DNA of 64,000 bases from an uncultured delta proteobacterium (GTDB taxonomy: Bacteria; Desulfobacterota; Desulfobulbia; Desulfobulbales; Desulfocapsaceae): contig CAIUQR010000034.1 in the NCBI GenBank assembly GCA_903901335.1, forward strand, positions 1 through 64,000, written 5' to 3'. This document shows, one piece after another, positions 1 to 64,000 of this stretch (its first letter is position 1; every line of letters starts with the position of its first letter). The position numbers were made by a program, and so were the translations under genes. The notes beneath the pieces are model-generated. The model ran no database searches and was not told the origin of the DNA. It saw nothing but the letters and a program-made list of their open reading frames with translations.

Positions 1-140
1 TCAGTTATATCGAAGTCTATTTTAACCGTAAAAGGAAACATTCAACGAACGGATATATGGCACCCGCACTTTTCGAACAGAAATGGTGGGGAAAAAGGAA
101 ATTAGCTTAACTGAGACTCCACTTTATTATTGCAAGATCA
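1..140 (+). mobile_element. Right end of an IS3-family insertion sequence (transposase C-terminus)
   Basis: The frame running 3-110 reads YIEVYFNRKRKHST then GYMAPALFEQKWW. This is the C-terminal end of an IS3-family OrfB (rve/DDE) transposase, whose usual form is 'YIE.FYNR.RRHS..GY.SP..FE'. The stop is at 108-110. The sequence then runs to TTGCAAGATCA at 130-140; its reverse complement starts TGATCTTGC, the TG...CA type of terminus expected for an IS3 inverted repeat. The rest of the element lies outside the window. The terminus position is inferred from pattern only, since the left end is not visible. Confidence 0.75.
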
Positions 141-557
141 AAGGCCACACTCCCGGCAGTAACCAATCTTAAGCAGGCCGAACCATTCGCTGTATTTTTC
201 AGTCACGGCCTCTATCGGTTGAAGAAAAGCGCTCTTGAAGCCGATGAAGCATATTTAAAGAAAAATCCAACAGATAAAGGCTATTTCGGGGATGGTGTCT
301 CTTGTATTGATAATCCGGAGGGATACACGTCCTACTCGATAAAAAAGGTACTGCATCTTGCTCCCAATGTCGCGAAAATGGAGGTTCATTTTTCGTACGT
401 TGATAAACGAAATCCCAAGGAATGGTCCTCTATATGGACAAATATGCTCCTTTTTACCCTAGAAAATAAGAGGTGGATGATCGACGATATCGAGTATCGA
501 GATGGAGACAGAATTCCTTCGGATCTCAAGAAGGTTATTGAAGATAGTAAGGAGTAG
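141..557 (+). pseudogene. DUF3828-like protein gene, 5' end removed by the IS3 element
   Basis: The frame is open from 111, straight through the IS boundary, to a stop at 557, so the original start and any signal peptide are missing. The nearest usable start is a TTG at 219, giving 112 residues, but no ribosome-binding site precedes it. The C-terminal part (WMIDDIEYRDG then a short helix) resembles the end of DUF3828/lumazine-like small secreted proteins, where a GW.IDDI.Y strand is typical. Base composition is AT-richer than in the housekeeping genes to the right. The family call is tentative; the truncation by the IS is well supported. Confidence 0.5.
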
Positions 558-703
558 CCAAAGGGAAGATGTGTGGGAATTATACTTCGTTAAATCACCC
601 ACTGGAGGGGCTTTTCTGTCAATCGATTTGCCCAGAAAGCATAAGTTCCCTATACCATGCGAAAAAACACGATTGTCCCCTGACCCCCATAAGGAGGCGC
701 TAA

Positions 704-1309
704 TTGGAAAATCTATCTAAAATCTTAGGGCAAATTCTTCTTTATATCTCTACCTATCCTGTTACGCTCTTTAATATATTGCTCTTCCCATCCAAGGTAT
801 TAGGAAAACAAAAGATTTCTTCCGTATGTCCGCCGAGTAACGCACTGATTATCAGCTACTTACTGATTGGGGTTGTCTGGCCCTATAGTAACTATGACCG
901 AATTGAGATTATCGTTTTTTCTTTTATAGCGATGGCTTTTATTGTTGGTATTCAATGGGCACTGACATCTCGAATATTTCGTCTCCAAAATGATGGAACT
1001 TCTAGTTTCAACCATATGCAATTGCTTTTTTATCCTTACAGTTGGTTTTTACTAATAAGTGCAATATCATTCCCATTTACTAAAGCTGCTTATCAGCAAG
1101 TACCTATTATTTCTACTTTTTATCTTTTATCCTTTTTCACTAACATTTTTATTTATTCATGGGCAATGTTTAACGTTTTCAGAATTGGATTCGATGTATC
1201 CTTCCTCAAATCAATATTAGCTGCAATTATATGCTTGGTTGTGTTTTTTGTTTTAGCATTTCTAATTATGATGCTGATTAATTCAGGGGTGTTATTTCAG
1301 AGGGTTTAG
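704..1309 (+). CDS. Polytopic membrane protein, Yip1-like, unknown function
   Basis: A 201-residue, strongly hydrophobic protein with about five membrane segments (roughly residues 45-62, 68-88, 108-125, 132-160 and 170-195). The start is TTG at 704, chosen because a perfect AAGGAGG lies at 691-697, six bases upstream. The pattern of an N-terminal amphipathic stretch followed by five helices resembles bacterial Yip1/DUF1282 proteins, but no diagnostic motif is visible. It shares low GC with the IS-disrupted gene to its left, so the two probably belong to one accessory segment. Function is unknown. Confidence 0.6.
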   Translation: MENLSKILGQILLYISTYPVTLFNILLFPSKVLGKQKISSVCPPSNALIISYLLIGVVWPYSNYDRIEIIVFSFIAMAFIVGIQWALTSRIFRLQNDGTSSFNHMQLLFYPYSWFLLISAISFPFTKAAYQQVPIISTFYLLSFFTNIFIYSWAMFNVFRIGFDVSFLKSILAAIICLVVFFVLAFLIMMLINSGVLFQRV

Positions 1310-1583
1310 ATGATAGGGTAATGAATTGGGGGAGGATTTTCTGTAACACGACACTTAATTCCATTGAGAAAATGCACTAAACAAGCCTATGATATTCATG
1401 TTCGTGATGTTTTCCGGCTATTTTGTTTACAAAAGGGAGGTTGCTTTGAATTTCTTAAAAATCCAGATATCCGATAGATTGTTCCCAATGTGAAGAACGT
1501 TTGGAAATAGTGCGCTACGATATCAACGGATTATTGATAATATCAACAATTTTAACAAGATGCTGCATTTTAGTAGGTATCCT

Positions 1584-2768
1584 CTACGGTCTGGTATTTT
1601 TCATGGCCCTGGCAAAACCTGCGGCCGAACGTTCGATGATCTTTTCGTCGGTGCAGAAGGCGAGCCGAAAATGACCCGAAAGGCCGAATCCGACACCGGG
1701 GACCGCCAGGATCTTCTCCTCCTGCAGCAGAGAACAGAAGCGGACATCGTCTGCGATCGGTGATTGCGGAAAGATATAGAACGCCCCTTTGGGCGGGATG
1801 AACGTGTACCCGGCGTCCTGCAGGAGCGAGCAGAACTTCTCCCGGCGTCTCTCGTAGATGGAACTGTCCACTGAGACCTGCTGGAGCCGGGCCACGACCC
1901 GCTGCATCAGGGCCGGGGCGTTCACGAATCCCAGGATGCGGGTGGCAAGCGTCATAGCGTCCAGGAGCAATGCCTTATCGACCAGCTCGGGGTGTACGGC
2001 CAGATAACCGATCCGCTCTCCCGGCAGGGAAAGGTCCTTCGAATAGGAGGAGAGAACGATACTGTTTATGGAGGATTTGAAGATGCTCGGGACGGTATGG
2101 TCTTCGAAGACAATCTTTCGATACGGTTCGTCGGCGATGATATAAATGGTGGTGCCCAGCCGGGCGCCGGCCTCTTCCAGGAGCCTTCCCAGGGCCATGA
2201 GCGATTCCTGGGTGTAGATCTGCCCGGTGGGGTTGTTGGGGGAGTTGATGATGATCGCCCTGGTCTTCCTGGTGATTGCCTCTTCGATTGCAGCCAGGTC
2301 CAGGTTGAACTGATCGTCCGTCTTGACCACCTTGCTGATGCCGCCGTGGTTATCCACATAGAAGTTATACTCGACGAAGTAGGGCGCCAGCAGGATCACC
2401 TCGTCGCCCGGGTTCAGCAGGGACTTCAGCAGAACATTTAAAGCCCCGGCGGCGCCGCAGGTCATCAGCATGTCGCTGTGATGGACGGGGATGCCCTGTT
2501 CCGCCGACATCCTGGCAGCGATCACCTCGCGCACCCATGGGTAGCCGCTGTTGGGCATATAGGCATGGACGCCGGGCGTGGTGTCCGCCGCCAGTTCGCG
2601 GAGTATCTCGTAGAATTGCTGCGGCGGAGGCACATCGGGGTTGCCGAGGCTGAAATCGAAGATATTTTCCGTCCCGAATTCGGCCTTCATCTTCGCCCCT
2701 TGTTCAAACATCTTTCTGATCCATGAAGATCGTGTCGAAAAACCTCTCATTTTCTCAGAAACAGGCAT
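1584..2768 (-). CDS. Class I/II pyridoxal-phosphate aminotransferase
   Basis: A 394-residue fold-type I aminotransferase of the aspartate-aminotransferase superfamily. The PLP-binding lysine is in SSYSKDLSLPGERIGY at about residue 243, the cofactor-binding NSPNNPTG motif is near residue 177, and 'GNPDVPPP' near the N-terminus is the substrate-side loop. It most likely transfers an amino group between an amino acid and 2-oxoglutarate in the cytoplasm; the substrate cannot be read from the sequence. The start at 2768 has GGAGAG just upstream. It precedes no co-directional gene on its left and follows the J-domain gene by 12 bases, so it is probably the last gene of the ftsY-side minus-strand unit. 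Confidence 0.85.
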   Translation of the reverse strand: MPVSEKMRGFSTRSSWIRKMFEQGAKMKAEFGTENIFDFSLGNPDVPPPQQFYEILRELAADTTPGVHAYMPNSGYPWVREVIAARMSAEQGIPVHHSDMLMTCGAAGALNVLLKSLLNPGDEVILLAPYFVEYNFYVDNHGGISKVVKTDDQFNLDLAAIEEAITRKTRAIIINSPNNPTGQIYTQESLMALGRLLEEAGARLGTTIYIIADEPYRKIVFEDHTVPSIFKSSINSIVLSSYSKDLSLPGERIGYLAVHPELVDKALLLDAMTLATRILGFVNAPALMQRVVARLQQVSVDSSIYERRREKFCSLLQDAGYTFIPPKGAFYIFPQSPIADDVRFCSLLQEEKILAVPGVGFGLSGHFRLAFCTDEKIIERSAAGFARAMKNTRP

Positions 2769-2780
2769 TGGGTTCTCTCC

Positions 2781-3617
2781 TTACGCTTGATTGATCTTTT
2801 TGAAATAATCGTAGGCGGCGTTGATTTCCTTCATCTTTTCCTCGGCGACTTTCTGGAACTCGCCGCCGAGATGGCGTACCTTATCCGGGTGATAGGTCAT
2901 GCTCAGCTTCCGATAGGCCTTTTTGATGGTCTCCATGTCGGCCCCCGGCTCCAGGCCGAGGACCGCATAATACTGATCGGCGGAATCGCGGGAGGTCGCG
3001 GCCGTCCGCCGTCCGCGATACATATATTTCGCCTCGATGGTGCGCTGGTCATAGCTGGAGATTTCCAGATAACGGGCGATATTACGGGCAATCTGCAGTT
3101 CGTTTTCCGGGACGGTGGTCTTGGTATAGAGGATCTGGTAGATGAGTTCCAGCAGGATCAGCCGGGGCTCATAGGCAAAGGTGGCGCGGAATTCCTGCAG
3201 GAGCGACTCCAGAGTCACACCGGTGGAGATGGCCTCCTTGATAAGATCCTTGACCCAGAGCATCTGGGTCTGCGTGTAATGCAGGTTGTACTGGAAAAAA
3301 TGCTGGATTGTCGAGATCTCTTCCTTGGTTACCTGACCATCAATTTTGGCGATATTGATAAGAATCTGCACGAGCAGCCAGACAAAGCGATTATGGCTCT
3401 CGGTTTGTGAGGATTCGTAGGAGGAGACCTTCTTCTGGATCCAGTAGGTAACCCCCCAGAAAAGACCGATAAAAACAAGCACTCCGGCCAGTCCCGAGAA
3501 AATAAGGGTCCCCAGGAAGTTGATCAGGCCGCGGGCGCCTCCCGAGAGAAAGATGAGAAGAAGAAGGATCAGCAGGCAGCCGCCGCATCCCGGTTGTTCG
3601 CGTTTTTGGTAGTCCAT
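2781..3617 (-). CDS. Membrane-anchored TerB-like / DnaJ-domain protein (DjlA-like)
   Basis: A 278-residue protein. Residues about 16-66 form one or two membrane segments. Residues 80-190 form a helical TerB-like domain (DGQVTKEE is the typical acidic turn). Residues 215-275 are a J domain with YYAVLGLEPGAD and the catalytic HPD in MTYHPDKVRH. By family knowledge it recruits and stimulates a DnaK-type Hsp70 at the membrane, like DjlA. The gene lies between ftsY (15 bases upstream) and an aminotransferase (12 bases downstream) on the same strand, which suggests one transcript. The domain order matches DjlA-type co-chaperones; the client is unknown. Confidence 0.8.
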   Translation of the reverse strand: MDYQKREQPGCGGCLLILLLLIFLSGGARGLINFLGTLIFSGLAGVLVFIGLFWGVTYWIQKKVSSYESSQTESHNRFVWLLVQILINIAKIDGQVTKEEISTIQHFFQYNLHYTQTQMLWVKDLIKEAISTGVTLESLLQEFRATFAYEPRLILLELIYQILYTKTTVPENELQIARNIARYLEISSYDQRTIEAKYMYRGRRTAATSRDSADQYYAVLGLEPGADMETIKKAYRKLSMTYHPDKVRHLGGEFQKVAEEKMKEINAAYDYFKKINQA

Positions 3618-3632
3618 GATTCTGTGTTGGTG

Positions 3633-4787
3633 TTAAGCAGCCGGTTGGGTGGAATCGTCTGCCTTTTTCTGGAAAAGGGCCTCGATGAATTCATCGGGAT
3701 CAAAGTCACGCAGATCCTCAAGTTGTTCGCCGATACCGATAAAGCGGATCGGAATTTTCAGGTCGCGACAGATGTTGGCCACAATCCCCCCCTTGGCCGT
3801 ACCGTCGAGTTTGGTCAGGGTGATGCCGGTAACTTCCACCGCCTCATTGAATAATTTTGCCTGGGAGATGCCGTTCTGCCCGGTTGTTGCATCAATGACC
3901 AGCATGACCTCGTGGGGGGCACCCGGAAGTTGTTTGCCCATAACCCTTTTGATTTTCCGGAGCTCCTCTATCAGGTTGGTCTGGGTATGAAGGCGGCCAG
4001 CCGTGTCGACGAGAACCACATCATAGTTTTCAGCTTTGGCTGTGGCCAGGGCATCGTAGACGACGGAGGACGGGTCGGCCCCATCCTTGTGAGAGACGAC
4101 TTTTATATTATTCCGCTCTCCCCATATCTGGAGCTGGGCTACCGCTGCCGCCCTGAAGGTGTCAGCTGCAACCAGCATCACCGACTGGCCGGAAGAGAGG
4201 AACTTATGTGCGATTTTGCCGATAGTCGTGGTCTTGCCGACCCCATTGACACCGATGACCATGATCACAAAAGGACCGCTTTCGGGCATAACCAGTTCGG
4301 CTGGTCTGGTAGAATCGGTGATAAATGAGCGAATCTTTTCCTTCAGGACTTCTTTTAAGAGTGCGGGATCCGACAGCTCTTTGCGTTTGACTCTGCGCCT
4401 GGCATGATCGAGCAGTTCGGTCGTGGTGGTGACACCAAGATCTGCAGTGATAAGAAGCTCTTCCAGGTCGTCCAGAAGTTCGGTGTCGATCACCTTTTTC
4501 CCAAGAAACAGCGTATCCATCCGGTAGATTAACGAATCACGAGTCTTTGCTAAGCGCTCGGACAGACGTTTGAACATCGAGGTTGAATCCGGAACCGGCT
4601 TTGCTGTAACCGGTCCCTCAGTGACGGGACTGTCTTTCTGATCGTGTCGTTCCGGCGGTTGTTCCCGGGCTGATGGAGTTTCCGGGATGTGAGTTTCCTC
4701 TAAAGATGGTTGATCTGCAGGTAAATCCTGGATAGGGAGAGTCGGAGCTTCTTTTTTTGTAAATTTTTTCTTAAACCAACCGAGCAT
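3633..4787 (-). CDS. ftsY: Signal recognition particle receptor FtsY
   Basis: A 384-residue SRP receptor GTPase that docks SRP-ribosome complexes at the membrane for co-translational insertion. The first 75 residues are the variable acidic A domain. The N domain follows, then the GTPase: G1 GVNGVGKTT near residue 180, DTFRAAA, G3 DTAGRLHTQ, G4 TKLDGTAKGG, and the closing FIGIGEQLEDLRDFDP. Length and all motifs are normal for FtsY. It is the first gene of a minus-strand unit with the J-domain protein and an aminotransferase, divergent from the Mrp ATPase gene. Confidence 0.97.
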   Translation of the reverse strand: MLGWFKKKFTKKEAPTLPIQDLPADQPSLEETHIPETPSAREQPPERHDQKDSPVTEGPVTAKPVPDSTSMFKRLSERLAKTRDSLIYRMDTLFLGKKVIDTELLDDLEELLITADLGVTTTTELLDHARRRVKRKELSDPALLKEVLKEKIRSFITDSTRPAELVMPESGPFVIMVIGVNGVGKTTTIGKIAHKFLSSGQSVMLVAADTFRAAAVAQLQIWGERNNIKVVSHKDGADPSSVVYDALATAKAENYDVVLVDTAGRLHTQTNLIEELRKIKRVMGKQLPGAPHEVMLVIDATTGQNGISQAKLFNEAVEVTGITLTKLDGTAKGGIVANICRDLKIPIRFIGIGEQLEDLRDFDPDEFIEALFQKKADDSTQPAA

Positions 4788-5117
4788 AAGTCTCTATCCT
4801 TTTTGATAGCAATCTATTATTCTAAAACTTTTGTTTTGGCGCTTGAAAGGGGATGCTGTTTCAGGAATCTATCATAGTACGGTCTGCAGGATAAGAAAGC
4901 AACAAAAACAGTGGTTGCACGGTAGAGATCATCCTCTTGAAAACGGAACCTGCAAGAAGAGCAAATCCTTGCTGGGATGGAAATAGTTTGCATTTCAAGA
5001 CATTGACCTTACTGTAGAGAATGGCGGAGTTTTGTTGGATATGTCAATGCTGAGAAAATACGCATTTTTCTATTAATATTCAATTGTTGAAGTTTATTTT
5101 ATTGAGGAGGAAAGAGA
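4788..5117. other. Divergent intergenic region between ftsY and the Mrp ATPase gene
   Basis: 330 bases without a credible gene. It must hold the promoters of the two outward-facing genes. A TTGACC occurs at 5003-5008 and an AT-rich TATTAATATT near 5070-5085, but no pair has consensus spacing, so no promoter is called. The last bases hold GAGGAGG, the ribosome-binding site of the gene at 5118. Confidence 0.4.
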
Positions 5118-6065
5118 ATGGCATCATCTTGCGGAGGGTCTCACGGGACCCCGGAAGCACAACAGGCCGCGATGGCCCAGCAGGAAAACGCGATCACCCG
5201 GTCGCTTGGAAAAATCAAAAATAAGATCCTGGTCATGAGCGGCAAGGGCGGTGTCGGAAAATCTACGATATCGGTCAATTTGGCGCTGTCTCTTGCTGCC
5301 AGAGGACATAAGGTCGGGTTGATGGACGTCGATCTCCACGGACCGGATGTGGTCAGGATGCTCAATATGAAAGGTGTCCTTGAGCCGCCCACGAGTCCGG
5401 ACGCGCTGATCCCGCCGCTCAAATACAATGACAATCTGAAGGTGGTTTCACTCGAATATATGATGAGGGACAGAGACGAGGCCATCATCTGGCGGGGACC
5501 GCTGAAAATTCAGGCGATCAGACAGTTTGTCTCGGATATGGATTGGGGTGAACTCGATTATCTGGTTATCGATGCCCCTCCCGGGACCGGTGACGAGCCG
5601 CTTTCCGTTGCGCAGACCATTCCCAATGTGAAGGCGGTGATTGTCACCACTCCACAGGAGGTCGCCCTTGCCGATGTGCGCAAGTCGATCAGTTTCTGCA
5701 AGACAGTCGGTGTCGAGATTGTCGGGGTTGTCGAAAACATGTCCGGTTTTGTCTGCCCGCACTGCCAGGGGACAATCGATATCTTCAAATCAGGCGGCGG
5801 GGAAGAGGTTGCCCGCGATTTCGATCTCCCCTTCCTTGGCAGGGTTCCGATGGACCCCAAGGTCGTCATTGCCGGTGACGATGGCGTGCCGTATCTCTCA
5901 ACCGACGCCGGCAGCCCGGCTGCGAAGGCCTTTGCCGAGGTCGTCAGCGCCATTGAGATACGCAACCCCGCCAAAGGTGTAGCTCCTCCGCTGAAGATGG
6001 CGGAAATGGGCAGTAGCTGCGGTTGCGGCAGCGGTGGGTGCAATCCGACGAAATGCGATTGTTGA
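5118..6065 (+). CDS. Mrp/NBP35-family iron-sulfur carrier ATPase
   Basis: A 315-residue P-loop ATPase of the Mrp/ApbC/NBP35 family, which binds a labile [4Fe-4S] cluster and delivers it to apo-proteins. The deviant Walker A is GKGGVGKST near residue 42, the switch/Walker B region is VIDAPPGTGDEP, and the bridging CxxC is VCPHC near residue 211. A cysteine-rich tail (CGCGSGGCNPTKCDC) suggests a second metal or cluster site at the C-terminus. The first residues hold CGGS, a short N-terminal variant. GAGGAGG lies 7 bases before the ATG. It leads a plus-strand run with an MBL hydrolase (27-base gap) and selB. Confidence 0.9.
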   Translation: MASSCGGSHGTPEAQQAAMAQQENAITRSLGKIKNKILVMSGKGGVGKSTISVNLALSLAARGHKVGLMDVDLHGPDVVRMLNMKGVLEPPTSPDALIPPLKYNDNLKVVSLEYMMRDRDEAIIWRGPLKIQAIRQFVSDMDWGELDYLVIDAPPGTGDEPLSVAQTIPNVKAVIVTTPQEVALADVRKSISFCKTVGVEIVGVVENMSGFVCPHCQGTIDIFKSGGGEEVARDFDLPFLGRVPMDPKVVIAGDDGVPYLSTDAGSPAAKAFAEVVSAIEIRNPAKGVAPPLKMAEMGSSCGCGSGGCNPTKCDC

Positions 6066-6092
6066 TAATCCTTAACCTGTCGTGGGAAATCT

Positions 6093-6722
6093 ATGATATT
6101 AAAACAACTTACAGTCGGCTCCATGGGAGTATGCTGTTATATTATCGGTTGTGAAAAGACGAAAAGAGGGGCCATTGTTGATCCCGGTGGCGGAGAAAAA
6201 ACGATTCTGGCGACAGCCAAGGAAATGGGACTTGGCATCGATTATATTATCGCCACCCACGGTCATCCCGATCATGTTTGCGGCAACCGGATCATCCAGG
6301 AGGCAACCGGCGCCAAGATAGTGATGCACGAAGATGATGCTTCCTTTTTTTTCAAGAAAGAGATCCAGAACTATTTTTCCATGCTCGGCCTGGAAGCGTC
6401 CCCCCCGGTCGATATCATTGTGAAGGATGGGGAAAGTATCACAATCGGCGAGGAAGAGTTGCGGGTGATCCATACCCCGGGGCACACCCCGGGAGGTATA
6501 TGTCTCTATAATCCTCCCGATCTGATCACTGGAGACACCCTTTTTGTCGGTGGTATAGGCCGGACCGATTTCCCGGGCGGCTCGCATCAGCAGCTGATCG
6601 ATTCCATTCTCGGCAGATTGATGATCCTGCCCGACGAGACCGTCGTCTGGCCCGGACATGGTTATGGCGGGAGCAGATCCACTCTCGGCGAGGAAAAGAG
6701 GGAAAACCCATATATCTGTTGA
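6093..6722 (+). CDS. MBL-fold hydrolase, glyoxalase II-like
   Basis: A 209-residue metallo-beta-lactamase-fold hydrolase. Metal ligands are visible as THGHPDH near residue 56 (the HxHxDH motif), HTPGHTPGG near residue 130, GDTLF, and WPGHG close to the end. This set is typical of glyoxalase II-like thioester hydrolases with a dinuclear site. The C-terminal substrate domain of true glyoxalase II is missing, so it is a short GloB-like enzyme of unknown substrate. It sits 27 bases after the Mrp gene and 18 bases before selB, suggesting co-transcription. Confidence 0.85.
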   Translation: MILKQLTVGSMGVCCYIIGCEKTKRGAIVDPGGGEKTILATAKEMGLGIDYIIATHGHPDHVCGNRIIQEATGAKIVMHEDDASFFFKKEIQNYFSMLGLEASPPVDIIVKDGESITIGEEELRVIHTPGHTPGGICLYNPPDLITGDTLFVGGIGRTDFPGGSHQQLIDSILGRLMILPDETVVWPGHGYGGSRSTLGEEKRENPYIC

Positions 6723-6740
6723 ACGTCATTCGAGTATTAT

Positions 6741-8672
6741 ATGCGAGAAATTGTTCTAGGTACTGCGGGTCATGTCGACCATGGCAAAACGAGCCTGATT
6801 CGTGCCCTGACCGGCATCGAAACCGACCGTTTGAAGGAGGAAAAAAAACGGGGCATCACCATTGAGCTCGGATTCGCCTATCTCGATCTTCCCTGCGGCC
6901 ACAGGCTTGGTATTGTCGATGTCCCCGGCCATGAGAAATTTGTCAAGAATATGGTGGCCGGGGTAACCGGTATGGATCTTCTGGCCTTCGTTATTGCCGC
7001 CGACGAGGGGATCATGCCGCAGACCCGGGAGCATTTCGAGATCTGCAGACTGCTTGGGGTTAAACAGGGATTGGTGATCCTGACCAAGATCGATATGGTC
7101 GATGGTGACTGGCTGGAGATGGTGGAGGAGGAGGTCCGCGAGTTCTGTACAGGCAGTTTTCTGGAGGGCGCCCCGATTATCCATGTTTCTTCGACCACCG
7201 GCGAGGGTATCGATCAGGTGCGGCAGATCCTGGACGATTTTGTCAGAAAACAGAATTTTGTTGAGGCGTTCGGTCCTTTCCGGCTGCCGGTCGACCGCGT
7301 CTTTGCGATGAAAGGATTCGGGGCCGTTATCACCGGGACGTCTATTTCCGGCCGCATTGCGGTTGGTGATGAACTTCGTTTCTACCCGACGGATCTGGTC
7401 ACCAAGGTCCGTGGAATTCAGGTCCATTCCCAGGCCGTCGAAGAGGTGGAGGCCGGGCATCGCACTGCGATCAACCTGCAGGGGGTGGATACGGCCCAAA
7501 TAGAACGGGGGATGGTGGCGGCTCCTCCGGGGGCGCTCCAGCCGAACTATATGCTTGATTGCCAATTCCTCTATCTCGCCTCGAACCAGAAACCGATAAA
7601 ACACCGGACCAGAGTGCGTGTCCATCTGGGAAGTGCCGAGTTGATCGGCAGAATTTCGCTGCTTGACAGAGATGAGGTCAAACCGGGAGCGGAGGTGGGA
7701 GTCCAACTGCTTCTGGAGACCCCGGTGGCTGTATGGCCCGGTGATCGCTATGTGATCCGCAGCTATTCACCTGTGGCAACGATCGGTGGCGGGATGGTTC
7801 TCGGAAATCTGTCTCCGAAGAAACGGAGGCGGGCAACAGACCGTGATCAGGACTATAATCGGAATATTCTCGGTATCCTGCAGAACGGCAGTCTCGAAGA
7901 CAAGATCCTTTTTTTCCTGGAGGAGAACGGTACGAAAGGGCTCAATTTCGATGAACTCGCTATTCGTCTCGGGCTGTTCGGCAAGAATCTGAAGAAGATC
8001 CTGAACGAACCGATATCTTCCCGCCGGATCGTCGTGGTTGATTCGGCAAGCCAGCGCTATCTCGCCCGGTCTGTGGCCGACCGGTTTACGGAGGCGATTG
8101 TCGCTAACCTCACTGCGTATCATCGTGATAATCAACTCCAAGGCGGCCTTTCCAAAGAGGAACTGCGGTCGGGTCTGGGCAAGGGGGTTGATCAGAAGGT
8201 CTTTAATTTCTGCCTGAATGAACTGCTGAAAAAAGAAACGGTTATTCAGGAAGAATCCATGGTTCACCTTGCCACCCACAAGGTGGCGTTGAAGAGTGAT
8301 GAGAAGAAGCTGCGCAATGACCTGGAGGCCTGGTACAAGGAGAAGGGGCTGTCCACCGCCACAATCAAGGATACCATGGACCAGTTTCATGAATATCCGG
8401 AAGGCATGATCAAAGAGGTCCTGGCGCTGTTACTCCGGGATGAAAAGCTGATCAAGATCAGCGAGACGTTATATTATGATGCGGCGATGATCAATCGTCT
8501 GCAGGGTGATCTGATTGCCTTCGTCGAGCGGGAGGGCGAGATAGATGCGCCGGGCTTCAAAAATCTCTCCGGTCTGACCAGAAAGTTCTCAATCCCGATC
8601 CTGGAATACTTTGACAGGATCAAGTTAACGATCCGGGTTGGCGATAAACGGATATTGCGAAAAAAGGCGTAA
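6741..8672 (+). CDS. selB: Selenocysteine-specific elongation factor SelB
   Basis: A 643-residue translation factor that brings Sec-tRNA to UGA codons marked by a SECIS hairpin. GTPase motifs are G1 [10 protein letters not shown] at residues 9-18, [12 protein letters not shown] and TKIDMVD. EF-Tu-like domains 2-3 and an EF-Tu-unlike domain follow, and the last ~200 residues form the winged-helix repeats that bind SECIS RNA. Length is normal (about 615-650). Its presence shows that this organism decodes UGA as selenocysteine, which matters for the in-frame TGA in the SQR-like gene at 15989-17230. selA, selC and selD are not in this window. Confidence 0.96.
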
Positions 8673-8721
8673 CTTCCATTCTTGATGGAGTAATCGGGGA
8701 GGCCGTTTTCTGGTTTCCCTT

Positions 8722-10173
8722 CTAGGACTTCCGCCAGCCGATGCGAAGAAAACAACGCGTACCGTCCTGGACTCGGAAATCGTGATCGATACGCAATCCA
8801 ACGATCGCAATAACTTTGCCTTCCGATACGAGGGCCGGGGAAAAACGCCGATCCTGGCGGGGAATTTTGGCGTCAGTCAGGAAGCGATTGATTTTCTTTC
8901 TTCCCGTGGCCCCCAAGGGTCTGAACCGTTCTCCCGGCAGCGGGTTCCGCAGCAGCAGGGGGAAGGTGATCCGATCCGCATCCAGCAGGAGTTCGTTGTC
9001 GTGTAATATGCCAGGCGTTTCCGGCTGCACGGTCACCGAAAGGACATGGCCGGCAATAGGGAAAATGCCTGGTCCTTCCACCGTCAGAGAAAATGCGGTG
9101 TTTTCCAGCCCGCTTCCCCTGAATCCTTCCCTGCCGGCGGGATGGGAAAAAAGAATCTCTTCGTTTCTCTTCCAGACCCGTAATCCAAGCCCAAGATGCG
9201 TTTCAGATCCATTGCCGCCATCCTTGATCAGATGGCGGATCTGCTCAATCTGACGAAATCCCGGTCGTGTCAGCATCATCCAGCAGACCTTCTCCAGGAC
9301 TCTCCGCTGCAGGGCCAGATGGCAGTCAAGGAAAGATCGGGCGTTGATCCTGATCGTTTCAGGACACGGCTCGGTGCCGGAAAGCCGGTTTCCACTTACC
9401 TCGACCAGGTGTCTGAATACATCCTCCGTAAGCTGCTCCAGAAGTTCCTCTTCAGACTTCAGTATTTCCGCTGTCTGCAGCAGGTTTTGACGGATCGAGG
9501 TGTTGAAGTTCTGCTCAAGATACGGCAGGAGATCAAGACGGACCTTATTTCGCAGAAAGAGGCGTTGCTGGTTTGAGCTGTCCAGACAGAAGGGGATGGC
9601 CTTTATTTCCAGGTAATCGATCAGGGCCTGTTTTGTTTCCTGCAACAGCGGCCTGACAATCGTATTCCGGCGCAGCGCCATGCCGGAGAGGCCTTTTCTG
9701 CCGCTGCCGCGGATGAGGCGGATGAGTATCTCCTCCGCCTGGTCGTCAACGGTATGCGCCACCGCTATTACTGTTCCGCCATGCTGTCTGCGGGCGTCTT
9801 CCAGGGCATTATACCGCTGGGTCCGTGCCGCCTCTTCAAGCGAGGCTCCCGTGCGTTTCCGCTCTGCGTGAACGTCAATTTCCGGCGTCTCAAATGGAAT
9901 GTTCAGACTGCTGCACAAGTCTTTGATCAGGCGGATTTCAGCGCCGATCTCATCGGGGCGCAGCCCATGGTTCACATAGACGGCAATGAGCCTGGCGTGT
10001 ATATTGATTCGATAGAGAAGGTGGAGCAGGGCAATTGAGTCAGGTCCACCGGAAACGGCGACAATGACGGTATCGTGTTCTGAAAAGAGACGATGCGTGA
10101 TAACCTGGTTTTTAACCCGTTTCAGCAAGGTCTCCTGGTGGCAGGTATCCGGTGGTTTTTTTTTCACAGGCAA
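8722..10173 (-). CDS. tilS: tRNA(Ile)-lysidine synthase TilS
   Basis: A 483-residue enzyme that converts C34 of the CAU-anticodon tRNA(Ile) to lysidine using ATP and lysine. The N-type ATP pyrophosphatase loop SGGPDSIALLH is at about residues 41-51. The HTVDDQAEEILIRLIRGSG segment and the NKVRLDLLPYLE helix are typical of TilS. The C-terminal TilS_C domain (LLLRNPLPGERFRPLGATG then the closing IVGLRIDH) is present. It converges on selB with a 49-base gap. It is essential in most bacteria, so I expect it to be intact, and it is. Confidence 0.95.
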   Translation of the reverse strand: MPVKKKPPDTCHQETLLKRVKNQVITHRLFSEHDTVIVAVSGGPDSIALLHLLYRINIHARLIAVYVNHGLRPDEIGAEIRLIKDLCSSLNIPFETPEIDVHAERKRTGASLEEAARTQRYNALEDARRQHGGTVIAVAHTVDDQAEEILIRLIRGSGRKGLSGMALRRNTIVRPLLQETKQALIDYLEIKAIPFCLDSSNQQRLFLRNKVRLDLLPYLEQNFNTSIRQNLLQTAEILKSEEELLEQLTEDVFRHLVEVSGNRLSGTEPCPETIRINARSFLDCHLALQRRVLEKVCWMMLTRPGFRQIEQIRHLIKDGGNGSETHLGLGLRVWKRNEEILFSHPAGREGFRGSGLENTAFSLTVEGPGIFPIAGHVLSVTVQPETPGILHDNELLLDADRITFPLLLRNPLPGERFRPLGATGRKKINRFLTDAKIPRQDRRFSPALVSEGKVIAIVGLRIDHDFRVQDGTRCFLRIGWRKS

Positions 10174-10271
10174 GCTTTTGGTTTAATTCTTAATGAATGA
10201 TTGGTATATCATACGCAGCAAGCTTGTGCAACTACGTCGTTGTATCCAAAAATGAGGAGTATTTACGGCTG

Positions 10272-10697
10272 ATGGCGCGAAAGATGAAGATACTTATTGT
10301 CGAAGATGAATATATCAGCCGGGTACTTTTATCTGAGATGCTCTCTGCGTTTGGCACCTGCCATGTAGCAATCGATGGGAAGGAGGCCGTTACGATTTTG
10401 GAGCGTTCGTTTGAGACGAAGGAGCGGTTCGATCTGGTATGTCTGGATATCATGATGCCTGAGCTTGACGGTCAAGAGGTGTTGCATTGCATCAGGAATA
10501 TGGAGAAATCCATGAATATCAATCGGGCTGAAGCCACGAAGGTGATTATGACGACAGCCTTGGATGATTCAAAAAATATCATGCAGGCCTTCACGAAAGG
10601 CCATTGTGAAGCCTATCTGACCAAACCGATAGACAGAGTCAAACTTATGCAGCATTTACAGGAATTGAAACTGATTGATTATGCACTAAGAACTTGA
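10272..10697 (+). CDS. Single-domain response regulator (CheY-like)
   Basis: A receiver domain of about 141 residues with no output domain. The acidic pocket is VEDE near the N-terminus, the phospho-acceptor aspartate is in CLDIMMPELDG near residue 58, the switch threonine is in VIMTTA, and the conserved lysine is in LTKPID near residue 117. A longer frame opens at 10197, but TGAGGAG at 10253-10259 favours the ATG at 10272; the ATG at 10284 is also possible. It lies 71 bases before an HPt-domain gene on the same strand, so the two probably form a phosphorelay module whose kinase is elsewhere. Confidence 0.85.
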   Translation: MARKMKILIVEDEYISRVLLSEMLSAFGTCHVAIDGKEAVTILERSFETKERFDLVCLDIMMPELDGQEVLHCIRNMEKSMNINRAEATKVIMTTALDDSKNIMQAFTKGHCEAYLTKPIDRVKLMQHLQELKLIDYALRT

Positions 10698-10768
10698 CCG
10701 AATGAACAGTTATGAGCATCATTTTTTTAAATGATTTCGACACGTGCAGTTTTACAAGTGGAGGACCT

Positions 10769-11107
10769 ATGACCTCGCAGCAGTATGTCAATCAGATTAA
10801 ATCGTATCTTTCCAAACAGTTCAGCCTGGGGGAGGAACAGGTTTCTGCGATGCTGCCAAGTTTTATTTCGACCCTTTCAGGGCATATGATAAATCTTGAG
10901 AAGGCCTGTGCCGGCGGTAATCTGGAAGTACTGGGTAAATGCGGCCATACGATCAAGGGTGCTTTTTTAAATCTCGGTCTGACGGATTGCGCCGAAATCG
11001 CGATGCAGATAGAACGGAAAGTAAAAGAAGGAGACCTGTCCACTGATTATGCCCGGTTGGTGGCAAACCTGCGGCAGAAAATTGACGTGATAATCCATGA
11101 TCGTTGA
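10769..11107 (+). CDS. Histidine phosphotransfer (HPt) protein
   Basis: A 112-residue stand-alone HPt domain. The phosphorylatable histidine lies in KCGHTIKGAFLNLG near residue 59, matching the HxxKG signature. The rest is a predicted four-helix bundle. A longer frame begins at 10712, but GGAGG at 10760-10764 sits right before the ATG at 10769, which starts MTSQQYV, so I use that start. Such proteins shuttle phosphate between a hybrid kinase and a response regulator. The neighbouring orphan receiver is the obvious partner. No kinase is visible nearby. Confidence 0.85.
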   Translation: MTSQQYVNQIKSYLSKQFSLGEEQVSAMLPSFISTLSGHMINLEKACAGGNLEVLGKCGHTIKGAFLNLGLTDCAEIAMQIERKVKEGDLSTDYARLVANLRQKIDVIIHDR

Positions 11108-11152
11108 CAGGTATATCGCTTTCTATTTTTACTGAAAATCGCCGCGGGATAT

Positions 11153-11173
11153 ATTGCTGGTCTGCTATCCCGC
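11153..11173 (-). terminator. Possible terminator after mpl
   Basis: GCGGGATA at 11144-11151 pairs with TATCCCGC at 11166-11173 across a 14-base loop. On the minus strand the hairpin is followed by GGCGATTTTC, a weak T-run. The stem overlaps the mpl stop codon region. It could terminate the minus-strand mpl transcript between the convergent mpl and HPt genes. Confidence 0.35.
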
Positions 11174-12610
11174 CTGCAGTATCTCCAGCAAACGGGAATG
11201 GATATTATCAAAGCCGCCGTTAGAGAGGATGGCGACGATATCGCCTGCCTTCAGGATGGTCTGCAGGTGGTCGAGGATTTCGACGGTTGTTGGAAAAGAC
11301 CTCGCTGATAAGTGGCGACCTCTGAGATCTTTTGCCAGCTTTTCGGCGGAAAAATGATCCTGGGCTGAAATATTTTCCAAGGGAAGCGGGTTTCGTATCA
11401 GTACTGTGTCGGCAGAATCGAAGGAACTGACGTAATCTTTTTGAAAAACAGCCCTTCGTGACGAGTTTGTCCGTGGTTCAAAAACGACAATCAGGCGGTT
11501 CCCGGCATAAGCCGATTTTAAGCCTGCGAGGGTCTCCCGTACCGCGGTCGGATGGTGGGCAAAATCGTCGATGACCGTAATTCCTCGCACTACACCCCGC
11601 ACTTCCTGTCGTCTTTTCACTCCCTTGAATGTGCTCAGACCGCCTTCAATAGTTTTTTTATCAACGCCGATATGGTGCAAGACAGCAACCACGGCCAGAC
11701 TGTTCAGGCAGTTGTGGCGACCGGAGAGAGAGACCGTCATGTCGGCCCATTCTCCACCACGATGACGGACGGTAAAATGACTCTTTCCGTTCCGGAACAC
11801 GACGTCATGGAGAGACCAGTCAAGACCGGTTGTCGTCCCGTATCCCTGCACCGGACAGGGCGCATTCGCCACCACCTCGGCAACATTTTCATCATCGAGA
11901 CAAGCAACAATCAGACCATTTGCTGGAAGCAGGGAGACGAATTTTCTGAAGGATCGCTTGATCTGGTCGAGATCGGAGAAGATATCGGCATGGTCGAACT
12001 CTACCGATGTAATAATAGCAATATCAGGATGATAGTGAAGAAATTTAGATTCTTTATCAAAGAAGGCAGTATCATATTCGTCGCCTTCGGAGATGAAATA
12101 GCTTCCTTGACCAAGACGGAAATTCTGTTGAAATTCCTGGACAATGCCGCCTATCATGAATGACGGGTCCAGACCGGCATGATGGAGTGCTGAGGCGAGC
12201 AGTGAACAGGTTGTTGTTTTTCCGTGTGTTCCTGCAACCACCAGGGAGGTCTTTCGGGCGATAAAAAAGCGGGAGAGCGCCTGGGGAAAAGAGAGGTAAG
12301 GGATTCTCAGATCGGCCAGTGCCACGGCCTCCGGATTCTTTCTGGTGATCACGTTTCCGACGATGACTAAATCCGGTGCAGGCAAGAGATTTTCAGCACC
12401 ATAACCGTCTTTGATCGGGATACCTATCTGCCGGAGAAAATCAGACATAGGCGGATAGACATGGTTATCCGAGCCACTCACCTGAAAGCCGACCTGTTGC
12501 AGCATCCCGGCCAGTGCAGCCATCCCCGTGCCGCAGATTCCCATGATATGAATGGTTCTGATATTCTCCGGGACGCAATTCAGTTGTGGATCAAGTTCGA
12601 TGGAGTTCAT
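11165..12610 (-). CDS. mpl: UDP-MurNAc:L-Ala-gamma-D-Glu-meso-DAP ligase Mpl
   Basis: A 481-residue Mur ligase family enzyme that re-attaches the recovered tripeptide to UDP-N-acetylmuramic acid in peptidoglycan recycling. The N-terminal Rossmann motif is HIMGICGTGMAALAG. The ATP-binding P-loop GTHGKTTTCSLLASAL is near residue 128, and the central domain holds SEGDEYDTAFFDK. The SEGDEYD sequence and the length separate Mpl from MurC. It implies meso-DAP peptidoglycan in a Gram-negative envelope. Its ATG overlaps the stop of the small gene upstream by four bases (ATGA), so the two are translationally coupled. Confidence 0.92.
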   Translation of the reverse strand: MNSIELDPQLNCVPENIRTIHIMGICGTGMAALAGMLQQVGFQVSGSDNHVYPPMSDFLRQIGIPIKDGYGAENLLPAPDLVIVGNVITRKNPEAVALADLRIPYLSFPQALSRFFIARKTSLVVAGTHGKTTTCSLLASALHHAGLDPSFMIGGIVQEFQQNFRLGQGSYFISEGDEYDTAFFDKESKFLHYHPDIAIITSVEFDHADIFSDLDQIKRSFRKFVSLLPANGLIVACLDDENVAEVVANAPCPVQGYGTTTGLDWSLHDVVFRNGKSHFTVRHRGGEWADMTVSLSGRHNCLNSLAVVAVLHHIGVDKKTIEGGLSTFKGVKRRQEVRGVVRGITVIDDFAHHPTAVRETLAGLKSAYAGNRLIVVFEPRTNSSRRAVFQKDYVSSFDSADTVLIRNPLPLENISAQDHFSAEKLAKDLRGRHLSARSFPTTVEILDHLQTILKAGDIVAILSNGGFDNIHSRLLEILQAG

Positions 12611-12798
12611 TTCGGCTGAGCGGTTTCTTTGACGGTGGTGTGGATGCTCTTGAAGGCCTGATCGAAGGTCGCCGGTGTTAATCTTCCCATCTCAATGAAT
12701 TTAATAGCGATTTCTTTAGAAATCTTGAGAAGGGTTTCTTTAGAAACCTGTTGATTCTTTTCAAGATCAGATCCGCTGTCTTTAGCAGTTGACGACAT
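12607..12798 (-). CDS. Small helical protein coupled to mpl
   Basis: A 63-residue soluble protein, acidic at the N-terminus, with a predicted amphipathic pair of helices (KETLLKISKEIAIKFIEMG then LTPATFDQAFKSIHTTVKE). I do not recognise a characterised family. The ATG at 12798 is preceded by AAAAAGG at a suitable distance; a GTG at 12801 is an alternative. The ATGA overlap with mpl shows it is a real, co-translated gene. Small proteins with a helix-turn-helix of this type can be regulators, but nothing here proves that. Confidence 0.7.
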   Translation of the reverse strand: MSSTAKDSGSDLEKNQQVSKETLLKISKEIAIKFIEMGRLTPATFDQAFKSIHTTVKETAQPK

Positions 12799-12835
12799 CA
12801 CAGTACCTTTTTGTTTGGGTTTTTATAGAAAAAAT

Positions 12836-12885
12836 CGCCTCTGCCGTTGGAAGAAGGCCAATTCGTCACAAGAACGGCAGAGGCG
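12836..12885. terminator. Perfect 13-bp inverted repeat with T-tracts on both strands
   Basis: CGCCTCTGCCGTT (12836-12848) and AACGGCAGAGGCG (12873-12885) are perfect reverse complements around a 24-base loop. TTTTT follows on the plus strand and a comparable T-run follows on the minus strand. It has the form of a bidirectional rho-independent terminator, yet it lies between divergent genes, where no annotated gene ends. It may end a small RNA or an attenuated leader transcript. Confidence 0.55.
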
Positions 12886-13294
12886 TTTTTCGAGCAGGAA
12901 AAACCGATCAGGCCCTCCCTGAAGAAAATTGAGCGCGTTTCGCAACAGGTGTTCTTTTTCTTGAAATTACAGCCAGCCGGTAACGATTGCTTCTTACCAT
13001 TCTTATGGGGCAGAATCAAGAGCAGGATGAATGTTCCATTGCTTGTCCTGAGGTCATTTTCTCTCCAATCGACGACTCATCAATAGATAGCCATGCCTCC
13101 TTGAAAAATCTTGCTAAGACAGCATAAATCAGATATTCTGATCACTCTCCAAGGGAATTATTCGCCTCGAGGAGGAACTGAAAAAAGTCCCGTTTATCGG
13201 GTGCAGATTTTTTATCCTTTTTCGGGAAAACGAATGAAAGTGCCTGACTCCTTTCGTTCGGCCCAGAGCATCAGTCACTATCCAACCAGTATAC
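12886..13294. other. Intergenic region before the sulfatase gene
   Basis: About 410 bases with no credible gene on either strand; short frames here lack start signals and family features. It presumably carries the promoter of the sulfatase gene at 13295 and, if the terminator-like repeat to its left is used by a minus-strand RNA, the promoter of that RNA. Confidence 0.4.
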
Positions 13295-15097
13295 ATGTCG
13301 CCGGAATCTCATCTACCATCTTTCTTTGCTTCCACAAACTACGGAAAATGCCTTAAAACGGCTTTGACGAGAATTGCGCCGTATCCTTTCCTGATTCTGG
13401 TCCTCCTGACGGTCTCCTGGTTCTTCGGCCGGATTGGCGGCATAGATGATTTTTCCAGTGCCTTTCGTTACGACCCGCCGTACCTGTTTCTGATTTTCGC
13501 AGCCCTCCTCTATACGATGCGGCCCGGCATCTGGAGGGTGGCGATAGCAGTGATTCCTTTCATACTTCTCTATGCAGGCACGGATCTTTACTATATCTTT
13601 TTGCAGAGTATCTTTAAACTGGATGATATTTTTCTGCTGTCCGAGGGACTCAATGTCTGTCCAGCCTGGATCCGGGCAGGAATCTTTACAAGCCTGTTTG
13701 TCTGGGCCATAAGCTTTATCTACTTCCTTAAACGCCGTCCCAGGCAATTCGTCGTACCTGTCCTGCTGTTTATCCTCGCGGCAGGGCCACCGGTTGCGGC
13801 CTACAGGATGCCGAAGCAGTTTCTTGATGTGACTGAATTCCTGGGGGTCAGCGTTCTTCCATGGTCCGACCGCTGGACTGCGGCAATCATGGGCAGAACG
13901 GTTTCTCTCCTCCTCTTTGCGGCTGATAAACAAAGGGCACTGGATGAACTTGTTCTTCTGCCGAGAGTAGATGACCCCGATCGGGATCCGGTCCTGCTCA
14001 ACAATGCCTTGCATGAAAAACCTAATATTCACATCCTGGTTCTCGAATCCTTTCTTGATCCGCAGCTCTTCTCAAAGCTGAAATTCAAAACCCCGGTGTC
14101 CCCTCCCCAATTCGAGGCCGTCCGGAAGAAAATGCATATAGCTCAATCTCCGGTCTTCGGGGGCGGCACGGCCCAGGCCGAATTTGAGGTTCTCTGTGGT
14201 GCGCCGGCATATAAGCGTTATACTTCGGCTGAGTTTAATATGTTTGACGGTACATCGACCCCCTGTCTGCCCAATCTGCTTGCCGGTGCCGGCTATCGAA
14301 CAGTCGCGACACAGTCGTTTAAACCGGATTTTTTCAATTCGGAGAAGGCGTATCGATCCCTCGGATTTGAGGAGACCAATTTCCCCTCTATCTATGCAGG
14401 GAGCAGACCGACTTACCTGAAATACGATATTCCCGATAACTACATCTTCGACGGCGATCTGCTCTCTCAGAACCTCTCGTATGTTCAGAAGCTGCTGGCC
14501 GAGGGCCGTCCGTTTCTCAATTATACACTGGGTGTATACGGTCATATGCCCCACGAGACCGACACAACACGCTTTCCACCCATGGTTGATGTCGTCGGCG
14601 TCGACAAAAAATCCCAGACCTATCTGGCCATTCAGCAATTCTATTATCGAGCCGGCGCGGTCGCTGACTATCTGAAGAAGCTCAGGGAGATGGATCCGAA
14701 GGGGATCATCCTGGTGACCAGCGATCATCTTCCGCCGTTGGATCTCGGCCCTAAAACCTATCAGACATATGGGTACAGTGTCGAGAGTGCCGGCGGGGAA
14801 TTCCGGCAGAATATCTGGATCTACGATGGTCCGCAAAAAAAGAATACGTCCTGGCCGCACCATTATTTTGAGTATATGGATTTCATCCTCGATACCCTTA
14901 CCGAAGGACGCTTCTGTAAAGAGGTCGTCTGCAAGAACCGTCAGGCCTGGAGCCCCGAAAAGCTGACCGCCAGCTATGACAATCTCATGGTTCAGGGCGC
15001 GGGGGTTTTGAAAAAAACCGGCAGTCTTGTGGCCGGTTCTTCGCCTCGTTCTCCCGCAACCGATCTGGGGCAGCCGGCACAGCAACAAGTCCGGTAA
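13295..15097 (+). CDS. LtaS/MdoB-like membrane sulfatase-family phosphotransferase
   Basis: A 600-residue alkaline-phosphatase-superfamily protein. The first ~200 residues hold five or so membrane helices, then a periplasmic sulfatase-like domain begins at HILVLESFLDPQLF near residue 248. GGTAQAEFEVLCG provides the nucleophile region (threonine, as in LtaS/MdoB/OpgB phosphoglycerol transferases). VYGHMPHET and LVTSDHLPPL carry the metal ligands. It probably moves a phosphoglycerol-type group onto an envelope glycan. No clear ribosome-binding site precedes the ATG at 13295, so the start is uncertain. The Trm5-like gene starts 7 bases after its stop. Confidence 0.82.
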   Translation: MSPESHLPSFFASTNYGKCLKTALTRIAPYPFLILVLLTVSWFFGRIGGIDDFSSAFRYDPPYLFLIFAALLYTMRPGIWRVAIAVIPFILLYAGTDLYYIFLQSIFKLDDIFLLSEGLNVCPAWIRAGIFTSLFVWAISFIYFLKRRPRQFVVPVLLFILAAGPPVAAYRMPKQFLDVTEFLGVSVLPWSDRWTAAIMGRTVSLLLFAADKQRALDELVLLPRVDDPDRDPVLLNNALHEKPNIHILVLESFLDPQLFSKLKFKTPVSPPQFEAVRKKMHIAQSPVFGGGTAQAEFEVLCGAPAYKRYTSAEFNMFDGTSTPCLPNLLAGAGYRTVATQSFKPDFFNSEKAYRSLGFEETNFPSIYAGSRPTYLKYDIPDNYIFDGDLLSQNLSYVQKLLAEGRPFLNYTLGVYGHMPHETDTTRFPPMVDVVGVDKKSQTYLAIQQFYYRAGAVADYLKKLREMDPKGIILVTSDHLPPLDLGPKTYQTYGYSVESAGGEFRQNIWIYDGPQKKNTSWPHHYFEYMDFILDTLTEGRFCKEVVCKNRQAWSPEKLTASYDNLMVQGAGVLKKTGSLVAGSSPRSPATDLGQPAQQQVR

Positions 15098-15104
15098 GAA
15101 GAAC

Positions 15105-15929
15105 ATGAGACTGAAGGATGCCCTGAACACCGTCCTGCCCCAAGGGGAGTTGGATATGCTCGTGGGCTCCTTCGATATTGTCGGCGATATCGCCATCATT
15201 ATCATCCCGCCTGCACTTTCGGTCAGGGAGCACCTGATCGCTAAGGCGATCCTCAACACCCATAAGAATATTAAAACGGTGGCCAGACGGACCGGCAACT
15301 ATGGCGGTGAATTCCGGACCATAGATCTGACCGTGATTGGCGGAAAAGACCTGCAGGAGACGGAACACTGGGAAAACGGTGTTAGGTTCTTCCTGAATCC
15401 GGAGAAGGTCTACTATTCAGTGCGCAGCAGCAACGAACGGAAACGGATTGCATCGCTGGTCCGTCCGGGATCGGAAGCCCTGGTCCTGTTTTCCGGCATT
15501 GGGGCGTTTCCATTGGTCATTGCCGCCAACAGCCAGGCTGGGGAGATTGTCGGGATCGAAAAGAATCCCGATGCCCACCAGTATGCGCAGAAAAGCCTGG
15601 CCGGAAACAGGCGGATAAAAAATGTTGTGCTGTATGAAGGAGACGTGGCCGAGGTCCTGCCTCGATTGAACCGGACGTTCGACAGGGTTCTGATGCCGCT
15701 GCCGAAGACCGCGGCAGACTATCTGGCAATCGCAATTGCGGCAGTTCGGCCCGGCGGCCGGCTCCACTTCTATGATTTCCAGACCCTCGATGCCTTGCCC
15801 CGGTCGATAGAGAAAGTCCGCTGCGCCTGCGAAGACAATCATCGCCGACTGGCAGCCTCCGAAGTTGTTGTCTGCGGTCATTGCAGCCCGCAGACCTACC
15901 GGATCTGTGTCGATGCGCAGATTGAATAA
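15105..15929 (+). CDS. Archaeal-type Trm5 family tRNA (guanine37-N1)-methyltransferase
   Basis: A 274-residue class I SAM methyltransferase of the Met-10+/Trm5 family. SFDIVGDIAIIIIPPAL near the start is the family's D2 opening, GEFRTIDLTVI and KVYYSVRSSNERKRI precede the SAM domain, LVLFSGIGAFPLVIA binds SAM, and RVLMPLPKTAADYL matches the archaeal Trm5 catalytic motif 'MPLPK'. Bacteria normally make m1G37 with the unrelated SPOUT enzyme TrmD, so either this is redundant or it has another target. The N-terminal D1 domain of archaeal enzymes is absent. The ATG at 15105 follows the sulfatase stop by 7 bases; a longer frame from 15027 would overlap the sulfatase. Confidence 0.8.
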   Translation: MRLKDALNTVLPQGELDMLVGSFDIVGDIAIIIIPPALSVREHLIAKAILNTHKNIKTVARRTGNYGGEFRTIDLTVIGGKDLQETEHWENGVRFFLNPEKVYYSVRSSNERKRIASLVRPGSEALVLFSGIGAFPLVIAANSQAGEIVGIEKNPDAHQYAQKSLAGNRRIKNVVLYEGDVAEVLPRLNRTFDRVLMPLPKTAADYLAIAIAAVRPGGRLHFYDFQTLDALPRSIEKVRCACEDNHRRLAASEVVVCGHCSPQTYRICVDAQIE

Positions 15930-15930
15930 A

Positions 15931-15967
15931 AAAAGCCCCGCGGCAACTAAATTACCGCGGGGCTTTT
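15931..15967. terminator. Strong bidirectional rho-independent terminator
   Basis: AAAAGCCCCGCGG (15931-15943) pairs perfectly with CCGCGGGGCTTTT (15955-15967) across an 11-base loop. A T-run follows on both strands. It separates the convergent Trm5-like gene and the SQR-like gene, whose true stop (15989-15991) lies 22 bases away. Its position next to 15989, not 16235, agrees with the extended reading of that gene. Confidence 0.9.
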
Positions 15968-15988
15968 ATGTATCTCTGCTCTGATCTT

Positions 15989-17230
15989 CTATTTCTTTTT
16001 GATCATATCCATGCGTTTGCCGGCAAATTGCATCGCCGGCGGACCAAGCCATGTCCCTGCCAGCAGCAGGTTATAGTAGGCCCATTTGAACAGCAATTTG
16101 GATAGATGGTTCATCTCCGTATCCTGCAGGAGCCCCATCGGGCCAATGCTGGGGAACGGGTACTGTCCGACAACCGGTTCGATGTCGTAGTTGAAGTCGA
16201 TAACGTAGGCTTTCCCGAAGCCTGATTCGATGAATCAGAGGGCATGCCCATCCGATCGCGCGTGCTGAGCCTCCCCATTGATAAAGGACATGATGTTTTC
16301 TTCCAGGATATCAGCCTGGAAATGAGCAACTGCACCGGCCTTGGAGGTCGGGACGTTGGTCCCGTCACCTAAGACCCAGACATTCGGTCTGTCTTTCGGC
16401 TGCAGGGTGTGTTTATCGACCGGAATGTATCCCATCGGATCGGAGATTCCGGAGTCGATCATAACCTGGGAGCCGAAATTCGGCGGGATTTGAACCAGCA
16501 TATCATAATTCACCTCGGTGCCGTCATAGGACTGGATCACCTTCCTTTCGCCATCAACACTGCCGAGGGCAAAATTCGGAGTAATCTTGATATTCTTCTG
16601 CTGACAGGCGGCGGTCAGCACCTGGGTTGCTACGGGTTTAGTAAAGGCGCCGGTGAGAGGAGTGACAAATTCGATCTCGACCTTGTCACGAATACCTCGC
16701 TCATGGAAGTGCCAGTCAGCAAGGAAGGCAAATTCCAACGGCGCAACCGGACACTTGATCGGCATCTCGGCGATATTGACCACCAGCTTGCCGCCTTCGA
16801 ACTGCCCCAAGGCTTTTTTCAGCGCGATGCAGTCATCATAACGGTAATATCCGTAGACATTCTTGTTCCAGGTCTCGGCCAGACCTTCAACCTCTTCAGG
16901 CCGTACATCGCAACCAGTGGACATGATCAGGATGTCGTATTGAAATTTGCCGCGTGTTGCGGTGCTTACTTCCTGCTTGTCCCAGTCCACATTGACCAAT
17001 TCTGAGATGACAAAGTCGATTCCCGGCTTGATGAATTCTCTTTTTGTTTTTCGGATTTCCTTTTCGGTGTTTATTCCGAACGGAACAAAGAGATAACCAG
17101 GCTGGTAGTCGTGGATGTTGTCCTTATCTATGATCGTGATATTCCATTCATTCCGATCAAGATGCTTTCTCATTTTGTTGGCCATCATAGTGCCGCCGCA
17201 TCCGGCACCGAGGATGACGAGTTTTTTCAT
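15989..17230 (-). CDS. SQR-like FAD flavoprotein with in-frame TGA, predicted selenoprotein
   Basis: The sulfide:quinone-oxidoreductase-like frame runs from ATG at 17230 (GAGGAGG upstream) to a TGA at 16235-16237. It continues in frame for 81 codons to TAG at 15989-15991, giving 413 residues with Sec332. N-terminal FAD motif is VILGAGCGGTMMANKM, a second FAD-contact is VWVLGDGTNVPTSKAGA near residue 287. The post-TGA part begins FIESGFGKAYVIDFNYD and ends LLAGTWLGPPAMQFAGKR, the normal C-terminus of this family, where relatives have 'CFIE' at the TGA. Cys160 (MPIKCPVAPLE) fits the other redox cysteine of SQR. It likely oxidises sulfide or a polysulfide-type thiol and passes electrons to quinone at the membrane. 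A stop-only reading would lose the membrane-binding tail. Confidence 0.85.
16207..16237 (-). promoter_or_regulatory. Candidate bacterial SECIS element with its UGA codon
   Basis: On the minus strand UGA (16237-16235) is followed after 11 bases by AGGCUU-CGGGA-AAGCCU (16223-16207): a 6-bp perfect stem with a 5-base loop. The second loop base is G, with 18 bases between it and the UGA. Published bacterial SECIS rules ask for a G in the first two loop positions and about 16-37 bases of spacing, so it fits. A second perfect hairpin, CTGATTC/GAATCAG (16222-16238), includes the UGA and overlaps the first by two bases, so the two may compete. Confidence 0.75.
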
Positions 17231-17318
17231 GGTGTATTTTTCCTCCTCTCTATTTTTTTTCGGAATAACTGCCTGTAGAGCCAGTCCGACTGAGTCAACA
17301 GTTTGGAATGTCAGCCAG

Positions 17319-17339
17319 CTTTCATCCCGAGGATGAAAG
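17319..17339. repeat. 9-bp hairpin between the DUF1641 gene and the SQR-like gene
   Basis: CTTTCATCC (17319-17327) and GGATGAAAG (17331-17339) form a perfect stem around CGA. No T-run follows, so it is not a simple terminator. It sits in the 170-base gap inside a probable two-gene operon and may be an mRNA-processing or stabilising stem that sets the ratio of the two proteins. Confidence 0.5.
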
Positions 17340-17400
17340 GCGCTGCTGTCAGTCCCTGTGCGTCATTTCATCTTGCTGATATGACAATATAAATCCTAAA

Positions 17401-18321
17401 TCACACGTTTTCCCTGTGGGCCTGGACCATCGATCCGACTGCCTCAAGCATCGTGAATATTACACCAAGGGCCTCCTGCACTCTTGGATCATACAGTTTT
17501 TTAAGTGCTCCAACCGGGCCGATCCTGTTTGGTTTGCTCAGATCAATGCCGCGGATGACGGCACTTATCGCCTCGGCCTGCTCCTGAGAACAATTGAATC
17601 CCTTCATGGATTCAAGGGCTGTTCCGGCAACCTTCAACACGCCACCTATTTCACCAAAAAATTCTGTAATTCTCGGCAGCGTCAACTTGGCGATCGGTTC
17701 AATCTCATCTTTCAATTCCATTCCCGCCTTCAGCAAGGTGAGAGCGGTATTGAAGTGGTGGACATTGTCCAAGGTATTTCGTATCAGGGCGGCTATCTCG
17801 TCGGCATCGTATTGTCCGTCCAGCTGCGCGAAGAGTTCAGTGATCCTGGGGAGAATTACCTTGGCGATCGGCTCAATCTCATCTTTTAGTTCCATGCCGG
17901 ATTTCAGCATGGTGAGGGCGGTATTGAAGTGGTGGACATTACCGAGGGTATTCCGCAAGAGGGCGGCTATCTCATCGGCATCGTACTGACCTTCCAGTTC
18001 CGCAAAAAGCTCGGTCGCCTTGGGGAGAACCTGTTTGGCAATCGGCTCGAACTCGTTTTTGAGTTCCATGGCCCCCTTGACTGTAGTGAGCACAGAGTTC
18101 AATGTCTCAACATTCAGGACCAGGCTCCTCATGAAATGCACGAGATCTTCTCTCCTGTGTTCCTGATCAAGCTCGGACAGACAATCTGAGACAAGCGGAC
18201 CTGCCTGGTGGACGATCGGCATAATGTCCTGTTTCAGTTCAGCCAGAACACCAGCCTTCAATGTATTGATTTCATTGGAAAGGTTATCCAATTTTTCTAA
18301 AATCAAGGATTCATCCATCAT
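17401..18321 (-). CDS. DUF1641 protein with a tandemly repeated helical unit
   Basis: A 306-residue soluble, helix-rich protein with no signal peptide. Its C-terminal part (near residues 255-300, PVGALKKLYDPRVQEALG) is the DUF1641 region. DUF1641 proteins are found beside SQR-like flavoproteins and some formate dehydrogenases, and their role is unknown. Upstream, a unit of about 58 residues, GMELKDEIEPIAK...QYDADEIAALIRN...HHFNTALT, is present as two near-identical copies plus a diverged third. It precedes the SQR-like gene on the same strand, so it may be its partner or membrane-recruitment factor. Start ATG at 18321 follows AAGAG. Confidence 0.85.
   Translation of the reverse strand: MMDESLILEKLDNLSNEINTLKAGVLAELKQDIMPIVHQAGPLVSDCLSELDQEHRREDLVHFMRSLVLNVETLNSVLTTVKGAMELKNEFEPIAKQVLPKATELFAELEGQYDADEIAALLRNTLGNVHHFNTALTMLKSGMELKDEIEPIAKVILPRITELFAQLDGQYDADEIAALIRNTLDNVHHFNTALTLLKAGMELKDEIEPIAKLTLPRITEFFGEIGGVLKVAGTALESMKGFNCSQEQAEAISAVIRGIDLSKPNRIGPVGALKKLYDPRVQEALGVIFTMLEAVGSMVQAHRENV
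17690..18060 (-). repeat. Intragenic tandem repeat, about 174 bp unit
   Basis: Two adjacent units inside the DUF1641 gene are nearly identical in DNA as well as protein. Compare GGCGATCGGCTCAATCTCATC near 17872 with GGCGATCGGTTCAATCTCATC near 17695, and the shared 'GCGGTATTGAAGTGGTGGACATT' segment. A more diverged third copy lies at the 18000-18060 end. The DNA-level likeness points to recent duplication or gene conversion. Confidence 0.75.
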
Positions 18322-18420
18322 GTTTATTCTCTTTGCTGTTAAATTGCCGAAGCATTATTTTATAAGAGGTTTGATTCTCTTTCGGTTAAAAAGTAAGTCT
18401 TGCTTCTCGATAGCAGAATC

Positions 18421-18449
18421 TATTCAAGTCTATTTCGACAGACGGTCAA
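18421..18449 (-). promoter_or_regulatory. Possible promoter of the DUF1641-SQR unit
   Basis: On the minus strand TTGACC (18449-18444) is followed after 17 bases by TGAATA (18426-18421), a sigma-70-like pair about 100 bases upstream of the DUF1641 start. The -10 is weak. Assigned by pattern only. Confidence 0.3.
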
Positions 18450-18488
18450 TAGTATACCACCATGTAGTAAGAAGTGCTCCAAATTTAT

Positions 18489-18507
18489 ACTACTAAGTAA
18501 TAGTAGT
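18489..18507. promoter_or_regulatory. Operator-like inverted repeat ACTACTA-N5-TAGTAGT
   Basis: ACTACTA (18489-18495) and TAGTAGT (18501-18507) flank a 5-base spacer, in the 389-base gap between the divergent DUF1641/SQR operon and the aminotransferase gene. A further TGTAGTA lies nearby at about 18464. It has the size of a dimeric regulator site just upstream of the minus-strand promoter candidate. The regulator is unknown. Confidence 0.35.
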
Positions 18508-18637
18508 GTCCAGTCGAAAATAAGCAATGCCGCGAAATTAAAAAATCTCCGGAGAGAAATTTTCTTTGCAAGGGTTCCAGTTGAAAATATGGGGTCTTCT
18601 CTATCATGTTAAAGTTCTCCCTGAAAAGGTATTTGTA

Positions 18638-18667
18638 TTGACACCTTTTGTTGAAAGAGATTATTCT
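18638..18667 (+). promoter_or_regulatory. Sigma-70-type promoter for the aminotransferase gene
   Basis: TTGACA at 18638-18643 is followed after 17-18 bases by TTATTC/TATTCT (18661-18667), about 45 bases before the ATG at 18711. The -35 is perfect and the -10 acceptable. Confidence 0.55.
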
Positions 18668-18710
18668 TAGTGTTTGCCTTTTTTACTGATTATACGTCCC
18701 GGAGGGAGAT

Positions 18711-19904
18711 ATGTGGAAGAACATCATGGCGGCACCGGAGGACTCAATTCTTGGCCTGACTGAGGCTTTTAGGAAAGAATCGAATCCCCGAAAAGTAAAT
18801 CTTGGTGTCGGCGTTTATAAAGATGATAACGGCAATACCCCGATTCTGCATTGTGTCAAGGCCGCAGAGGAAATCCTGCTGCAGAAGGAGAAGACGAAGA
18901 GCTACCTGCCGATTTCCGGAGATCCATCGTATGCCGCCGGCGTGCAGAGACTTCTCTTCGGTACGGCGGATGAGGTGATCCAGTCAGGTCGTGCCGCCAC
19001 TGTTCACACACCTGGCGGAACCGGAGCGCTGCGGGTCGGCGCCGATCTGTTGAAAAAATTCAAACCTGATGCCCAGGTCTGGATTAGCAGCCCGTCCTGG
19101 GCAAACCATAAGGGAATCTTTGACTCTGCCGGATTTTGTCTTAGAGAATATCCTTATTACAAGAGCGATACCAAAAAGATCGAATTTGAAAAAATGCTTG
19201 CCTGCCTGGAGGCAATTCCAGAACGAGATATCGTACTGCTGCATGCCTGCTGTCACAACCCGAGCGGTGTTGACCTGACTCCCGAGCAGTGGCGGAAGGT
19301 TGCCCTGATCAGTGAAAAAAAAGGCTGGACCCCGTTCCTGGACTTTGCCTATCAGGGACTGGGACTGGGGCTTGTGGAGGACCGTTTTGCTGTTGAACTG
19401 TTTGCTCTTACCGGTATGGACTACTTCGTCGCCAGTTCCTTCTCCAAAAATTTTGGCCTTTACAACGAGCGAACCGGCGCTTTGACCATTGTCAGTCCTA
19501 ACGCCCGGGAGTCAACAGTGGCGTTGAGCCACTTGAAGGCGACCGTCCGCGTCTGCTATTCCAATCCACCGGCCCATGGCGGCCTTGTCGTGGCGACGAT
19601 TCTGAATGATCCTGCCCTCTATGCGCAATGGCTGGGCGAATTAAACGGCATGCGGGAACGCATCGTCGGCATGCGTTCCGCTCTGGTCGATGGTCTGGCT
19701 CAACGGGGAGTGAAAGGGGATTTTTCGTATATCAAAGAGCAGCGAGGAATGTTCTCTTTCAGTGGGATCTCCGAAACAATCGTCACCTGGCTGCGGGAAA
19801 AAAAGGGGATCTACGTCGTGGCCGGCGGCCGTATTAATCTGGCCGGGCTTTCGACGAAAAATATAGATTATGTCTGTGATTCAATTGCTGAGGCCCTGGC
19901 TTAG
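18711..19904 (+). CDS. Aspartate/aromatic amino acid aminotransferase
   Basis: A 397-residue fold-type I aminotransferase of the AspC/TyrB subgroup (Ib-free, gamma-proteobacterial type). NLGVGVYKDDNGNTPIL near residue 28 is the subgroup's N-terminal signature. HACCHNPSGVDLTPEQW is the cofactor region, and the PLP lysine is in SSFSKNFGLYNERTGAL near residue 246. It exchanges amino groups between aspartate or aromatic amino acids and 2-oxoglutarate. GGAGGGAG precedes the ATG. It is divergent from the DUF1641 operon. Confidence 0.9.
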   Translation: MWKNIMAAPEDSILGLTEAFRKESNPRKVNLGVGVYKDDNGNTPILHCVKAAEEILLQKEKTKSYLPISGDPSYAAGVQRLLFGTADEVIQSGRAATVHTPGGTGALRVGADLLKKFKPDAQVWISSPSWANHKGIFDSAGFCLREYPYYKSDTKKIEFEKMLACLEAIPERDIVLLHACCHNPSGVDLTPEQWRKVALISEKKGWTPFLDFAYQGLGLGLVEDRFAVELFALTGMDYFVASSFSKNFGLYNERTGALTIVSPNARESTVALSHLKATVRVCYSNPPAHGGLVVATILNDPALYAQWLGELNGMRERIVGMRSALVDGLAQRGVKGDFSYIKEQRGMFSFSGISETIVTWLREKKGIYVVAGGRINLAGLSTKNIDYVCDSIAEALA

Positions 19905-20023
19905 AGCCTCTCCGGTACCACTGATTATCTGCTGCCGATGAGCCCTGCGAAAAATATCGGCGTCTGTGTTTAAGAATTTTTCATATTTGCCGATATAGAG
20001 ATAAGATTACCAGATTCGGATAT

Positions 20024-20045
20024 GCATCATTGATGCTGCTTTTTT
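20024..20045 (+). terminator. Weak terminator after the aminotransferase gene
   Basis: GCATCA-T-TGATGC (20024-20036) is followed by TGCTTTTTT. The stem is short (5-6 bp), so termination would be inefficient. Confidence 0.35.
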
Positions 20046-20145
20046 GCCGGATATGATGATTGTTCACGGAAACGTGGGGGCTCCGATCTCTGGGCCTTTC
20101 CGGAGTGTGGGCATGATATCCGGAAGCAAACTTTCTTGGCGATGA

Positions 20146-20835
20146 ATGAATATGATACAGAAAGGTAACTCCATTGCCCAGGCAAACAACCGTCTACAGA
20201 CGGACTGGCAGACCCTGAATAAGCAGAATTCCGGCGTCTTAGGCGGATCGGCTAAAAACGGCACCTGGCATTTGCGGGAGGGAGCAAATGCCAAGGTGAA
20301 CCAGAAGAGTTTTTTTGCCGTCCTTGATCAGGCCGCAAAAAAAACCGGCACTTCACAAAAATCACAGGCACCCCAGAAACAGGACAGTTTTACAGAATAT
20401 ACAGTGCAGTCCGGGGACACGCTCTGGGGACTGGCGGTAAAAAAATTTCATGTTAATCTGAAGGACCTGATCAGTGATAATGCCATCGAAAATCCGGATG
20501 TGATTCAGGTAGGTCAGAAACTCAAAATCAGGAAGACCGGACCCCAACCGGCCGGTGAGGTGACGGCCAGCTGGTATGGGCAGGACTTCCAGGGGAAACC
20601 GATGGCGAATGGTTTACCGTACGACATGTACGCCAATACCATTGCCCATAAGGATCTGCCCTTGGGGACCAGGGTCGAGCTGAATAACCCGCGAACCGGT
20701 CAGACCACCACCGCGGTCGTAACAGACCGGGGACCATATATAGCCGGACGCGATGTCGATCTCTCCTATGGACTGGCCCGAAAGCTCTCCCTCGTTCAGG
20801 ATGGTGTTGATAAACTCGTGATGAGAGTACTGTAG
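20146..20835 (+). CDS. LysM and RlpA-like (double-psi beta-barrel) protein
   Basis: A 229-residue protein. A LysM peptidoglycan-binding domain lies at about residues 84-128 (YTVQSGDTLWGLAVKKF ... VIQVGQKLKI). An RlpA/DPBB domain fills residues 139-229 (ASWYGQDFQGKPMANG, DLPLGTRVELNNPRTG, VVTDRGPYIAGRDVDLSY). RlpA-like proteins cleave or bind denuded septal glycan. The N-terminus is polar (MNMIQKGNSIAQANNRLQTD) and lacks a signal peptide, which is odd for a cell-wall enzyme; export by another route or a missed upstream start is possible. No strong ribosome-binding site is seen. Confidence 0.8.
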   Translation: MNMIQKGNSIAQANNRLQTDWQTLNKQNSGVLGGSAKNGTWHLREGANAKVNQKSFFAVLDQAAKKTGTSQKSQAPQKQDSFTEYTVQSGDTLWGLAVKKFHVNLKDLISDNAIENPDVIQVGQKLKIRKTGPQPAGEVTASWYGQDFQGKPMANGLPYDMYANTIAHKDLPLGTRVELNNPRTGQTTTAVVTDRGPYIAGRDVDLSYGLARKLSLVQDGVDKLVMRVL

Positions 20836-21069
20836 AGAAATTCGTTCCTGCTCAGCCTGCACAACCTGCCCTTTTTCCCTCTTCATTCTCCCTGTTCTCC
20901 TCTTGTAGTTAGCTGAAACTGCATATTTATTTTGTTTTCCTGCCCCTGTTGACAGGACGGATATCAAAATATTTCTTCCATAGTACGCAAGTATTTATTA
21001 TAGATGGAAAAGTTAAAAAAGACCTTCTGCATGGTACGAGGTGGTCAGGTATCTTTTGAGTGAAGTCAA

Positions 21070-21094
21070 AACCGGATCATCATCAGATCCGGTT
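21070..21094. repeat. 9-bp inverted repeat upstream of the beta-CASP gene
   Basis: AACCGGATC (21070-21078) and GATCCGGTT (21086-21094) are perfect reverse complements around ATCATCA. It lies 40 bases before the start codon at 21134 and could be a leader hairpin or operator. No T-run follows. Confidence 0.4.
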
Positions 21095-21133
21095 CAGAGT
21101 CGATGGTCAGGATTAAATGCAAGGAGAAACAGT

Positions 21134-22708
21134 ATGCATGTGACCTTTTTCGGAGCGGTCAGAGAGGTGACCGGCTCCATGCATCTTGTCGGCAATGAAG
21201 AGGACAGGGTCCTGCTCGATTGCGGGATGTTCCAAGGCAGGCGGCAAGAGGCGGCAGAGAAAAACAGAGTAATGCCCTTTGATCCGGCCATGCTGACCAA
21301 TATGATCCTCTCCCATGCCCACATTGATCACTCCGGGAGAATTCCTGTTCTCACCAAGAAGGATTTTAACGGCAGGGTTTTTTGTACCCGGGCCACGGCC
21401 GATGCCTGCACCTTTCTCTTGCCCGATTCAGCCAAGATCCAGGAATCGGATGCGCAGTATCTGAACTATAAGACCGTCCGGAATACCTTGGTCAGAATGA
21501 AGTCGGGAAACGGGGCCGACCTTTCCAAGGAAGACATGGATGCGATAAAAAGAATCCTGAAGAACAGCACCCATACACTGAATACTGATGCAATCAACGA
21601 GATTATTGCCACATTTGATTTGAATGGCATTTTACCCCTCTACTCCTCTGCAGATGCCGAAGAGGCCCTGACAAGCTTTGAGGGAATTCCCTATCGCCGG
21701 GAGGTGCAGGTCGGTAAGGGGCTTACCTGCACTTTCTATGAGGCGGGTCACATCCTTGGGTCTGCGATGAGTGTGATCAGATACCGAGGAAACGGCCAGT
21801 CGAAAACGATCTGTTATACCGGCGATATCGGCCGTTTCACCAAACCCATTATCCGCGATCCGGCCCTTGATTTTGCCGAAGAAGACAGAAATATCGATCT
21901 GCTGATCATGGAAAGTACCTATGGGAACCGGGAACATGAACCGGTAGAGGATCTGAAGCCACGGCTGAAAAAGATCCTGAACGAGACCATTGCCAGGGGC
22001 GGTACCGTCCTGATCCCCTCTTTTGCCTTCGGCAGGACCCAGGAACTGCTCTATATCATACATGAACTCTATGATGAGGGCAGTGTAGCCCGTGTTCCGG
22101 TCTGGGTGGATAGTCCGCTCGCCGCCAATATTACAGCTGTTTTCGGACAACACCCTGAGGTCTACGATCAGGAGACCCACGACACCTTCCTGCGCAAGGG
22201 AGAAAATCCGTTTTCGTTTGGCCAGGTAAATTTCACCCGGAGCGTTGAAGATTCCATCGAGCTGACCAGGGAAGACCGGCCGCATATTGTTATCTCAGCC
22301 TCTGGTATGTGTGAGGCGGGGCGTATTCTGCATCATCTCCGTTATAAGATTCACAACGAAAAAAACACCATCCTGATCGTTGGCTATATGGCCGAAAACA
22401 CTCTTGGCCGGCGGATTCTGGAGGAGGGCCGAAGATATGAGGAAGGCGGCAGGAAAGGTGAAGCCCCGGTTCTGCGATTCTTCAACAAGGACTACCCTTT
22501 GCGGGCAAGGGTTGAGAAAATCGGCGGCTTCAGCGCCCATGGTGATAAAAACGAGATGTTAAGATTCCTGCAGGAATCAAATCTCCAGGTGAAACGAATC
22601 GCCATTGTCCATGGCGAAGAGGACCAGTCGCTGGCATTCAGTAACTTCCTCGGCAACCATGGTTTTACAACGATTGTCCCGAGGCGTGGACAGACCATCA
22701 GCGTATAA
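21134..22708 (+). CDS. MBL-fold beta-CASP RNA nuclease (YSH1/CPSF73-like)
   Basis: A 524-residue metallo-beta-lactamase/beta-CASP protein. Motif 2 is SHAHIDHSGRIP near residue 59. Motif 3 is EAGHILGSAMSVI, motif 4 is CYTGDIGRF, and the beta-CASP part follows: MESTYGNREH, PSFAFGRTQE, SASGMCEAGRILHHL, GFSAHGDKNE and the closing VHGEEDQS. These motifs mark RNA-specific exonuclease/endonucleases related to RNase J and CPSF73. It probably processes RNA in the cytoplasm. The frame is open from 21041, but AAGGAG at 21121 places the start at the ATG at 21134. Confidence 0.9.
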   Translation: MHVTFFGAVREVTGSMHLVGNEEDRVLLDCGMFQGRRQEAAEKNRVMPFDPAMLTNMILSHAHIDHSGRIPVLTKKDFNGRVFCTRATADACTFLLPDSAKIQESDAQYLNYKTVRNTLVRMKSGNGADLSKEDMDAIKRILKNSTHTLNTDAINEIIATFDLNGILPLYSSADAEEALTSFEGIPYRREVQVGKGLTCTFYEAGHILGSAMSVIRYRGNGQSKTICYTGDIGRFTKPIIRDPALDFAEEDRNIDLLIMESTYGNREHEPVEDLKPRLKKILNETIARGGTVLIPSFAFGRTQELLYIIHELYDEGSVARVPVWVDSPLAANITAVFGQHPEVYDQETHDTFLRKGENPFSFGQVNFTRSVEDSIELTREDRPHIVISASGMCEAGRILHHLRYKIHNEKNTILIVGYMAENTLGRRILEEGRRYEEGGRKGEAPVLRFFNKDYPLRARVEKIGGFSAHGDKNEMLRFLQESNLQVKRIAIVHGEEDQSLAFSNFLGNHGFTTIVPRRGQTISV

Positions 22709-22719
22709 TCCTTACCCTT

Positions 22720-22745
22720 AAGGAGGCGCCTGTCGGCAGACAGGC
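22720..22745 (+). promoter_or_regulatory. Ribosome-binding site separated from the start by a hairpin
   Basis: AAGGAGG (22720-22726) is the only good Shine-Dalgarno for the IMPase gene, but it lies 33 bases from the ATG at 22759. GCCTGTC-GGCA-GACAGGC (22728-22745), a 7-bp perfect hairpin, fills the gap. Folding it would bring the site closer to the start codon. No in-frame start exists in between. Confidence 0.45.
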
Positions 22746-22758
22746 AACACAGACGATC

Positions 22759-23523
22759 ATGCTGCAATTTTTAAAGAAATTAGCCTTGGATGCCGGCCGG
22801 ATCTGTCTGGAAGGATCAGAACATCTGTCGGCTGATGATGTGGAATTCAAAAATCCCAGAGACCTGGTTACAGTTGTCGACAAGAGGGTGGAGAAGTATA
22901 TCGTAGCCGAGATAAAAAAAGTCCATCCCGACCATGGTATCATCGGGGAGGAGACGGGCCGGACCGAAACGGGGAGTGATTGCTGGTGGATTATTGACCC
23001 CATCGACGGCACCACCTCGTTTGTCCATGGTCAACCGTACTATGCGGTCAGTATCGCCTTCAGGAAGGGCGGCGAGCTTAAGGCGGGCGTTGTCCATGCC
23101 CCGGCGCTCGGGCAGCTTTTTTCCGCTGAGAAAGGGCAGGGAGCCTGGCTCAATGAGCGGAGGATTCAGGTATCTGCCACCAGGCAGATGAAGGGATCCG
23201 TCCTTGGTACCGGTTTTGCCTGTCTTCGCGCCGGCTTAGAAAAAAACAATATGCTTTATTTGAACCGGATCATGCCGGCGATCAGGGATATCCGGCGCTG
23301 TGGTTCGGCCGCCATTGATCTTGCCTATGTCGCAGCAGGAAAGTTCGACGGCTTCTGGGAGATGAATCTGAATATTTATGATATCGCTGCCGGTGTGCTT
23401 CTGGTCACTGAGGCAGGTGGTGCCGTCTGCGATTTTTCAGGTGGCAGCGCCTATCCGGAGGCAGGTATCGTTGCCACAAACGGTAAGATCACTAATGAAC
23501 TGCTGGGCTATCTTGTCGAGTGA
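22759..23523 (+). CDS. Inositol monophosphatase family protein
   Basis: A 254-residue lithium-sensitive phosphatase of the IMPase/SuhB family. Metal site residues are visible: GEETGR near residue 62, WWIIDPIDGTTSFVHG near residue 76 (the family's first signature), and the second signature (NLNIYDIAAGVLLVTEAGG) near residue 205. Substrates in this family include inositol monophosphate, fructose-1,6-bisphosphate, 3'-phosphoadenosine phosphates and NADP; which applies here cannot be read. Transcription from the preceding beta-CASP gene is likely (50-base gap). Confidence 0.88.
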   Translation: MLQFLKKLALDAGRICLEGSEHLSADDVEFKNPRDLVTVVDKRVEKYIVAEIKKVHPDHGIIGEETGRTETGSDCWWIIDPIDGTTSFVHGQPYYAVSIAFRKGGELKAGVVHAPALGQLFSAEKGQGAWLNERRIQVSATRQMKGSVLGTGFACLRAGLEKNNMLYLNRIMPAIRDIRRCGSAAIDLAYVAAGKFDGFWEMNLNIYDIAAGVLLVTEAGGAVCDFSGGSAYPEAGIVATNGKITNELLGYLVE

Positions 23524-23539
23524 GCCTGATCCTAATGAT

Positions 23540-23959
23540 TCATAGAGAGGCTGTGAGTTTTACCAGTTCAAGGCTGGACACAATACCAAGCGGTTTATGC
23601 TTTTCGCCAGTGACAAGGACATGGTTAACCCCCGCCTCGAGCATGAGTTTGATTGCAGACAATACATCTTCATCTTCGTCGAGCTGAAAACAGGCGTTTT
23701 TTGTTGAATGTTGAGTACTAAATTCACATTTAGTCATAAAGGTCGAGATCTTGGTCTCCTTAGGAGGGTATTTTTTGGCCAACCCATGCATCACATCAGT
23801 GACAGTTACAAGGCCGATGAGTTCCTCCTTCACTTTTACTGCGAGAACGGAGACATTGGCGGAAGCCATTTGTTTGATGGCTTCTTCAAGGGTAGCATCA
23901 ATATCAATTACCGGAAATTTCCTCTTTATTGCATACTTCACCTTTCTCCTCGATTCCAT
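23540..23959 (-). CDS. CBS-domain pair protein
   Basis: A 139-residue protein consisting of two CBS motifs: PVIDIDATLEEAIKQMASANV with GLVTVTDVMHGL, then DEDVLSAIKLMLEAGVNHVLV with GIVSSLELVKL. CBS pairs bind adenine nucleotides and act as energy or redox sensors. The frame is open from 24001, but AGGGAGAG just before the ATG at 23959 sets the start. It converges on the IMPase gene with a 16-base gap. Function is unknown beyond nucleotide binding. Confidence 0.82.
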   Translation of the reverse strand: MESRRKVKYAIKRKFPVIDIDATLEEAIKQMASANVSVLAVKVKEELIGLVTVTDVMHGLAKKYPPKETKISTFMTKCEFSTQHSTKNACFQLDEDEDVLSAIKLMLEAGVNHVLVTGEKHKPLGIVSSLELVKLTASL

Positions 23960-24126
23960 ATGACTCTCCCTAAGGTAATGATTTACGATAAAATCGACCA
24001 AGGCAACAAGAAGTATATGTATATTTTCATCTTATGTGCTTTTTGAAGATTATTCAAACACATTTATCATGCAGGTCTTTTCGGCAGGGGATTGAGTGAG
24101 ATTCACTGTCTCATTGTTTTTCGTTT

Positions 24127-24753
24127 TCAACTTGAAGAGGAATGGAGCTCATAGGTCGGCCATAGGCAGGAGTTGATACTCTCCACCCTGTAACCGGAAC
24201 TGGTATGATGGATAACGTTTAGACAACCATAGTACTGTTCTAATCGGAGGAGATTTTCCAGCGGTATATTCAGAATCCGGCAGAGGATCACCCGGTTGAC
24301 CCCGGCGTGGGCTACTACGGCAATCCTTTCATCCATTCCGTGAACGATTGTTTCGAAGATAGGCCAGACGCGGTTGAGAAGATCATTGAAACTCTCTCCT
24401 CCGGAGGGGCGAAATTCCGCAAGATTCCTGCCCCTGGCCTCATAGCAGCCGGGAAAAAGAGCCTGGATCTCATCAACGCTTAAGCCCTCCCAGGCTCCCA
24501 GAGCGATCTCTTGTAACCCCGGTACTGTCTCGGGTACGCCGCCCAGACTTGCACACAAAATGCCGGCGCTTTCGACACAACGGGAAAGCGGGCTGCACAG
24601 AACCTTGCTTATGGCGCGGGAGGTCAGAAAATCAGCCAGCCGTGCTATCTGCTCCCGGCCACGCTCGGTCAAGAGGAGATTGCGCTGGCCGACAAAAACG
24701 ACCTTTTTTGATTGGGAAATTTCACCGTGGCGAATCAGGTAGACTGTGGTCAT
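24127..24753 (-). CDS. Histidine phosphatase family protein
   Basis: A 208-residue phosphoglycerate-mutase-like phosphatase. The catalytic motif is YLIRHGEISQ at residues 4-13, with SPLSRCVESA and GESFNDLLNRVWP as the acid/base region and VVAHAGVNRV as the second histidine motif. The frame is open to 24861, but the ATG at 24753 overlaps the stop of the upstream gene (ATGA), so it is the start. It is the last gene of a three-gene, translationally coupled operon with a nucleotidyltransferase-HD protein and XdhC, so its substrate may be a cofactor intermediate. Confidence 0.85.
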   Translation of the reverse strand: MTTVYLIRHGEISQSKKVVFVGQRNLLLTERGREQIARLADFLTSRAISKVLCSPLSRCVESAGILCASLGGVPETVPGLQEIALGAWEGLSVDEIQALFPGCYEARGRNLAEFRPSGGESFNDLLNRVWPIFETIVHGMDERIAVVAHAGVNRVILCRILNIPLENLLRLEQYYGCLNVIHHTSSGYRVESINSCLWPTYELHSSSS

Positions 24754-25853
24754 ACGATTTCTTCCGATCTGAGAAAATCTTCGATTTTTTGTCCAATGGC
24801 CTTCTCGACCAGGGATTGTAAGGCCAGGGCATTGGCCAGACGGTTCCGGATAGCCTGGCATGCTTTCTGGTCTTCTTTGTAGAGTGCAAGCTTCTCCTCA
24901 AATCTCTTCCGTACCGGGATGTGCCTGGACCCACGGACCAGCTTGTCGGCCAGACAAACAATTTCCTTTTCCGTGATTTTCCCTGAAGCCGGAGGTGGAG
25001 TATCCCGGTGGGTGGCTACAATTCGGCTGAGTCGTCCGAGTCCCAGACCTCTCAGAGCCTGCGCCCCCTGTTTCTCATGCTGGGATTGGCCCTTGGCTAT
25101 ATCATGGAGAAGAGCGGCGTTATGGAGCAGAAACAGATCAAGGTTGCAGCCGCGCCGGTTGAGCTCTCGTCCTAAGGCACTGGCTATTCCGGCTACAGCC
25201 AGTCCATGTCGCAGTCCCCGTACCGGCATGGATTGGGCGGCCAAGGCCAGGGCTTCGGCGGGTTCCCCGATATCCAGCCGGGAAAGCCGCTGTGTAAGCA
25301 CTGCAAAATCCTCAGAGGTATCGGCATCCAAAAGAACCCCCTGATCCCAGACATCTATATCCTGTCCCACCTGTGTTGCAAGCAGCCCTTTGAGTCCTCC
25401 CTGACCATCATGGGTCAGAATCGCTGGAATCAGATGAGCCGGGATGAGCGGAGGGTGGCCACGGAGTCCTCCGAAACACGGGTAAATGACGGATCGGTCG
25501 TCAAAGGAGGCAAGCAATGTTATCACGGTGGCCGGGCGAATGAGCGGTATATCCACAGGCAGGACAAAGAAGCCGGCGATACCGGACAAGTGCCGGACGG
25601 CCGTGCAAATCGAAGAGAACATGCCTCGGTCATAGTACGGGTTATGGATGGATTGCACGGCAATACGGTTGGCCTCAATTTCCACCTCCTGAGCCCTATG
25701 GCCGGTCACAACCAGTATTGTTTTGATTCCTGCCTGTCGAAAAAGTCCGGCACAACGCTCGATCAGGCTCTGTCCATCCAGCTGCATAAGCGGTTTGAAG
25801 CCGCCGATACGCGTTGAATACCCGGCAGCCAGAATCACCGCCCCGATATTCAT
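24750..25853 (-). CDS. MobA/MocA-like nucleotidyltransferase fused to an HD domain
   Basis: A 367-residue fusion. Residues 1-190 are a nucleotidyltransferase of the molybdenum-cofactor type (GAVILAAGYSTRIGGFKPL, with VLPVDIPLIRPAT as the metal/substrate loop). Residues about 215-350 form an HD phosphohydrolase-like domain (LHDIAKGQSQHEKQG near residue 250). The N-terminal half resembles YgfJ/MocA proteins, which transfer CMP or a related group to molybdopterin during maturation of molybdenum hydroxylases. ATGA overlaps with both neighbours (xdhC-like before, phosphatase after) show coupled translation. The HD half may hydrolyse a nucleotide product; that is inference. Confidence 0.85.
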   Translation of the reverse strand: MNIGAVILAAGYSTRIGGFKPLMQLDGQSLIERCAGLFRQAGIKTILVVTGHRAQEVEIEANRIAVQSIHNPYYDRGMFSSICTAVRHLSGIAGFFVLPVDIPLIRPATVITLLASFDDRSVIYPCFGGLRGHPPLIPAHLIPAILTHDGQGGLKGLLATQVGQDIDVWDQGVLLDADTSEDFAVLTQRLSRLDIGEPAEALALAAQSMPVRGLRHGLAVAGIASALGRELNRRGCNLDLFLLHNAALLHDIAKGQSQHEKQGAQALRGLGLGRLSRIVATHRDTPPPASGKITEKEIVCLADKLVRGSRHIPVRKRFEEKLALYKEDQKACQAIRNRLANALALQSLVEKAIGQKIEDFLRSEEIV

Positions 25854-26863
25854 ATATTCATTCGGGCCCGAACCTGGACCAGCTGGGCGACGATACTGAG
25901 GGCGATTTCTTCAGGAGTGTCCGCTCCGATGGTTAGCCCGATGGGACAATGAACCCGGCTAATATCCGCATCTGTGAAGCCCTCCTTCCGGAGCGACTCA
26001 TAGACGGCGTCACGTTTTCTCCGGCTGCCGATCATCCCGATGTAACTGCTTGCGGTGCGCAAGGCCTGGGCAAGTACCTCACGGTCATGCAGATGTCCGC
26101 GGGTGACAATAACGACATAATCATCCTGTTCCAGATTTTTCAGACAATTCTCAAACGTACCCAGGATTCGAACTTCCCGGGCCTGTGGGTATCTATCTGC
26201 GTTGGCAAATTCTACCCGGTCGTCCATGACGACGACCTCAAAACCTGAGAAGGAAGCCAGATGTGCCGTGGCCAGGGCGACATGTCCGGCTCCCACCAGG
26301 TGCACGACCCCTGGATGCACCAGAGGTTCGACGAATACCTCCTTGCCCTTGTAATTGATGAGGAACGGCAGCCTCCTGCATTTTTGAAGAATTTCCGTCC
26401 GCAGATCCGCAGGCACATTATCGTCTTCCCCAGGGATGAGGTGCATGATTTCGGGCGACGTGTCATTGCCGGGAAGCAAGGTCAGCAAAAGGGGGCGCAA
26501 TCCCCGTATAAATTCGCCGTGCATTCTTTGGAAAAGCTCCAGGGCTTCGGGCTCAACCCTTTGCAGCAGGACAGACACTGAGCCGCCGCAGAGCATGCCT
26601 GCCTCGGCAGCCGTAGCTGCATTTAAGTCAAATTGCAGCTCAGCAAAGGAGTATGCGTTTTGAAAAAGGTCTTTTGCCTTGTCCAGACAGGCTCCTTCAA
26701 GTGCTCCGCCCCCAACAGTGCCGATCTGGGTTCCGTCAGCAAGCACCATCATTCGTGCCCCCGATGTCCTCGGCGCTGAACCCGAACTGCGTACGATGGC
26801 GCCTATAACCACAGGCTGTCCCTCTTTCAGGGCCTGGATGAGATGATCAAGAATGTTTCGCAT
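25850..26863 (-). CDS. XdhC/CoxI family molybdenum hydroxylase maturation factor
   Basis: A 337-residue protein. N-terminal XdhC/CoxI motif VIGAIVRSSGSAPRTSGARM begins at residue 20, GTVGGGALEG and MLCGGSVSVLLQ follow. A Rossmann-type C-terminal half begins at HLVGAGHVALATAHLA near residue 190. XdhC-type proteins bind molybdenum cofactor and insert the terminal sulfur or selenium before handing it to a hydroxylase. No hydroxylase gene is in this window; the next cluster to the right is a tungsten AOR. It is the first or second gene of the minus-strand operon. Confidence 0.9.
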   Translation of the reverse strand: MRNILDHLIQALKEGQPVVIGAIVRSSGSAPRTSGARMMVLADGTQIGTVGGGALEGACLDKAKDLFQNAYSFAELQFDLNAATAAEAGMLCGGSVSVLLQRVEPEALELFQRMHGEFIRGLRPLLLTLLPGNDTSPEIMHLIPGEDDNVPADLRTEILQKCRRLPFLINYKGKEVFVEPLVHPGVVHLVGAGHVALATAHLASFSGFEVVVMDDRVEFANADRYPQAREVRILGTFENCLKNLEQDDYVVIVTRGHLHDREVLAQALRTASSYIGMIGSRRKRDAVYESLRKEGFTDADISRVHCPIGLTIGADTPEEIALSIVAQLVQVRARMNI

Positions 26864-27059
26864 TCACTCCTCCCTGTGTGCGTTGATCGAAGAGCGTTCG
26901 TTTGAGCGTATGCGCAGCTACAAAACTCTCAACCTGTTCAATTTTCCCCATAGCTACATCTCCTTTTGCCAGACTATCCCGGATTGCAGGGACTTGCAAG
27001 AGCTGGCGGCGGATCCCGTCGGGAATTCTGTGTATGCCGGGGGAGGCTACAAACTTCAC
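26847..27059 (-). CDS. Possible small protein upstream of xdhC-like gene
   Basis: A 70-residue frame from GTG at 27059 whose end overlaps the start of the XdhC gene by 17 bases. Residues GIHRIPDGIRRQLLQVPAI then DSLAKGDVAMGKIEQ read like a real helical protein and faintly like anti-sigma factor FlgM tails. No good ribosome-binding site is seen, and the frame is open for 17 more codons upstream of the GTG. It could be a short co-transcribed gene or a chance frame. Confidence 0.3.
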   Translation of the reverse strand: MKFVASPGIHRIPDGIRRQLLQVPAIRDSLAKGDVAMGKIEQVESFVAAHTLKRTLFDQRTQGGVNAKHS

Positions 27060-27248
27060 ATGCAGTCGTTCGGTATCATCTCCATTCCGGTTGTTCAGGA
27101 AGCGAAGCTATAAATTGTTTTTACAGAAAAACACAAACTATTTTTTGTAATTCTTACCGGATTCTTTTACAATTGAGTTCATGTGGATGAAAAGCAGTGT
27201 GTAGCATCCGCTGACGTAACGCAACCAAGCTGATTTTCCTTGTAAAAT
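27060..27248. other. Intergenic region upstream of the AOR cluster
   Basis: About 190 bases between divergent units. TTGTAA (27145-27150) and TTACAA (27167-27172) form an inverted repeat with a 16-base spacer, about 80 bases before the start at 27249, and could be a regulator site. No riboswitch fold was recognised. Confidence 0.3.
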
Positions 27249-27848
27249 ATGACAGAAGCATCTCCAGTTGTTGAAATCAAAGTACACGCCGACTCCATCA
27301 ACAGATATAGCACTCTCTTGCAGATGGGTGTCGATATTGAGACGCAGGGTGCCATTTCCATCGGTACCTTTTTGAACCGGCTCCCCGGATTTACAGCAGA
27401 TTATATCAACAATCGGGTACAGACCATTTTCCTGAATGGCTCGGCAATCGATGACCTTCAAAAGCCTCTTACAGGCTCCCGCCCGGTTCTTGCAATATCG
27501 GCCGCAATGCCAGGCCTGGCAGGTGCTATCTTCAGACGGAACAGCCTGCATGCTGTCTTGAGGTCTGATGGTGTCGATATTTCTGTGTCAGCCGGATCTG
27601 CGGAACCGGTTGCCGTGACTCTGAAACTCTTCAATATGATTGCACAGGAAAAAGGGGCGGATCTCCTGGCACGGGGAGTCGGCTGCACCGGGACGCAACT
27701 GGCCCTTTTCCTCACGGATAACCTGGAATTGATCTCCACCATCACCCAAGTAATTCTTGCCGGTCAGCATCTTGACCGGAGTGATTTTATAAAACATCTG
27801 CACAGGCTGGATGCCATTTTTCTGATCATCAGAAAAGATGATGTATAA
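27249..27848 (+). CDS. Unknown protein upstream of the tungsten oxidoreductase
   Basis: A 199-residue soluble protein I do not recognise. It starts with a beta-rich stretch (VVEIKVHADSINRYSTLL), has an alanine/glycine-rich centre (ISAAMPGLAGAIFRRNS) and a helical C-terminus with one cysteine (GVGCTGTQLALFL near residue 141). No signal peptide, membrane helix or metal motif is visible. It lies 134 bases before the AOR gene on the same strand and is likely co-transcribed, so a role in AOR assembly, cofactor handling or activity is plausible. The ATG at 27249 has no strong ribosome-binding site. Confidence 0.7.
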   Translation: MTEASPVVEIKVHADSINRYSTLLQMGVDIETQGAISIGTFLNRLPGFTADYINNRVQTIFLNGSAIDDLQKPLTGSRPVLAISAAMPGLAGAIFRRNSLHAVLRSDGVDISVSAGSAEPVAVTLKLFNMIAQEKGADLLARGVGCTGTQLALFLTDNLELISTITQVILAGQHLDRSDFIKHLHRLDAIFLIIRKDDV

Positions 27849-27982
27849 AAATAATTGCGACACCTGGGGACGCAAGGGCTTTCCGAATAGCATTTCTTCA
27901 GCAGGAATTTGTACAGAAAAAACTCCCAGTAATCTTAAGGAGAGCTGGAAGGGACACTTAATAAACAATAAGGAGATGCAAT

Positions 27983-29710
27983 ATGGCTGATAAAATTTTC
28001 CGCATTAATATGACTACCCTTTCAACTACCGTAGAAGATATTCCCCCGGCCTGGGCCGGTCACGGCGGCCGTGGTTTGACGTCCACCATCGTCGCAGCTG
28101 AAGTCCCACCGACATGTCATCCCCTGGGGCCGAACAACAAGCTGGTCATCGCCCCCGGTCTTCTCTCCGGCACCCCTGCCGCGAACTCCGGCCGCCTCTC
28201 TATTGGGGCGAAGAGTCCGCTGACCGGGACAATCAAGGAATCCAACGCCGGCGGCACAGCAGCTCAGCTTCTGGCCCGTTGTGGTTGCAAGGCTATCATT
28301 TTGGAAGGCTGTCCTGCCGGTGATTCCTGGTACAACCTTGCAGTAAACCCCGACGGGGTCACGATCAATATCGAATCGGATCTTGCCGGTAAAGGAAATT
28401 TTGAGCTGATCAATACCTTGGCTAACCGTCTTTCCAGTAAACAGGGCATCATTACCATTGGTCTTGCCGGTGAAATGAAGATGACCGCCGCCAACATCTC
28501 AATCAAGGATCCCGATGGCCATCTCCGTTCTGCCGGGCGCGGAGGCCTGGGAGCGGTGATGGGATCCAAGCGGGTCAAGTTCATTTCCATCGATCCGAAG
28601 GACGGCAAGGTCGCCATTGCCGATCCGGAAAAATTCAAGGCTGCCAACAAGATCTTTTCAAAGGCGCTTGTCGATCATCCCGTCAGTCAGGGACTTGGTC
28701 AGTATGGCACCAATGTTTTAGTCAATATCATCAACGAGTCGGGCGGGCTGCCCACACGTAATTTCACTGCCGGTCAGTTTGCGGGCCATGATAAGATCTC
28801 AGGCGAGACCATGTATGATAAGATTATGGAACGTGGAGGTAAACCGAAACACGGCTGCCACCCCGGCTGTGTCATTCAATGTTCTCAGATCTACAACGAC
28901 ATCAACAAAAACTATAAAACCTCCGGGTTCGAGTATGAATCGATCTGGGCCATGGGGGCCGACTGCGGTGTAGACAATTTGGATCATATTGCCGAGGCTG
29001 ATTCCCTGATGGACGATCTGGGATTGGACACCATCGAGACCTCGGTTGCAATGGGCGTGGCGATGGAGGCAGGTGTCCTTGCCTTTGGTGACGGGGCAGG
29101 AATCTGCCGCATTCTCAAAGACGAGGTCGGTAAAGGAACCGGTCTTGGCCGGATTATCGGCGGTGGTGCCGCATCTGTCGGCCGGGCTTTTGGCGTTACC
29201 CGTGTACCGGTTGTCAAGAATCAGGCTATCCCGGCCTACGATCCACGTTCCATCAAAGGCATGGGTATCACCTATGCGACTTCCACGCAGGGTGCCGACC
29301 ATACCATGGGTTATTCCGTCGCCACCAATATCCTGAAGGTCGGCGGTTCCGTAGATCCGCTCTCGAAGGTGGGGCAGGTCGAACTCTCCCGGAACCTGCA
29401 GATCGCGACCGCAGCAATTGATTCGACGGGCATGTGCCTTTTTATTGCCTTTGCTGCCCTGGATGATACGACCTGTCTACCGGCCCTTATCGATATGATC
29501 AACGCCCGGTTTGGGATCAATCTGACCGGTGACGATGTTGTCAATCTCGGTAAATATATTCTAAAAACGGAAAAGGCTTTCAACGAAGCTGCCGGTTTCA
29601 CTAAAGCGGACGACCGGTTGCCGGAATTCTTCAATTACGAGCCCCTGCCGCCCCATAATGTGGTGTGGGATTTTACCGGTGAAGAAATCGATTCGTTCTG
29701 GAATTTTTAG
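27983..29710 (+). CDS. Tungsten-dependent aldehyde:ferredoxin oxidoreductase
   Basis: A 575-residue member of the AOR family, which oxidises aldehydes to acids (or reduces acids) with ferredoxin through a bis-tungstopterin and a [4Fe-4S] cluster. Pterin-binding GRGGLGAVMGSKRVK lies near residue 182. Cluster cysteines are in HGCHPGCVIQCS near residues 291-301 (CxxxCxxxC type), with the fourth likely in STGMCLFIAF near residue 482. YDPRSIKGMGITYATSTQG is a family signature. Length is slightly short of the usual ~605. AAGGAG sits before the ATG. The MoaD-like gene follows with no gap, as is common for tungsten enzymes. Confidence 0.92.
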   Translation: MADKIFRINMTTLSTTVEDIPPAWAGHGGRGLTSTIVAAEVPPTCHPLGPNNKLVIAPGLLSGTPAANSGRLSIGAKSPLTGTIKESNAGGTAAQLLARCGCKAIILEGCPAGDSWYNLAVNPDGVTINIESDLAGKGNFELINTLANRLSSKQGIITIGLAGEMKMTAANISIKDPDGHLRSAGRGGLGAVMGSKRVKFISIDPKDGKVAIADPEKFKAANKIFSKALVDHPVSQGLGQYGTNVLVNIINESGGLPTRNFTAGQFAGHDKISGETMYDKIMERGGKPKHGCHPGCVIQCSQIYNDINKNYKTSGFEYESIWAMGADCGVDNLDHIAEADSLMDDLGLDTIETSVAMGVAMEAGVLAFGDGAGICRILKDEVGKGTGLGRIIGGGAASVGRAFGVTRVPVVKNQAIPAYDPRSIKGMGITYATSTQGADHTMGYSVATNILKVGGSVDPLSKVGQVELSRNLQIATAAIDSTGMCLFIAFAALDDTTCLPALIDMINARFGINLTGDDVVNLGKYILKTEKAFNEAAGFTKADDRLPEFFNYEPLPPHNVVWDFTGEEIDSFWNF

Positions 29711-29935
29711 ATGAATATAACCGTCAGGCTCTTTGCGTTTTTCCGTGAGGGACGGTTCGTTGAGGAGGTACGGGTGTACCCTGAAAAAACAACTGTGACC
29801 GGGGTGATTAACGATCTCGGAATAAATATCGATGCAGTTGGTGTTACAATGATCTGTTTCCGTCAATGCGCCCTCGATACCGAACTGAGGGAAGGTGATC
29901 AATTGGGCATTTTCCCGATGATCGGCGGAGGTTGA
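29711..29935 (+). CDS. MoaD/ThiS-family sulfur carrier protein
   Basis: A 74-residue ubiquitin-like protein ending in IGGG, the C-terminal Gly-Gly that is adenylated and thiocarboxylated during molybdopterin or tungstopterin synthesis. The beta-grasp pattern is clear (NITVRLFAFFREG ... ECALDTELREGDQLGIFPM-type order). It begins one base after the AOR stop, so it is co-translated and presumably serves tungstopterin supply to the AOR. It ends with three glycines, one more than usual. Confidence 0.85.
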   Translation: MNITVRLFAFFREGRFVEEVRVYPEKTTVTGVINDLGINIDAVGVTMICFRQCALDTELREGDQLGIFPMIGGG

Positions 29936-29963
29936 AGAACAACACTACACAACTAAAAAATTT

Positions 29964-29992
29964 AGGGGCAGACTGTCTGTCTGCCCCTTTTC
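29964..29992 (+). terminator. Rho-independent terminator of the AOR operon
   Basis: AGGGGCAGAC (29964-29973) pairs with GTCTGCCCCT (29979-29988) across TGTCT, followed by TTT. An A-run precedes the stem, so it could also act on the other strand. Confidence 0.85.
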
Positions 29993-29994
29993 CT

Positions 29995-30178
29995 TTCCAT
30001 ATCTTTTCTGTATACGCTGTCGGTTATAGAATATCTCGATGTACTCGCGGATCTCAGTCTCAGCCTGAGACTTATGAACCAACTCGGTTTTCAATGTCCC
30101 TCAAAAACTTTCCATTGGTGCATTGTCGTAGCAGTTACCTTTAAGACTCATGAATGCCTTCATTTCAAACTGGTTGAC
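29995..30178 (-). pseudogene. Decayed IS3-family transposase fragment
   Basis: The minus strand reads QFEMKAFMSLKGNCYDNAPM then ESF, a TGA, GTLKTELVH, then EIREYIEIFYNRQR. This is the C-terminal core of an IS3-family OrfB transposase, with the usual ESFWG tryptophan codon turned into a stop (TGG to TGA). Only about 55 codons survive and neither IS end is visible, so it is a dead relic. Its sequence differs from the IS3 end at the left edge of the window. Confidence 0.8.
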
Positions 30179-30433
30179 TACTCATGTAAAAGTGCGGGAG
30201 CGTGTATGTATTATTTCCTTCATTCCTATGGTATCCACTTTTATCAACCTGCCCATAGGTATTGAATCAAAAAAGATAGCGGTCGAAAGACCTTGGAGGA
30301 AAATGTTTGATGTAAAATTCTGTTATTTGCGATAGGATAATGTAATCTGGACGAAGAAATACTTTTAACCCATGATCTCTCTGACCGGTTAAGGAAGCAG
30401 TTCGGAATAGAGATCTTTGCTGGAGATAACAGA
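30179..30433. other. Intergenic region before thiC
   Basis: About 255 bases with no credible gene. I searched it for a thiamine pyrophosphate riboswitch (CTGAGA and the ACCTGATC/TAATACCAGCG blocks) and found none. GGAGAT lies just before the thiC ATG at 30434. Confidence 0.4.
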
Positions 30434-31762
30434 ATGTCAATTAGAGAAGACTCTCAGAGAGGTATTATTACCCCTTTGTTTGAAAAATGCGCCAAAAATG
30501 AAAACATTTCTGTCGAACAATTGATGGCAGGTGTGCGTGAAGGAGTTGTTGCCATCACCAAAAATATCCATCATGATTTTGAGAAAATAATTGCTATAGG
30601 TAAAAATACATGTACTAAAGTCAATGCAAATATTGGATCATCCAGAGATATCACGAGCCTGGATAATGAGCTGATGAAATTGCAGGTGGCCATCAAAGCC
30701 GGGACCGACACTGTCATGGATCTGTCCATGGGGGGCGACCTGGATCAGGTTCGCCGGGGGATTCTGAAGAATTGCCCTGTGCCGCTGGGTACCGTCCCCA
30801 TCTATCAGGCTGTAGCTGAAACGGTAGAGAAGAAGGGAAAGGAAATTACAGATGTGACTGTGGACCAGATGTTCAAGGTTATTGAGAAACAGGCGATAGA
30901 CGGTGTTGATTTCATGACCATTCATTGTGGAATTAATCAAGAGATTGTGAAACGGTTACAGCGGCAGAAGCGTGTCATGGGGGTCGTGAGCAGGGGTGGG
31001 TCGTTTACCTTGGAATGGATGAGCTATCATAACAAAGAAAACCCGATGTTTGAGCATTTTGATGACCTGCTGGCTCTCCTGAAAGAACATGAAGTGACAC
31101 TCAGTCTCGGGGATGGCATCCGACCGGGTTGCCTGGCTGATGCCACTGACAGGAATCAGATCCAGGAACTGATAATTCTAGGAGAATTAACTGAACGGGC
31201 CTGGGACGCAGGTGTCCAGGTCATAATTGAAGGACCTGGGCATATGCCTATGGATCAGATCACCGCCAATGTAATGTTACAGAAAAAGATATGTAAAAAT
31301 GCTCCGTTTTATGTCCTCGGCCCATTGGTGACGGATATAGCCCCGGGCTATGATCATATTACCGGGGCCATCGGAGGGGCTATCGCCGGTGCTGCCGGGG
31401 CTGATTATCTTTGTTATGTCACCCCGGCTGAACACCTGAAGCTTCCCAACAGTGAAGATGTTCATGAAGGTGTCATCGCCTCGAAAATTGCTGCACATGC
31501 CGCAGACCTGGCAAAGAAAATACCCGGTGCGATGGAGCGTGATAACCAGATGGCGATATGCCGTAATAAACTCGACTGGAAGGGGCAGATTGAACTGTCT
31601 CTCGACCCTGCTAAGTCGGCACGCTTTCGTCATGAGGGTGGCAGTGAAAAAACGGATGCATGTTCGATGTGCGGTTCTTATTGCGCCATCAAGGTTTTCA
31701 ACAGGTCTCAGGAAAATTTCTTAAAGAAAAACCCAAACAGTGAGTGTGGCCAACATGAGTAA
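30434..31762 (+). CDS. thiC: Phosphomethylpyrimidine synthase ThiC
   Basis: A 442-residue radical-SAM enzyme that rearranges aminoimidazole ribotide to the HMP-phosphate part of thiamine. The C-terminal cluster motif CSMCGSYC (CxxCxxxxC) is near residue 410. Body signatures include DLSMGGDLDQVRR, GVVSRGGSF, SLGDGIRPG, EGPGHMPMD and ITGAIGGAIAGAAGADYLCYVTPAEHL-type stretches. The length matches the short form of ThiC common in anaerobes and archaea, without the long N-terminal extension. No other thiamine gene is in the window. The next gene starts before its stop, so the two are coupled. Confidence 0.96.
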   Translation: MSIREDSQRGIITPLFEKCAKNENISVEQLMAGVREGVVAITKNIHHDFEKIIAIGKNTCTKVNANIGSSRDITSLDNELMKLQVAIKAGTDTVMDLSMGGDLDQVRRGILKNCPVPLGTVPIYQAVAETVEKKGKEITDVTVDQMFKVIEKQAIDGVDFMTIHCGINQEIVKRLQRQKRVMGVVSRGGSFTLEWMSYHNKENPMFEHFDDLLALLKEHEVTLSLGDGIRPGCLADATDRNQIQELIILGELTERAWDAGVQVIIEGPGHMPMDQITANVMLQKKICKNAPFYVLGPLVTDIAPGYDHITGAIGGAIAGAAGADYLCYVTPAEHLKLPNSEDVHEGVIASKIAAHAADLAKKIPGAMERDNQMAICRNKLDWKGQIELSLDPAKSARFRHEGGSEKTDACSMCGSYCAIKVFNRSQENFLKKNPNSECGQHE

Positions 31763-32087
31763 TTTCTTTCAGAAAATACTTGATTTTTTCCAACAGACCC
31801 ACGTTCTGGAACAGATCAGGGATGTGGATGCGGCCGGGCTCTTTACCAACCCATGGTTTATGGTGCCGTTTATCGGCCTTATGGGGTACCTTGTTTATAA
31901 GAAATCGTTTAGAGATCTTGCTATCCTGGGAATTTTCATCGGGGTTTGGTGGTTCAGCGGTACCGACTATATGCAAAGTCTGACCGTGAAGGGAGAAATT
32001 CAGATAGGAAAAATCCTTCCGGTTCTTGCCGGTGGGGCAGCAGCCTTGGGAGTCGTGATCTATCTTCTGTTCGGGAGATCGGATTGA
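31755..32087 (+). CDS. Small membrane protein after thiC
   Basis: A 110-residue protein with about three hydrophobic segments (roughly residues 35-50, 58-72 and 85-105) after an amphipathic N-terminus (MSNFFQKILDFFQQTHVLEQ). No conserved domain is recognised. The ATG at 31755 overlaps the thiC stop by 8 bases, showing coupling. The centre holds VWWFSGTDYM. The link to thiamine is positional only. Confidence 0.65.
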   Translation: MSNFFQKILDFFQQTHVLEQIRDVDAAGLFTNPWFMVPFIGLMGYLVYKKSFRDLAILGIFIGVWWFSGTDYMQSLTVKGEIQIGKILPVLAGGAAALGVVIYLLFGRSD

Positions 32088-32208
32088 TTGCAGCAGTCGA
32101 TTCCGGCAGGAGTGTATCGCGTTGTCGATGGAAAGAGAGCCTGATCTGCGGGTGAATTCTTTTTAATTCCTAAGGTGATTGAAGGTCACTGAGGAAGGTT
32201 GAAGGAAG

Positions 32209-33291
32209 ATGCAGTTTCGAAATGGGGTCTTTATAATCACTGAGGAAAATCAGTGCCCTCTCTATAATGTCGGGGAAGAATTTGTTGTTACTGAAATTTC
32301 CCTGAAATTCCCCGCAGGAAAATCCACCTGCCTGATTCTGGCCAATGACATATTCAGTATCGTTTCGGAAGATGTGTCTTTTGAGAAATTCACCAAGGGT
32401 GAGACGCAGAAGTCCAAATTCGAATGTGGCGGGTGCAGTGGGATTATTCGTTTTGAGTTCAAGAAAGAGAAAGAATTTGCGACATTGCAGATGAAACTCT
32501 TAGCCGCTGCCGATCGCAAAGATAAAATCAAATTGGTGGCGGAGTTTGCCGAACTTCTCAGGACCATCGATCTTTTTAAGATGCTGACCGATGACGATCT
32601 TCTTGATCTTGCCGCATTGCTGACTTTTGAAAATTATGAATGGGGGTTCCCCATCGCCCAGAAAGGAGACCCGGGAACCAATCTATTTATCATTATTGAA
32701 GGACGCGTTGAAGTCGTTGACGATGACGGGGTCACGTTGGCGGAGATGGGTGAAGGCGAGGTATTCGGAGAAATGAGCCTTCTCACCGGCGACAGAGTCA
32801 ATGCAACTATTCTGGCTGCAGAACCGTGCAAAATAGCCAAGATGAGCCAGAAAAATTTCCGGCATATTCTGAACAGATTTCCAGCCCTGCAGGTGTTTTT
32901 CTATAAATTGCTTGTCAGCCGGATTACAGCCGTTAATTTGAAGCGTGCCGAAGAACTGAGTTCGGGAATGGTTGGACAACTTGCGGATATCTCACCTGTT
33001 GAACTGTGTCAAATGATCAATTCAATTCAAAAGACAGGCCGCCTTATCATTGATGCGAGTGAGACGAAGACTACAGCTCTTCTCCTCTTCCATGAAGGAG
33101 AGGTCTTACAGGCGGTCTATAATGAGGTGAAAGGGAAGGATGCCTTCTACAGAATCCTGGCCATGACCAAAGGGCGTTTTAAGTTTATCCAGGGATTAAC
33201 ATCTACGGAGAAGAAAAGAGATGTTATTGGGGGGTTTATGGCGATGCTTATGGAAGGGATGCGACGAATTGACGACAGGAGAGCGGACTGA
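32209..33291 (+). CDS. Cyclic-nucleotide-binding domain and DUF4388 protein
   Basis: A 360-residue cytoplasmic protein. Residues 1-100 are a TIGR04076-like region (CPLYNVGEEFVV). A cNMP-binding fold spans about residues 118-245 (FPIAQKGDPGTNLFIIIEGRVE, VFGEMSLLTGDRVNATILA). A C-terminal DUF4388/PatA-type domain covers 255-345 (GQLADISPVELCQMINSIQKTGRL). There is no helix-turn-helix, so it is probably a signalling adaptor, not a transcription factor. The phosphate-binding RxA motif reads VNATI, so ligand binding may have changed. Confidence 0.82.
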   Translation: MQFRNGVFIITEENQCPLYNVGEEFVVTEISLKFPAGKSTCLILANDIFSIVSEDVSFEKFTKGETQKSKFECGGCSGIIRFEFKKEKEFATLQMKLLAAADRKDKIKLVAEFAELLRTIDLFKMLTDDDLLDLAALLTFENYEWGFPIAQKGDPGTNLFIIIEGRVEVVDDDGVTLAEMGEGEVFGEMSLLTGDRVNATILAAEPCKIAKMSQKNFRHILNRFPALQVFFYKLLVSRITAVNLKRAEELSSGMVGQLADISPVELCQMINSIQKTGRLIIDASETKTTALLLFHEGEVLQAVYNEVKGKDAFYRILAMTKGRFKFIQGLTSTEKKRDVIGGFMAMLMEGMRRIDDRRAD

Positions 33292-33400
33292 GTGATCCGG
33301 TGCGCTATTTTCCTGTTTTAAATCGTGTATTTAAAAACGTCTTTTCTGCTTTTTCCGGGCAGAACACTGCTGAAAAGAGTCCCTGGTCAGGGAAAATACT

Positions 33401-34105
33401 GTGACACGGCGAAGTCGTATAAAAAAGGAACTCATCGACATCCTCAGACAAAAGGATGTAAATACGATTTTTGCTGCATTGCAGGCCCATGATGAACGTG
33501 ATTTCCTGAATCCCCTGTTTTCTGCACTGTGTCATCCGGAAGAGATGGTCCGCTGGCATGCGGTAAGTGCATTCGGCTGGGTTGTAGACAGACTTGCCCA
33601 GAAAGATCTTGAGTCGGCACGGGTCGTGATGCGCAGATTTCTCTGGAGTCTGAACGATGAATCCGGTGGCATAGGATGGGGTTCACCGGAGGCCATGGCC
33701 GAGATCATGGCCCGGAACGAGGTGTTGTTCCGGGAATATTTTCATATGTTGCTTTCGTATACACGGGACGATGGTTCCGAACAGATTCAGGATAGTAATT
33801 ATCTGGAACTCCCGCAATTACAACGCGGAGTTATCTGGGGTATCGGCAGACTTGCCGGTGAATACCGGGAGGTACTCCTTCGAAACGGGGCTGTGGATGA
33901 TCTCCTGCCGTACCTGCATTCCCCGGATGGACCGGTTCGAGGCCTTGCTGCCTGGTCTCTGGGGATACTGAAGGCCGGGTCAGCCGAAGGGCCGATGCAG
34001 CAGCTTCTCGATGACAGGGCGTGCGTCAGTTTGTATTGGCAGGGGGAAATCATTGAAACCACGGTGTCCGAACTGGTCCGTCAGGCCATTGATACTCTGG
34101 GTTAA
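33401..34105 (+). CDS. DVU0298-like HEAT-repeat protein
   Basis: A 234-residue helical-repeat protein beginning at a GTG at 33401. HPEEMVRWHAVSAFGWVV and SPDGPVRGLAAWSLGIL are HEAT repeats, and SGGIGWGSPEAMAEIMA is the diagnostic block of the DVU0298 family. These proteins occur in sulfate reducers and relatives and have no known biochemical role; a scaffold function is likely. It is one of the stronger taxonomic hints in the window. It converges on the SDR gene with a 46-base gap. Confidence 0.8.
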   Translation: MTRRSRIKKELIDILRQKDVNTIFAALQAHDERDFLNPLFSALCHPEEMVRWHAVSAFGWVVDRLAQKDLESARVVMRRFLWSLNDESGGIGWGSPEAMAEIMARNEVLFREYFHMLLSYTRDDGSEQIQDSNYLELPQLQRGVIWGIGRLAGEYREVLLRNGAVDDLLPYLHSPDGPVRGLAAWSLGILKAGSAEGPMQQLLDDRACVSLYWQGEIIETTVSELVRQAIDTLG

Positions 34106-34151
34106 GCTGGAAATCCTTCTCATCCGCCTAACCTCCAGAAGCAGGGTTTTT

Positions 34152-34997
34152 TCAGTGCCCCCCCTGAGGGACTAAAATTCCATCCGGCAGCGGACCAGTT
34201 TTGTCGCCTCCCAGAAGGTATCCACCATCCATGCGCAAAACCGAACCGGTCATGTATTTTGCCTGATGGGCAAGGAAAAACACTGCTTCAGCCACTTCGG
34301 CAGGGGTCCCGGTGCGGCCAAGAAGGGTATGCCGGTGGAGCATGCTCCGCTCCTCATCCGTCAGTGCGGCCCACCCTCGTGTCTCTTCTCCATGTCTGTT
34401 TCTGATTAAGCCCAGCATCAGTTCGTTTACCCGGATTGTAGGTGCGCCTTCCCGTGCCCAGGTCTCGGTAAAGGAAGAAATGGCCCTGTTGGCGGCGCTG
34501 TAACCATCGTTGAAAACAAGCGCTGCCGGTCCGCTTCTGCCGGTGAGTCCGGCGATGGACGAAATATTTACGACCGCGCCCTGATCGGATTTCTTCAGCA
34601 GCGGCAGACAATGCGTAAAAAGAAGCCATTTGGCCTTCAGGGTGGTTGAGAGTTCAAGATCCCATTGTTCCCGGTTATGTTCATGATCGTAGGATCCGTG
34701 CACGACCGGCATGCCGCCCCGTTCAACGTTATTGATGAGGATATCAAGCGCACCGAAGGTATTGAAAACGGAGGCAACCATATCCTTGACCTGAACGGGA
34801 TTTCTCAAATCAACAGGTAAAACGATATGAGGGATGTTCGACTGGCGGAATTCCTCCTTCATCTCTTCCGTGGATTCCGGCCAATCAAAAGAGGGGAGTA
34901 CCAGATTGGCACCTTCCTTGGCGAATTTTCTGGCGATTGCCCTGCCGATCGGCCGTGAGGCGCCGGGAATAATGACCGTTTTGCCCTGCAATTGCAT
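34152..34997 (-). CDS. SDR-family oxidoreductase with altered catalytic motif
   Basis: A 281-residue short-chain dehydrogenase/reductase. The nucleotide-binding loop is VIIPGASRPIGRAIARKFA at residues 8-26, the structural NNAG is replaced by NNVERGG, and the catalytic Ser is in NISSIAG. The YxxxK motif reads YSAAN: the tyrosine is present but the catalytic lysine is replaced by asparagine (codon AAC). The GGYLLGGDK C-terminus is normal. Activity is therefore uncertain; it may have lost catalysis or use another residue. It converges on the HEAT-protein gene. Confidence 0.85.
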   Translation of the reverse strand: MQLQGKTVIIPGASRPIGRAIARKFAKEGANLVLPSFDWPESTEEMKEEFRQSNIPHIVLPVDLRNPVQVKDMVASVFNTFGALDILINNVERGGMPVVHGSYDHEHNREQWDLELSTTLKAKWLLFTHCLPLLKKSDQGAVVNISSIAGLTGRSGPAALVFNDGYSAANRAISSFTETWAREGAPTIRVNELMLGLIRNRHGEETRGWAALTDEERSMLHRHTLLGRTGTPAEVAEAVFFLAHQAKYMTGSVLRMDGGYLLGGDKTGPLPDGILVPQGGH

Positions 34998-35136
34998 TTT
35001 ATCCTCCCTAAAGAATGGGTGAGGCTCCCTGAAAAAGGGTATCTCTTGTATTTATGGAACTATGATGTATTTTAAAGAACATCTAAAAAAAGGCGCATCT
35101 TTTCTGCACTATAACCTAACATCCTGTCGGATATCA

Positions 35137-38025
35137 ATGACCAATAAAAAAGCTATCCTCATTTTTATCGTCACCGTCCTTCTCTTTCCCCTTTGGGCTT
35201 CATGCGGTGAAATCCCGGCACAGGCTCAGCAATCCTGTTTTCCGACGGCGTGGCCTCATGAGACGACCAATCTGAAGCCCGATCCCCGGCTTGTCTTCGG
35301 CAGGCTTGAAAATGGCTTTCGCTACGTATTGATGGAAAACAAAGAACCGCGGGAACGAGTCGGCATGTATCTCGATGTTCAGACCGGATCGCTCAACGAG
35401 ACCGAAGATCAACGCGGGATCGCCCATTTTGTTGAGCATATGGTGTTCAATGGTTCCAACCATTTCAAACCGGGTGAGCTCGTTGATTATTTCCAGTCGC
35501 TGGGGATGAGCTTCGGCGGCGATACCAATGCCCATACCGGATATAATGAAACCGTCTATAATATTATTCTCCCCAATGGGACCAGACAAGAGCTGGAGAA
35601 AGGCTTGCTGGTCTTCTCTGATTATGCCGGGGGGGCATTGCTGCTTGATAAAGAGATTGACAGGGAACGAGGGGTCATCCTGTCCGAGAAGCGGGCCAGA
35701 GATTCCGCTGCCTATCGGACAATGGTTGCGACCAGTGCGTTTTCTCTTAAAGGGACAAGACTGCCGGAACGTTTCCCCATCGGCGTTCCGGAAACCCTGG
35801 AGAAGGCTGATCACACCCTTTTGAAAACGTATTATGACACATGGTACCGGCCGGAAGACATGATTCTGGTAATGGTTGGAGACTTTGATCCGGCTCAGAC
35901 GGAACCTCTGATCAGGGAGCGCTTTGCTTCTCTTGCAGGCAGTGCAGCCCAACCCGAATGTCCCGATTTCGGTCATCTCAAACATTCCGGTCTGGAGGCA
36001 TTTTATCATTTTGAGCCGGAGATGGGTTCAACCAAGGTCGTTATAGAGACGCTTTGGGATAAACCGAGGGAAAATGATTCGCTTGCTCTTCAGGTCCAGG
36101 ATCTGAAAAATACCCTTGTCTCCGCTATGATTACGCATCGCCTGGAAAAATTAGCCGAAGATCCCGCTACCCCATTTACCGAAAGCGGGTATGCCACAGG
36201 AGAGATACTTGGTCAAGTGGGGTATGGCGCAATATCGGTATCAGCAGACCCGGAGAAATGGCAGGTAGCCCTTCAACTCATGGAAAAGACCCTGCGCCGG
36301 GCCATACAGTTTGGATTTTCCGAAGAGGAATTGCTGCGCGTAAAGAAGGAGGCCATGGCAGGCCTTGATTCGTCCGTCATTACCGCCGGAACCCGTAACT
36401 CAATGACCCTTGCCGGTGAAATCATCGGCAAGCTTAACAAAAACAAGGTATTTCAATCCCCTGCGCAGAAAAAAGAGATGTTCTTCCCGGTTATAGAACA
36501 GATTCGCCTGCAGGAGGTGCAGGATGCATTGGCAGCCGTCTGGGCGCATCAGAATCGTCTGGTTGAGGTGAGTGGAAATGTGAAGATTTCCTCGGATACT
36601 CCTGAAGCTCTGATCAAGGACGTCTTTGAACGATCACGAAAAGAAGACGTGCGGGCAGAAGCAGCTCAGGCAGCAGTGGAATTTCCGTATCTCAAACCGG
36701 CCGAAACGGTGATTCAGCCTGTTGCCGATATTCCTTTGGCAAAAATCGGGGCCGAGAGGCTGGTCTTTGCAAACGGGGTGATTCTGAATCTGAAAAAAAC
36801 GGATTTTAAGAAAAATACCCTCGCACTCCGGGCAGACTTCGGCCAGGGGAAACAGGGTGAGCCGGTTCCCGGTTTGGCGGTGCTGACCCAGGCGGTGGTG
36901 AACGGTTCGGGCAGTGGCCGGCTGACGGAGTCGGATCTGAATCGTGTCCTTACCGGCAGCACGGTGAGTGTCAATTTTCAGGTCAATGAGTCGTCTTTCA
37001 GTTGGGGGGGAAGTGCGGTTTCAAAGGATATGGAACTGTTGTTTCAAGTCCTGCAGACCGTCCTGGTCGACCCGGGGATCCGTGCGGATGCCTACCAGGT
37101 GTCCATGGACAACTTCAAGCAGATGTACAGGAACCTGGAGAGGGATATCAACGGGGGGATGGCCCTGCATGTCCAGAGATTTTTAGCAGGGGATTACCCT
37201 CATACGGGATTGCCGCCATGGGAGGACTTTTCGCGGTTGACCTTCGCTCAGATCAAAGACTGGCTTCTCCCTGCGATTGCCGGCAGCGCTCTTGAGGTAT
37301 CCATTGTCGGAGATTTTGATCGTGATCAACTGGTCGCTCTGGCCGGCCGGTATCTTGGCGGTCTGGCCGGGAGAAAAAACATGGCCGGATCTGATGCCGT
37401 CACGATTACCTTTCCAACAGGAAAACAGCTGCGCCTCAAGGTCGATTCCTCCATCGATAAGGCTATGGTTGTGGTGGCCTGGCCGACGGCCGACTTCTGG
37501 GATATCGGCAGGACGAGAAGACTGAATATGCTGGCCTCTATTTTTACCGACAGGCTGCGGAAAAAAGTGCGTGAAGAGCTCGGCGCCACCTATTCGCCGG
37601 CAGTGTTCAATTCCTCCAGCCGGATTTTCCCAGGCTATGGCCTGATGCAGACCCAGATCATCGTCGAACCCAAGGTCATTGAGCAGATCAGGGATGTGGT
37701 TATCGGGATTGGGGACGAGCTGCAGAAGAGAGGCTGTACCGAGGATGAACTCGAGCGGGCCAAGGCCCCGATTCTTACATCCTTGAAAGATATGGTCCGG
37801 ACCAACGGCTACTGGCTGGAAACAGTTATGGCTCTTTCCACCAGGCATCCGCAGCAACTCGAATGGCCAACCACGGTCCTTGATGATTTTCAGGCAATAA
37901 CGAGCAAGGATATTGAGATATTAGCCCAAGAATATCTTGCCGGGGCCCGTGCGGCAATTGCTGTGATCGAGCCGGGAAAGACGGAAAAGAAAGAGCAGCC
38001 TTCCTTGCTACCCGACAACCCATAA
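35137..38025 (+). CDS. Exported M16-family zinc metallopeptidase
   Basis: A ~962-residue pitrilysin/PqqL-type protease. The inverted zinc motif HFVEHMVF lies near residue 98, with the distant glutamate region ERGVILSE about 75 residues later. Two M16 N-terminal and two C-terminal domains give the usual length. A longer frame starts at 35062, but the ATG at 35137 begins a clear signal peptide (MTNKKAILIFIVTVLLFPLW) ending near ASCG, which may be a lipoprotein site (WASC, an unusual -3 residue). It probably degrades peptides in the periplasm. Its end overlaps the convergent UspA gene by 18 bases. Confidence 0.88.
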   Translation: MTNKKAILIFIVTVLLFPLWASCGEIPAQAQQSCFPTAWPHETTNLKPDPRLVFGRLENGFRYVLMENKEPRERVGMYLDVQTGSLNETEDQRGIAHFVEHMVFNGSNHFKPGELVDYFQSLGMSFGGDTNAHTGYNETVYNIILPNGTRQELEKGLLVFSDYAGGALLLDKEIDRERGVILSEKRARDSAAYRTMVATSAFSLKGTRLPERFPIGVPETLEKADHTLLKTYYDTWYRPEDMILVMVGDFDPAQTEPLIRERFASLAGSAAQPECPDFGHLKHSGLEAFYHFEPEMGSTKVVIETLWDKPRENDSLALQVQDLKNTLVSAMITHRLEKLAEDPATPFTESGYATGEILGQVGYGAISVSADPEKWQVALQLMEKTLRRAIQFGFSEEELLRVKKEAMAGLDSSVITAGTRNSMTLAGEIIGKLNKNKVFQSPAQKKEMFFPVIEQIRLQEVQDALAAVWAHQNRLVEVSGNVKISSDTPEALIKDVFERSRKEDVRAEAAQAAVEFPYLKPAETVIQPVADIPLAKIGAERLVFANGVILNLKKTDFKKNTLALRADFGQGKQGEPVPGLAVLTQAVVNGSGSGRLTESDLNRVLTGSTVSVNFQVNESSFSWGGSAVSKDMELLFQVLQTVLVDPGIRADAYQVSMDNFKQMYRNLERDINGGMALHVQRFLAGDYPHTGLPPWEDFSRLTFAQIKDWLLPAIAGSALEVSIVGDFDRDQLVALAGRYLGGLAGRKNMAGSDAVTITFPTGKQLRLKVDSSIDKAMVVVAWPTADFWDIGRTRRLNMLASIFTDRLRKKVREELGATYSPAVFNSSSRIFPGYGLMQTQIIVEPKVIEQIRDVVIGIGDELQKRGCTEDELERAKAPILTSLKDMVRTNGYWLETVMALSTRHPQQLEWPTTVLDDFQAITSKDIEILAQEYLAGARAAIAVIEPGKTEKKEQPSLLPDNP

Positions 38026-38931
38026 AGCCATATTCTGGGTATTTTTAATGGTGCGTGTGGTGACTTCTCCCCATATCCTCCGCTTCATTCCGGCACGGCG
38101 CCTGCCCATGACTATCGTGCCGCATTGATGCCTGTGGGCCTGGCTTATAATGCTGCTGCTTTTGTCAATATGTGCCTTTTCAGGCAGGATGGTAACTTGA
38201 TTCTCCGGAATACAGGCCTCGCGCAGCAGTTGAAGCGGAGCATCATAGATATCCTTTTTTTCAGTGAGATAGGTATTACACCAATTCTCATCCCATCTCG
38301 GATGCAGCTTTTCCCGTAATCCGGGCTTACTGGGAAAAATTCTCTGACAGTGATAGAGAAAGATCCCTACGTCTTCCCTTCCGGACAGGATATGAGCCAG
38401 GTGGTCAACAGCCATCAGGGAATTGCAGGAGCCGTCGAGGGCAACGAGGACGTTTTTTGATGTGATTTCTCCGTCGATGATCCAGAGCGGAATCTGATGG
38501 CATTTTCTAAAAAGGTCGGCTGAAACAGAGCCAAGGAGCATTTCACCGACAAAGCCGATTCCTCTCCTGGCTACCAATATGCAGTCCACCAGCAGGTGTT
38601 CTGCTGTAATCTGGATCGTCTGGGCTACATTTCCGGCGGCAACCACGGAGGATGTGACTCGATCAGTTGCGATTCCCAATCTGTGCAATCGCTCTTTTGC
38701 CTGTTTCAGGCAGCTGTTTGCGGCATTGCATCTGCTTTCGTTTTCAGCCGAACTGGGGAAGAGTGAATTATGATCATTCGCCGGTTCCGGCAGGGCACCA
38801 TGGCTCTGGCTGGTGCAGTTCAGCAGATGAAAGGTGGTGTCCGGCCGGCCTCCAAACAGTTGTGCTGCATAGACAAGCGCCTGATTACTGTACGTCGAGC
38901 CATCTGTGGCGATAAGGATTTTTTTATTCAT
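38008..38931 (-). CDS. Tandem universal stress protein (two UspA domains)
   Basis: A 307-residue protein of two Usp domains in tandem. The first is KKILIATDGSTYSNQALVYA with the ATP-loop GFVGEMLLGSVSADLF; the second starts KNVLVALDGSCNSLMAVDHL and ends GRRRAGMKRRIWGEVTTRTI. The G-x2-G-x9-G(S/T) signature is good in domain 1 and degenerate in domain 2. Such proteins bind ATP and respond to starvation or stress. The gene follows the large membrane protein by 36 bases on the same strand. Confidence 0.85.
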   Translation of the reverse strand: MNKKILIATDGSTYSNQALVYAAQLFGGRPDTTFHLLNCTSQSHGALPEPANDHNSLFPSSAENESRCNAANSCLKQAKERLHRLGIATDRVTSSVVAAGNVAQTIQITAEHLLVDCILVARRGIGFVGEMLLGSVSADLFRKCHQIPLWIIDGEITSKNVLVALDGSCNSLMAVDHLAHILSGREDVGIFLYHCQRIFPSKPGLREKLHPRWDENWCNTYLTEKKDIYDAPLQLLREACIPENQVTILPEKAHIDKSSSIISQAHRHQCGTIVMGRRRAGMKRRIWGEVTTRTIKNTQNMALWVVG

Positions 38932-38967
38932 TGGTAGGAGTATATAGAGCTATTATTTTATTTATTT

Positions 38968-41900
38968 TTAAGATTTTTTACTTGCACGGTTTTTTTTGAA
39001 AAACCGTGCAAGTAAAGATATTTTTAACGGTTTCGTCTCTCCAAGTCCTTGGGCAGGAGTGCTTTTTACTGCTGATTGATTCTCAGAAACCGGCTGGATA
39101 TTATTTCCAGGTTCCTTCCCAAGAGGGGTATCGTCGGTCTTTGACTGTCTCACCTTTTTTCGCCAGGTGCCGCCATCGCTGAAACATCCCCACCCCCAGC
39201 CCAGCCATCTGAGAAGTGAGATTGCCAGCCAGAGTGCCCAGGTCAGCATAAGAATCCTGTAGACCAGAAGGGGCACACTCAACACCCAGGCCTGAGGCAG
39301 GATGCGGCTGTTCCGGTCCTGATACCAGTTCAGCGAATGACCGGAGGAGCCATTGCCGCCGATCTGCATGTCCGGATGACCAAGGAGACCCTGTTGCACG
39401 GCGTAGATCAGCGAAAGACAGGCACAGGCCGTCGCTATAGTGAGCACAACCTGAAAGAAATTGAAGGCGGAGGTCGAAACGATTGCACTCCCCTTGTTTT
39501 TTCGGACTCCCAGCAGGAATAACCAGCCGACAACCATGGCCCCCAGGACAACGTGCACCTGGCTGAGTCCCATCCCCAGGAGAAGCCATTGCGGTGTTGT
39601 AAGCGGGGTGAGCGGAAACCACCCGAGAAGAAAGGCCAGCAGGATAATAACCAGGATCTGCCCCCAGAAAAGGACTGCCGGGCCGATCCTGGGACCGCCG
39701 GTCATCAGTATCCACCGGGATGTCGGCATTTCTACCTGCAGAGTCGAATTGACATTCTCAAGTCCCAGATCGACCTGTGGTGTGTACAGTCTTGCGGCGA
39801 TTCCGATCTTGTTACGCCAGCTTAGACTGATCTGTTGATTTCCGGGCTGGATGGGGAGCGTGAGCTGATTACCGCTCAGTTCCAAAGGGTATTCCTTGTC
39901 ATTGAGCATGACCTTCTGTAATTCGGAATCACCCGGAAGGGTAATGATATGGCGTGTTCCCCGGCTGGCATGCAGGGAGAAATTGAGATTGAAATCGGTT
40001 GCCCGCATGCCCGGCTGAATATGCAGGAGACTGGAGTCGATGGTCATGGTAGGTCCGGGGACACCCTCCGGACGGCTGATGGTCATGGTCATCGATTCAC
40101 CCGGATGCGGACGGTATTCGGGGTAGCGAAGTCCGGCCGGGTTCAATTGACTCACTTCGGGAATACCTGCGGCAGCGACATGCCAGATGGGACTGACGTC
40201 CAGGTACCACGATTCGGTCCACTCCGTTGTTTTCGGGGCAGTCAGAGTAATGGACTGACCGACCGGCAGAACCGATTGCCAGGAAAATGTGACATCGCGC
40301 GGCCCCAGGTTGACCTGGATGTTTTTGTCAGTGATGTACAACGACTCGCTGGTCGGCATCTCTCCGGGAATGAGTGGTATCAGAGCCGTGATGATATTAC
40401 CTTGGCTTTTCCGGAGAATACGGGTTTCAACCGTCCATTTAAGGCCAAGATGGAGTATCCGTTCGACCTGAAAAAAAGGTGGAACGTTGAAATCGGAGGC
40501 GGTTGTCTCCTTGCCCGCCGATACGTGGCTGGTATTTTTTTTCAGATCGAGCTTTTTTAAGGTGATCTGTTTTTCGATGGTGCCGTCAGGATGGATTCCG
40601 GTGATGCCCCAGCCGGTCAGTGTCGTCTGGAATCGATGCGGGAGGAGGGGAAAGGTGAGATTGAACTCCTCAATATTCTGCACGTCTTTTATCAGCATAA
40701 CATGGTGAATGCCGGGAGAAAGCCTGACAATCAGCGTGCCGCCGTCGCTGCGTATCCCCGGGGCAGGGGCATTGTCTAGAAGTATCTGGGAAAATGTCCG
40801 GCTGTCGCCGGGCAAGGCAACAGCCGTATCTGCCTGGGCATGAATGGTCAGATCCAGATAAAACTTCTGGCCCTGAACGGAAAAATTACAGGTTTCCAGG
40901 CTGGCGCATTCGCTCCGGCAGTCCGGAGAGGCGAGAAGCCGGTTCTGGAGTTCCTGCAACATTTCCGTGGAGGGTGTTTCGGCAGCGGATGGTGCTGGCG
41001 ATCCGCAGAGCAGCAGGAAAGGAAGAAGAAAACAGGTGAAGCGCGTTCCGGAAAATCTGCCGGGACCAATCTTTGCGGGGAGAAAGTGCAACGACCGGCG
41101 AATAAATCCCACCAGCATCAGAGTGAGCAGTCCAACACGAAAGAATCCTAAAACACAATTCAAAAGAGGGGAGAGAAGAATCAGGCGAACTTTCTGTTCG
41201 GGAGCGACCGGACCATTCCAGCCGAGAGGCACAGTCTGCCAGTGCCAGTTCGGCAGGCCCGGCCCTGTCTGGATCATGGCCTGCGGATCTATCTGCATCT
41301 CCGTATCGATTCTTTTTGGAGAGGCGTCGAAGGATTCCGATGGGGCCATAGTGGCAGATCGAAGGCTCTTCATTTTTCCGGCCGGTGCCGGAAGAGCTTT
41401 TTTTGCTGCATCCTCCTCTTGGAGGTCTATGGACATTGTGTTCAGTCCTCCCCTTGTATCGGTCGTTACCTGGAAATACGGACCATTTTCAAGCTGTGGA
41501 AAAATACCGATACGGATCTCGCGGATCATGAAAGGAATGGATTGGAGAAGGAGCAGGACCAGAACGATCACGAGCGGAATCCGGATAAGTGCCGTCCCCT
41601 TCGTAGAGGTGACCTTGCGAGCGACCGCCAGGAGGGCAAGAAGAGGCAGCCAGAGGTGCTGGGGCGATTCCGGCTGATGATACATGAGACCCAGGGCGAC
41701 GAGCGAGATGGTTCCCCATCCCCATCCGAGTATCTTGCCGGTGGCAAGGGTAATGATCAGGACCAGAAATATGTCCAGCAAGGTCCAGCGGTTCAACCAG
41801 GTCGGGACCGTATCGATACCTGAAGTTGTCAAGAGCTTCCAGCCCGGCGGAAGATTGAGCTGGGCCGATAACTGCTGGAAAGAATGGTTCCAGCCGAGGG

Positions 41901-43254
41901 CCGGAAAGGTCAGGACCATTCCCCGTAACGGTTGCTCGATACGGGAATCGGCGGTGAGCGCAATATTTCCTTTCCGGACCTCGACGCCGACAAGATCGGA
42001 ATCTGCAAGCCTGGTAATGAGTTGACTGACCCCGTCGACATCCACCTTACCGAGGCGCTGCTCCGGGGCGGCATTGAGCCGCCATCCCCTGGTCATGGTT
42101 CCATTGATCGCATCAAGAGCGGTGAGCCCGGTTCCCCTCTCATCCAGCCAGAGTGTCCGCGACACGGTCAGACGATCCGGTATGGTCTGGGGGTTGCCCC
42201 TGGCCTTTTCGATAAGGGTCATCGTATCCTGCCGATTGATGAGATAGGCGGGCAGGTTCAGCCAGTTCTTCGGGAGAGCTGTCCGGGACGGATCGATGGA
42301 TTGGACATTCTCCACGACAACCTGACGGAATTTTGGCGCTGCCTCGAAAACCCATATCTCGTTATCCGGCCAGATACCGTCGATTGCCCCCATGCTCAGT
42401 TTTCCGGGAGAGGCCGGTCCGGCATTGCGGAGTATAAGATCGATCTGCCATTGTCCGGGCCGGGCCTGGATAGAAAGACGGCCCGCCTGATCCAGGCGGA
42501 CCGGGAGGGGCGATGTGATCTGGAGAGGGAGAAAATCATCTTTGATCATCATGCCCAGGGTAATTTCGCGAGGGGAGCCGGAGACGGCCAAAAGGATATG
42601 AAGATCTTCCAGGAGTGGAATGGTATCCTGAATTTTTCTGAAGACCTGTACCGCAGTCCGGTCCATCTCGTTCGTTTTCTCTTCCTGATGAGCCTTCAGC
42701 CAGAGTTTCCCCTCCGCATCCAGGCGGGGCTCGATCCCGGCGGTATTGCTCTTTACTGCAACCAGGCCCGAGGCGGCGGGGATATCGATATATTCCGGTG
42801 ACTGTACCCAGTTTAATCTGCCGGAAAGGGAATGTGTGCCGCGATCCAGCCAGACCGAGGGGATGCCGTTGTGGTCTGTGGTGGCGATGTTTTTTGTTCC
42901 GTCTTTGACTGATTCCGGCCAGAGTTTTCGACTCCCGGGCAAGGGGACGAGCGTCCTGGTCTCGACCAGCCATTCCTGTTGGAAGGAGGCCTCTTTACTG
43001 GTGACATCGAGGATCAGTCGTGAAGGCCAGGTGCAGTATCTCTTCGATATGTCGTCGGAACGAAGGGTGCATGCTTTTTCCTCCTGATTGTGGAGGACCC
43101 AGGGTATCCACTCCTGAAGCGGCCGTGGAACTCCAGCCTGCTCGGCAGAGGCGGCGAAGAGCGGCGCAGAGCACAACAGAAGAGCTGCCAGGAGAAGGAG
43201 AACCGAGGATGCGTAAACGGCTGGTGTTTCGGAACGTGCGTTGTTTGGGTTCAT
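38968..43254 (-). CDS. Large two-unit membrane protein, unknown function
   Basis: A 1428-residue protein with a cleavable signal peptide (to about residue 36). Ectodomain 1 spans about 40-485, a helix cluster follows at about 488-575, a further helix at about 700-718, then a signal-peptide-like segment FTCFLLPFLLLCGSPAPSAAE near 738-758. Ectodomain 2 runs from about 760 to 1185, a helix group from 1190 to 1370, and the tail is lysine-rich. The two ectodomains have similar layout, beta-rich and Ser/Thr/Pro-rich. I do not recognise a characterised family. The inner signal-like stretch suggests two exported proteins fused end to end. It stands between the cobalamin operon and usp. Confidence 0.75.
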   Translation of the reverse strand: MNPNNARSETPAVYASSVLLLLAALLLCSAPLFAASAEQAGVPRPLQEWIPWVLHNQEEKACTLRSDDISKRYCTWPSRLILDVTSKEASFQQEWLVETRTLVPLPGSRKLWPESVKDGTKNIATTDHNGIPSVWLDRGTHSLSGRLNWVQSPEYIDIPAASGLVAVKSNTAGIEPRLDAEGKLWLKAHQEEKTNEMDRTAVQVFRKIQDTIPLLEDLHILLAVSGSPREITLGMMIKDDFLPLQITSPLPVRLDQAGRLSIQARPGQWQIDLILRNAGPASPGKLSMGAIDGIWPDNEIWVFEAAPKFRQVVVENVQSIDPSRTALPKNWLNLPAYLINRQDTMTLIEKARGNPQTIPDRLTVSRTLWLDERGTGLTALDAINGTMTRGWRLNAAPEQRLGKVDVDGVSQLITRLADSDLVGVEVRKGNIALTADSRIEQPLRGMVLTFPALGWNHSFQQLSAQLNLPPGWKLLTTSGIDTVPTWLNRWTLLDIFLVLIITLATGKILGWGWGTISLVALGLMYHQPESPQHLWLPLLALLAVARKVTSTKGTALIRIPLVIVLVLLLLQSIPFMIREIRIGIFPQLENGPYFQVTTDTRGGLNTMSIDLQEEDAAKKALPAPAGKMKSLRSATMAPSESFDASPKRIDTEMQIDPQAMIQTGPGLPNWHWQTVPLGWNGPVAPEQKVRLILLSPLLNCVLGFFRVGLLTLMLVGFIRRSLHFLPAKIGPGRFSGTRFTCFLLPFLLLCGSPAPSAAETPSTEMLQELQNRLLASPDCRSECASLETCNFSVQGQKFYLDLTIHAQADTAVALPGDSRTFSQILLDNAPAPGIRSDGGTLIVRLSPGIHHVMLIKDVQNIEEFNLTFPLLPHRFQTTLTGWGITGIHPDGTIEKQITLKKLDLKKNTSHVSAGKETTASDFNVPPFFQVERILHLGLKWTVETRILRKSQGNIITALIPLIPGEMPTSESLYITDKNIQVNLGPRDVTFSWQSVLPVGQSITLTAPKTTEWTESWYLDVSPIWHVAAAGIPEVSQLNPAGLRYPEYRPHPGESMTMTISRPEGVPGPTMTIDSSLLHIQPGMRATDFNLNFSLHASRGTRHIITLPGDSELQKVMLNDKEYPLELSGNQLTLPIQPGNQQISLSWRNKIGIAARLYTPQVDLGLENVNSTLQVEMPTSRWILMTGGPRIGPAVLFWGQILVIILLAFLLGWFPLTPLTTPQWLLLGMGLSQVHVVLGAMVVGWLFLLGVRKNKGSAIVSTSAFNFFQVVLTIATACACLSLIYAVQQGLLGHPDMQIGGNGSSGHSLNWYQDRNSRILPQAWVLSVPLLVYRILMLTWALWLAISLLRWLGWGWGCFSDGGTWRKKVRQSKTDDTPLGKEPGNNIQPVSENQSAVKSTPAQGLGETKPLKISLLARFFKKNRASKKS
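38978..39015. repeat. 17-bp perfect inverted repeat inside the 3' end of the large gene
   Basis: TTACTTGCACGGTTTTT (38978-38994) and AAAAACCGTGCAAGTAA (38999-39015) are perfect reverse complements around TTTG. The repeat encodes the last residues of the 1428-residue protein (stop at 38968). Neither strand has a T-run right after the stem, so it is not a standard terminator. It may act as a 3' stability or processing hairpin before the usp gene. Confidence 0.7.
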
Positions 43255-43332
43255 AGCGGGTTCTCTCAGGCTCTGGAGTTCTCTGTCAAGTCGTCGTCAC
43301 TGTCGGTCGGGTACTGAACAGTTATGAAGACT

Positions 43333-43359
43333 TTATTAAAAAAATGAGACTCCTGTCAA
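43333..43359 (-). promoter_or_regulatory. Possible promoter of the large membrane protein gene
   Basis: On the minus strand TTGACA (43359-43354) is followed after 15 bases by TAATAA (43338-43333), about 80 bases before the start at 43254. Both boxes are near consensus; the spacing is short. Confidence 0.4.
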
Positions 43360-43388
43360 TGAAACCCTGCAGTCTTCAGAAAAAACCG

Positions 43389-44114
43389 CTATCCCTTTTT
43401 CCTGACGATGATAGTGGAAAAATAGTGAGGTGGTTCAACGACGGTGGTCAGGTCATTGATGACCCGTTCGTCTTCCATCCCCGCCCGTTCGACCAGAACG
43501 GAATTATCCAGCAGGCCAAGATCGCCCAGCAAGGCGCAGAGATGGGGAATAACCTTGTGCACTTTCATCAAGACGACGGTGTCAAAAATCTCAAGGGTTT
43601 GCCGCAGGCGGTGGTCCTTGAAGGTCGCGGGGATAATAGCCAGCATCTCATCGCCGAGACAGACCGGAATAGCCGTCGCTGCCGAACAGCTGCTCATTGC
43701 GGTAATGCCGGAGATGAATTTGACGGTTGTCGCGGGATTGATCTCCATAATATTTTCATAGAGATAATAGCCGGTGGAATACACGGCGGGATCGCCCAGG
43801 GTGGGAAAGGCGACATCCTTCCCTTGCTCAAGAAGAGACAGAACGGTCCGGGCGGCATGCTGCCATGCCTCCCGGACCTCCGTTAGCGGTGTGCTGCCGA
43901 TATGGATCTTTTTCATCGGAAAATGGAGTTCCAGGATCTCTTTGTCGTGGGTGTCGACAGCCTGTTTGACGATGGAGAGCGCGGTGGAGTTTCCGTTGGG
44001 TGAGCCTTTTGGTGTTACGAAAACAGGACATTTCTTCAAGGCATTTATCGCCTTGACGGTGAGCAGCTCCGGGTCGCCCGGGCCGGTTCCAATGATATAG
44101 AGGGTTGATTGCAT
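43389..44114 (-). CDS. cbiL: Precorrin-2 C20-methyltransferase (CobI/CbiL)
   Basis: A 241-residue tetrapyrrole methylase. The SAM/substrate motif LYIIGTGPGDPELLTVKAI at the N-terminus, TPKGSPNGNSTALSIV, FPTLGDPAVYSTGYYLYE near residue 102 and the TAMSSCSAATAIPV region fit CobI/CbiL. It methylates C20 of (cobalt-)precorrin-2. In an anaerobe the cobalt-first pathway (CbiL) is expected, which the CbiK upstream supports. It is the last gene of the riboswitch-led operon, 36 bases after the binding-protein gene. Confidence 0.9.
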   Translation of the reverse strand: MQSTLYIIGTGPGDPELLTVKAINALKKCPVFVTPKGSPNGNSTALSIVKQAVDTHDKEILELHFPMKKIHIGSTPLTEVREAWQHAARTVLSLLEQGKDVAFPTLGDPAVYSTGYYLYENIMEINPATTVKFISGITAMSSCSAATAIPVCLGDEMLAIIPATFKDHRLRQTLEIFDTVVLMKVHKVIPHLCALLGDLGLLDNSVLVERAGMEDERVINDLTTVVEPPHYFSTIIVRKKG

Positions 44115-44150
44115 TATCTGGTCGTTTAGGTTGAGTTTACAGGATAAATA

Positions 44151-45119
44151 TTAGTGATTGCCGGTCTGTCCGGCAGAGGGGTAGAGCATTTCGCACAGTT
44201 GCCGGATCCCGAGAAGCAGACGCATGGTCGGCCGGGAGACCAGTTTCTCATCAATAAGATAGACCCTGCCGTCGTGAACGGCCTTGATAGCCTGGAATCC
44301 TGGCTCCTCCATAAGGGTCGATTTGTCTACCCGGTTCATTCGTCCGGTCTGAGCGATGAACACGTCAATATCGTTTGCATGGGAGAGTATCTGTTCCTTG
44401 CCGTATTCGGCGATATTGGTGGCGTGTCGTGGGGGAGCATCAGAGGCGATGTTGATTCCTCCGGCGCTTTCCAGGGAAAAGAGGGTGATCGAATCAGGAG
44501 AGAAGGTCCGCATTTTAGCATGGATGGACTCGAAAAAGACCTTGGGACGTTTGGCCGCAGGGATGTCTGCAAATCTTTCTCTGATCTCTGCAAGTCCTGT
44601 TTGAAATTCCCGAATCATGGCCTCTGCCTTATCTGCCGTACCTGTCAGTTGACCCAGGTTCCGCCAGTAGGCATACATTTGATCAACGGTGGTTGGTTGT
44701 AGTGAAACTATTGTGATCCCGGCCTGTTGCAGCTTGGCAAAGAGCTCAGGATGGCTGGTTTCAATCATCGGACGGATAAGGACAAGATCGGGACGGGCGG
44801 CTATGAATTTCTCCGGGTCGTCCTTATCGCTGAACTCGGGTATTTGAACAATTGCCGGAGGATAGTCGTCGTCACCTGTTCTGCCGATGATCTCCTTGTC
44901 GAGACCGAGCCGGACGAGATTTTCAGTATGCGCCCCGTAGAGCGAGATGATCCTCGTGAACGGACGTTCGACGTGAATGGTTTTTCCACTCTGATCGGTC
45001 AGATCGATGGCCGGCGCGTTGCGTTGGACGACCACCAGAAAGACGATGGCAAGAAAAACAGCCAGCGGGCCGCGAAGGGACAGGGAGCTGCAAAAATTGT
45101 AAGAATTACTGGAGGACAT
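44151..45119 (-). CDS. Corrinoid/metal-chelate ABC transporter substrate-binding protein
   Basis: A ~322-residue periplasmic binding protein of the BtuF/FhuD/TroA-like class (PFTRIISLYGAHTENLVRLG, then PDLVLIRPMIETSHPELFAKL, and QTGRMNRVDK). The N-terminus has a hydrophobic export segment (LAVFLAIVFLVVV) and no lipobox. Several starts are possible (45176, 45134, 45119); I use the ATG at 45119, which overlaps the upstream ATPase gene by 14 bases. Position behind a cobalamin riboswitch with permease and ATPase suggests cobinamide, cobalamin or cobalt-chelate import. Iron-chelate binding cannot be excluded. Confidence 0.85.
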   Translation of the reverse strand: MSSSNSYNFCSSLSLRGPLAVFLAIVFLVVVQRNAPAIDLTDQSGKTIHVERPFTRIISLYGAHTENLVRLGLDKEIIGRTGDDDYPPAIVQIPEFSDKDDPEKFIAARPDLVLIRPMIETSHPELFAKLQQAGITIVSLQPTTVDQMYAYWRNLGQLTGTADKAEAMIREFQTGLAEIRERFADIPAAKRPKVFFESIHAKMRTFSPDSITLFSLESAGGINIASDAPPRHATNIAEYGKEQILSHANDIDVFIAQTGRMNRVDKSTLMEEPGFQAIKAVHDGRVYLIDEKLVSRPTMRLLLGIRQLCEMLYPSAGQTGNH

Positions 45120-45918
45120 TTTTATTGAGTTCATATTCAACACGAGGAGTCTGAGTTTCGGGATGCAGGGTGACATGGCTCTCCACGGAAAAGACCTGCC
45201 GGATAAGCGTATCGGTAAGGATCTCCTGCACCGGGCCGCTGGTGACGATTTTTCCGTCTTTCATCACGATCAGCTCGTCACAGAAGGCGGCGGCGAGGTT
45301 GAGGTCGTGAATGGCGGCGACGACGGTCACTGCCGTCTTTACGACACGGCTGGATATTACCCGCATGATTTCAATAGTATGCCGGATGTCGAGATTGGAG
45401 GTCGCCTCATCAAGAATAAGAACTTCAGTGTCCTGAGCCAGGGCCCTGGCGACGACAACCCGTTGCTTTTCACCGCCGGAGAGATCGGTAACCGTTCGGT
45501 CGCGAAGGCCTGTAATATCCATAACGGCAAGGGCATTCTCAACCAGATCGAGATCCTTACCGGATGGGCTCGAGAAGCGGGGTATATGGGGGTGACGCCC
45601 CATCAGGACCACATCGAAGACCGTGTAATCGAATCCCAGGGTGAAATCCTGCGGTACAAGGGCAAGCAGCCTGGCAAGTTCCTGTCTGCGGTAGGCGGCT
45701 ACCGGCCGTTCCTTGAAGAAGACCTCACCCCGGTCCGGTGGTGTTGTGGCTATCAGCATGTCGAGCAGGGTTGTTTTGCCGCTGCCGTTGGGGCCGATCA
45801 GACCATAAAACTTACCCTTGGAGATGGAGAGGTTGATATCCTCCAGCACAGGGTTTTTAGTGTACCCGAACCAGCCGTTGCGGATCGTAAAAACTGAGTC
45901 GGCAGAAGTCATCATCAT
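45106..45918 (-). CDS. ABC transporter ATPase, BtuD/FecE type
   Basis: A 270-residue ABC ATPase for a metal-chelate or corrinoid importer. Walker A is GPNGSGKTTLLD near residue 41, the signature is LSGGEKQRVVVARALAQ, Walker B is LILDEATSNLD and the switch histidine is in AAIHDLNLA. The ATG (45918) overlaps the permease stop by four bases (ATGA), so translation is coupled. It completes the BtuFCD-like importer in the cobalamin operon. Confidence 0.9.
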   Translation of the reverse strand: MMMTSADSVFTIRNGWFGYTKNPVLEDINLSISKGKFYGLIGPNGSGKTTLLDMLIATTPPDRGEVFFKERPVAAYRRQELARLLALVPQDFTLGFDYTVFDVVLMGRHPHIPRFSSPSGKDLDLVENALAVMDITGLRDRTVTDLSGGEKQRVVVARALAQDTEVLILDEATSNLDIRHTIEIMRVISSRVVKTAVTVVAAIHDLNLAAAFCDELIVMKDGKIVTSGPVQEILTDTLIRQVFSVESHVTLHPETQTPRVEYELNKNVLQ

Positions 45919-46937
45919 TGCACCCCACCTTGTCTTCTGCGGAAGATATAGCAGAAAAAGGGTCCTCCGATCAGCGAGGTCAGGATGCCGATCGGAAGCT
46001 CAGAGGGTAATATTGCCCTGGTGACGGTGTCGGCTGAGAGGAGCAGGATTGCCCCGCCGAAAAAACAGGCCGGGATCAGGATACGATTATCGGGGCCAAG
46101 CAGAAGGCGCAGAAGATGGGGGACGATAAGACCGACAAAACCGATGATACCGGACACGGAGACGCAGATTGCAGTTATCAGGGATGCCCAGACAAGGAGG
46201 ATCTTCCGGGTTTTTCCTGTCTCAACCCCAAGAGACGCCGCTGTGCGTGCGCCGAGAGCCATGATGTTCAGGTCGCGGGTGAAGTAGAGTATGACCAGGA
46301 CTCCGGGGAGGGTGAAGGACAAGGTGAGCGTCACATCGGTCCAGGATTTGCCGACAAAGCTTCCCATGAGCCAGAAGATAATGATCCCGACCTTCTCGTC
46401 GGCCAGATATTTGATAAAACCGATCCCGGCGGAGAGGATCGAGGCGACGATGACCCCGGAGAGAATGAGGGTGTTAGACGAGTAATTGTCCCGCGGTGAG
46501 GCCAGCGCAAACACCGCAAAGAGGGTTCCCAGGGCACCAAGAAAAGAAAAGAGCGGTACCGAAACCCAGGCAGGGACAGTGATTCCGAAGATCGTCAGAA
46601 TCAAAACCATCGAAGCGCCGAAGGCGGCCCCGGAGGAGATCCCGAGGGTGTAGGGATCAGCCAGCGGATTTAAAAGAATGGCTTGAAAGACCCCTCCTGA
46701 AACCGCAAGTCCGCCGCCGACGATTGCAGAGGTTAAGATCCGGGGCAGCCTGACATCCATGATCACGAGAGGAAAGACCGTGTTGATTCCTTCAGGTAAG
46801 GCTCTGCCGCTTATCCTGGCTAACAGTACCTGCACGACCTCGGTTGGGCTGATCTTCAGAAATCCCATTCCGGTGGCGATCACGATGGCCGTTGCCAGTA
46901 CAATTGCAAGCAGGGAGATAAAAAGGGTCGGTCTCAT
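45915..46937 (-). CDS. FecCD/BtuC-family permease
   Basis: A 340-residue polytopic permease with about ten membrane helices. The family motif PLADPYTLGISSGAAFGAS lies near residue 90, and GIIGFVGLIVPHLLRLLLG near residue 270 is the ATPase-contact EAA-like loop. It forms the membrane channel of the vitamin B12/iron-chelate type importer. It follows the CbiK gene by 3 bases and overlaps the ATPase gene by 4. Confidence 0.92.
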   Translation of the reverse strand: MRPTLFISLLAIVLATAIVIATGMGFLKISPTEVVQVLLARISGRALPEGINTVFPLVIMDVRLPRILTSAIVGGGLAVSGGVFQAILLNPLADPYTLGISSGAAFGASMVLILTIFGITVPAWVSVPLFSFLGALGTLFAVFALASPRDNYSSNTLILSGVIVASILSAGIGFIKYLADEKVGIIIFWLMGSFVGKSWTDVTLTLSFTLPGVLVILYFTRDLNIMALGARTAASLGVETGKTRKILLVWASLITAICVSVSGIIGFVGLIVPHLLRLLLGPDNRILIPACFFGGAILLLSADTVTRAILPSELPIGILTSLIGGPFFCYIFRRRQGGVQ

Positions 46938-46940
46938 TTC

Positions 46941-47927
46941 CTATTGCAGGGTAATCCCGGAGTCGGCAGCGGTCTGGGCCAGATGGTCGGCAAAGATATC
47001 GGCAAAGCCGTCCTGTTCTCCCATTCCTTCGATAATTGTGGTCACCTGAAAGCCATTCCTGGTTAAGACCGATTTCATGCTCTCAGGACCATCCCCGGCC
47101 ATATCGTTTCTGGCATGGTCCCCGGCCACATCCATAAACGGTTTCAGTACCAGTTTGTCGATTTTATCGAGTTTGAGCTGTTTGATAAGGGTATCAAGCG
47201 AGGGAAATCCTTCAACGGTGGCAATGTAAGTCTTTGTCTCGGGATAGAGGGTGTTCATGATATCGACAAGCTGGAGATAGGAGCCGCTTGACGGGAAAAA
47301 TTCATTGCCGTGGGCCATATACACTAAAGCCGATCCGGCCTCTTTTGCCTTTTGGATGTCACCGGCAAGCGATGTGGCCACCTGGCGTATATCATCGGCA
47401 AAAGGATGCCTGGGACCCATGGTTCCCAAGACGGGCCGACCGACAACGAGTTTGACGAAGGGCCGGTTTTTGTCTTTGATGGTGGTGATCGCGTTGAGCC
47501 CGTTCACGTACGAGACAAGATCAAGATATTCTTCCCCAAGACTGATATGGCCGGGTTGAACCACAATCGTGGTAAAACCTTCGTCCTGGAGATCGGCGAT
47601 GGTTGCAAGTGGCCCCTTGACGGAAAATATGTCATCAGGGATCGAGGGGTTTTCCTTCTTGAAGGCCGCATCGTGTTGCCGTTTTTGCCATATCTTGCGG
47701 ATCATATTTGAGGTGAACGCAATCCGGACCTCTGTTCCGGGAAATCTTTTCTGAATCCTGTCTCGGATGTGAAGGATCCCCTGCAGGCCGTTGGGAACGG
47801 TCGTGCCGAAGGTGGCAAAGACGACGGCATGAGTGTTTTTTTCGGGTTTCTCCTGGGCGAGAACGGTCGAAACGGAGAGGATACAAGAGAAAAGAAAAAG
47901 AAGTGTCCATCTGGTTAAGGGTTTCAT
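46941..47927 (-). CDS. cbiK: Exported sirohydrochlorin cobaltochelatase CbiK
   Basis: A 328-residue class II chelatase. A cleavable signal peptide (LTRWTLLFLFSCILSVSTVLA) ends at about residue 24, so the enzyme is periplasmic, as described for CbiK-P of Desulfovibrio. HAVVFATFGTTVPNGLQG opens the chelatase fold; metal-site histidines are in VVQPGHISLGEEY and VAGDHARNDMAGD. It inserts cobalt into sirohydrochlorin. The periplasmic form has been proposed to work with an ABC importer; the BtuFCD-like genes right behind it fit that. First gene after the cobalamin riboswitch. Confidence 0.93.
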   Translation of the reverse strand: MKPLTRWTLLFLFSCILSVSTVLAQEKPEKNTHAVVFATFGTTVPNGLQGILHIRDRIQKRFPGTEVRIAFTSNMIRKIWQKRQHDAAFKKENPSIPDDIFSVKGPLATIADLQDEGFTTIVVQPGHISLGEEYLDLVSYVNGLNAITTIKDKNRPFVKLVVGRPVLGTMGPRHPFADDIRQVATSLAGDIQKAKEAGSALVYMAHGNEFFPSSGSYLQLVDIMNTLYPETKTYIATVEGFPSLDTLIKQLKLDKIDKLVLKPFMDVAGDHARNDMAGDGPESMKSVLTRNGFQVTTIIEGMGEQDGFADIFADHLAQTAADSGITLQ

Positions 47928-48039
47928 AGGTCATACACCTTGATCCGGCCCCGGGAAAAAAAATCCAGGACCAATTGAAGAATCGATCCGGGATTTCCCA
48001 AGCTATCCGTAAATCTTTATCATATGATCTGTCCTCGAT

Positions 48040-48225
48040 AATATGACAACCGCCCAGGCAGGTCTTCTGACTTCCGGATCGTCCTTCTCCCGCGCCTTCC
48101 CGTTCGCAGCCTTCCCTGTTGAGAAGACCGGCAAACAGTGGCAAAGTGCAGGGTTTGTCCCCGGTTACAGCGGCGGGCCCGTCTTCGATTTGCACGAAGT
48201 TCCCTATTAAACTTTTAAATACCTT
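48040..48225 (-). promoter_or_regulatory. Adenosylcobalamin riboswitch
   Basis: On the minus strand the region carries TTAATAGGGAA, GTGCAAATC, GACGGGCCCGCCGCTGTAA, a GCCACTG block, and the B12 box AGTCAGAAGACCTGCC (48072-48057). These are the ordered conserved blocks of the cobalamin riboswitch. It lies about 110 bases upstream of cbiK and should shut the five-gene operon off when adenosylcobalamin is abundant. Confidence 0.95.
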
Positions 48226-48439
48226 GACAGCATTAAAAGTACCTGAGCTATGATCGCTTTCTAATACTGTTTCATGGTGACCTTGTCAAGTGGTAGAAAA
48301 TGGAATTCGTCGCGGTCGAAAAATTTTTCTTGGCATAAGTGTTAATTTATGTGCTATAATGCAGTACGGGAAGGAATTGCGGGAAATATCATCATACTGA
48401 TTGTCAGGGTGTGAAATTCTTCTTAGAGGACGGAAAGTT

Positions 48440-48841
48440 ATGGAGACAGCAGTGAGTAGACACGAGCGTGCAATGTCAAAAGGCCTTCTGTATTTCAAAA
48501 GAAGGCAGTCTCGTGTTGATGTCCGCGGTTTTGTGGGCGATATTGCCGATGGCAATTTCGTTTTAGGGGGGACTGTCGAGGATATCTCTTTCAGCGGGTT
48601 TAAGATGTCCAATCTGCCGAAAAATTTTTCTGCAGCTCATCGCAGCTATACTACCGTTATATCGGGAAATGATAAACACTTCAAGTGTGTTGTCATTCCG
48701 TGCTGGACAAAAAAGGCAGAAAATAAACGTTCCGTTGAGGTTGGTTTCAAGATCATTCAAGCATCATGGGAGTGGACCGAATTTGTGTTGCATGTTGCCA
48801 CACCCCTTGCTTTCGCAGAAGATTTAGCCTTTCAGGCCTGA
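48440..48841 (+). CDS. PilZ-domain protein, c-di-GMP-binding candidate
   Basis: A 133-residue single-domain protein. YFKRRQSRVDVRG supplies the arginine-rich N-terminal binding motif and TVEDISFSGFKM is the PilZ 'D.S..G' motif, though its second part reads SFSG. Such proteins bind c-di-GMP and regulate motility or surface attachment. The frame is open from 48401, but GAGGACGG places the start at the ATG at 48440. It sits alone, convergent with the sppA gene. The missing second arginine of a classic RxxxR could weaken ligand binding. Confidence 0.75.
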   Translation: METAVSRHERAMSKGLLYFKRRQSRVDVRGFVGDIADGNFVLGGTVEDISFSGFKMSNLPKNFSAAHRSYTTVISGNDKHFKCVVIPCWTKKAENKRSVEVGFKIIQASWEWTEFVLHVATPLAFAEDLAFQA

Positions 48842-49031
48842 TTATTCAAAGAGCACTTCGCACTCCTGGCTGTCCGTGAGCGGTACATCGGGATCTTCCC
48901 TGTATCTCCTTGGAGGGCTTGCCGGGGACATCTTTCAAAACGGGCGTCGAGCCCCCTATCGAACTCCATCTCTTTTCCCCGATATTTACCCCTTGTACCA
49001 GAACCTGCCGGAAGGCAGTTTTGGGCGGTTG

Positions 49032-50882
49032 TCAATCATACTCAACCATGCAGTGTGCGTATATACCTTTCGGGTCATTGAACTGCAGGGCCTGCTGAAG
49101 CGGGGCAAGGAACCGATACAACCTGCCGAGCGGCTCCAGTGAAAGATGAGAGGGTTTGAGCACGGCAATAATTTTGAGTGAAAACTGCTGCAAGAGTTTG
49201 TTTTTAATCGAAAGGGGCTTGTGGAGGTATTGGGCCGAATAGTCGCTGACACCGGCGATACGGGCAGCGGCAATTATTGCATCCTGCATGGTTCCAAGTT
49301 TGTCGACAAGACCGAGTTCCTGTGCCTTCTTCCCGTCAAAAACACGTCCCTCGGCGATGGCATCCAGTGCTGAGGGGGCTATCTTTCTGCCGCTCTCGAT
49401 GATGGACAGAAATTGTCTGTATCCTCGCTCGACGGAGAGCTGGATGGTTTCTGCCAGAAGAGGCGGCAAGGGCTGGGTCAGATTCAGACCTGCTGCAAGA
49501 GGGCTTGTCCCTGTTCCATCATGATGGATGCCCAGATTGTCAAGGGTATCTTCGAATGTGGGAATTGCTCCAAAGATACCGATGGAACCGGTTATGGTGG
49601 TAGCGGAGGCCCATATCTCATCGGCTTCAGCCGCGATCCAGTAACCGCCGGAAGCCGCCACCGTGCCCATGGAGATCACGTACGGTTTTCCGCTCTTTTT
49701 CAGGGCCAGAAGTTCCTGGCGGATGACCTCCGAAGCAAAAACCGAACCACCGCCGGAATCTATCCGCAGGACCACGGCCTTAACCTGATTGTCAGTCCTC
49801 GCATTTCGGATCAAGGCTGCCAGGGAGTCGCCTCCAATGGCCCCTGCCGGCTGATCGCCATTGAGGATGGTGCCCTCGGCCACGATGATGCCGATTTTGT
49901 TAGGGGATTTAGCCACGCCTTCGTAGGAGGGGTTGATGGTCTTCAGGTAATCCCGGAAAGATGCCTGCCTGAAATCGGTAGTAGCATCGGCGGCAGTCAT
50001 CTGTGTGAGGTATTCCCGTAACTCTCCCCGTGTCTTTACCTCATCGACAAGACCCCTGTTCTTGGCCAGGAGTGCCGTGTCGCCGCCTGTTTCGGCAAGT
50101 TTTTTCGAAAGCGTGTTTATGTAGTCATCTATCGCATCGGCAGGGAGAGAGCGATGTTTGCAGATATCTGCAGAAAAACTCTGCCAGAGTGAGGTGAGCC
50201 ATTGCTGATTCTGACTCTTGGCCTCCGGCGACATGGCATTTCCTATGATCGGTTCGACGGCCGATTTGAATTGCCCCACTCGAAAGACATGGTACTTAAC
50301 ATGAAATTTATCCAGGATATCCTTGAAATAGAGGCTGTAAACGCCAAAACCGTGGAGATCGACAGCTCCCATGGGATTCAAAATAATCGTATCGGCATAG
50401 GTGGCCAGATAATATTTTTTCTGGGTGAAAAAATCCTCGGCAGCTATGACTTTCTTGCCGCTTTTCTTGAATACTTCAAGCTCCTTACCAATAACCTGCA
50501 ACTGATCTATTCCGGCCTTTCCCATATTTTCCAGATTAAGGACCAGACATTTTATCCGTGCGTCGGTAGAGGCGGCATGGATTGCGTCAAGAATATCCTG
50601 CAGGAGGGTTTCTCTGGGCAGATCTTTTATGCCGATCGATTCGCTTAACAGTTCGTTGATCGGATCGGTGAGTTGTTTCTCTTCGACAATGTCACCGGTG
50701 ATGGAAAGCATCAGGGCGCTGTTTTCGCGGATGGTCAACTCTTTGGTAGTGGTGAAAAAAGACGATACCAGGATGATGACAAAGACGATCAACAGGAGAT
50801 TGAGAAGGGTATGACGTACTACCGAGAGAGCCTTACCCAGAAAACGAAAAACGGCGAATATGGAGCGAAAGAGACCTTTCAT
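49032..50882 (-). CDS. sppA: Signal peptide peptidase SppA, 67K type
   Basis: A 616-residue membrane serine protease that clears cleaved signal peptides. One membrane anchor is near residues 23-42 (LLNLLLIVFVIILVSSFF). The catalytic lysine is in RVGQFKSAVEP of the first half, and the nucleophile serine is in GTVAASGGYW of the second half, the Ser-Lys dyad of the long SppA form. Length matches the 67K type. It ends with the family's NDPKGIYAHC. It is on the strand opposite to the PilZ gene and divergent from the Crp-family gene. Confidence 0.93.
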   Translation of the reverse strand: MKGLFRSIFAVFRFLGKALSVVRHTLLNLLLIVFVIILVSSFFTTTKELTIRENSALMLSITGDIVEEKQLTDPINELLSESIGIKDLPRETLLQDILDAIHAASTDARIKCLVLNLENMGKAGIDQLQVIGKELEVFKKSGKKVIAAEDFFTQKKYYLATYADTIILNPMGAVDLHGFGVYSLYFKDILDKFHVKYHVFRVGQFKSAVEPIIGNAMSPEAKSQNQQWLTSLWQSFSADICKHRSLPADAIDDYINTLSKKLAETGGDTALLAKNRGLVDEVKTRGELREYLTQMTAADATTDFRQASFRDYLKTINPSYEGVAKSPNKIGIIVAEGTILNGDQPAGAIGGDSLAALIRNARTDNQVKAVVLRIDSGGGSVFASEVIRQELLALKKSGKPYVISMGTVAASGGYWIAAEADEIWASATTITGSIGIFGAIPTFEDTLDNLGIHHDGTGTSPLAAGLNLTQPLPPLLAETIQLSVERGYRQFLSIIESGRKIAPSALDAIAEGRVFDGKKAQELGLVDKLGTMQDAIIAAARIAGVSDYSAQYLHKPLSIKNKLLQQFSLKIIAVLKPSHLSLEPLGRLYRFLAPLQQALQFNDPKGIYAHCMVEYD

Positions 50883-51158
50883 GAGATTAATAAAACCTGA
50901 AATGGAAAAATTATTCTGGACTGGAGGATTCCTGAAAAACTAATAATATCTATCATCGGCATGGAAGTAAACACCTATTGGCTTTGAAAAATGAAATAAA
51001 ATATCACAACCTTCAATCACTCTCAGGAGAGGAAAATCCATGTCGGAATGAATAAGAAATGAGTGGTGATGGGGGATTTTTTATATTATAGCTCAAGGAC
51101 AAAATACCGGGGACAGATAGACCCCGATCCGACCCTTATTACTGACATATTCTGGTGA
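50883..51158. other. Divergent intergenic region sppA / Crp-family gene
   Basis: 276 bases with no gene. It holds the promoters of sppA and of the regulator; no FNR-type TTGAT-N4-ATCAA box was found. TATATTATAG near 51084 is a possible -10 for the regulator, without a good -35. Confidence 0.35.
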
Positions 51159-51833
51159 ATGATGGAAAATTCCACACTGAGAGAAGCCGTTGAGGCGAGC
51201 CCGCTGTTCAACGGGCTGCCCATGGAACAGATTGATCACGTAGTGAGAATCGTTGTAAAAAAACAGTATGGCCGCGGAGAAACCATCTTTTTCGAAGGAG
51301 ATGAAGGCAAGGGCTTTTATATGGTGGAGAGCGGCAAGGTAAAGATATACAAGATGTCGCTTTCCGGAAAAGAGCAAATATTGCATATCTTCGGCCCCGG
51401 GGAACCCTTCGGCGAGGTCCCGGTTTTTCATGGGCAGCCGTTTCCAGCAACGGCCGAGGCGTTGATGAAGAGCACATTGCTTTTTTTCCCGCGGGACAAG
51501 TTTGTTCAGCTCGTCCATGAGATGCCCTCGATTGCGTTGAATATGCTGGCTGTTTTATCCATGCGGCTGCGCCGTTTTGCCAGTCAGATAGAAAATCTTT
51601 CCTTAAAGGAGGTTCCGGCCAGACTGGCGGACTATCTTCTCTATCTTTCCGAAGAACAGGGGACAGCCGAAGCTGTTGAACTGGAGATCTCCAAAGGCCA
51701 GCTGGCAAGTCTGCTGGGCACCATTCCCGAAACCCTTTCCAGGATATTTGCGAAGATGAGCGAGGAAGGGCTTATTGCCGTCGAGGGAAGAACGATACGG
51801 ATCAAGGATCGTGATGGCCTGGCCGACCGGTGA
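51159..51833 (+). CDS. Crp/Fnr-family transcriptional regulator
   Basis: A 224-residue regulator. The N-terminal cNMP-binding-like beta-roll runs over residues 10-130 (ETIFFEGDEGKGFYMVESGKV), and a C-terminal winged helix includes SKGQLASLLGTIPETLSR near residue 187; the ETLSR recognition helix is typical of FNR/DNR/HcpR-type regulators. There is no cysteine at all, so it cannot carry FNR's iron-sulfur cluster, and the cAMP-contact residues of Crp are not conserved. A heme or nitrosative signal (Dnr/HcpR-like) is a reasonable guess. It is convergent with a lipoprotein operon. Confidence 0.85.
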   Translation: MMENSTLREAVEASPLFNGLPMEQIDHVVRIVVKKQYGRGETIFFEGDEGKGFYMVESGKVKIYKMSLSGKEQILHIFGPGEPFGEVPVFHGQPFPATAEALMKSTLLFFPRDKFVQLVHEMPSIALNMLAVLSMRLRRFASQIENLSLKEVPARLADYLLYLSEEQGTAEAVELEISKGQLASLLGTIPETLSRIFAKMSEEGLIAVEGRTIRIKDRDGLADR

Positions 51834-51868
51834 GCGTGTCCGCCGGGGCCTGCCGAGAGGGGGAAATG

Positions 51869-52483
51869 TTAATAAAATATCTTATCGATAAGTGATTCCC
51901 TCGGCTTGTCGATTGTATACTGTTCATTGTCCGCCATTTTCTGACCGAACATGGCCATGACGTTTTGATCCATAACCAGCCGGTAATCAACCGATGAGAT
52001 GATGGTCGAGTTTGCCGGGTTGATCAGGCGGGCCGAGATGTACATTGTCCTGTTGGTATACGAGTATGTGCCGACCAGGATGGCCTGAGCAGACACGGAA
52101 GGGGAGATCAGATTCAGATCCCGTGAAAGCATGGTCTCTCCTGATTTCGGTTGTATAAGCAGGCTGTCCCTGAGTTTGAGTTCTTTGACCGTATAGCCAA
52201 ATTGGACAAAGCGGGATGTTATGTGTTCCTGCAGAATCCTGCCAAAACGGGATGTCTGGGTGAGATCGTTATTATCGACAAAGGTTGTTACCAGCAGCGG
52301 TTGATCGGGGTTCCTGGGCATGAGCCGGGGAACGGCAGTCTCTTCAAGTTTTTTGGTGATATCATACGATAAAGATACCAGATTCTGCTCGCCGCCAAGT
52401 ACACCTTCAAGTTTTGTGCCGTTGAATTTTGAACAGCCTGAGAGAGACAGGGGCACCAGAAGGAAAAGGAGAAGGATTTTCAT
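51869..52483 (-). CDS. FlgO-domain lipoprotein
   Basis: A 204-residue outer-membrane lipoprotein. The signal peptide ends in the lipobox LSGC (residues 14-17). A FlgO-type domain follows: LSYDITKKLEETAVPRLM, LVTTFVDNNDL, GRILQEHITSRFVQFGYTV. FlgO proteins occur with flagellar basal-body lipoproteins of vibrios and also in non-flagellar settings. The ATG overlaps the upstream lipoprotein stop by four bases. No other flagellar gene is seen, so a general envelope role is more likely here. Confidence 0.8.
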   Translation of the reverse strand: MKILLLFLLVPLSLSGCSKFNGTKLEGVLGGEQNLVSLSYDITKKLEETAVPRLMPRNPDQPLLVTTFVDNNDLTQTSRFGRILQEHITSRFVQFGYTVKELKLRDSLLIQPKSGETMLSRDLNLISPSVSAQAILVGTYSYTNRTMYISARLINPANSTIISSVDYRLVMDQNVMAMFGQKMADNEQYTIDKPRESLIDKIFY

Positions 52484-53247
52484 ATATCTCTGATTGGTTC
52501 CGGAAGAATTTTTTGGGCCTGGGCAGCTGGCTGAATCGGTGCCGTCTCCCGGCCAGTCTTATGGGAAGGAAAATCGGAATTGGTTATTTTGATTTCTTTG
52601 GCCTTGCCGCTGCTTAACTGATAATGCCAGAAATCCTCATCGTTGATGTAGTAGATGCTCGACGTCCTGAAGAGGTATTTTTTCATGCTTACCATCGATG
52701 TGGTAATGATGATTTCATAGTGCCCGTTCTGGACGTAGGCGGCGTTTGCCAGATCGAGGGCACCGGCCGCAGCTATAATGAGCACATCGGTAGGTGCATT
52801 TCTGAGGACTGCCACTCCAACGCCCAGAGCAGTGAGCACACCAGGGGCCAGGGTCCGATTGCGGTTGGCCTGATGATAGACCGTCTGGACCTTATAGTTG
52901 ACGGTTATCGCTCCCAGTTCGGGCTGGGTGCAGGTCGGGACGCCATAACGCACCAGTTGGGTTACGAGCAGGTCATTGAACCCCTCATCGAACTGGCTCG
53001 TTTCATTTGGTTTGCAGGGAGCATCATCTTTGCCGCAGGTCTTTTTTACATAGACAGCCGTATTGAGGAGGTCGTCTTTGATTAACTCCTTGTTGATCTG
53101 ATTGGCAACGTCCATAGCCAGGATATCCCAGTGATGGGCGGCCTGCATCTTGCTCTGGCTGCTGTATTCAAACCCCGCCGGCTCGGGTATCCGGCTGCAA
53201 CCGCAGATCAGAAAGAGACTGAGTAGTGCTGAAATGAGAAAACGCAT
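52480..53247 (-). CDS. Conserved lipoprotein paired with the FlgO protein
   Basis: A 255-residue lipoprotein with the lipobox ICGC at residues 14-17. The body holds a central hydrophobic stretch (PTDVLIIAAAGALDLANAAY near residue 165) and five or six scattered cysteines (TCGKDDAPC, PTCTQ). I do not recognise a characterised family. It is translated together with the FlgO gene downstream (ATGA overlap), so the two probably form a complex in the outer membrane. The gap to its left (53248-53662) holds no gene. Confidence 0.75.
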   Translation of the reverse strand: MRFLISALLSLFLICGCSRIPEPAGFEYSSQSKMQAAHHWDILAMDVANQINKELIKDDLLNTAVYVKKTCGKDDAPCKPNETSQFDEGFNDLLVTQLVRYGVPTCTQPELGAITVNYKVQTVYHQANRNRTLAPGVLTALGVGVAVLRNAPTDVLIIAAAGALDLANAAYVQNGHYEIIITTSMVSMKKYLFRTSSIYYINDEDFWHYQLSSGKAKEIKITNSDFPSHKTGRETAPIQPAAQAQKILPEPIRDI

Positions 53248-53662
53248 ATGTCGATCCCCTGAAGAGAATAAAGTTATCTGCCTTCTTTATCGGATTAAAA
53301 TCGGTAATCTGAAGGAAAAATTGCCGGATCTCGATTAAGACAGTGAAAAAACGCCCAGGTTGTATCTTCTTCTATGTGATGTTTTTTCGTTAAAAACATC
53401 AGGTCGCTTATGTTGAGCAGCTGTTTTTCTGCCGGGGAGCAGCGGATTTTGAAGGAGATGTTGCTCTCCAGCTGACGTAGGGATGGGGGGAGGTAGGATG
53501 CTGAGGTTTTTGTTTGAGCTGCGAGCGTTTATTCGTTATTCTTTATGTTGAGTAATGGTTTATTGTTACCACTGAATACAGGATAACTGGTTTTATTCTT
53601 TTGTAGACTACAAGCGTAGTTTTATACGGTTTCTAATTAATCCCTTGTTGGCAGAGAGAGAA
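53248..53662. other. Intergenic region before the HEPN-like gene
   Basis: About 415 bases without a credible gene. TGATGTTTTT (53377-53386) and AAAAACATCA (53392-53401) form a perfect AT-rich inverted repeat around 5 bases; its role is unknown. CTAC/GTAG pairs near 53612 and TTTTATACGG near 53616 could form part of a promoter for the gene at 53663. Confidence 0.35.
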
Positions 53663-54142
53663 ATGAGCATACGCAAGCGTGTCGAAGATGCTTTATTACT
53701 TTATCAGAACGACCGATATGAAGGCGCTTTTCTCACAGCACTGGTCGCTGTCGCTGCCACCGCAAGACGTGAAAACCCGGACAAGAAAATGACAGACCGA
53801 GAATGCTTTGAGACATTCTTGGACAAAAAGTGGCGAGGCGCGCTTAAGGTTGAATTCCGCGGAGAGCTACACACGATTTTCCATATTTTTTATAAATGGT
53901 TCAGGTGCGAACTCGTACATGAGGGTGGCCTACCAATCGATATCGAGTTTATTAAAAGCGAAGAATTGACTCTTCGGGCTGGCGGAACTCCAGATTATAT
54001 TTTAAAAATCTCCCATGGTTGGTTCTACTGGCTAATTGAAACAGTAGTTGAGGCATCATGCAACAAAGAAGAGTTTAAAGATATTCATAAGGAACTGCCA
54101 ACACGGCGTTCAAGCCGATCGCAAACGGCCGCGCCCGCTTAA
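53663..54142 (+). CDS. HEPN-like protein, unknown function
   Basis: A 159-residue helical protein. The first helix (ALLLYQNDRYEGAFLTALVA) and the later RCELVHEGG motif (R-x4-H, the typical RNase motif of HEPN domains) suggest a HEPN fold. A tryptophan-rich end (ISHGWFYWLIETVV) follows. HEPN proteins often pair with nucleotidyltransferase antitoxins or serve in defence, but no partner gene is adjacent. The start at 53663 follows GAGAGAGAA. Surrounding intergenic DNA is AT-rich, so a laterally acquired gene is possible. Confidence 0.55.
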   Translation: MSIRKRVEDALLLYQNDRYEGAFLTALVAVAATARRENPDKKMTDRECFETFLDKKWRGALKVEFRGELHTIFHIFYKWFRCELVHEGGLPIDIEFIKSEELTLRAGGTPDYILKISHGWFYWLIETVVEASCNKEEFKDIHKELPTRRSSRSQTAAPA

Positions 54143-54317
54143 CTTTCAGTTAAAACATGAGGGTCAAGCCACCGGTCGACTCATTGTAAGTGTAAAATGT
54201 TCCTGACCTTTCCCCAACGATTAATTTTCGTATCCCGCCTTTGAGAGAAGTTTGGCAAAAAGCACCGGACCCACGAAATTTTCAGGGTTTGGATTTGCAG
54301 TCCCGTTATTGGCAATC

Positions 54318-56804
54318 TTATTTTCCGGCTTCTTTCAAAGAGTCCAGATCAAGGTCGGGATAGAGTATTTTTACGCACGTCGGACAAATGCCATGGCTGA
54401 ACTGGGCTTCGGTGCGGTCGCGGATATAGACCTCCACCTGGTTCCAATAGCCCTGGTCATCGCGGATCTGCTTGCAGTTCGCGCAGATAGGGATGATGCC
54501 GCGCAGGGTCCGGATGTCTTCCAGGGCACTGTGCAGCGCCTCCTCCATTTGCTTCTCCTCGGTGATGTCATGGACAATGGAGTGAAGCATCTTCTTTCCC
54601 TTGACTGTGATATTACTGCTGAATACCGCCACGTCCCGGATAGAGCCGTCGGATAGCCGGTGGCGGAATTCAAAAGAGACCCGCTTCAGGTCTCTTGCCT
54701 TTTTCATCTCCTGCATGACCTCGTCCGGGGAAAGCGTGTTGATGTCCTGAATTTTCATTTGCACGAGCTGTGTCTTCGACCATCCGTAGAATCGTTCAGC
54801 CGCTTGATTCGCGGCTATGATTTTCCCGGTTTTTGGATTGATGATGAGTTTAACGGCAGCATGGTGTTCAAAAAGGTTTCTGAAGAGTATTTCGCTTTTC
54901 TGCAGCGCTTCTTCGGTACGTTTGTTGTCGACGAGCTGCCAGGTGACATCGGCCAGGTAGGAGACGGTATCGATGTCCTTTGCAGTGTAGTCCGCTGGTT
55001 TGTTGCCTACCCCCAGGATGGCGACGACCTTGCCTGCCTTCATCACGGGGACCGCCAGTTCGCGGATGACCTCGGCGTGGCCATCAGGCATCCCCCGCTT
55101 ATGCGGCAGCGAGGCGTAATCGTTGTGGACGACAGGTTTCCCCTCGCGTACACAATCGGCCCAGACTCCTGCCTGGTCTATTCCGTAGTGCATCCCTTTG
55201 CCTTCGGCCCGGCAGAATTCCTGCAGCGTGCGGGTGGACCATTGTTGCAGGGAAAGGGTCTTCTGGTCGAAACTGACAAAGTGGTAAAACCCGACAGGGC
55301 TCTCAACGAGTGTACCGATTTCATCCAGGGCTTTGCGTAGAAGTTCGTCCAGGGTGTGGGTGGAGGCGTATTCGAGCAGGGCGAATCGTATCTGAATCAA
55401 CCGCTGCGCTCGGCGTTCATCGGTCTGGTCGCGGAAGACCAGCACCACACCGGTGATCTCTCCTTGAGGGTCATGGATAGGGGCTGCCGAGTCGGCAATG
55501 GGCCTCTCGGTTCCGTTCCTGGCTATAAGCAGGGTGTGGTTGGCCAGGCTCACAACAACCCCCTCCTGCAGAACCTTGACCGCAGGGTTTTCCACCTTTT
55601 CCCGCGTCTCTTCGTTGACGATGCGAAAAACATCTTCCAGCGGCCTGCCGCAGGCCTCCTCCCGGCTCCAGCCGGTAAGCGCCTCGGCTACGGGGTTCAA
55701 GAGTTCCACTCGGCCCTGGGCGTCGATGGCAATAACTCCGTCGCCGACGGACTTCAAAATGATGCCACTGCGTTCCAGGCTGGTACGCAGTCTGGCCTCG
55801 GTGTCATATAATATCCTGTAATAGGTTTTCCGTCTGCTGTGCCAAGCGACCAGTCCGATTGCCCCCAGCCCGACCAGGAGTGCCGCAAATAACGCCAGGA
55901 TCAAGGCCGCGCGGAAATGCCACTCGGCAAAAACTTCCGCCGTGTCCTCCTTGGCAACCATGAACCAGGGCGAATCCGGGATGGGCAGGACGACGGCCAC
56001 CGATGGGACCCCGCGATAATCCCGGCCTTCGACAAAGCCTTGCCGGCCCAGCACAGCCATGACCGCGGGTACATCGATCTGACTTAAGGGGATTCGCAGC
56101 TTCAAGGCCGCATTGGGTTGATGCCGCAGATCGTTAAGGAAGAGGGCCGTATCTCCATCGCGCCGGATCAGCAAGGTCTCGGCGGTCTTACTCGGCGTGG
56201 GCCAGGACTGGATCAAGGGATAGAGAAACTGCTTGGCATCGTTGACCAGAATGATAGCGCCGAGCGGCCTTGCGGCCTGCCCATCGCCTGCAAAAATCGG
56301 GGCGACCACGCTGATATGAGGTGCCGGGTGTTGCGCTTCGGTGTGCAGGTCGGCGAATACGGGTTTGTGCTCGCGCAGGGCCTCAGCCAGGGCCGCCGCA
56401 TAACCCGTAGGGGTCGTTGAGTTTTCGGTCAGGGTCAGGAGAACTCTCCCTTCCGGGTCAACCATTAAAACATCTGCGTATCGGTAATGCACCTGAAGAC
56501 TCAGGAAGTGGCTGCGGAGTTCTTGAGCGCTTACGCTATCCTGAGCGGCCAGGTAGCGGCCCATGGCCGCAGTCAGAAAGGGGCTCTCCGTGAGGACGGC
56601 TGCATCGCCCAGACGCTCGCTGCGCCAAGCGGCGATCTGACCCACCTTAAGGCGGGCAATGGCGGCAAATTGATATTCGGCCCGTTGCAGCGTCACGGAC
56701 TTTTCGACGCGGTAGAACCATGCGCCGCCGGCAAACAGGGCCAGGAGGGCCGTCGTCAGTACGGCCGTCATCAAGGGGGAAAACGTTTTCGAATCTGTCT
56801 TCAT
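54318..56804 (-). CDS. Membrane sensor with Cache, PAS and GAF domains and a zinc-ribbon tail
   Basis: An 828-residue sensor. Two membrane segments (about residues 13-30 and 300-322) enclose a double-Cache-like periplasmic region. A PAS domain (SGIILKSVGDGVIAIDAQGRV, near 345) with VVLVFRDQTDERR, a GAF domain near 480-640 (DELLRKALDEIGTLVESPVGF), another PAS near 655 (FRNLFEHHAAVKLIINPKTG) and a closing cysteine motif (IPICANCKQIRDDQGYW and HGICPTC) follow. There is no kinase, GGDEF or methyltransferase domain, so signal output is unknown. The cysteine-rich tail is seen in other sensors that lack output domains. Confidence 0.85.
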   Translation of the reverse strand: MKTDSKTFSPLMTAVLTTALLALFAGGAWFYRVEKSVTLQRAEYQFAAIARLKVGQIAAWRSERLGDAAVLTESPFLTAAMGRYLAAQDSVSAQELRSHFLSLQVHYRYADVLMVDPEGRVLLTLTENSTTPTGYAAALAEALREHKPVFADLHTEAQHPAPHISVVAPIFAGDGQAARPLGAIILVNDAKQFLYPLIQSWPTPSKTAETLLIRRDGDTALFLNDLRHQPNAALKLRIPLSQIDVPAVMAVLGRQGFVEGRDYRGVPSVAVVLPIPDSPWFMVAKEDTAEVFAEWHFRAALILALFAALLVGLGAIGLVAWHSRRKTYYRILYDTEARLRTSLERSGIILKSVGDGVIAIDAQGRVELLNPVAEALTGWSREEACGRPLEDVFRIVNEETREKVENPAVKVLQEGVVVSLANHTLLIARNGTERPIADSAAPIHDPQGEITGVVLVFRDQTDERRAQRLIQIRFALLEYASTHTLDELLRKALDEIGTLVESPVGFYHFVSFDQKTLSLQQWSTRTLQEFCRAEGKGMHYGIDQAGVWADCVREGKPVVHNDYASLPHKRGMPDGHAEVIRELAVPVMKAGKVVAILGVGNKPADYTAKDIDTVSYLADVTWQLVDNKRTEEALQKSEILFRNLFEHHAAVKLIINPKTGKIIAANQAAERFYGWSKTQLVQMKIQDINTLSPDEVMQEMKKARDLKRVSFEFRHRLSDGSIRDVAVFSSNITVKGKKMLHSIVHDITEEKQMEEALHSALEDIRTLRGIIPICANCKQIRDDQGYWNQVEVYIRDRTEAQFSHGICPTCVKILYPDLDLDSLKEAGK

Positions 56805-57130
56805 CGGTCGATCTCGCTTTAGCCTTCCGATGATGGAGAGAACCGGAAGTTTCAGGGTGTAGATCTCCAGGAAAAGGATTATGCTGGGGGGTATTCTAAC
56901 GAGGAATGAAATAATATTCCAGTTTCATTCAAGGGTCCTGTGTGGAAATTCCCGAAAAGTTCCAAAGCGTGCTGAAAGCATTAAAAGTTGCAATAGCTCC
57001 TATTTACCGGTCCAGAACTTTTCTATCAAGTACGTTGGTGTTTGCTGCAGCCATGCTGTATAATTATAAGAGAAGGCCGAAAGTTAAAGTTTTTACGGAT
57101 GGCCTGCAAAATATAAAAGAGGGTAGATAT
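56805..57130. other. Intergenic region between the sensor and the small exported protein
   Basis: 326 bases. A frame from 56942 runs into the following gene, but its first 63 codons lack signal-peptide or family features and the real start is at 57131. GAGGGTAG lies at 57119, the ribosome-binding site of that gene. Confidence 0.35.
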
Positions 57131-57454
57131 ATGAAGTTTAAACGTATTTTCGTAATTGCGGCAATGTTGTTGGTAGGGATGGCGAGTGAGAGTTTTGCTT
57201 TTCGCGGCGGTCCGCCGATATTGGTGCCGGTACCGGTACCGATGGTACCAGCACCGATGGTATACGGACCACCCGAAGTTGTTCCTGTGCCAGTCTTCTA
57301 TGGAGGCTTCTGGTGGTTTAACGATGGAGGGTATTGGCATAGATCCCGACATCGGAATGGTCCCTGGGGACATCCATATCGCGGCAGGGTTCCCCATGGT
57401 GTTCGAAATTATTCGCATGGTGGGCATGGTGGACATGGCGGGCACCATCGGTAA
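57131..57454 (+). CDS. Small exported Pro/Gly/His-rich protein
   Basis: A 107-residue protein with a signal peptide (FKRIFVIAAMLLVGMASESFA) cleaved near residue 22. The mature part is low-complexity: proline- and valine-rich repeats (PVPVPMVPAPM), a YGGFWW aromatic block and a closing histidine/glycine run (SHGGHGGHGGHH) that could bind metal. Start at the ATG 57131. Related small exported proteins with this pattern occur in Deltaproteobacteria; function is unknown. Confidence 0.65.
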   Translation: MKFKRIFVIAAMLLVGMASESFAFRGGPPILVPVPVPMVPAPMVYGPPEVVPVPVFYGGFWWFNDGGYWHRSRHRNGPWGHPYRGRVPHGVRNYSHGGHGGHGGHHR

Positions 57455-57899
57455 TAGAGCTTTTTAAGAGAACACCAACACGCCCATCGTCGGCTATTCC
57501 AACTGAGATTGAGTTTTTGTGGACATTTTGTGGACATCTAAGCCGATATTCTTTATCCTTTTCTTCATGGCCTGCTTCCTTGGTGGCTCTGGGTTGATTG
57601 ATGATTCTTTCAACCTAACCCACGCTGACAAGGTAGGCAGGCTTTTTTTGTCGCATGCTTCGGCAGGTGAGCTACCATCATGCGGTTGATACCTTCGATG
57701 CGGTGGTTGTTTGTGCTGTCTTTACATGGCTTTCCCGTGATTCAACAGACCGACTATGAAGAGCTTCGACACAATGTACGCCCGTGTCGAACACGTCCAT
57801 ACCCTGCAGAGGGTAATGCTCGAGCTGTTAGCCGACCAGATATCCTTGTGTATGTCCGGAAGATGAAACATAACCTTAGCGCGGCGGTGATGTGACAGC
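57455..57899. other. Gene-poor region before the PHP phosphatase gene
   Basis: 445 bases. GCCTGC at 57571 and GCAGGC at 57636 flank a long loop and are followed by TTTTTTT (57643-57649), a loose terminator. A 36-residue frame at 57756-57866 (from MKSFDTMYARVEHVHTLQ) lacks a ribosome-binding site. No other signal was seen; it may hold a decayed gene. Confidence 0.3.
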
Positions 57900-58769
57900 A
57901 TGTCAATTGATCTCCATATTCATTCCGTCTATTCAGACGGGTCACAGACACCGGCCGAAATCGTCGCTCTTGCTGTCAGGAGAAGGCTTACGGCGATTTC
58001 GCTTACGGATCACGACACTATGGCCGGGACGCCCGGGGCTCTGCATGCAGGAGTTGAGCAGGGCATCGAGGTTCTGCCGGGGCTTGAAATCAGTGCAGTC
58101 CACGGCGAGACGTATCTGCATATCCTGGGGTATGGCATGGAGAGGGATGACCCCGGTCTTGTTGCCGGCCTTTCTCGATTGCAGCAGGCCCGTGATGAGC
58201 GCAACGTGAAGATCGTGCAGAAGATCGTGGATCTCGGTTTCCCGATCACACTTACAGAAGTACAGACCGTGTCCAGGCTCGGCCAGACAGGCCGGCCGCA
58301 TATAGCGAAGGTCCTGAAGGCCCATGGCATAGTGAAAAACATACCCGCAGCCTTTGAAAGATTCCTGAAAAAAGGGGCACCCGCCTATGTCTCCAGATTT
58401 GTCTATAATGCGGAGGAGGCCATCGGCATGATCAAGCGGGCAGGAGGGGTCGCTGTCCTTGCTCATCCCATCCAGATTGATCCGACCCTTGAACGTCTGC
58501 CCGGCCTGCTGGCCGAGCTTGCCGTTTTCGGACTTGATGGAATAGAATTGTATTATCCGACCCAATCTTCCAGGGTCCGGAAAAAAATCAAGATGCTGGC
58601 TGAAAGATATCACCTTCTCTCTACCGGCGGAAGTGATTATCATGGAGATGTCCGGCCCGGATCACATCTTGCCGGCGGAAAGAACGTTCATGTCCCGTCA
58701 GACGTGTTGGAGACGATACGGCAACGACTGGCCAAACTAAAAACCACTGCTGAAGAAGACTCCCTATGA
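57900..58769 (+). CDS. PHP-family phosphoesterase
   Basis: A 289-residue polymerase-and-histidinol-phosphatase (PHP) domain protein. The metal motif DLHIHSVYSDGS is at residues 4-15, with SLTDHDTMAGTPGAL, PGLEISAVHGE and STGGSDYHGD completing the trinuclear site. YciV-like members hydrolyse 3',5'-nucleoside bisphosphates and RNA ends. The stop overlaps the start of the response regulator by four bases (ATGA), so the pair is translationally coupled. Confidence 0.9.
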   Translation: MSIDLHIHSVYSDGSQTPAEIVALAVRRRLTAISLTDHDTMAGTPGALHAGVEQGIEVLPGLEISAVHGETYLHILGYGMERDDPGLVAGLSRLQQARDERNVKIVQKIVDLGFPITLTEVQTVSRLGQTGRPHIAKVLKAHGIVKNIPAAFERFLKKGAPAYVSRFVYNAEEAIGMIKRAGGVAVLAHPIQIDPTLERLPGLLAELAVFGLDGIELYYPTQSSRVRKKIKMLAERYHLLSTGGSDYHGDVRPGSHLAGGKNVHVPSDVLETIRQRLAKLKTTAEEDSL

Positions 58770-60160
58770 CGCTACATTCAATCCTTGTTGTTGATGACGA
58801 ACCGAACTATCTGATCGTTCTTTCGGAACTCCTTCGCGATGAAGGGTTTGAGGTCTTTACCGCACCGTCGGGACAGGACGGACTCGGGGTAGTCAAGGAG
58901 GTTGATCTCGATCTGATCATAACCGATATGCAGATGCCGGGCCTTGATGGCCTGCAATTCCTCCAGGAGATCAAAAAGAAGAATGCGGATATCCCGGTAA
59001 TCATCATTACCGCCTTCGCCGAAGTGGAAAAGGCTGTTGTCGCCATGCAGGCCGGGGCCTTCAGTTATCTGGCGAAACCGTTTTCCAATGATGAACTCAT
59101 TGTTAACGTCAATAAGGCCGTCCAGCATTATGCCTTGATCAAGGAAAACACCAGGCTGAGAAAAGAAATTCATACCCGGACGAATTTCAGCGGCATGATC
59201 GGAAAAAATACGCGTATGTTGCAGGTATATGAAATGATCGAAAAAGTGGCGCCGACGCCGGCGTCCGTGTTGATCTCAGGCGAGAGCGGTACCGGTAAGG
59301 AACTGGTGGCCAAGGCCATCCATCTCAACAGCCCGCGAGAGGCGCATCCTTTCATTGCGGTGAATTGTGCGGCTCTGGCCGAAAACCTGTTGGAGAGCGA
59401 GCTGTTCGGACACGAAAAAGGCGCGTTCACCGGGGCGGTCGGGATGCGGAAGGGCAGGTTTGAACTGGCGGACCAGGGGACGATTTTCCTGGATGAGGTC
59501 GGTGAAATTCCTCTTTCGCTCCAATCCAAGTTGTTGAGAGTCTTGCAGGAAAAGAGTTTTGAACGGGTCGGGGGCACCAAGACGCTTGATGTCGATGTCC
59601 GGATTATCAGCGCTTCCAACAAGGATCTGAAGGAAGAGGTCTCCATGGGCCGGTTTCGTGAGGATCTCTTCTATCGCCTGAATGTCATTCATGTCTCCCT
59701 TCCGGCCTTGCGTGAACGGATGGATGACATGCCGCTCTTGGTGAACTTTTTCATCCAGAAATTTTCGGAACGTCTGAATAAGATTAATCTGAGGATCTCT
59801 CAGGATGCGATCCGGCTGTTGATGACCCTGCCGTGGGAGGGAAATATCCGCGAACTGGAAAACACTATCGAGCGGGCCGCGATCCTCTGCGACGATAATT
59901 GTATTCAGCCCACTGATGTTCAGCCCGAATCGATGGATATGGAAAGTCAGGCCTCCTGGAGCCAGGAGATGGATCTGAGTCAACTTATTCCCGATTCGGC
60001 CGGACTGAACGATGTCCTCTATGCAATAGAGGAGAAGATGTTGAAGCGGGCACTGGACGAAACCGGGCATGTGCAATCCAGGGCAGCGGAAAGATTGGGT
60101 ATTACCAAAAGTCTCCTCCAATATAAAATGAAGAAGTACCGGATCAGGAAGAAAAAATAG
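58766..60160 (+). CDS. Sigma-54-dependent response regulator (NtrC family)
   Basis: A 464-residue regulator. Receiver domain residues 1-120 with phospho-acceptor Asp in LIITDMQMPGLDG near residue 54. The AAA+ domain (about 145-375) has Walker A GESGTGKELVAKAIH, GAFTGAV (the sigma-54 contact loop), Walker B GTIFLDEVGEI and the arginine finger region FREDLFYRLNV. The Fis-type helix-turn-helix is at the end (QSRAAERLGITKSLLQYKM). It activates sigma-54 promoters on phosphorylation. Its kinase is not adjacent. ATGA overlap with the PHP gene. Confidence 0.94.
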   Translation: MTLHSILVVDDEPNYLIVLSELLRDEGFEVFTAPSGQDGLGVVKEVDLDLIITDMQMPGLDGLQFLQEIKKKNADIPVIIITAFAEVEKAVVAMQAGAFSYLAKPFSNDELIVNVNKAVQHYALIKENTRLRKEIHTRTNFSGMIGKNTRMLQVYEMIEKVAPTPASVLISGESGTGKELVAKAIHLNSPREAHPFIAVNCAALAENLLESELFGHEKGAFTGAVGMRKGRFELADQGTIFLDEVGEIPLSLQSKLLRVLQEKSFERVGGTKTLDVDVRIISASNKDLKEEVSMGRFREDLFYRLNVIHVSLPALRERMDDMPLLVNFFIQKFSERLNKINLRISQDAIRLLMTLPWEGNIRELENTIERAAILCDDNCIQPTDVQPESMDMESQASWSQEMDLSQLIPDSAGLNDVLYAIEEKMLKRALDETGHVQSRAAERLGITKSLLQYKMKKYRIRKKK

Positions 60161-60171
60161 CAGGACCGTCC

Positions 60172-61038
60172 CTAGCCGATCTCCTGGATACCCCAACGAA
60201 GCTTATTCCTGAGGATGGCAAAATAATCTTTGTGCGGGGAGACGATCAGCTGGAGCGGATGTTCCGCGGCTTTAACTTCGAGGATATCATCCTTATCCAT
60301 ACTCCAGCTGGCTTGGCCGTCGATGATAATATTGGCCTTATCCGTAGAGTCCTGAGCGTCGAATCTGGTGGTGATTGTTTTGTTCGACGGCAGAAGGACG
60401 GGCCTTGAGCTGAGCATGAAGGGACAGATCGGTGTAACTAAGATGGAGGGAAGACCGGGATATACCAGTGGCCCTCCAGCAGACAGGTTGTAGGCCGTAG
60501 AGCCGGTCGGTGTGGAAATGATCAGTCCATCGGCCTTATAGGTAGTGATAAACTCTTCATCTGCCTGTGCCGACAGATGAAGAACCCTGTCGAGAGAATT
60601 TTTATTGATCACAACATCATTAAGGGCATAGCGATAGCCCTGATGCACTCCCTTTTTTATAAGGCAAGCCTTCAGCATCAGACGGTTTTCAACAATGATC
60701 GAGCCTAAGATGATCTTCTCCAGCGCCTCTTCCGCCTCGTTTTCGGTCAGCTCGGTCAGGAAGCCGAGATGTCCTAAATTGATGCCGATGACCGGAATTG
60801 AATAGCGTGCAGCCTCTGCGGCGATATGCAGGAGCGTTCCGTCTCCTCCCAGAATGATCAGGATGTCGATATCCGGCGCGATCCGGTTCAGGCTGACGGA
60901 AATTCCCTGCTGTTCCAGCCATCGTCCCAGCTTATCACCAAAAAAGGAGGCTGGCGGGTCTCCTTTTTTGGTGATGATTCCGGCAATACGGACCGAAAAA
61001 TCAGAGATGGTGCGGAATTGAAGTGAGCTGGCGTCCAT
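60172..61038 (-). CDS. nadK: NAD kinase NadK
   Basis: A 288-residue NAD(+) kinase that makes NADP(+). The nucleotide-binding motif is DILIILGGDGTLLHIAAEAA near residue 58, followed by INLGHLGFLTEL and STPTGSTAYNLSAGGPLVYP, which are the NAD-kinase signatures. The protein begins at an ATG directly after the proC stop (61039), so the two are co-transcribed. It converges on the sigma-54 regulator with an 11-base gap. Confidence 0.95.
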   Translation of the reverse strand: MDASSLQFRTISDFSVRIAGIITKKGDPPASFFGDKLGRWLEQQGISVSLNRIAPDIDILIILGGDGTLLHIAAEAARYSIPVIGINLGHLGFLTELTENEAEEALEKIILGSIIVENRLMLKACLIKKGVHQGYRYALNDVVINKNSLDRVLHLSAQADEEFITTYKADGLIISTPTGSTAYNLSAGGPLVYPGLPSILVTPICPFMLSSRPVLLPSNKTITTRFDAQDSTDKANIIIDGQASWSMDKDDILEVKAAEHPLQLIVSPHKDYFAILRNKLRWGIQEIG

Positions 61039-61857
61039 CTACTGTCTGCCCAGTTCGGTCGCACGGTTGGCTGCTGCCTCGACGGCGTCCATGATAATTC
61101 CGCGGAAGCCGTTTTTTTCAAGGACATGGAGGCCGGCAATGGTGGTGCCGCCCGGAGATGTTACTTTTGCCCGCAGAACGGCGGGGTGTTCTTTGTTCTC
61201 GAGCAGCAGTTTCACTGAGCCAAGCACCGTCTGCACGGCCAGGGTTTCGGCCACGTCCCTGGCAAGGCCGGTCTTCAGTCCGGCGTCGATCAGGGCCTCG
61301 ATGAAGGTGAAAACATAGGCCGGACCGGAGCCGCTGAGTCCCGTTACCGCATCGAGATACCGTTCATCCAGAACAACCGATTTCCCGACCGCATTGAAGA
61401 TGGCTGTTGCCTTTTGCAATTCATCGTCGGTCACTTGAGCGTTGCAGCAGAGTGCCGATGCCCCTTCCAGAACCAGGGCGGGGGTGTTCGGCATGACCCT
61501 GATAATTTTGGCCATTTTGTTGTCCAATAACCGTTCGTAGAAGGCAATTGGCAGACCGGCCGCAATCGTTATGATCAGATGGGTATTTTGAATGTATGGT
61601 TTTGCTGATGTCAGAACATCGGCCATCACCTGGGGTTTAACCGCGAGGAGTACCGTGCTGCAGGTCTGCCAGACAGGGATGGTGGCAGTGCAGGTCTCTA
61701 TGCCATAGGTCGTTTCGAGATAGCTTCTTCTCAGGGCACTCGGCTCAGCCAGGATAAGAGAATGTGCCTGATACAGTCCAGCTTTGAGCAGACCTTTGAC
61801 AAGCGCCTCGCCCATCTGGCCACCGCCGATAAAACCAATTTCTTTTGTCATTGCCAA
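61039..61857 (-). CDS. proC: Pyrroline-5-carboxylate reductase ProC
   Basis: A 272-residue NAD(P)H-dependent enzyme of the last step of proline synthesis. The Rossmann motif is GFIGGGQMGEALVKGLL at residues 8-24, LLAVKPQVMADVL is the second nucleotide contact, and the C-terminal signature SPGGTTIAGLHVLEKNGFRG is clear near residue 235. RVMPNTPAL is the substrate loop. Length and motifs are normal. It abuts nadK, which supplies NADP. Confidence 0.94.
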   Translation of the reverse strand: MAMTKEIGFIGGGQMGEALVKGLLKAGLYQAHSLILAEPSALRRSYLETTYGIETCTATIPVWQTCSTVLLAVKPQVMADVLTSAKPYIQNTHLIITIAAGLPIAFYERLLDNKMAKIIRVMPNTPALVLEGASALCCNAQVTDDELQKATAIFNAVGKSVVLDERYLDAVTGLSGSGPAYVFTFIEALIDAGLKTGLARDVAETLAVQTVLGSVKLLLENKEHPAVLRAKVTSPGGTTIAGLHVLEKNGFRGIIMDAVEAAANRATELGRQ

Positions 61858-62239
61858 ACCTGATGCGTAGTGGATGGAGGTTGTATCTTTTACAGGGAAG
61901 AAAAAATACCGTCCTGCCGGTAAGCCAAACGGATAATTGTCTTTACAGTATCAGTAATGTACCATGAATCCATCCGGCAGTCCATATTACAGATTGTTGA
62001 AATATGATGATAGGGATAGATGTAAAAATGGTTCATCCTTGCGAAAGAGACATTGCCCTGGAAAGGTTCGGATCGGGACAGGCCTTTTACCAAGGATACG
62101 GGATTGTATTTTCACCTCATGGTCTTATTGACATGGAGTGGATAAAAATGCTATAGCTTCTGTCCTGTACGATTTCAGACGTTGAGCGAAGTTTTATCAG
62201 CGGGGTATTAATCAGTATTTCAGCCTACGAATTTCCTTT
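61858..62239. other. Divergent intergenic region proC / glycosyltransferase
   Basis: 382 bases with no credible gene. Besides the promoter at 62128-62157 it shows no hairpin or repeat that I can support. Confidence 0.4.
62128..62157 (+). promoter_or_regulatory. Sigma-70-type promoter of the glycosyltransferase gene
   Basis: TTGACA at 62128-62133, a 17-base spacer and CTATAG (62151-62156; TATAGC with 18 bases) form a near-consensus promoter about 85 bases before the ATG at 62240. Confidence 0.6.
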
Positions 62240-64000
62240 ATGGTCCAGTCCGAAAAATTCATACCTGCTGTTTCGATTGTCATCCCCACCCTGAATGAGG
62301 CCGAGAACATCTATCCGCTTTTAACGCGGATCTTTGAGGTGGCGCAGACCTCCGGGCTGTCGATCGAGGTCGTCATCGTCGATGACAGTTCCACCGACGG
62401 CACCCGGGATCAGGTGCGCGGATGGCAGACCACCCACCCGGTGACCATGGTCTGCCGGGAGACCAAGGATGGCCTGGCCAGCGCGGTGATTGAAGGAGCG
62501 CAGGCAGCCCGAGGGGCAATCGTCGTGGTTATGGATGCCGACCTCAGTCATCCCCCGGAGATCCTGCCTGATCTGATTGGCCCTCTTGTTGCCGGCACCC
62601 ACGATATGGTCATCGGCAGCCGCTATACAAAAGGAGGATCGACACCGGACTGGCCGTTCGGTCGGAAGATGGCCTCCCGCCTGGCCACGGTTCCGGCCAG
62701 GATCCTGACCGACCCGCACGATCCCCTGGCCGGGTTTTTCGCGGTCAGAAGAGACCCTCTCGCCAACCTCGACAAATCGGTCAGCGGCTTCAAGATCGGA
62801 CTTGAGGTTTTAGTTTCGGGGGATGGCAAGCTGCGAATCGCCGAGGTCCCGATCACCTTCTATGACCGCTATAAGGGCAAATCGAAGATGAACAAAGGGA
62901 TTATCTTCGACTATTTCCGGCAATTATTGACGCTTATCGGTGTCAGGCCGGCCCCCTCCTTTATAACCGGCCTCGGGGCTGCTTTGTGTGTGGGCGGCGT
63001 ACTTGATTTCCTTGTCTTTTTCTTTCTATCCCGTCATGGTATTGCCATAGGCTCGGCCCATATCGGCAGCTTTCTTACGGCAAGTATCGCCACGGCCGGT
63101 ATTCATTGTCGCTGGACCTTCCCCGGCCACGATCTGAGATGGCATCATATCGGCGGGTTTCTGGTACTCAGTCTCTTGGTCCTTACGCTGCGCGGCGGCC
63201 TTTTAGGGGATTTGCTGCGGCTCGGGTGCCCGTTCTATCCTGCCATGATTGTGACGATACCGGCCTCAATTGCAGCAACTGCTCTGGGCCTGATGTGTTT
63301 TGTCTTTGCCGGCAGTGGCGGAAAGCCCAGCGCCGATGTGCGCGGGCGGCTCTTCTGTCTCGGAGCGACCCTCTTTTCTCTGATCCTGCGGCTGCTTTAC
63401 CTGGGCCAGCCCGCCCTTCTGGAAGAAGAGGCCTATTACTGGAATTATGCCCATCATCTGGCCATCGGCTATCTGGATCATCCGCCGATGGTGGCTGTTC
63501 TTATCCGCACAGGCACCTGGCTTTTCGGCGATACCGAATTCGGCGTCCGGGTGATGGCTGTCATCTGCTGGCTGATTACGGCGGGTTTTTCCTACGCCCT
63601 GACGCGCTCTTTGTATGGCCGGGCTACCGCTTTCCGGGCCGTCCTCTTACTGTCCATCCTGCCGGTCTTTTTCTCCATCGGTCTGATAATGACTCCGGAT
63701 GCCCCTCTGACCGCCTGCTGGTCCGGGCTCATCTATTTTCTGTACCGGGCTTTGCTGCTTGAAAAACCGAAGGCCTGGCTCGGGGTTGGGATATCTCTCG
63801 GGCTCGGCATGTTCTCCAAATACACCATCGCCCTGCTCGGACCGGCGATTGTGCTCTTTATGCTGATAGATCCCAAAAGCCGGAAATGGCTGCTCAAACC
63901 CGGCCCCTATCTGGCCGTCCTCATTGCACTCTTGATTTTCTCTCCGGTGATTGTCTGGAATATCGAGCACAACTGGGCCTCGTTTATCTTTCAGGGAGAG
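62240..64000 (+). CDS. GT2 polyprenol-phosphate mannosyltransferase-GtrA-GT-C fusion (partial)
   Basis: A reading frame open from ATG 62240 to the right edge (587 codons, no stop in the window). Residues 1-230 are a DPM1-type GT2 glycosyltransferase (SIVIPTLNEAENIYPLL, VIVDDSSTDGT, VVMDADLSHPPEIL with the DxD-like motif). Residues about 235-350 form a GtrA-like membrane unit of four helices. A GT-C part of the ArnT/PMT/GT83 type begins near residue 375, with LLEEEAYYWNYAHHL and GYLDHPPMVAVLIR as its loop 1 motif. It would make a polyprenyl-linked sugar, flip it, and transfer the sugar to an envelope target. All three steps in one chain is unusual. Confidence 0.9.
   Translation, partial: MVQSEKFIPAVSIVIPTLNEAENIYPLLTRIFEVAQTSGLSIEVVIVDDSSTDGTRDQVRGWQTTHPVTMVCRETKDGLASAVIEGAQAARGAIVVVMDADLSHPPEILPDLIGPLVAGTHDMVIGSRYTKGGSTPDWPFGRKMASRLATVPARILTDPHDPLAGFFAVRRDPLANLDKSVSGFKIGLEVLVSGDGKLRIAEVPITFYDRYKGKSKMNKGIIFDYFRQLLTLIGVRPAPSFITGLGAALCVGGVLDFLVFFFLSRHGIAIGSAHIGSFLTASIATAGIHCRWTFPGHDLRWHHIGGFLVLSLLVLTLRGGLLGDLLRLGCPFYPAMIVTIPASIAATALGLMCFVFAGSGGKPSADVRGRLFCLGATLFSLILRLLYLGQPALLEEEAYYWNYAHHLAIGYLDHPPMVAVLIRTGTWLFGDTEFGVRVMAVICWLITAGFSYALTRSLYGRATAFRAVLLLSILPVFFSIGLIMTPDAPLTACWSGLIYFLYRALLLEKPKAWLGVGISLGLGMFSKYTIALLGPAIVLFMLIDPKSRKWLLKPGPYLAVLIALLIFSPVIVWNIEHNWASFIFQGE

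Follow-up and report, generated by a model that had tools for sequence, protein, structure and literature searches.

The window analysed here, a stretch of 64,000 nucleotides from an uncultured member of the Desulfocapsaceae (contig CAIUQR010000034.1), carries on its reverse strand an open reading frame that starts with an ATG at 17230 and is interrupted by an in-frame TGA at 16237-16235, beyond which 81 further codons follow in the same frame up to a TAG at 15991-15989 (Table 1). By the standard code translation stops at this TGA, giving 331 amino acids, while reading of the TGA as selenocysteine (Sec) gives a product of 413 residues. The coordinates and the description of this extended frame, as given in a preliminary description of the locus, were borne out, and the intrinsic terminator lies exactly where it had been placed; an Rfam search at loose thresholds returned sub-threshold matches only, located around the terminator. 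Directly upstream and on the same strand lies a gene encoding a DUF1641 protein, and the selB gene, reported earlier to share the window with the interrupted frame, is present on the opposite strand. Within the DUF1641 gene, at positions 17686-18070, a 174-bp unit is repeated in tandem 2.2 times, which corresponds to a repeated unit of 58 residues. Elsewhere in the window a cobalamin riboswitch is found at 48040-48261 on the reverse strand (121 bits), and another TGA read-through candidate at 27138-27968, also on the reverse strand, gave no Pfam match.

Table 1. Features of the window bearing on the gene with the in-frame TGA
Feature	Position	Strand	Basis
Gene for a probable Sec-containing sulfide:quinone reductase (413 aa, U332; NF049943 member)	15989..17230	-	Profile match, alignment, fold
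In-frame TGA, codon 332, almost certainly read as Sec	16235..16237	-	TGA or Cys codon in 101/101 homologous loci
Codon of Cys160, within the invariant KCPxAP motif; aligned with Cys201 of human SQOR	16751..16753	-	Alignment
Predicted SECIS apical hairpin AGGCUU-CGGGA-AAGCCU	16207..16223	-	Invariance, synonymous-site conservation
Second conserved palindrome GAUUC-AUC-GAAUC, includes part of the UGA	16224..16236	-	Conservation
Intrinsic terminator, 17-bp stem and T tail, just beyond the extended stop	15931..15967	-	
DUF1641 gene, conserved partner gene	17401..18321	-	Conserved neighbourhood
selB, Sec-specific elongation factor	6741..8672	+	TIGR00475, 391.5 bits (cutoff 242)

The encoded protein matches the NCBIfam family NF049943 over its full length with 671.5 bits, at a curated cutoff of 525, and its best relative in the PDB by sequence is human SQOR (E 3.5e-46), which is also the best fold match (TM 0.87/0.89) of a predicted model with a mean pLDDT of 92. 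Profiles, alignment and model alike reveal an FAD fold of the two-dinucleotide-binding-domain type together with the C-terminus of sulfide:quinone reductase (SQR). When aligned with human SQOR, Cys160 of the KCPVAP motif falls on the Cys of 'PVKCAGAP' and U332 on the Cys of 'DGYTSC', which are taken here as Cys201 and Cys379, respectively (the PDB chain is numbered otherwise). The likeness to human SQOR (PDB 6OI5/6OI6) hence extends to the fold and to both redox Cys positions, whereas the human enzyme, for which a trisulfide has been shown, is mitochondrial, has Cys379 where the window protein has Sec and shares with it an overall identity of 27%. Literature searches found no characterised SQR of this bacterial branch. 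The enzyme is putatively of type III, a label taken from the NCBIfam name of NF049943, and the type III SQR of Caldivirga maquilingensis, a quinone-linked prokaryotic enzyme cited in PMC9666304, has this type name in common with the window protein. Judged by its relationships in sequence and fold, the enzyme is probably a sulfide:quinone reductase.

The main alternative is that of a genuine selenoprotein with another reaction, either reducing polysulfide, sulfur or persulfides, or working with a different donor or acceptor, in partnership with the DUF1641 protein. Such a reaction would suit the presence of dsrA in the host genome, and the structural neighbours of the model include type II NADH dehydrogenases and the integrative YJLC-YJLD model 9a63; of its two proteins YJLD is the one resembling NADH dehydrogenases, and YjlC is a DUF1641 protein. 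It would also suit the persistence of the DUF1641 gene beside the enzyme gene, as this gene lies upstream in almost all loci of the first Sec clade (clade 1) having enough upstream sequence, usually at a distance of 55-260 bases, and directly downstream in distant homologs including those of Bacteroidota, the association thus spanning phyla. It is a reasonable guess that the enzyme and the DUF1641 protein form a complex. With the DUF1641 protein as query, a sequence search of the PDB gave no useful match. What weighs against a different reaction, and makes it unlikely, is the conservation of both catalytic Cys positions and of the human-SQOR-like C-terminus, together with the fact that human SQOR ranks first in the sequence as well as the fold comparison. 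Against the preferred assignment as SQR stands the occurrence of dsrA, with which the host is probably a sulfate reducer or sulfur disproportionator, so that the enzyme could run either way, including toward sulfide, or could act on polysulfide.

The nature of residue 332 was addressed with homologs gathered from two sources, 395 genomes sampled across the phylum and GTDB species genomes. Among 101 homologous loci covering this codon, 39 have TGA and 62 have TGT or TGC, with no other codon found, in agreement with the earlier claim that relatives carry Cys at the TGA. A search restricted to the same order yielded a homolog in 67 of 258 genomes, and most of the homologs that are more than 68% identical to the window protein contain a single internal TGA stop. 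The copy on the complete chromosome of Desulfosediminicola flagellatus IMCC35005 (L063), 75% identical, has its TGA at the same codon. Other cultured bacteria represented among the loci are Desulfopila aestuarii and Desulforhopalus singaporensis (L054, L055). In two further genomes of the order the gene for the Sec enzyme is in two pieces (G407:C53:21338-22524 and G409:C11:965-2163), owing to a frameshift or an assembly error. Across 35 aligned homologs the invariant positions are K159, C160, P161, A163, P164 and H329, joined by residue 332, which is always Cys or Sec, and besides Cys160 and Cys/Sec332 no other Cys is invariant in this alignment.

The hairpin following the UGA, identified by an in-house script and folding, agrees with its first description in its stem of 6 bp and the G at loop position 2; its loop starts 18 nt past the UGA, and it is invariant among relatives, silent sites included. 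Its folding energy by itself is insignificant in single-sequence folding (z -0.82), and no compensatory changes were found in 11 pairs, the two variants being G-U wobbles, because the stem hardly varies. Synonymous variation was examined in 32 close Sec loci that are 75-100% identical to the window copy, in which synonymous entropy averages approximately 1.2 bits over the 148 degenerate codons of conserved residues within the compared stretch and drops below 0.3 bits in only six of them, all of which fall on codons +3 to +9 counted from the TGA and constitute the hairpin itself. Correspondingly, pS over codons +3 to +9 amounts to 0.024 versus 0.76 downstream, and 100% of the stem cells are paired in 28 distinct sequences as compared to 18-55% when the partner is slid. 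Of the tests applied to the hairpin, it was conservation at synonymous sites that succeeded, and computationally it supports the hairpin as a SECIS element under selection. A second palindrome, which occurs in relatives as UGAUUC-AUH-GAAUCA with near-invariant codons +1, +3 and +4 and a free loop codon +2, is absent from the second Sec clade described below and is possibly part of the SECIS.

Besides selB, whose product is the sole SelB above the cutoff in the genome, the host possesses selA (L163), a tRNA-Sec with a TCA anticodon (L002) and two selD genes (L164 and L165), one with and one without an in-frame TGA, and this set of selA, selB, selC and selD constitutes a complete Sec machinery. 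The same genome encodes, separately from the SQR gene, a tRNA-Sec-like tRNA with a GCA anticodon, an 8-bp acceptor stem and U73 (L003:1501-1594; G000:C149:51970-52059), whose features match those of selC* tRNA-Cys and which looks like one; tRNAs of this type have been described for delta-proteobacteria (PMC7609411). Next to it lie genes for a histidine kinase and for redox subunits, and no SelB above the family cutoff. Reading of the UGA as Cys by this tRNA was set aside as very improbable, given that its anticodon is GCA and not UCA; the normal tRNA-Sec with TCA, selA and selD also argue against it, as does the use of TGC or TGT in Cys-using lineages, in which the hairpin is no longer kept (L142-L144).

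Still less credible is a true stop, at which the standard code would end a working protein of 331 amino acids and leave the remainder as a relic. In the 32 close loci pN/pS is 0.17 in codons +10 to +70 past the TGA as compared to 0.12 before it, which is a strong argument against a pseudogene tail and upholds the claim that the 81 codons are real coding sequence; the invariant hairpin and the recurrence of TGA in 39 loci, with Cys in all others, speak against a stop as well. A change of TGC or TGG to TGA by sequencing or assembly error, conceivable in a draft assembly of 155 contigs, is refuted by the recurrence of this TGA in many independent assemblies, including the complete D. flagellatus chromosome, and is the least probable of all. 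The UGA at codon 332 is almost certainly read as Sec, and the original proposal that an SQR-like flavoprotein carries Sec in place of a redox Cys finds strong support in Sec/Cys exchange, silent-site conservation of the SECIS, the machinery and the alignment with SQOR Cys379.

Not all loci with TGA at this codon share the same hairpin. Seven TGA loci, which share about 50% identity with the window protein, bear a hairpin of another sequence that is invariant as well, CGAGAAGG-GGUC-CCUUCUCG, and whose loop starts 26 nt past the UGA. In a tree of 55 proteins the Sec state requires five changes, counted without direction, and a single clade of all Sec rows with the nested Cys rows was rejected (AU p=0.002). 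The simplest reading of these sequences is that Sec was gained at least twice at codon 332, with two unrelated SECIS hairpins. There have probably also been three returns to Cys, represented by L142, by L143/L144 and by L025. When clade-1 Sec rows alone were taken as a clade, with exclusion of the two nested Cys rows, the AU test gave p=0.065, and hence the returns to Cys in clade 1 are likely, though not forced by this test. In L142, from a near relative, a Cys (TGC) and a Sec (TGA) copy are arranged in tandem, at 1742-2980 and 3259-4497, the Cys copy being 87% and the adjoining Sec copy 92% identical to the window protein, and in the Cys copies of L142, L143 and L144, all situated inside the Sec clade, the hairpin sequence is changed or lost. 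The Cys (TGC) homolog L025:1501-2718 has kept the stem of the second-clade SECIS with one base changed, as if it were a recent Sec-to-Cys return or carried a fossil SECIS.

Taken as a whole, the findings make it probable that hairpin-guided read-through of this gene gives an enzyme of the human-SQOR-like branch with sulfide chemistry, be it an SQR or a closely related protein that forms persulfides. The two cysteines of human SQOR, Cys-201 and Cys-379, at a distance of about 4.6 A, are joined through an additional sulfur into a trisulfide, and during the reaction Cys379-SSH gives up its outer sulfur to an acceptor, while FAD is the site to which Cys201-SS- adds (PMC12510033). Coding read-through, Sec/Cys exchange, selection on the SECIS, the machinery, homology and fold are shown computationally. 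For the incorporation of Sec, the substrate and direction of the reaction and the chemical role of selenium, the following scheme can be inferred. SelB would deliver Sec-tRNA to UGA codon 332 with the downstream hairpin as guide, and translation would then extend over the remaining 81 codons up to the genuine stop codon. In the FAD-bound product Cys160 would lie at the flavin, and Sec332 would be the outer redox residue in place of human Cys379. Sulfide would attack the sulfur-bridged Cys160-S-Sec332 cofactor, upon which Sec332 would depart with the sulfane sulfur and pass it to an acceptor, while Cys160 would reduce FAD, and the FADH2 so formed would reduce membrane quinone. As compared to Cys, Sec should speed up the attack, the transfer of the sulfur and the renewed closure of the bridge, or make these steps more reversible. 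The pairing of Cys160 with Sec332 put forward in the preliminary description finds support in the alignment of these positions with Cys201 and Cys379 of SQOR, but the plain selenylsulfide that it envisaged is probably not the resting form, and an S-S-Se arrangement is more plausible because the human pair is sulfur-bridged. By analogy with the human enzyme, chances are about even that selenium participates in such a sulfur-bridged pair with Cys160. To our knowledge, a selenium-containing trisulfide (S-S-Se) is known in no enzyme. Somewhat more tentative is the combined proposition that Sec was gained at least twice, on each occasion with its own SECIS, that Sec and Cys copies were kept together in some genomes and that S-S-Se serves as the working cofactor.

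The family to which the window gene belongs was already named in 2025-2026. NF049943 bears the name "type III sulfide quinone reductase, selenoprotein subtype"; a 2026 review (PMC13188914) lists it with the motif HxxU, credits the deep-Sep paper (PMC12013277) for the family and equates the two names. The window protein matches this family over its full length with HALU as its HxxU motif, and nothing essential differs. In its section on the family, the deep-Sep paper (PMC12013277) reports it under a generic name from Desulfosediminicola, in two of its test genomes, with no mention of SQR chemistry or of a repeated origin; the D. flagellatus copy introduced above, with its same-codon TGA, comes from this genus. 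The NF049943 profile also scores the Cys homologs L010, L012/L038, L023, L025 and L069 well above its cutoff, and its name therefore overstates Sec and would mislabel Cys enzymes. To this the present analysis contributes strong evolutionary evidence for the family, the two apparent Sec origins, the tandem Sec/Cys copies and the link with DUF1641 across phyla. Neither the two origins nor the tandem Sec/Cys pair nor the DUF1641 link appears in the consulted literature passages on the family.

Annotation by the standard code calls such genes truncated, at 331 amino acids, unless Sec is recognised. In bacteria and in the mitochondria of humans alike, sulfide:quinone reductase is central to the oxidation of sulfide, with its outer Cys picking up sulfur and passing it on. 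If Sec was indeed gained twice at this position, sometimes beside a Cys copy, these enzymes would represent a natural experiment on selenium in persulfide and polysulfide chemistry.
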